Shown: in pieces, positions 1 to 18,564 of the stretch
Layout of the letters: the number at the start of each line of letters is the position of its first letter
Numbering within the stretch: the stretch's first letter is position 1
Origin: Candidatus Desantisbacteria bacterium CG1_02_38_46
GTDB taxonomy: Bacteria; Desantisbacteria; UBA1551; UBA1559
Assembly (NCBI GenBank): GCA_001871015.1
Contig: MNUO01000019.1
Location: forward strand, 1 to 18,564
Direction: 5' to 3'
Length of the DNA stretch: 18,564 nucleotides
Position numbers and translations under genes: made by a program
The notes under the pieces: model-generated
Told to the model about the DNA's origin: nothing
Databases searched by the model: none
What the model saw: the letters and a program-made list of their open reading frames with translations, nothing else

Positions 1-120
1 TTCCGGTTTAACCCATTTCACATCTGCATTTGCTTTTTTAAGTTCCTCCTGTATTCCTCTCAGATTTTCCTTTATTTCCTGCATCAATTCAATTGCTATA
101 AAAATCCTGATTTTTTCCAT
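1..120 (-). CDS. thpR: RNA 2',3'-cyclic phosphodiesterase (ThpR/LigT family), N-terminal part only
   Basis: Only the first 40 codons are inside the window; the gene runs off the left edge. The start ATG is at 118-120, six bases after the stop of the hicB-like gene, and no strong ribosome binding site is visible. The translation opens MEKIRIFIAIEL and continues to DVKWVKPE, the usual opening of the ThpR/LigT family ('R.FIA.EL' strand, then 'V.WV.PEN.H.TL'). Members are 2H phosphoesterases that open 2',3'-cyclic phosphates on RNA ends. The two catalytic H-x-T motifs would lie outside the window, so activity cannot be judged. The call rests on the N-terminal signature only. Confidence 0.72.
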   Translation of the reverse strand, partial: MEKIRIFIAIELMQEIKENLRGIQEELKKANADVKWVKPE

Positions 121-126
121 TGAATT

Positions 127-339
127 TTATTTAATAGCCACATACTCGGAAAAAGATTTTGACTTAGGAATAGAAAAATTATCTTCAGTTAATCCCCGTA
201 TGTGCATTTCGATTGCTTCATACATATTTTTTTCTGTTTCTTCGCGGGTTTTACCAGTTGCCACACAACCAGGTAAGTGAGGTGAATATGCAGAATAATT
301 CCCATCTGCCTTTTCAATAATTACAAGAAATCGATGCAT
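127..339 (-). CDS. HicB-like antitoxin-family protein, orphan
   Basis: A 70-residue protein of the HicB-like (UPF0150) fold. The N-terminal strand and turn 'FLVIIEKADGNYSAYSPHLPG', followed by C25 and 'ATGKTREE', match the partially degraded RNase-H-like fold of HicB antitoxins. The C-terminal DNA-binding domain of full-length HicB is absent. GAGG seven bases before ATG 337-339 supports the start. HicB normally pairs with a small HicA mRNA-interferase toxin in the same operon. Here the upstream 85 bases hold only palindromic repeats and the next gene is thpR, so no HicA is present. It may be a solitary regulator or the relic of a toxin-antitoxin pair. Family is clear; function is not. Confidence 0.75.
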   Translation of the reverse strand: MHRFLVIIEKADGNYSAYSPHLPGCVATGKTREETEKNMYEAIEMHIRGLTEDNFSIPKSKSFSEYVAIK

Positions 340-357
340 AGCTATTCCTCAACCTTC

Positions 358-400
358 AGGACTAAAGTCCTGAGTTACGTAACTCAGACCTTCAGGTCTG
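358..400. repeat. Three overlapping palindromes between rarA and the hicB-like gene
   Basis: Three inverted repeats run end to end: AGGACTAAAGTCCT (358-371), CTGAGTTACGTAACTCAG (370-387) and CAGACCTTCAGGTCTG (385-400). Each shares its edge bases with the next. The pattern resembles the palindromes at 11874-11911 and 12931-12967, which points to one family of short palindromic elements. On the minus strand it lies between the rarA stop and hicB-like start and could form hairpins in the transcript, but there is no clear U-tract to call it a terminator. Confidence 0.8.
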
Positions 401-424
401 ATTTTTCTTGACAGCCACGTACCT

Positions 425-1723
425 TCATTTTCTAATTCTCTTTTTAATTTCTATTTCATAACCGCTTTCAAGGGGAAAATAATATCTCTTTTTCTTTCCC
501 AGGTATTCCTGCTTGATTTCCCCGGATTTTATTTTTGCCGCAATTTCAGGATCGTGGGGATATTGATATCCACCCCGTCCTAATTTTTCTGCTCCCTTAT
601 AACTTGCGACTTTTAAATGGTCTGCAACCTCTGCTGTTTCTTCTTTTTCAACATCCTCAAGTGCTTTGTTAATAGCTGCGTATGAAGCGTTGCTCTTGGG
701 AGCAGTGGCGATGTATACCACGGCCTGTGCCAGCGGAATTTTAGCCTCTGGCATCCCGATAAATAATATCGCCTGAAGCGCGGCGCTTGCCACTACAAGT
801 GCCTGGGGGTCAGCATTGCCGACATCTTCGCTTGCACAAATAACCACTCGGCGTGCAATGAATCGCGGGTCCTCTCCGGCATAAAGCATCTTTGCCAGCC
901 AATAAAGAGCAGCGTCCGGGTCACTTCCCCTCATACTCTTTATAAATGCAGAAATTGTATCATAATGAGCATCCCCATCTCTGTCATAGACAATCTTTTT
1001 CTGAATTGAATCTTTCATCACATCTAAATCAATTTTAACTTTTCCATTTTCAGGTTTTGTAGTAATAACTGATAATTCAAAAGCATTCAGGCACTGTCTG
1101 GCATCTCCATCTGCTCCTGAAATTAAATATTTCATCGCATCGCTGGTAATTTCAACATTATATTTTCCAAGCCCCCTTTCTTTATCAACTATCGCCCTAT
1201 CCAGTATGACTTTTATTTCATCATATTTAAGGACTTTAAACTCAAAAACTTGAGAACGTGAAATTAAAGCCTGGCTTACTGTAAAATAGGGATTCTCAAC
1301 TGTGGTCCCAACAAGAATAACTGTACCATTCTCAACGTCCGGAAGAAGAGCATCCTGTTGTAACTTATTAAAACGGTGGATTTCATCAATAAATAGAATT
1401 GTGCGCTGCCCCATACTTCGACGTCTCTTTGCTTCTAATATAGCATCTCTTATTTCCGCTACCCCGGAGGTCACAGCATTTATCCGGATGAAATGTGCTC
1501 CTGTTTTAGTGGCAATAATATAAGCAAGGGCAGTCTTACCTGTTCCAGGAGGACCAAAAAAAATCAAAGAACTGAGTCTATCAGATTCAATTGCACGGCG
1601 CAGCAATTTACCAGACCCCAGAATTTGTTCCTGTCCTACAAATTCCTCGAGGGTTGCAGGTTTCATTCTGGTTGCAAGAGGTTCTTCAAATTTCTTCTCT
1701 AAGAATAATTCTTTCTCTTCCAT
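425..1723 (-). CDS. rarA: Replication-associated recombination protein A (RarA/MgsA), AAA+ ATPase
   Basis: A 432-residue RarA, close to the usual family length of about 420-450. It is a clamp-loader-like AAA+ ATPase that acts on stalled replication forks and interacts with SSB in studied bacteria. The N-terminal 'PLATRMKP.TLEEFVGQEQIL' is the family opening. Walker A is GPPGTGKT at residues 57-64, Walker B is FIDEIHRF at 111-118, and the arginine-finger stretch 'ALISRSQVF' is near 152-160. The C-terminal half has the characteristic 'SAFIKSMRGSDPDAALYWLAKML' and 'IARRVVICASEDVGNADP' blocks. It follows zapA and a candidate 6S RNA. The ribosome binding site before ATG 1721-1723 is poor (GGGG about 12 bases away), so expression may depend on the structured region upstream. 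Confidence 0.95.
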   Translation of the reverse strand: MEEKELFLEKKFEEPLATRMKPATLEEFVGQEQILGSGKLLRRAIESDRLSSLIFFGPPGTGKTALAYIIATKTGAHFIRINAVTSGVAEIRDAILEAKRRRSMGQRTILFIDEIHRFNKLQQDALLPDVENGTVILVGTTVENPYFTVSQALISRSQVFEFKVLKYDEIKVILDRAIVDKERGLGKYNVEITSDAMKYLISGADGDARQCLNAFELSVITTKPENGKVKIDLDVMKDSIQKKIVYDRDGDAHYDTISAFIKSMRGSDPDAALYWLAKMLYAGEDPRFIARRVVICASEDVGNADPQALVVASAALQAILFIGMPEAKIPLAQAVVYIATAPKSNASYAAINKALEDVEKEETAEVADHLKVASYKGAEKLGRGGYQYPHDPEIAAKIKSGEIKQEYLGKKKRYYFPLESGYEIEIKKRIRK

Positions 1724-1733
1724 ATTTTAAAAG

Positions 1734-1881
1734 CCCCACCCCTGCCGTGTATATCAAAGTTTTTTAACCTTGTAAATAAAGTGGGCACTCTGAATCCCGA
1801 TGTAACATCGGGATAAAAGTCTAGTTCCCATTTTTAAAGGTGTTGGGTTAAAAACATCAACACATCACGCGCAGGGGCAGG
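1734..1881 (-). ncRNA. ssrS: Candidate 6S RNA (SsrS-like) between zapA and rarA
   Basis: The whole zapA-rarA gap folds back on itself when read on the minus strand. The closing stem pairs CCCCTGC, a bulged G and CGTG (about 1864-1875) with CACG and GCAGGGG (about 1738-1748), extended by weaker pairs outward. After a small internal loop, GTTTTTAACC (about 1845-1854) pairs with GGTTAAAAAAC (about 1760-1770). A large asymmetric bubble of roughly 15 and 12 bases follows, then TGGG/CCCA and an apical hairpin with 10-base arms ATCCCGATGT (1794-1814). A closing stem, central bubble and terminal stem in a rod of about 150 bases is the 6S RNA plan, and ssrS sits just after zapA in many bacteria. Not tested against a covariance model. 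Confidence 0.5.
1794..1814. repeat. 10-base-arm palindrome at the tip of the candidate 6S RNA
   Basis: ATCCCGATGT at 1794-1803 and ACATCGGGAT at 1805-1814 are exact reverse complements around a single base. It forms the apical hairpin of the folded zapA-rarA gap and may be a mobile palindrome inserted in the loop. Confidence 0.85.
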
Positions 1882-1883
1882 AT

Positions 1884-2183
1884 TCACCTTAATTCTTTTT
1901 CTATCTTATCAATTAACTCAATTGCTCTTTTAGCCAGAGATGTGTCCACACTTATAGATTCCTTCTTTTTAGGACTTGTCTTACAGAGTTCATCAGCTAT
2001 ATTTAAAGCAGATAAGATAGCGATTTTTGTAGGTGAAATAATTCCGGTTTCCTTCTGAATTTCTCTCATTTTTCTATCCACATAAGAAGCAAGTTCCTGC
2101 ATATATTCAATGTCACTCTCTCCTCTGAGTATGTAACTTGTACCAAAAATTTCCACCTTAATCTTATTTTCCTTGTTACTCAT
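1884..2183 (-). CDS. zapA: Cell division protein ZapA
   Basis: A 99-residue ZapA, the small cytoplasmic protein that cross-links and stabilises FtsZ filaments at the division ring. The N-terminal 'KVEIFGTSYILRGE' followed by 'YMQELASYVDRKMREI' is the ZapA head domain. The middle helix 'SPTKIAILSALNIADEL' is the usual dimer helix, and a charged C-terminal coiled coil ends the protein. The start overlaps the end of the upstream coiled-coil gene by eight bases, which suggests translational coupling. A candidate 6S RNA begins directly after the stop, the same order (zapA then ssrS) seen in many bacteria. Confidence 0.9.
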   Translation of the reverse strand: MSNKENKIKVEIFGTSYILRGESDIEYMQELASYVDRKMREIQKETGIISPTKIAILSALNIADELCKTSPKKKESISVDTSLAKRAIELIDKIEKELR

Positions 2184-2457
2184 TACTCTTCTCTATCTTT
2201 TCAATGCTATTTAACATTTCTTCTATCTTGGACTGAATGAGGTCCCTGTCCTCGACTATTTTTGAAGATTCCTCTTTTTCCTGCTTCAATTGTGCATTTT
2301 CCTTCAGTACATTGTCCAACACCTCTTCAGATTCTTTTACTTTAGTCTGAAGTACCGAGTTTTTGGACAAAAACATCTCATTTTCTTTCTTCAATTTTGC
2401 AACTAAATCTAAAATCTTCTGCAACCTTTCTTCCAATACTTTGAGTTGTTCCATCAT
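2176..2457 (-). CDS. Small coiled-coil protein between pheT and zapA (ZapB-like in position)
   Basis: A 93-residue protein with no signal peptide or membrane segment. Nearly the whole length is heptad-rich (LKVLEERLQKILDLVAKLKK, then long E/K/L/S-rich stretches), predicting one continuous coiled coil. GGGGAG lies just before the start at 2457. The gene is 13 bases from pheT and overlaps zapA by eight bases. Its size, coiled-coil nature and coupling to zapA recall ZapB, the ZapA partner that forms a layer inside the division ring. Coiled coils are too low in complexity for homology by eye, so the ZapB role is an inference from position. Confidence 0.75.
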   Translation of the reverse strand: MMEQLKVLEERLQKILDLVAKLKKENEMFLSKNSVLQTKVKESEEVLDNVLKENAQLKQEKEESSKIVEDRDLIQSKIEEMLNSIEKIEKSNE

Positions 2458-2470
2458 CTGAGCTCCCCTT

Positions 2471-4546
2471 TCACATTCTCAAACTAATTCCCTTCTCAGA
2501 GAGGCGTTGAATGATACGAAAATGCAAAACATTCACTTCTTCATCAGTTAATGTTTTTTCTCTGGATTGATACACAAAGCTGAATGCTAAACTTTTGAAA
2601 CCCAGAGGAACCTGCTCGCCCTGATAATAGTCAAACAGAAAAATTTCAGTTAAAATATTTCCGCCCTCTTTTTCTATTAAGTCTTTAACCTCATGCGCAC
2701 TTATGTCTACAGGAACTAACAGTGCAGAATCTCTTCTGATCGATGGAAATTTTGAAAAAGGTTTGTATCTTTTCTCTAGTTCTCTGAAATCCTTTACACA
2801 TTCAAGTTCAATTTCGAAAAAGTAAACTTCCTGTGATAATTTGTAGAATTGTAATATCTCATCTTTCAATTGTCCCATGGAGCCGGCCCGGGCATCTCTA
2901 ATATATATCAGGATACTTAAATCATTTTTCAGCAGAAAACTTGAGCCGGGAACAAATTTAAATACAGAAATACCTAATCTCTCGAATAGATATTCTAAGA
3001 TGCCTTTTAAGTCATAAAAATTTAATTTGCGAGGTGTTTCACCCCAGAATCTCTGTGCAGTTCCAGTAATTAAACCTGCAAGCCTAATATGTTCTTCAGG
3101 CAGTTCCCCATCTATCCCATAAAAAATCCGTCCTATCTCAAAGATTTTTACGCTTGTAATATCCCTGTTGACATTGAAAATGAGATTTTCCATTAATCCT
3201 GGAATTAATGAGGGACGCAAAATATCCATTTCCTCGTCGAGAGGGTTCTTTATCCTGATTAATTTTATTCCTTCCTCAGAAAATAGTCTCTCAAAAATTC
3301 CCTTTTTCACAATTCCTGAGTTCACAACCTCAAGAAATCCTGCATCTCTCATAATATCTCTAACTTCTCCTTGAAGAACCAAAGAGTTGTCTGCAAGAGC
3401 AAGAGAAGAATGCCTGCCATTCCCTTCAAAATTTATAGGTGGAAGTGCAGGTTTTACCTTATCGTACCCGTGCAAGCGTGCAATTTCTTCTATGACATCT
3501 ATTTCTCTGGTTACATCGTTAGACCTCCAGGTTGGAACCCGAATCTTTAAAAATGTCTTTCCTTCTTTAACGCCAAATCCCAACTGTTTTAGAATGCGTA
3601 TGGTCTTTCTTTTTTCCAGCTGTGCTCCCAATATCTGAGCTATTTTTGAATAATAAAGTGTTACTTCTTGCGGTTTTTGAAAATTAGAATATTCGTCAAT
3701 AACACCTTTGAGAATATCTCCACCTGCAATTTCCTGAATTAATGAGCAGACTCTATCTAAAGAAAACCTTACTTCATTGATGTCGGCACTCCTTTCAAAA
3801 CGATAAGATGCCGATGTTTTCATCCCGAGATTTTGAGAAGTCTTACGAATATTTCCAGGATGAAAATAAGCACTTTCAATAATCACGTCAGTGGTGGTAT
3901 TCCTCACCTCAGTATTTGCGCCACCCATTATTCCGGCAATCGCTATGGGCTGCTGTGTATCAGCAATGACAAGCATATTATTGTTAAGAATCCTGTCCAA
4001 TCCATCCAGAGTCACAATTGATTCGCAGGGCTTTGCCCTTCGAACAACAATTTTCCTGCCTTTTATAAGTGAATAATCAAATGCATGCAATGGCTGCCCT
4101 CTTTCGAGAAACGCATAATTTGTGGCATCCACAATGTTGTTTATGGACCTCACGCCCAATGATTCCAATCTCCTGCTCACCCCTAATGGTGAAGGTCCTA
4201 CTTTTACTCCCTTAATCAAACGAGCAGTATATCTGGGGCAGAGAATCTTATCTTCAACTTCAACTTTTAAAAAATTTTCAAGTGGTTCTTTATCTTCACA
4301 AATTTTTATTTTTGGCACCTTAAATGGAATGCCGGTAAATGCAGAAATTTCTCTAACAATTCCAAGAATGCACAGACAATCTCCGCGATTAGGAGTAATT
4401 TCAATTTCTAAAATGAAGTCTTGCCCCCAGGAGCAGGGCTGGATACCTTCCACTCCAAAACCAAGAGTAATAAGTTTTCCAGCTAATTCCTGCGCCGAAT
4501 ACTTAAAGTTCACAAATTCCTTGAGCCACTGATATGAAATTTTCAT
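2471..4546 (-). CDS. pheT: Phenylalanine--tRNA ligase beta subunit, short form without the EMAP-type domain
   Basis: A 691-residue PheT, the beta chain of the alpha2-beta2 enzyme that charges tRNA-Phe. It opens 'MKISYQWLKEFVNF' as expected, but passes from 'LGFGVEGIQPCSWGQDF' straight into 'ILEIEITPNRGDCLCILGI'. In common bacterial PheT (about 790-800 residues) an EMAP/OB-fold tRNA-binding domain of about 100 residues lies there, so it is missing. The B3/B4 editing domain ('INNIVDATNYAFLERGQPLHAFD', 'GIMGG'), the B5 domain, the synthetase-like core and the C-terminal anticodon-binding domain ('FSKFPSIRRDSALLV' to the end) are present. It starts one base after the pheS stop, so the two subunits are almost certainly coupled. 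Confidence 0.95.
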   Translation of the reverse strand: MKISYQWLKEFVNFKYSAQELAGKLITLGFGVEGIQPCSWGQDFILEIEITPNRGDCLCILGIVREISAFTGIPFKVPKIKICEDKEPLENFLKVEVEDKILCPRYTARLIKGVKVGPSPLGVSRRLESLGVRSINNIVDATNYAFLERGQPLHAFDYSLIKGRKIVVRRAKPCESIVTLDGLDRILNNNMLVIADTQQPIAIAGIMGGANTEVRNTTTDVIIESAYFHPGNIRKTSQNLGMKTSASYRFERSADINEVRFSLDRVCSLIQEIAGGDILKGVIDEYSNFQKPQEVTLYYSKIAQILGAQLEKRKTIRILKQLGFGVKEGKTFLKIRVPTWRSNDVTREIDVIEEIARLHGYDKVKPALPPINFEGNGRHSSLALADNSLVLQGEVRDIMRDAGFLEVVNSGIVKKGIFERLFSEEGIKLIRIKNPLDEEMDILRPSLIPGLMENLIFNVNRDITSVKIFEIGRIFYGIDGELPEEHIRLAGLITGTAQRFWGETPRKLNFYDLKGILEYLFERLGISVFKFVPGSSFLLKNDLSILIYIRDARAGSMGQLKDEILQFYKLSQEVYFFEIELECVKDFRELEKRYKPFSKFPSIRRDSALLVPVDISAHEVKDLIEKEGGNILTEIFLFDYYQGEQVPLGFKSLAFSFVYQSREKTLTDEEVNVLHFRIIQRLSEKGISLRM

Positions 4547-4547
4547 T

Positions 4548-5561
4548 TTAAAATTGCTTTAAAAATCTTATATCATTTTCCAGAAATAAACGGATATCTT
4601 CAATGCCATATTTAAGCATAGCAATACGCTCTATACCCATACCGAAAGCAAATCCTGAATACTTCTTTGAATCATACTTAACATATTTAAATACATTCGG
4701 GTCAACCATTCCAGCGCCAAGGATTTCAAGGTATCCGTTCCCACAAATATGACACCCTTTCCTCTTGCAAATCCAACAACCAATTGAAACTTCAACACTG
4801 GGTTCTGTAAATGGAAAATAGCTTGGGGTAAATCGCACAACAGTATTCACCCCGAATAACTGAACTAAAAACGATGAAAGGATGCCCTTTAAATGAGCAA
4901 AAGTAACTCCTTTATCAACCATTAATCCCTCAATCTGGTGAAAGGTGGGTGAGTGCGTTGCATCACTGGCATCTCTGCGATAACATTTGCCTGATGAAAC
5001 TATTCTTATTGGCGGTTTAGAGTTCTCCATAACCCTTATTTGAACCGGGGATGTATGTGTGCGCAATAGAATATCTCTGGTAATGTAAAAGGTGTCTTGC
5101 AGATCTCTTGCAGGATGGTCCTCTGGAGTATTCAGGGCTTCAAAATTATAATACTCAGTCTCAATTTCCCTGCCGTCCACCACATTAAAACCAAGCCTTT
5201 TGAAGATTTGAAGAATTTCATCCGAAATCAAAGAAAGAGGATGAAACCTTCCAGCTGTCATTTTTCTTCCGGGAAGTGTCAGATCTGTCAGCGTACAAAT
5301 TCCTACAGTCCCCGGTATCAATTCTTCTAATTTTTTTCTATATAACAGTGCAATCTCGCCTTTTATTGCGTTAGCCAATAACCCGGCTTGAGGTCTTTTA
5401 TCTTGAGGCATCTCACCAATACTGTGCAAAATCTGAGTAAGTATTCCCTTTTTGCCCAGATATTTTATCCTTATTTCTTCTAAGGATTTTTGGTCCATGG
5501 CTGCACCAATCTCTTTATCTGCCTCATTTTTTAAATTCTTGATGCTATCTTGTATTTCCAC
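4548..5561 (-). CDS. pheS: Phenylalanine--tRNA ligase alpha subunit
   Basis: A 337-residue PheS, the catalytic class II subunit of phenylalanyl-tRNA synthetase and normal in length. An N-terminal coiled-coil region of about 90 residues for tRNA contact ('KYLGKKGILTQIL') precedes the catalytic fold. Motif 2 is 'GKCYRRDASDATHSPTFHQ', the Cys-rich 'CWICKRKGCHICGNGYLEILG' follows, and motif 3 is 'GFAFGMGIERIAMLKYG'. The start is GTG at 5559-5561 with AAAGGAAG a few bases upstream, directly abutting the rplT stop. It continues the infC-rpmI-rplT cluster, a common bacterial arrangement. Confidence 0.95.
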   Translation of the reverse strand: MEIQDSIKNLKNEADKEIGAAMDQKSLEEIRIKYLGKKGILTQILHSIGEMPQDKRPQAGLLANAIKGEIALLYRKKLEELIPGTVGICTLTDLTLPGRKMTAGRFHPLSLISDEILQIFKRLGFNVVDGREIETEYYNFEALNTPEDHPARDLQDTFYITRDILLRTHTSPVQIRVMENSKPPIRIVSSGKCYRRDASDATHSPTFHQIEGLMVDKGVTFAHLKGILSSFLVQLFGVNTVVRFTPSYFPFTEPSVEVSIGCWICKRKGCHICGNGYLEILGAGMVDPNVFKYVKYDSKKYSGFAFGMGIERIAMLKYGIEDIRLFLENDIRFLKQF

Positions 5562-5909
5562 TTAACTTCCTTTCACAAGACTTACCAGGTAAGAGATCGC
5601 ACCTTCATCATTATTAGCTAAATACGCTAATAATTTACGGTTAAGAAGGATGTTTAATTTTTTCAAGCGATGGATAAAATGGTTATATTTTAAATTCTGT
5701 GCCCCTACTGCTGCGTTAATCTGGGCATTCCATAACCTCCTGAAATCTCCTTTTTTTTCTTTTCGATGGCGATAGGCATACACCAAACCCTTTCTGACTG
5801 ATTCTACTGCTGTACGGAAAAGTTTGCTCTTTGCTCCGTAATACCCCTTTGCAAGATGAAATATCTTTTTTTTTCTTCTTCGTCTAATAATCGCCCGTTT
5901 TATTCTCAT
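5562..5909 (-). CDS. rplT: 50S ribosomal protein L20
   Basis: A 115-residue L20, which binds 23S rRNA early in large-subunit assembly and in several bacteria represses its own operon. The very basic N-terminal helix 'MRIKRAIIRRRRKKKI' is followed by 'LAKGYYGAKSKLFRTA', 'YAYRHRKEKKGDFRRLW' and 'INAAV', the typical L20 sequence. The start ATG (5907-5909) comes right after the rpmI stop, with GGAGGG inside the rpmI end as ribosome binding site. Length and gene order are standard. Confidence 0.96.
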   Translation of the reverse strand: MRIKRAIIRRRRKKKIFHLAKGYYGAKSKLFRTAVESVRKGLVYAYRHRKEKKGDFRRLWNAQINAAVGAQNLKYNHFIHRLKKLNILLNRKLLAYLANNDEGAISYLVSLVKGS

Positions 5910-6119
5910 CTACCCTCCTATTGTTTTATAAGGAATCAGGGGTTTAATACGCGAAAAATCCGACCTACCTACTAACACTGCTTTCTTTAGAAACCTCTTT
6001 CGCTTTCTGGATTTCTTTGACAAGAGATGGCTGGCAAAAGCCCTGTATCTTTTTATTTTGCCCGTTCCTGTCCTCTTAAATCTTTTCGCAGCACTTTTTT
6101 TCGTCTTTATTTTTGGCAT
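5910..6119 (-). CDS. rpmI: 50S ribosomal protein L35
   Basis: A 69-residue L35. The start is ATG 6117-6119 because the family begins '[15 protein letters not shown]'; the longer reading frame to 6146 only adds codons from the end of infC. AAAGAGG just upstream, inside the infC end, is the ribosome binding site. The protein is strongly basic, with '[21 protein letters not shown]' split by the usual '[14 protein letters not shown]' block. It sits one base from infC and abuts rplT, the standard infC-rpmI-rplT order. Confidence 0.96.
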
Positions 6120-6120
6120 C

Positions 6121-6633
6121 TTACCTCTTTGGAGCGAGAATTGCAATTCTACTTGTACCCTCTAATCTGGGCTGTTGTTCCACTATGAATAAACTACCCA
6201 GTTCAGTTTCCAATCTTTGCAGAATTTTACTTCCCAGTTCCTGGTGTTCCATTTGCCTGCCTTTGAATACAAGATTTATCTTTACCCTGCATCCCTCCTC
6301 AAGAAATCTGCGAATATTCCTCATTTTTATCTGAAGGTCATGCTCACTTATCTGAGGTCTTATCCTTACTTCTTTAACCTCTATGACTCTCTGCTTTTTC
6401 TTAAGGAGTTTTTCTCTTTTCTCCAGTTCATACTTATATTTACCGTATTCACCAAATTTGCACACTGGAGGAATAGCAGATTCAGCAATCTGGATTAAAT
6501 CCAGCCCCTTTTCCCGGGCAATTTTCAATGCTTCCTGTACTGTCATAACTCCGGCCTGCTGGCCAGTTTCATCAATGACCCTGACTTCCATTGCCCGAAT
6601 TGCCTCATTGATCCTTATTCTCTTTGTAAATAT
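6121..6633 (-). CDS. infC: Translation initiation factor IF-3, probable AUA start
   Basis: IF-3 binds the 30S subunit, keeps it apart from 50S and checks start-codon and initiator-tRNA pairing. The protein shows '[15 protein letters not shown]' at the N-terminus, '[15 protein letters not shown]' before the linker helix, and the C-terminal domain '[17 protein letters not shown]' to 'RIAILAPKR'. No ATG precedes the conserved N-terminus. A GTG at 6670-6672 is in frame but lies in a palindrome beside the tRNA and has no ribosome binding site. The AAGGGGGTGA stretch at about 6638-6647 is a near-perfect Shine-Dalgarno sequence, and the codon at the right distance is ATA (6631-6633), giving 170 residues. 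Non-AUG starts (AUU in E. coli) are a hallmark of infC autoregulation. Gene identity is certain; the start codon is inferred. Confidence 0.93.
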
Positions 6634-6650
6634 ATTCTCACCCCCTTTTG

Positions 6651-6674
6651 AGGTGTCAGGTCGACCTGACACCT
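6651..6674. repeat. Perfect 24-base palindrome between tRNA(CAU) and infC
   Basis: AGGTGTCAGGTC at 6651-6662 is followed at once by its exact reverse complement, GACCTGACACCT. It starts eight bases beyond the tRNA 3' end and ends a few bases before the infC Shine-Dalgarno sequence. It can form a strong hairpin in the transcript and could mark tRNA processing, affect infC translation, or simply be one of the window's palindromic repeats. Confidence 0.95.
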
Positions 6675-6681
6675 TTGTTCA

Positions 6682-6754
6682 TGGGCCCACCTGGATTTGA
6701 ACCAGGGACCTACTGATTATGAGTCAGCCGCTCTTACCGCTGAGCTATGGGCCC
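6682..6754 (-). tRNA. tRNA with CAU anticodon (elongator Met or lysidine-modified Ile)
   Basis: A complete cloverleaf of 73 bases: acceptor GGGCCCA paired with TGGGCCC, D arm with GCTCAG and GGTAAGAGC, anticodon loop CTCATAA on a 5-base stem, and T arm CCTGG/CCAGG around TTCAAAT. Discriminator is A and CCA is not encoded. It has a normal 1-72 pair, so it is not the initiator. Sequence alone does not settle Met versus Ile2 (TilS-modified). It lies six bases after rpoD and just before infC, so it is probably processed from the long transcript. Confidence 0.93.
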
Positions 6755-6760
6755 GCATAT

Positions 6761-8422
6761 CTACAGGTAATCCTTTAGTTCACGGCTACGCGTTGGATGC
6801 TTTAATCTTCTCAACGCTTTTGATTCAATTTGCCTTATTCTCTCCCGCGTAACATTAAAAATACGCCCAACTTCCTCAAGGGTGTGACGATATCCATCCT
6901 TTCCCAATCCAAACCGCAGTTTCAAAATTTCTCTTTCCCTGGGATTCAATGTATTTAAAACACCTAACAATTTCTCGCTACGCATTGAAAATGTAACAGC
7001 ATTTGAAGGCGATTCAACATTTTTGTTCTCAATGAAGTCCGCTAAATGAGTATCTTCTCTCTCTCGAATTGGTGTCTCAAGTGAAATCGGCTCCTGAACT
7101 ATTCTCAAAACTCTTCTCACTTTCCTCAACGGAAGATGAGATTCTCTGGCTATTTCCTCAGGTGCAGGTTTCCTTTTGAGTCTCTGTATGAGGTCCCTCG
7201 AAACATGAATTACTCTGTTTATCTGTTCAATCATATGAACTGGAACACGGATGGTCCTCGACTGGTCAGCCAGGGCACGTGTAATGGTCTGCCTTATCCA
7301 CCAGGTAGCATAAGTACTAAATCTGCCTTTTTTGTAACTGTACCTGTCCACCGCCTTTATTAATCCTATATTTCCCTCCTGAATTAAATCTAAAAACGAG
7401 AGTCCTCTATTAATATAATTCTTCGCTATGCTTATAACTAATCTCAAATTTGCATTTATCAGTCTTTCTCTTAAACTTCTATTTTCTTCCTCTTTCTTCA
7501 AAATCTCCCGGATGCTCCTCTTTATTTCAGGAGGTGCCATTTTTATCTTTGAACTTATTTTCATAATCTTTTTATCAAAGGAAATAATTTTTTCCTGGAC
7601 AGTCTTTATATTCTCGGTGTCAAGCCTGTTAGGTCGCCTCGGGCGACCTCTCTTTGTAGCAAGCCTGTAAAGCCTTTTCTTTAATAATTCCTTCTTATAT
7701 TCCAGGGTTTTGATTTTCTCATAAATGATTTTTAATTGAGAAGAAATTGACCCTATGACTTCTGGAGAAAGGTTCAATCCTGTAATCCCCTCGTAAATTT
7801 TAGTTATATCCTTTTTCCCTTTTTTCAACTCCTTATATATTAATAAAATGTTATTTTTCAACTTTTCTTCTTCCTCATGGAATATCCTGCCATTGCTTTG
7901 AATAAGAGAAAAAGCTAAAATTTCTCCATCCTTTACCTTCTTGAAAAGCTTCCTCATTTCTGAAAATCCTATTTCATTGCAAAAATTAAAGAAAATAATT
8001 TTCTTTTCAACCTCCTCTATCTTCTTTGCCAGGCTCTCTTCTTCCTTTGGTCCCAACAAAGAAGTTTGCCCCATTCTACTCAGATACATTTTGATAGCAT
8101 CCTTTGGCCCTGTCTCATCAGCTTCCTGTATTATTTTCCTGGGAAGCAATTTTCCTTTATCTCTTTTTTCCTCTACAATGGCAGCTCCTTCTTCACTATA
8201 AGCAGATGGTTCTTCTTTTATGTCATCAACCACCTTTATATTCATTTTGTTAAGAGTGATGAATATATTATCTATTGCTTCTGCACCTGTATCCTGAGGT
8301 AACACTCCGTTTATCTCCTCATATGAGAGTGTACCTTTCTCTTTACCCTTTTTAAAAAGTTTCTTCAATTTATTTGAGATTAATGCCTGGTCTGGTTTAT
8401 GCGCTTTTTTTCTACTGGGCAT
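6761..8422 (-). CDS. rpoD: RNA polymerase primary sigma factor RpoD
   Basis: A 553-residue group 1 sigma factor. Residues 10-70 resemble region 1.1, and region 1.2 is at about 107-140 ('[22 protein letters not shown]'). The variable region spans roughly 145-310. Region 2 is '[31 protein letters not shown]' to '[27 protein letters not shown]' (321-392), and regions 3 and 4 run to the end ('[27 protein letters not shown]'). Start ATG 8420-8422 has AAGGAGG inside the dnaG end. Residues 255-267 of the variable region come from a 39-base, hairpin-bearing segment flanked by 9-base direct repeats and include KRGRPRRP, an AT-hook-like motif. The dnaG-rpoD pairing is classical. Confidence 0.96.
7621..7668. 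repeat. In-frame hairpin segment with flanking direct repeats inside rpoD
   Basis: The arms AGGTCGCC (7631-7638) and GGCGACCT (7642-7649) form an unusually GC-rich hairpin in an AT-rich gene. It is bracketed by direct copies of CAAGCCTGT at 7621-7629 and 7660-7668. The repeat spacing is 39 bases, exactly 13 codons, so the reading frame is kept. This looks like an insertion with target duplication, or a short tandem duplication that gained a hairpin. Confidence 0.7.
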
Positions 8423-8425
8423 CGA

Positions 8426-10192
8426 TTAGTTCCTCCTTGAAATCTGTTCTAATTCCTGGTATTTACTCAAAAGTAGATTTAGCTGGTCAGCACTGCCTTC
8501 TTTCTCAACCTTCTTTATTTCTTCTTCAATCTTTCTCTTTTTCTCAAGCAAACTTTGCTCCTTTATCCGTTTGATGCAATCTTCAAGCACTTTTTTTCTG
8601 TTTTCATGTTCAAGGTTAAATTCAAGAGAAAAACTTGAAACAATGCTGGCAAGCTCCTCATTATTCAGGTAATCAATTAATCCCTTTATATCTATTATAC
8701 CATATTTCTCAAATATGTCAAATATTCCAGTAAGGATTTTCTGATAATTGAGGTTTTTGAAATCCTTAACTTCCAGATTTTCCCGAACTGTGGAAATTAG
8801 ACTGCAATCATCTAACATTAACTTTAGCAAAATTGATTCTGCACGACTTCCCTGTTCTGGGAGCTTGATATCACTTGGTTTTTCCGGTTTTGGCTCACCC
8901 TTTTTCCCCTTGCTAACCCTTTCAAACTCAGCATAAATCATTTTTTCATCTAATTTCAATTCCTCAGCCAGTTTTTTAAGATATATTCCCCTGTGCACCA
9001 CATTCTTAATCTTTTTCAACATGGGAAACAATTCAGCAGTTATTTTTACTTTACCCTCTGTTGAATCTGGGTTATGTTTGGAAAAAAAATGATGAAAATA
9101 ATAGTCAATTAAAGGTAGCGCTTCATCAACTTTTTTAAAAAATGCTTTTGCTCCCTTTTCCCTGACAAAACTGTCAGGGTCTCCTGAATCAAGAACAACA
9201 ATTCGTGGCTCTAATTCTTTTTCTATTACCAGCTCCAGTCCTCGCAAAGTAGCCTCTTCGCCGGCTGCATCAGCATCGTAGCATATTACTACTTTCTCGG
9301 TATAGCGCCTCAAAGTGGAAATTTGACCTTCAGTTAAGGCGGTACCCAGGGATGCTACTGTATTGTCTATGCCATTCTGATAAAGAGTCAGGAAATCGAG
9401 ATAACCCTCAACGATAACCACCTCATCCTTTTTTCGCACCCCTTCTCTGGCAAAATTAAGTCCGTAAAGTATTCTTCCTTTACTAAAAACAGGTGTGTCA
9501 GGAGTATTTAAATATTTTGGCTGTGTATCACCCAGAACTCTTGCACCAAATCCCGTTATCCTGTTCTGGAGATTAAAAATGGGGAAAGTAATTCTATTGC
9601 GGAAATAATCCTGTGGTTCGCCCCCGGATTCCCTGAAAGTTGTAAGACCTGCTCTTCGCATCAAATCAATTCCAAATTTTCTTTTAAGAAGTTCCTGAAT
9701 AAGAAATTTCCCACCTGGAGCATATCCAATCTTAAATTTCTTGATTGTCTCGTCGCTTAACTTTCGTGAACCGAGATAATCTCGTGGTCCTTTCGCCGTT
9801 TCTTTACCAAGACAAAAATGGTATAATTGGGCAGCTTCTTCGTTCAGTTTATAGATTTCCTCTTTTTCTTTTGTTTCCCGGGACTCTCCTTCGGAAAAAG
9901 TAATTGACATTCCCATTTTTTGTGCCAGCAACTTTACAGATTCAATAAAAGTAATATTTTCCATTTTCATTACAAGATTGAAGACATTACCGCCTACTCC
10001 ACATCCAAAACAGTGAAAAATCTGTTTTTCAGAATTGACAATAAAGGATGGAGTTTTCTCAACATGAAATGGACATAGTGCCTTGTAGTTTCTGCCGGTT
10101 TTTTTAAGGTTTATGTACCCGGATGCAATTTCCACAATATCAGCATTTTCGCGAATTTGCTCAATGATATTTTCCGCTACCAATCCAGCCAT
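8426..10192 (-). CDS. dnaG: DNA primase DnaG
   Basis: A 588-residue primase that makes RNA primers for replication with the DnaB helicase. The N-terminal zinc-ribbon ligands are C40, H43, C61 and C64 ('CPFH' and 'CFGC'). The RNA-polymerase core follows ('IGYAPGG', 'FRNRITFPIFNLQNRITGFGAR', 'PKYLNTPDTPVFSKG'), and the TOPRIM metal site has E262 in 'VEGYLD' and D306/D308 in 'CYDADAAG'. A helicase-binding-type C-terminus ends in a Lys/Glu coiled region. The stop is three bases before rpoD, and the rpoD ribosome binding site lies within the dnaG end, so they are coupled. The start at 10190-10192 matches the family opening; its ribosome binding site (GAGGG) is modest. Confidence 0.96.
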   Translation of the reverse strand: MAGLVAENIIEQIRENADIVEIASGYINLKKTGRNYKALCPFHVEKTPSFIVNSEKQIFHCFGCGVGGNVFNLVMKMENITFIESVKLLAQKMGMSITFSEGESRETKEKEEIYKLNEEAAQLYHFCLGKETAKGPRDYLGSRKLSDETIKKFKIGYAPGGKFLIQELLKRKFGIDLMRRAGLTTFRESGGEPQDYFRNRITFPIFNLQNRITGFGARVLGDTQPKYLNTPDTPVFSKGRILYGLNFAREGVRKKDEVVIVEGYLDFLTLYQNGIDNTVASLGTALTEGQISTLRRYTEKVVICYDADAAGEEATLRGLELVIEKELEPRIVVLDSGDPDSFVREKGAKAFFKKVDEALPLIDYYFHHFFSKHNPDSTEGKVKITAELFPMLKKIKNVVHRGIYLKKLAEELKLDEKMIYAEFERVSKGKKGEPKPEKPSDIKLPEQGSRAESILLKLMLDDCSLISTVRENLEVKDFKNLNYQKILTGIFDIFEKYGIIDIKGLIDYLNNEELASIVSSFSLEFNLEHENRKKVLEDCIKRIKEQSLLEKKRKIEEEIKKVEKEGSADQLNLLLSKYQELEQISRRN

Positions 10193-10204
10193 TTAGCCCT
10201 CAGA

Positions 10205-10247
10205 TGTCATTGCGACCCGCCAGTCATCATGGCGGGGGAAGCAATCT
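10205..10247. repeat. Palindromic TTGCG-type intergenic repeat between tmk and dnaG
   Basis: Inner arms CCCGCCA (10216-10222) and TGGCGGG (10230-10236) pair exactly, and outer ATTGC (10209-10213) pairs with GCAAT (10241-10245). The frame 'TGTCATTGCGA ... GAAGCAATCT' matches a widespread class of intergenic palindromic repeats that I recall from many bacterial genomes. It fills most of the tmk-dnaG gap and would form a strong hairpin in the transcript. Confidence 0.8.
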
Positions 10248-10256
10248 ATTTTGAGA

Positions 10257-10910
10257 TTACAATATCTTATCCACAAATTTTTTAATCAATGAATAGGTCT
10301 TGCTTGCAGGAGGAACTACTTTTATAATCTTGACTCTGCGTGGTTCTCTTCTTGCAAGGACGAGGTATCCAATTCTTACTTTTTTGTGGAACGAAATACT
10401 TTCCTTCTCAAGTCTGTCACCAGCTTTGAGATTTTTTCTTGTACTTTTTGCATATTTAGACTTCGCTCTGCTTAAGCCCTCTCTCGGTCCAAGGTCAAGA
10501 CAGATTGTGAGGTCAGGTTTTACTCCCTGAGTCACCAGCCGGTTCAAATTATCGATTAACTTCAGGGAAATTCCCCTGCCGAAACCCTGGTATGCCACAG
10601 TCGCATCTATAAAACGGTCACAGATAACTGCCTTACCTTTACCTAATGCGGGAATAATTACTTCTTTAACATGTTGTGCACGGTCAGCCAGATATAAAAA
10701 TAACTCAGTCAATTTGTCAATTTCATTATGGTTGGGGTCAAGCAATATTTTTCGTATTAGCTTTCCTGTTCTGGTTCCGCCTGGCTCCTGTGTCAGTTCA
10801 ACTTTGTATCCTTTCTTGGCAAGATATTTTGTTAGAAGTTTTGTCTGGGTCGTTTTCCCTGTCCCCTCTCCTCCTTCAATACTTACAAATAGCCCCTTTT
10901 TTTTCTTCAT
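10257..10910 (-). CDS. tmk: Thymidylate kinase
   Basis: A 217-residue dTMP kinase that makes dTDP for DNA synthesis. The P-loop is GGEGTGKTT at residues 13-21, 'QEPGGTRTGKLIRKILL' follows, the DR motif is 'CDRFIDATVAYQGFGRG' (97-113), and the LID region is 'SRAKSKYAKSTRKN' to 'DRLE'. The start is ATG 10908-10910, since the family begins a few residues before 'FVSIEGGEGTGKTT'. The open frame continues to 11033, but those 41 codons come from a repeat and the end of rfbB. The start is seven bases after the rfbB stop, with a weak purine-rich site (GAAGAAGA). Confidence 0.95.
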   Translation of the reverse strand: MKKKKGLFVSIEGGEGTGKTTQTKLLTKYLAKKGYKVELTQEPGGTRTGKLIRKILLDPNHNEIDKLTELFLYLADRAQHVKEVIIPALGKGKAVICDRFIDATVAYQGFGRGISLKLIDNLNRLVTQGVKPDLTICLDLGPREGLSRAKSKYAKSTRKNLKAGDRLEKESISFHKKVRIGYLVLARREPRRVKIIKVVPPASKTYSLIKKFVDKIL

Positions 10911-10917
10911 TTCTTCT

Positions 10918-11997
10918 TCAATCTTCCTTTTTGCAGAGCAATCTCTGCCCCCCTTCTTGCTTTCGTCCCCCTTGTGTGGACTTTCGCAAGAAAGCAGGGG
11001 GGTCGAGTTTACTCGACTTTTTATTTTCCACATACCACCTTATAGTTTTTCTAAGTCCTTTTTCAAAATTCGTCCGGTGCTTCCAGCCGAGATTTTTAAC
11101 CTTATCACAGACAAGCGAATACCTCCTGTCGTGCCCGGGTCTATCTTTGACAAAAGTTATAAGTTCCTTACTTTTACCCAGTTCTCTGAGAATGAACGAA
11201 CACACATCTATGTTATGCCACTCATTTTCTCCGCCAATGTTATAAACTTCGCCAACTTTGCCTTTCTGTATTACCAAATCTATCCCCTCACAATTATCCT
11301 GAACATATATCCAGTCCCTGACATTCTTTCCATCGCCATAGACCGGAATGGACTTATTTCGAATCGCATTCAGAATCACTGTGGGAATAAACTTCTCCGG
11401 GTGCTGATAAGGTCCATAATTATTAGAACTGCGCGTAATCACAATGGGTAATTTATAAGTGACAAAATACGAACGGCACAATAAATCTGCACTCGTTTTA
11501 CTTGCAGAATATGGACTGTTTGGCTTTAGAGGACTTTCCTCTGTGAATGAATCCTGCTCAATTGACCCGTAACACTCATCGGTACTGATTTGCACAAACT
11601 TTTCTATTCCCTGTTTTCTTGCCTGCTCTAATAGGGTATATGTCCCCAGCACATCTGTTTTGACAAAAATTCCAGCATCAATAATTGACCTGTCGACATG
11701 AGATTCAGCTGCGAAATTAATAACAATATCACAATCCTTCATCGCCCGCTCAACAATTTTTTTATTGCATATATCTCCTTTTATAAAAGTAATTTTGCTG
11801 CGGATATCTTTCAGGTTATTAAGATTCCCTGCATAGGTCAATTTATCCAATACTATAATTTTAAATGTAGCACAGGACTTCAGTCCTAATGTATCGCAGG
11901 ACTTCAGTCCTGCTTCATAATAAGGATATTTTTCCAATAAATAATGCACAAAATTGCTTCCTATAAATCCAGCACCCCCGGTTATTAGAATACGCAC
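10918..11997 (-). CDS. rfbB: dTDP-glucose 4,6-dehydratase with repeat-encoded insert and tail
   Basis: This enzyme converts dTDP-glucose to dTDP-4-keto-6-deoxyglucose for rhamnose and other deoxysugars. The Rossmann motif GGAGFIGSN is at residues 7-15, the catalytic triad region is 'STDECYGS' with T139, D140, E141, and Y163/K167 sit in 'YSASK'. The start is GTG 11995-11997 because GAGGAGG lies four bases upstream; an ATG at 12030 has no such site. Two oddities are seen. Residues 28-44 interrupt the normal run from 'YPYY' to 'FKIIVLDKLTYAGN' and consist of tandem GLKSC units encoded by palindromes. Residues 328-359 are an abnormal tail encoded by another repeat. All catalytic residues remain, so the enzyme may still work. 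359 residues in total. Confidence 0.93.
   Translation of the reverse strand: MRILITGGAGFIGSNFVHYLLEKYPYYEAGLKSCDTLGLKSCATFKIIVLDKLTYAGNLNNLKDIRSKITFIKGDICNKKIVERAMKDCDIVINFAAESHVDRSIIDAGIFVKTDVLGTYTLLEQARKQGIEKFVQISTDECYGSIEQDSFTEESPLKPNSPYSASKTSADLLCRSYFVTYKLPIVITRSSNNYGPYQHPEKFIPTVILNAIRNKSIPVYGDGKNVRDWIYVQDNCEGIDLVIQKGKVGEVYNIGGENEWHNIDVCSFILRELGKSKELITFVKDRPGHDRRYSLVCDKVKNLGWKHRTNFEKGLRKTIRWYVENKKSSKLDPPAFLRKSTQGGRKQEGGQRLLCKKED
10933..11017. repeat. 85-base composite of three hairpins at the rfbB-tmk junction
   Basis: Two simple hairpins flank a larger one. GCAGAG/CTCTGC with loop CAAT is at 10933-10948, and GTCGAG/CTCGAC is at 11002-11017. Between them, a C6 run near 10948-10953 pairs with the G6 run at 10997-11002, and TTCTTGC pairs with GCAAGAA (10986-10992). 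The segment encodes the atypical RfbB tail and extends the tmk reading frame upstream, consistent with insertion at the old rfbB stop. Confidence 0.7.
11870..11917. repeat. Tandem 24-base palindromic repeat inside rfbB
   Basis: Two copies of AGGACTTCAGTCCT (11874-11887 and 11898-11911) sit 24 bases apart in near-identical 24-base units, each an imperfect palindrome. In the rfbB frame each unit encodes eight residues: GLKSCDTL, then GLKSCATF. The same style of palindrome lies between genes at 358-400 and 12931-12967. Confidence 0.9.
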
Positions 11998-12036
11998 AGA
12001 TCCTCCTCTATTTTGACATTTTATCGACATGTCCCA

Positions 12037-12054
12037 CGAGAAACAAGGTTCTCG
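12037..12054. repeat. Hairpin in the rfbB leader
   Basis: CGAGAA (12037-12042) pairs with TTCTCG (12049-12054) across a six-base loop. It lies in the predicted transcript leader between the promoter at 12075-12102 and the rfbB start. It may be a remnant of a longer palindrome, since the left side continues as CATGTCCCA without a matching right arm. Confidence 0.55.
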
Positions 12055-12074
12055 AAGAGGTTCTTATGTATTAT

Positions 12075-12102
12075 AGTATAGTGAATTTCATAAAAAAGTC
12101 AA
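12075..12102 (-). promoter_or_regulatory. Sigma-70-type promoter upstream of rfbB
   Basis: On the minus strand, TTGACT (12097-12102) and TATACT (12075-12080) are separated by 16 bases, and a second TATAAT overlaps just downstream. Transcription would start near 12068, leaving a leader of about 70 bases before the rfbB GTG. It is well placed to drive the long rfbB-tmk-dnaG-rpoD run. Confidence 0.7.
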
Positions 12103-12427
12103 GCCCTGCTTAATCTAATTTGAGGGTATAGGGACAGAAGTTTTCCGATAGGAAGAAATATTGGTAAGAAATTGAGCGGTTTCAATCCATTATGCGTAAT
12201 TCTTTTCTGCGTGCGGCCTGCACCATGGATTTGGCAGACTTTTTGGTTTTAAAGGCTCCAAAGCAGGCTTCAATGGGGTCCCTTTTTTAAGTCTTACTTT
12301 ATAATAAAAAGTATATCGTAAATATAAAAGTTTGTCAAGAGAAAAATGCAAAAAATTTTTTGTTTTTTTTCGTTTTTGCTTGTTTATAGAAATAAAAAAA
12401 AGGACACATCTTGTTTTGTTGGTATGA
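12103..12427. other. AT-rich gap with no intact gene
   Basis: Between the rfbB promoter and the cyclic-nucleotide-binding gene I see one short coding remnant (12182-12286) and, from about 12290 to 12420, very AT-rich sequence with long A and T runs but no clear GC hairpin. No RNA gene or CRISPR array is visible. Confidence 0.6.
12182..12286 (-). pseudogene. 34-codon coding remnant, C-terminal end of an unknown protein
   Basis: An open stretch with no start codon at its head, preceded by an in-frame stop at 12287-12289, reads KRDPIEACFGAFKTKKS and ends in RRKELRIMD. It is less AT-rich than its surroundings and has protein-like composition, so it looks like the surviving 3' end of a gene. The 'DPIE..FG..K' pattern recalls the tail of some AbrB/VapB-type antitoxins, but that is a weak impression and I do not assign a family. 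Confidence 0.35.
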
Positions 12428-12898
12428 CTACTTCCCCTTTTCCATTATTAACTCAGTCTTTCTCTTTTCGGAAGTTTGCATAATCATATCCATTAAGAAA
12501 GGATTGCCCAGCAGTATTTCCCTGAAGTTATCTTTAGAAAGTACAAAAAACTCGGCATCTTCTTCTACAATAATTGTAGCAGTCCTATGACTTCCTGTAA
12601 GGAGTGCCATTTCCCCGAAATATTCCCCGGGACCCAGATGTCTAATTAAACTCTTGCTCAGCCCCTTTTTTATCCAGACGCCAACTTTGCCTTTTGAAAT
12701 AAAATAGAAAGAATCGCCAGGCTCACCCTCTTTGACTACAGTCTTTCCTTTTTTAAAGGAAATCTTTTTCAATCTGAAAATAAGTTTCTCGAGTTCTCCA
12801 AGATTGAATTGTGCAAGAAAGTTAATTCCCCGTAAAACAGCATCGAGGTTATGTAATTCTACAGAACTGATATCAGTAAAACTTTTCTTTTTGGCCAT
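12428..12898 (-). CDS. Stand-alone cyclic-nucleotide-binding domain protein
   Basis: A 156-residue protein that is essentially one cNMP-binding (CAP_ED) domain at about residues 24-145. The beta-roll has 'KKGKTVVKEGEPGDSFYFISKGKVGV', and the phosphate-binding cassette is 'FGEMALLTGSHRTATI', with the Glu and Arg that contact ribose and phosphate in CAP-type proteins. A helix follows, but no helix-turn-helix, kinase, channel or membrane segment, so it is not a CRP-type regulator. GGAGAG precedes the ATG at 12896-12898. It lies downstream of the tRNA-Leu/fMet pair, separated by a palindromic repeat. The partner it controls is unknown; cAMP or cGMP binding is inferred from the cassette. Confidence 0.85.
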   Translation of the reverse strand: MAKKKSFTDISSVELHNLDAVLRGINFLAQFNLGELEKLIFRLKKISFKKGKTVVKEGEPGDSFYFISKGKVGVWIKKGLSKSLIRHLGPGEYFGEMALLTGSHRTATIIVEEDAEFFVLSKDNFREILLGNPFLMDMIMQTSEKRKTELIMEKGK

Positions 12899-12930
12899 TT
12901 TTCTCTCTCCGAAACACTGATATTGTAACT

Positions 12931-12967
12931 CAGGGCTTTAGCCCTGATATCAAACCTGAAGGTTTGA
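12931..12967. repeat. Two adjacent palindromes between tRNA-fMet and the cNMP-binding gene
   Basis: CAGGGCTTTAGCCCTG (12931-12946) and TCAAACCTGAAGGTTTGA (12950-12967) are near-perfect palindromes side by side. They share the architecture of the 358-400 repeat. On the minus strand they follow the tRNA pair and could slow or stop transcription, though there is no U-tract. Confidence 0.8.
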
Positions 12968-13004
12968 GGGACACGTCTGACAGCTTAAGTATTACTCTAA
13001 AAGG

Positions 13005-13078
<74 letters not shown>

Positions 13079-13091
13079 GCAGTTAGACGAA

Positions 13092-13177
13092 TGCCGGGAG
13101 CCGGACTTGAACCGGCATGGAGATAACTCTCCATGGGATTTTAAGTCCCAAGCGTCTGCCAATTCCGCCATCCCGGC
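13092..13177 (-). tRNA. tRNA-Leu (UAA)
   Basis: An 86-base class II tRNA: acceptor GCCGGGA/TCCCGGC, D arm 'TGGCGGAATTGGCAGACGC', anticodon stem TGGGA/TCCCA around CTTAAAA (anticodon TAA), a long variable arm TGGAGA/TCTCCA, and T arm GCCGG/CCGGC. Discriminator is A and CCA is not encoded. Confidence 0.96.
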
Positions 13178-13190
13178 TTCCAATGATATT

Positions 13191-13218
13191 ATTATACTCT
13201 GTTTTTGAAAGATGTCAA
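13191..13218 (-). promoter_or_regulatory. Consensus sigma-70 promoter of the tRNA-Leu/tRNA-fMet pair
   Basis: On the minus strand, a perfect -35 TTGACA (13213-13218) and perfect -10 TATAAT (13191-13196) are separated by 16 bases. The expected start is only a few bases before tRNA-Leu, as is usual for tRNA operons. It lies directly after the end of the gcvT-SHMT gene. Confidence 0.88.
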
Positions 13219-13260
13219 GTTTTAAAAAATTTTTCTCGGAATCCAGCCCCTTGAAGATTG

Positions 13261-15912
13261 TCATATAAGCTTATGGAGTTTTTCTATGATTGCATCAAAT
13301 TCTTTTCCAGAAAAACAAAATTTAAGATTGGTAAACTTTTTTCTAAATGATTTTACTTTTTCTTTTACTGTTTTCCCCTCAATTACAACATCATGAATAA
13401 ATTGGGCAACGGTTTTAAAATCTTTTTCTTCCATGCCGAATCTTGTCATTTCTGCAACGCCCAATCTTAAGGAGCCTGATGCAGTGAATCCTTCTTCTTT
13501 GGGACTTGCCTGATAATTAACTATTATGTTGTTTTCCTCAAGTTTTTTAGCCATCTCTGGTCCTTTTGCATAACCGACACTAACAATCACCTGATGAGTT
13601 TCTGTATAAGCAACTTCAGGGTCTCCTTCTACGTTTATGCCAGTATCTTTTAGCGCCTTAGCGAATGCTTTGGCATTTTTCAGGACTTTCTTTTGATATT
13701 CGTCCTTGAAGTAATTCATTTCATATGTAGAGAGTAATAATCCTAACATGGTTCCAAGGTGATGATTGCTTACACATCCAGGGAATGTCCTTTTGTTTAC
13801 TGTCTCCCAGAATTCATATCGTTTGTCTTGTTTGCTGTAGTTTGAAGCAATAATACCCCTCTGAGTGCCAAAAAAAGTCTTGTGCGTAGACGCAGTAACT
13901 ATGTCAGCTCCTTCTTTAAAAGGTTGCTGAAAATGGGGACCAACTAACCCTAATACATGAGCCATATCATACATAATAATACAATTTATGGAAAGCTCAT
14001 CCACAAATGCCCGTATTTCAGCAACCGGCTCTGGATGAAGAACTACACTTTTACCAAATATGATTAATTCAGGTTTATATTCAGCAATAAGTTCTTTGCA
14101 TGCACAAGCATCTATCTTGTATGGATTTTCAGAAAGAACAGGAAAATTTATCACAGCCGGTTTTTCTGTTTTGGGGTCACGGGCAACAAAATCCTGCAAG
14201 GCTCCCATTGGTTGACTGCTAAGATGTCCACCTTTGACAATATGGTTATTTAAGACGCAACGAATTTTTCGCTGTTCACTTTTTCTATCAAATCTATTAA
14301 TATAATCAACAATAGCACTGAAGACTGCTATATTGGCCATCTGCCCGCTTATTAAACGAGTTTCGACTTCTCTACAACATAAAAATATACACAGTTCCTT
14401 CTCTAATAGTCTCTCTACTTCTTTAATAAAATCAATCCCTTGATAGTAGAAAATATCTGCATCATAAAAAGCTTTAACACGTCTATGCTCTCCGTACCGA
14501 AAAGCAGGGTCCATAACAGAAAGCAAGCGAGTCATCGGTGACTGGGTTTGCTCAGAAGGAATTAGATTTATACATTCTCTTTGTCTCCATATTGTATTTT
14601 CATATGCTTTGTTTAGAAGAAAGTTCACCTTTTTAATATATCCTGATTCATCAAGTACTGATTCCTCTTTTTTGACAGTATGGTTATGTAAAAATGCTCG
14701 AGCATAAGGAGGCGCTTCTGACCTTAAATGAGATGGGACAATAACTGCTTTTGTTCTTTTTCCTCTAATTTCAATATCTACACTGTCGCCTGCATGGAAA
14801 TTGCTATCCACTAAGGCTAAGCAAACAGACCGCATTCCTTTTTCATCGGTCAATTTACTTAAAATCCCTTCTCCTTCAAATTTATAATAAGGTGTGACAG
14901 TGCCGCTGGTTACATATCCTGCACACCTATTTTCTGAAAAAACTTTAAAGCCTGTCCTGGCCATGTTTTTTCCTTCAAGTGTTAAAGGCATTATTAACCT
15001 TGGCAGATCTTTTATTAATGAATAATCTCCATCTAAAATTTTCTTGAATGCCTCAAACTGTTTTATCAATGCATTTTTCCCAATAAAATCACCTTTCAAA
15101 GGAGAAAAGCTCACGGCAAATTTAGCTAAAGGACAGGAAAATATAGGTATCTCTTTTCCTTCTGGGTCTATACCCAATTCATGCCCGTAGAGAGGAAGAG
15201 ATGCTTCAATCCTGAGGGTATCTCTGGCTCCTAATCCTACAGGAATTGCTCCGTGCTCAATTAAAATATCCCAGATTGTCAAAGCATCATCCCTGCTGAC
15301 AAAAAGTTCAAAACAAAGTGGTTCACCCGTATATCCAGTTCTACTGATTAAGACCTTAATATTACTCATCGTCACAATACTGAGTTTATTTCTTAATGGC
15401 TCAGGAAGGAAACCAGAATCTATAAGCTCATTGAGTATTGCTCTTGATAATGGGCCTTGCAGGGAAATCATAACCAAATCTTCTGTTTGATCAATCATCT
15501 CTAATTTTTTAAATCTTTTGATAATTTCCTGGAAATAATCCCAGTCTTTTTGTGTGTTACTTGCATTCACTATTAGAATATACTCGTCTTTAAAAAAACG
15601 ATAAAGGTAGGCATCATCAATTGCCCCTCCTTCAGAATCAGGTATGATTGTATATTGGGACTCGCATACACCAAGAGCATCAGCGTTATTCGTAAGAACA
15701 TATTGCAAAAATGGAAGTGCATCTTCTCCACGGAATACAAATCTACCCATATGGGAAACATCAAAGAGTCCGGCTCTACTTCTTGTTGCTAAATGTTCAT
15801 CTATGATTCCCATGCTATAATGTAAAGGCATACACCACTCTGCAAACTCCACCATCTTTGCTTTAAGGTCTACATGTCGCTGATAAAAAATAGTTTTACG
15901 AAGTTCTTTCAT
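13261..15912 (-). CDS. Fusion of glycine-cleavage T-protein (aminomethyltransferase) and archaeal-type serine hydroxymethyltransferase
   Basis: One uninterrupted 883-residue frame carries two enzymes of folate one-carbon metabolism. Residues 1 to about 405 are GcvT: 'FDVSHMGRF' (50-58), D99/D100 in 'GGAIDDAYLYRF', 'RTGYTGE', and 'GARDTLRIEASLPLYGHEL' (228-246), ending in a normal barrel domain. After a linker of about 20 residues, 425-883 is SHMT with D649-H652 'DMAH' and the PLP lysine K678 in 'STHKTFFG'. This half has 'FPGCVSNHHLG', 'ETHQVIVSV' and 'RLGVAEMTRFGM', which I recall from archaeal SHMT rather than bacterial GlyA. AGGTG precedes ATG 15910-15912. It could pass methylene-THF from glycine cleavage to serine synthesis. 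No GcvH or GcvP is in the window. Confidence 0.92.
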   Translation of the reverse strand: MKELRKTIFYQRHVDLKAKMVEFAEWCMPLHYSMGIIDEHLATRSRAGLFDVSHMGRFVFRGEDALPFLQYVLTNNADALGVCESQYTIIPDSEGGAIDDAYLYRFFKDEYILIVNASNTQKDWDYFQEIIKRFKKLEMIDQTEDLVMISLQGPLSRAILNELIDSGFLPEPLRNKLSIVTMSNIKVLISRTGYTGEPLCFELFVSRDDALTIWDILIEHGAIPVGLGARDTLRIEASLPLYGHELGIDPEGKEIPIFSCPLAKFAVSFSPLKGDFIGKNALIKQFEAFKKILDGDYSLIKDLPRLIMPLTLEGKNMARTGFKVFSENRCAGYVTSGTVTPYYKFEGEGILSKLTDEKGMRSVCLALVDSNFHAGDSVDIEIRGKRTKAVIVPSHLRSEAPPYARAFLHNHTVKKEESVLDESGYIKKVNFLLNKAYENTIWRQRECINLIPSEQTQSPMTRLLSVMDPAFRYGEHRRVKAFYDADIFYYQGIDFIKEVERLLEKELCIFLCCREVETRLISGQMANIAVFSAIVDYINRFDRKSEQRKIRCVLNNHIVKGGHLSSQPMGALQDFVARDPKTEKPAVINFPVLSENPYKIDACACKELIAEYKPELIIFGKSVVLHPEPVAEIRAFVDELSINCIIMYDMAHVLGLVGPHFQQPFKEGADIVTASTHKTFFGTQRGIIASNYSKQDKRYEFWETVNKRTFPGCVSNHHLGTMLGLLLSTYEMNYFKDEYQKKVLKNAKAFAKALKDTGINVEGDPEVAYTETHQVIVSVGYAKGPEMAKKLEENNIIVNYQASPKEEGFTASGSLRLGVAEMTRFGMEEKDFKTVAQFIHDVVIEGKTVKEKVKSFRKKFTNLKFCFSGKEFDAIIEKLHKLI

Positions 15913-16072
15913 AAGACACCTGTTTGAAGAATTTCTCCATTGCTTCGTATGTTTTCAGCATGCTTTTTATGCTTACGTATTCTCCGTTGCCGTGATAATT
16001 TTTTCCGTAAATGCTGAAATCTATGGCAGGGACTCCTCCGTCTCTTTCCTGCGGGATATCTTTTTCAACAAT
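15896..16072 (-). pseudogene. 3' remnant of an M20-family peptidase/deacylase gene
   Basis: A 58-codon open stretch lies between kbl and gcvT-SHMT, with a stop (16073-16075) directly before it and no start codon at its head. It contains 'GGVPAIDFSIYGKNYHGNGE' followed by 'YVSIKSMLKTYEAMEKFF'. This matches the C-terminal signature of M20 metallopeptidases such as ArgE, DapE and CPDG2 ('G.PAVDFG..G...HG.NEYV.I..L'). Its stop overlaps the first codons of gcvT-SHMT in another frame, and the gcvT ribosome binding site lies within it. The rest of the gene, about 350 codons in the family, is absent, so this is a truncated relic. Confidence 0.7.
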
Positions 16073-16124
16073 CTAATGTAATTATTTTCTTTCGTGTTCA
16101 GGGAAGTATGTCTCTCTTTAATCT

Positions 16125-17312
16125 TTATATTATTTTTAATTCCTTCCCTACCTTATTAAATGCTGCCAGGGCTGTATCTAAATCCTCCCTGGTAAGAGCT
16201 GCAGAAATCTGCACCCTGATTCTTGCCTGGCCTTTCGGCACAACGGGATAGGAAAAACTTATTACGTAGATGCCCTCTGCAAGCAGACGGTCAGCCATAT
16301 CCACGGCAATTTTAGCATCACCTATCATCACCGGCACGATCGGATGCTTGCTGGAAGCAATGTTGAATCCTGCCCTTGCCATTCCCTCCCGAAAGTATTT
16401 AGTATTTTGCGCCAGCCTGTCGAGGAGCTCGGTTGAAGACGTAATTATTTCTAAAGCTTTCAGCGAGGCTGCGGCTATTCCCGGCGCAAGGGTGTTGGAA
16501 AAGAGATAGGGCCGTGAGCGCTGCCTTAAAAGTTCGATAATCTCTTTTCTGCCGCTGGTGTAACCTCCGGACGCCCCGCCAAGGGCTTTGCCAAAAGTTC
16601 CGGTCAATATGTCGACTTTACCCATAACGTCGTGATACTCGTGCGTGCCCCGACCCGTCCTGCCCAGTACTCCCACGGCGTGTGAATCGTCAATCATGAC
16701 TAAAGCGTCATACTTTTCGGCGAGAGCACAGATTGTTTTCAAATCTGCAATAGTGCCGTCCATCGAAAAAACTCCGTCAGTGGCAATCAGGTGGAAGCGT
16801 GCACCCGCAGCCTCCTGCAACCTGGCTTCCAGGTCCTTCATATCACCCGCCTTGTAGCGGTAACGCTGGGCGCGGCAAAGGCGTATGCCGTCTATGATGC
16901 TGGCATGATTTAACTCGTCGCTCAGCACTACATCCCCCTCACTGAGCAGGGCTTCGAACAACCCCCCGTTTGCGTCAAAGCAGGAAGAATACAAAATCGT
17001 GTCTTCTGTTCCGAGAAACTCCGACATTTTATTTTCCAATTCCTTGTGGAGCTCCTGGGTTCCGCATATAAATCGCACCGATGACAGACCATAACCCCAT
17101 TTCTCTATCCCTGCCTGTGCGGCGGCTATCATCTCCGGGTGTCCGGAGAGTCCGAGATAGTTGTTGGCGCAGAAATTTAGAACCTGGCTACCGCCTTTCA
17201 GTTTGATTCTGGTACCCTGAGGTCCCGCAAGGACGCGTTCTTGTTTATACAGACCGGCCTCGTGAATATCCTTCAGCGTTTCTTCTATAAACAATTTCAT
17301 TTTGCCAAGCAT
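16125..17312 (-). CDS. kbl: 2-amino-3-ketobutyrate CoA ligase (glycine C-acetyltransferase)
   Basis: A 395-residue PLP enzyme of the alpha-oxoamine synthase family, near the 398 residues of E. coli Kbl. It cleaves 2-amino-3-ketobutyrate with CoA to glycine and acetyl-CoA. '[10 protein letters not shown]' (46-55), '[14 protein letters not shown]' (80-93), '[13 protein letters not shown]' and '[14 protein letters not shown]' are diagnostic. 'DDSHAVG' (208-214) holds the cofactor-contacting Asp and His, and the Schiff-base lysine is K242 in '[15 protein letters not shown]'. AGAGGTG sits a few bases before ATG 17310-17312. It follows tdh by 13 bases, so the two form an operon for threonine breakdown; the order is the reverse of E. 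coli. Its base composition is visibly richer in G+C than the genes to its left. Confidence 0.97.
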
Positions 17313-17325
17313 TTTTCACCTCTTT

Positions 17326-18351
17326 TTATGCCCAATCCAGGATAACCTTACCGCAGTTTCCACTTTGCATTACTTCAAAAGCTTTTTCGAACTCCTCGCA
17401 GCGGAAACAGTGGGTGAGCACTGGTGTAACATCCAGCCCGCTCAAAATCATTGAGGTCGACTTGTACCAGGTCTCAAACATCTCCCGTCCGTAAATACCC
17501 TTGATTGTCAGGGACCTGAAAATTACCTGCGTCCAGTCTATTGCTGCCTTAGCCGGTAATATTCCTAAAAGAGCAATTCGCCCCCCGTGGACCATATTGG
17601 CAATCATCTGGCGCAATGCATCTATATTTCCGGACATTTCCATCCCGACATCAAAACCCTCCTGCATACCTAATTGATTCTGGACTTTTTTAAGATCAGC
17701 GGTCTTGGCATCAAGTGCCAGTGTTGCACCCATCTTTTTTGCCAGCTCCAAACGAAATGGATTGATATCGGTCACAACGACATGTCTGGCTCCAACATGT
17801 TTGGCAATTGCCGTAGCCATCAGGCCTATGGGCCCAGCGCCGGTTATGAGCACATCTTCACCAATAAGATCAAAGGATAGTGCTGTGTGCGTTGCATTTC
17901 CCAGGGGGTCAAAATATGCTAACATTTCCATCGGGATTTTGGGATGTGCATACCATACATTAGCCACAGGAATACAGATATACTCGGCAAATGCTCCTGG
18001 ACGGTCTATACCAACACCTGATGGTTGTGCACAGAGATGCCTGCGACCTGCCAGACAGTTGCGACATAGCCCACAGACCAAATGCCCTTCGCCGCTGACC
18101 ACATCTCCTTTCTTAAAACCATGCACATTGCTTCCAACCTCAAACACAGTGCCAGCAAATTCGTGCCCAATCACCAGTGGTATCTTAATTGTTTTTCTCG
18201 CCCACTCATCCCAATTGTATATATGCAAATCCGTGCCACAAATTGCTGTCTTGTGTATTTTTATCAGCACATCATTTATGCCTAATTCTGGTACAGGCAC
18301 ATCCTCCATCTCTAAACCTATCCCTGCACGAGATTTAACAATAGATTTCAC
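17326..18351 (-). CDS. tdh: L-threonine 3-dehydrogenase
   Basis: A 341-residue zinc-dependent, NAD-linked dehydrogenase that oxidises threonine to 2-amino-3-ketobutyrate, the substrate of Kbl next door. Catalytic zinc ligands are C38 ('AICGTDLH') and H63/E64 ('GHEF'); the structural zinc cysteines are 93, 96, 99 and 107. The Rossmann motif GAGPIG is at 171-176 and 'EMSG' and '[14 protein letters not shown]' are family signatures. The start is GTG 18349-18351 with GGAGGG just upstream. This gives exactly the E. coli length and aligns with its 'MKALSKL' start. The open frame continues to 18444, but those 31 codons are the tRNA-Ser gene. It starts 17 bases after the tRNA. Confidence 0.96.
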
Positions 18352-18368
18352 ATTCCCTCCCTGCGTTA

Positions 18369-18458
18369 TGGCGGAGAGGGTGAGATTTGAACTCACGACC
18401 GTCTTACGACGATTCTGGTTTTCAAGACCAGCGCCATCAGCCACTCGGCCACCTCTCC
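18369..18458 (-). tRNA. tRNA-Ser (UGA), CCA end present in the DNA
   Basis: Class II tRNA: acceptor GGAGAGG/CCTCTCC, D arm 'TGGCCGAGTGGCTGATGGC', anticodon stem CTGGT/ACCAG around CTTGAAA (anticodon TGA), a long variable arm, and T arm GTGAG/CTCAC with TTCAAAT. Discriminator is G, followed directly by CCA at 18369-18371. The other three tRNA genes here lack CCA, so this copy stands out, although three matching bases may be chance. Confidence 0.95.
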
Positions 18459-18513
18459 AATTATTTGATTTAATTACACTTATGAATGATTCCCTTATTC
18501 CAGATGGAACGGT

Positions 18514-18551
18514 GGTGGAACTGACTTTGGAACGTAGGTGGAACTGACTTT
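18514..18551. repeat. Two direct 15-base repeats at the right edge
   Basis: GGTGGAACTGACTTT occurs at 18514-18528 and again at 18537-18551, a period of 23 bases, with a related GGAAC motif at 18506-18510 (GATGGAACGG). Repeated short motifs of this kind are seen at the ends of some transposons, notably the IS21 family, but the window ends before any transposase, so the origin is unproven. Confidence 0.6.
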
Positions 18552-18564
18552 ATTAAAGCGCATA

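Follow-up and report, generated by a model that had tools for sequence, protein, structure and literature searches.

The genome of Candidatus Desantisbacteria bacterium CG1_02_38_46 contains a gene that joins, in one open reading frame, a GcvT T-protein (aminomethyltransferase) and an SHMT. The product most likely has two activities, serving the glycine cleavage system (GCS) as its T-protein and acting as a PLP-dependent SHMT; conserved residues and sole-copy arguments suggest that both halves are active. The gene belongs to a widespread family that extends well beyond this genome. It lies in an 18,564-nucleotide stretch of contig MNUO01000019.1, which is called here the window. Its parts are as follows.

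13261..15912, minus strand: GcvT-SHMT fusion gene, 883 aa, ATG at 15912, stop at 13261
14698..15912, minus strand: GcvT half, residues 1-405, supported by Pfam, TIGR00528 and the model against 1wos
15613..15618, minus strand: D99-D100 (IDD motif), invariant in 38 of 38 fusions and aligned with 1vlo/1yx2
14641..14697, minus strand: linker, residues about 406-424, from the alignment of 38 fusions and the pLDDT of the model
13264..14640, minus strand: SHMT half, residues 425-883, supported by Pfam SHMT; archaeal-type by solved relatives and tree
13879..13881, minus strand: PLP lysine K678 in STHKTFFG, invariant in 38 of 38 fusions and matching the HK in every SHMT tested

Translation of the open frame from 15912 to 13261 showed no internal stops. 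Pfam placed GCV_T at residues 9-247 (241.5 bits) and GCV_T_C at residues 361-394 (34.7 bits), both above cut-off, and SHMT at residues 435-839 (128.7 bits against a cut-off of 27). An earlier note on this DNA, which gave no strand, had proposed a complete GcvT and a complete SHMT in a single frame, and the domains of both enzymes within 883 unbroken residues bear this out. The motifs that it quoted for the SHMT half (STHKTFFG, FPGCVSNHHLG and YTETHQVIV) are all present in the protein, and K678, its choice for the PLP lysine, is the residue encoded at 13879-13881 and kept throughout the 38 aligned fusions.

Scanning GTDB genomes with the SHMT half identified 45 loci, 40 of which carry both halves in one open frame; these 40, three of them cut by contig ends, are 54-72% identical over their length and have no internal stops. 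By record labels, with MAG names taken as given, the hosts include Desulfobacterales, Syntrophobacteraceae, Acetobacterium and Oscillospiraceae, as well as Actinomycetota, Nitrospirota, Planctomycetota and Firestonebacteria. Cultured Acetobacterium is among the carriers of an intact fusion. In the family of A. wieringae (Eubacteriaceae), the fusion is whole in 8 of 40 genomes and split at contig ends in one more; three of the eight whole copies lie on contigs numbered C1 with megabase coordinates. Single-contig genomes carry the fusion too. The order reached via a Desulfobacteraceae genome has the fusion in 23 of 67 genomes: 20 copies are whole and unbroken, two are split at contig ends and one appears as two aligned stretches inside a single 975-codon frame. 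No version with the two halves split into separate genes was seen in the genome sets searched. These sets consist mostly of incomplete MAGs, so that absences of genes weigh little.

The source assembly is fragmented (133 contigs, 87.84% complete), which could favour an artefact of assembly or annotation in which two neighbouring genes had been merged by loss of a stop. Against this, 40 further loci have the frame unbroken, as do single-contig genomes and a RefSeq record. In particular, the interval 14650-14700, where the earlier note had envisaged a missed stop, contains none, and the other 40 loci are unbroken there. The intact loci and the single-contig genomes rule out an assembly artefact, and the chance that the fusion is spurious is negligible.

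The GcvT half passes the NCBIfam model TIGR00528 (255.8 bits, cut-off 235.85) and just misses NF001567 (299.7 against 300). Its IDD motif, D99-D100, aligns with the GGxIDD/GGxVDD of 1vlo/1yx2, the region of the catalytic aspartate in E. coli T-protein. Residues D99, D100, Y87, N119, E197 and R230, which represent this region and the folate site, are invariant in all 38 fusions. An AlphaFold2 model of the fusion, built on the 38-sequence alignment, had a mean pLDDT of 82.2 and a pTM of 0.71, with low confidence in the active-site loops 469-491, 558-566 and 711-717 and a pLDDT of 53 in the linker block 411-420. Foldseek searches with this model gave T-proteins as the best matches (1wos, TM 0.89 by target), followed by the M. 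jannaschii SHMT 4uqv (0.84), which outranked every other SHMT. The likeness to the T-proteins of T. maritima (1woo/1wos) and B. subtilis (1yx2) covers the whole fold (TM 0.86-0.89 by target), the IDD motif, the GLGARDTLR sequence and placement in gcv operons. Unlike these proteins, the GcvT half has inserts in its C-terminal part and continues at its C-terminus into a second, complete enzyme.

Among solved structures, the M. jannaschii SHMT (4bhd/4uqv) was the best match to the SHMT half, with about 188 bits, against 102 bits for the L-threonine transaldolase 7k34 and about 84 or less for bacterial and eukaryotic SHMTs. In an ML tree, all 41 fused SHMTs clustered together (91/95), the standalone Aminicenantes SHMTs joined this cluster (96/98), and bacterial GlyA was set apart at 100/100. 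The SHMT half thus lies firmly outside bacterial GlyA on phylogenetic grounds, and its being an ordinary GlyA, the outcome that the earlier note had named as fatal to its proposal, is ruled out. Bacterial GlyA shares with it the superfamily and the catalytic residues, but only about 24-27% identity. The archaeal-type label proposed in the same note held in part. The half is outside GlyA and closest to the M. jannaschii enzyme among solved structures; yet its nearest standalone relatives, those of Aminicenantes, are bacterial, and M. jannaschii, the sole archaeal sequence included, was placed with the bacterial side at a midpoint fork of weak support (70/97). Because of this placement, descent of the SHMT half from archaea is not firm. 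In the corresponding analysis of the other moiety, the GcvT halves formed one clade (96/71) apart from the five standalone GcvTs sampled. Since each half forms one clade in its tree, the data fit a single fusion origin followed by horizontal spread between phyla.

The M. jannaschii enzyme is the best match by sequence and fold; it has the same catalytic residues as the fused half and the STHKTFFG, SNHHL and TE(T/S)HQV motifs in common with it. The fused half differs in having extra residues around the flap and after GGHLS, NYQ in place of NKN, an attachment to GcvT and host genomes devoid of the methanopterin enzyme Mch. The Aminicenantes SHMT forms a sister clade, is about 50-54% identical to the SHMT half and has both its second insert and its NYQ change; it is unfused, with its GcvT encoded separately in a gcvT-gcvH-gcvPA-gcvPB operon. 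More distant SHMT-like proteins were also noted. Two Desulfobacterales-type genomes carry a standalone SHMT (L069:3217-4503 and L070:3224-4510), about 45% identical to M. jannaschii SHMT and 38% to the fused SHMT, adjoined in the same order in both by a radical SAM gene and an LL-diaminopimelate aminotransferase gene. Small plasmids of Arsenophonus (CP132902, CP132904 and CP132908) encode a protein resembling SHMT, with 27-28% identity to the query, that is annotated as hypothetical or as threonine aldolase family.

Nine residues of the SHMT half (S453, Y473, E475, H563, D649, H652, H677, K678 and R816) are invariant in the 38 fusions and match SHMT catalytic positions. The surroundings of the active site are remodelled, in part as in the Aminicenantes SHMT: residues are inserted before YYQG, the segment after GGHLS is longer, EH replaces EG, and Q801 stands where NKN has its second N. 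This asparagine lies at the pterin site, so that folate handling may differ. The half scores 244.3 bits with the NCBI SHMT model NF000586, below the cut-off of 335, as does the standalone Aminicenantes SHMT (262.8 bits). This shortfall raises the question of whether the SHMT half might have the SHMT fold but act on a different substrate, for instance as a threonine aldolase or transaldolase that would split threonine or make another beta-hydroxy amino acid from glycine. Consistent with such an activity are a match to the fluorothreonine transaldolase model TIGR04506 (130 bits), the match to 7k34 by both sequence and fold, and the tdh and kbl genes that adjoin the fusion in the window. SHMT models nevertheless score higher (244 bits), and M. 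jannaschii SHMT stands far above 7k34 (188 against 102 bits). The latter, from P. fluorescens, has the SHMT fold and a THQV motif in common with the fused half, is a weaker match than the archaeal SHMT and sits on a very long branch. Moreover, the SHMT half is fused to, and in an operon with, THF and GCS genes. In four genomes of Aminicenantes type, no SHMT other than this sister type passes the cut-off. It typically occupies a glyA-like place in the order rpiB-glyA-purD (L041-L044), and the Aminicenantes genomes searched yielded no ordinary GlyA. The sole-copy status and gene order argue indirectly that archaeal-type SHMTs of this class are active and carry out the essential SHMT reaction, and we consider a different substrate improbable. 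The fused SHMT itself is rarely the sole SHMT, ordinary GlyA being found beside it in nearly all fusion genomes; it could therefore have another preference.

At many loci, gcvH, gcvPA and gcvPB adjoin the fusion gene. The order in Acetobacterium is gcvH-fusion-gcvPA-gcvPB-sdaAB-sdaAA (sda, serine ammonia-lyase), while Vescimonas fastidiosa pMM35_01 has a complete gcv operon, fusion-gcvH-gcvPA-gcvPB-lpdA followed by the gene for 5-formyl-THF cyclo-ligase. A. wieringae has, besides its fusion operon, a second, ordinary gcvT-gcvH-gcvPA-gcvPB operon (L075:3852-8119). No GcvT domain besides that of the fusion was found in the window's genome (87.84% complete) or in 13 of 23 other fusion genomes searched. 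The H- and P-proteins of the window's genome are encoded on another contig, C91, in a gcvH-gcvPA-gcvPB operon that lacks gcvT. Taking the incomplete genome at face value, the fusion must supply the T-protein, given this operon and the lack of another GcvT. A separate, ordinary GlyA is encoded as well. Within the window, the fusion gene lies downstream of, and on the same strand as, a gene pair for conversion of threonine to glycine.

16125..17312, minus strand: kbl, glycine C-acetyltransferase, upstream neighbour of the fusion (NF005394, 651.8 bits, cut-off 460)
17326..18444 (mechanical start), minus strand: tdh, L-threonine 3-dehydrogenase (NF003808, 551.1 bits, cut-off 380)

A tRNA-Ser at 18369-18458 overlaps the 5' end of the mechanically called tdh, whose true start therefore probably lies about 31 codons inside. 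The tdh/kbl pair was not recognised as a common neighbour at the other fusion loci. Between kbl and the fusion, at 15899-16069 on the minus strand, lies what looks like a decayed gene; it reads VEKDIPQERDGGVPAIDFSIYGKNYHGNGEYVSIKSMLKTYEAMEKFFKQVSYERTS, weakly resembles the C-terminus of an M20-type peptidase (best E 0.00032) and overlaps the fusion start.

GcvT, SHMT and the pathway to which they belong are textbook biochemistry, and the fusion most likely couples glycine cleavage or synthesis to glycine-serine interconversion. Together with the H-protein, the GcvT half would transfer the lipoyl-bound aminomethyl group to tetrahydrofolate, yielding 5,10-methylene-tetrahydrofolate and ammonia; the SHMT half would then combine methylene-THF with a second glycine to form serine, or act backwards. 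With GcvH, GcvPA/PB and Lpd, the fusion could thereby interconvert two glycines and serine plus CO2 and NH3. In the window's genome, the upstream tdh and kbl could supply glycine from threonine. A flux from glycine to serine would suit these threonine genes, as it would the serine ammonia-lyase of Acetobacterium, but the reactions are reversible. As the main serine source of the window's genome, the fusion is a weakened candidate, for this genome has a complete SerA alongside a normal GlyA. Tetrahydrofolate is the probable C1 carrier, as judged from genome context rather than from the enzyme: 25 of 28 genomes had a FolD hit above cut-off and none of the 28 had Mch, with positive controls detected in three archaea. 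The absence of Mch from these 28 genomes speaks against methanopterin as the carrier.

That methylene-THF is handed between the halves, so that the fusion does more than fix the ratio of the two enzymes, is our guess. A stronger form, in which a single-chain serine-forming enzyme passes GcvT-made methylene-THF to its SHMT half in a dedicated glycine-serine route, is put forward tentatively; equally tentative is the corollary that acetogens, sulfate reducers and gut Clostridia would use this route alongside their ordinary GlyA. We give about an even chance to the simpler possibility that both halves are active and the fusion does no more than keep them together in equal amounts, with methylene-THF diffusing freely. 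The linker, short and variable across the 38 aligned fusions, agrees with free diffusion, as do the separate GcvT and SHMT genes of Aminicenantes and the coexistence of ordinary GlyA with the fusion in most genomes. On the other hand, one fusion has been kept through many phyla with no split form in the sets searched, which suggests selection beyond dosage.

The two steps joined by the fusion follow one another in the reductive glycine pathway, as they do in glycine/serine fermentation, and have a reactive folate intermediate in common. A natural fusion kept across several phyla opens folate channelling between GcvT and SHMT to direct testing, and offers a ready-made part for engineering formate- or CO2-based growth. 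Public sequence data already contain the fused form; in the RefSeq record checked, the 881-aa protein of V. fastidiosa is called only 'glycine cleavage system aminomethyltransferase GcvT'. Annotation can thus hide a second SHMT, and metabolic models can miss its activity on account of such a name. No published description of a GcvT-SHMT fusion was found in the open-access literature searched. In one study, expression of A. woodii gcvHTP in E. limosum resulted in 2.25-fold faster growth (PMC8407422); it may have used a GcvT-SHMT fusion unknowingly.
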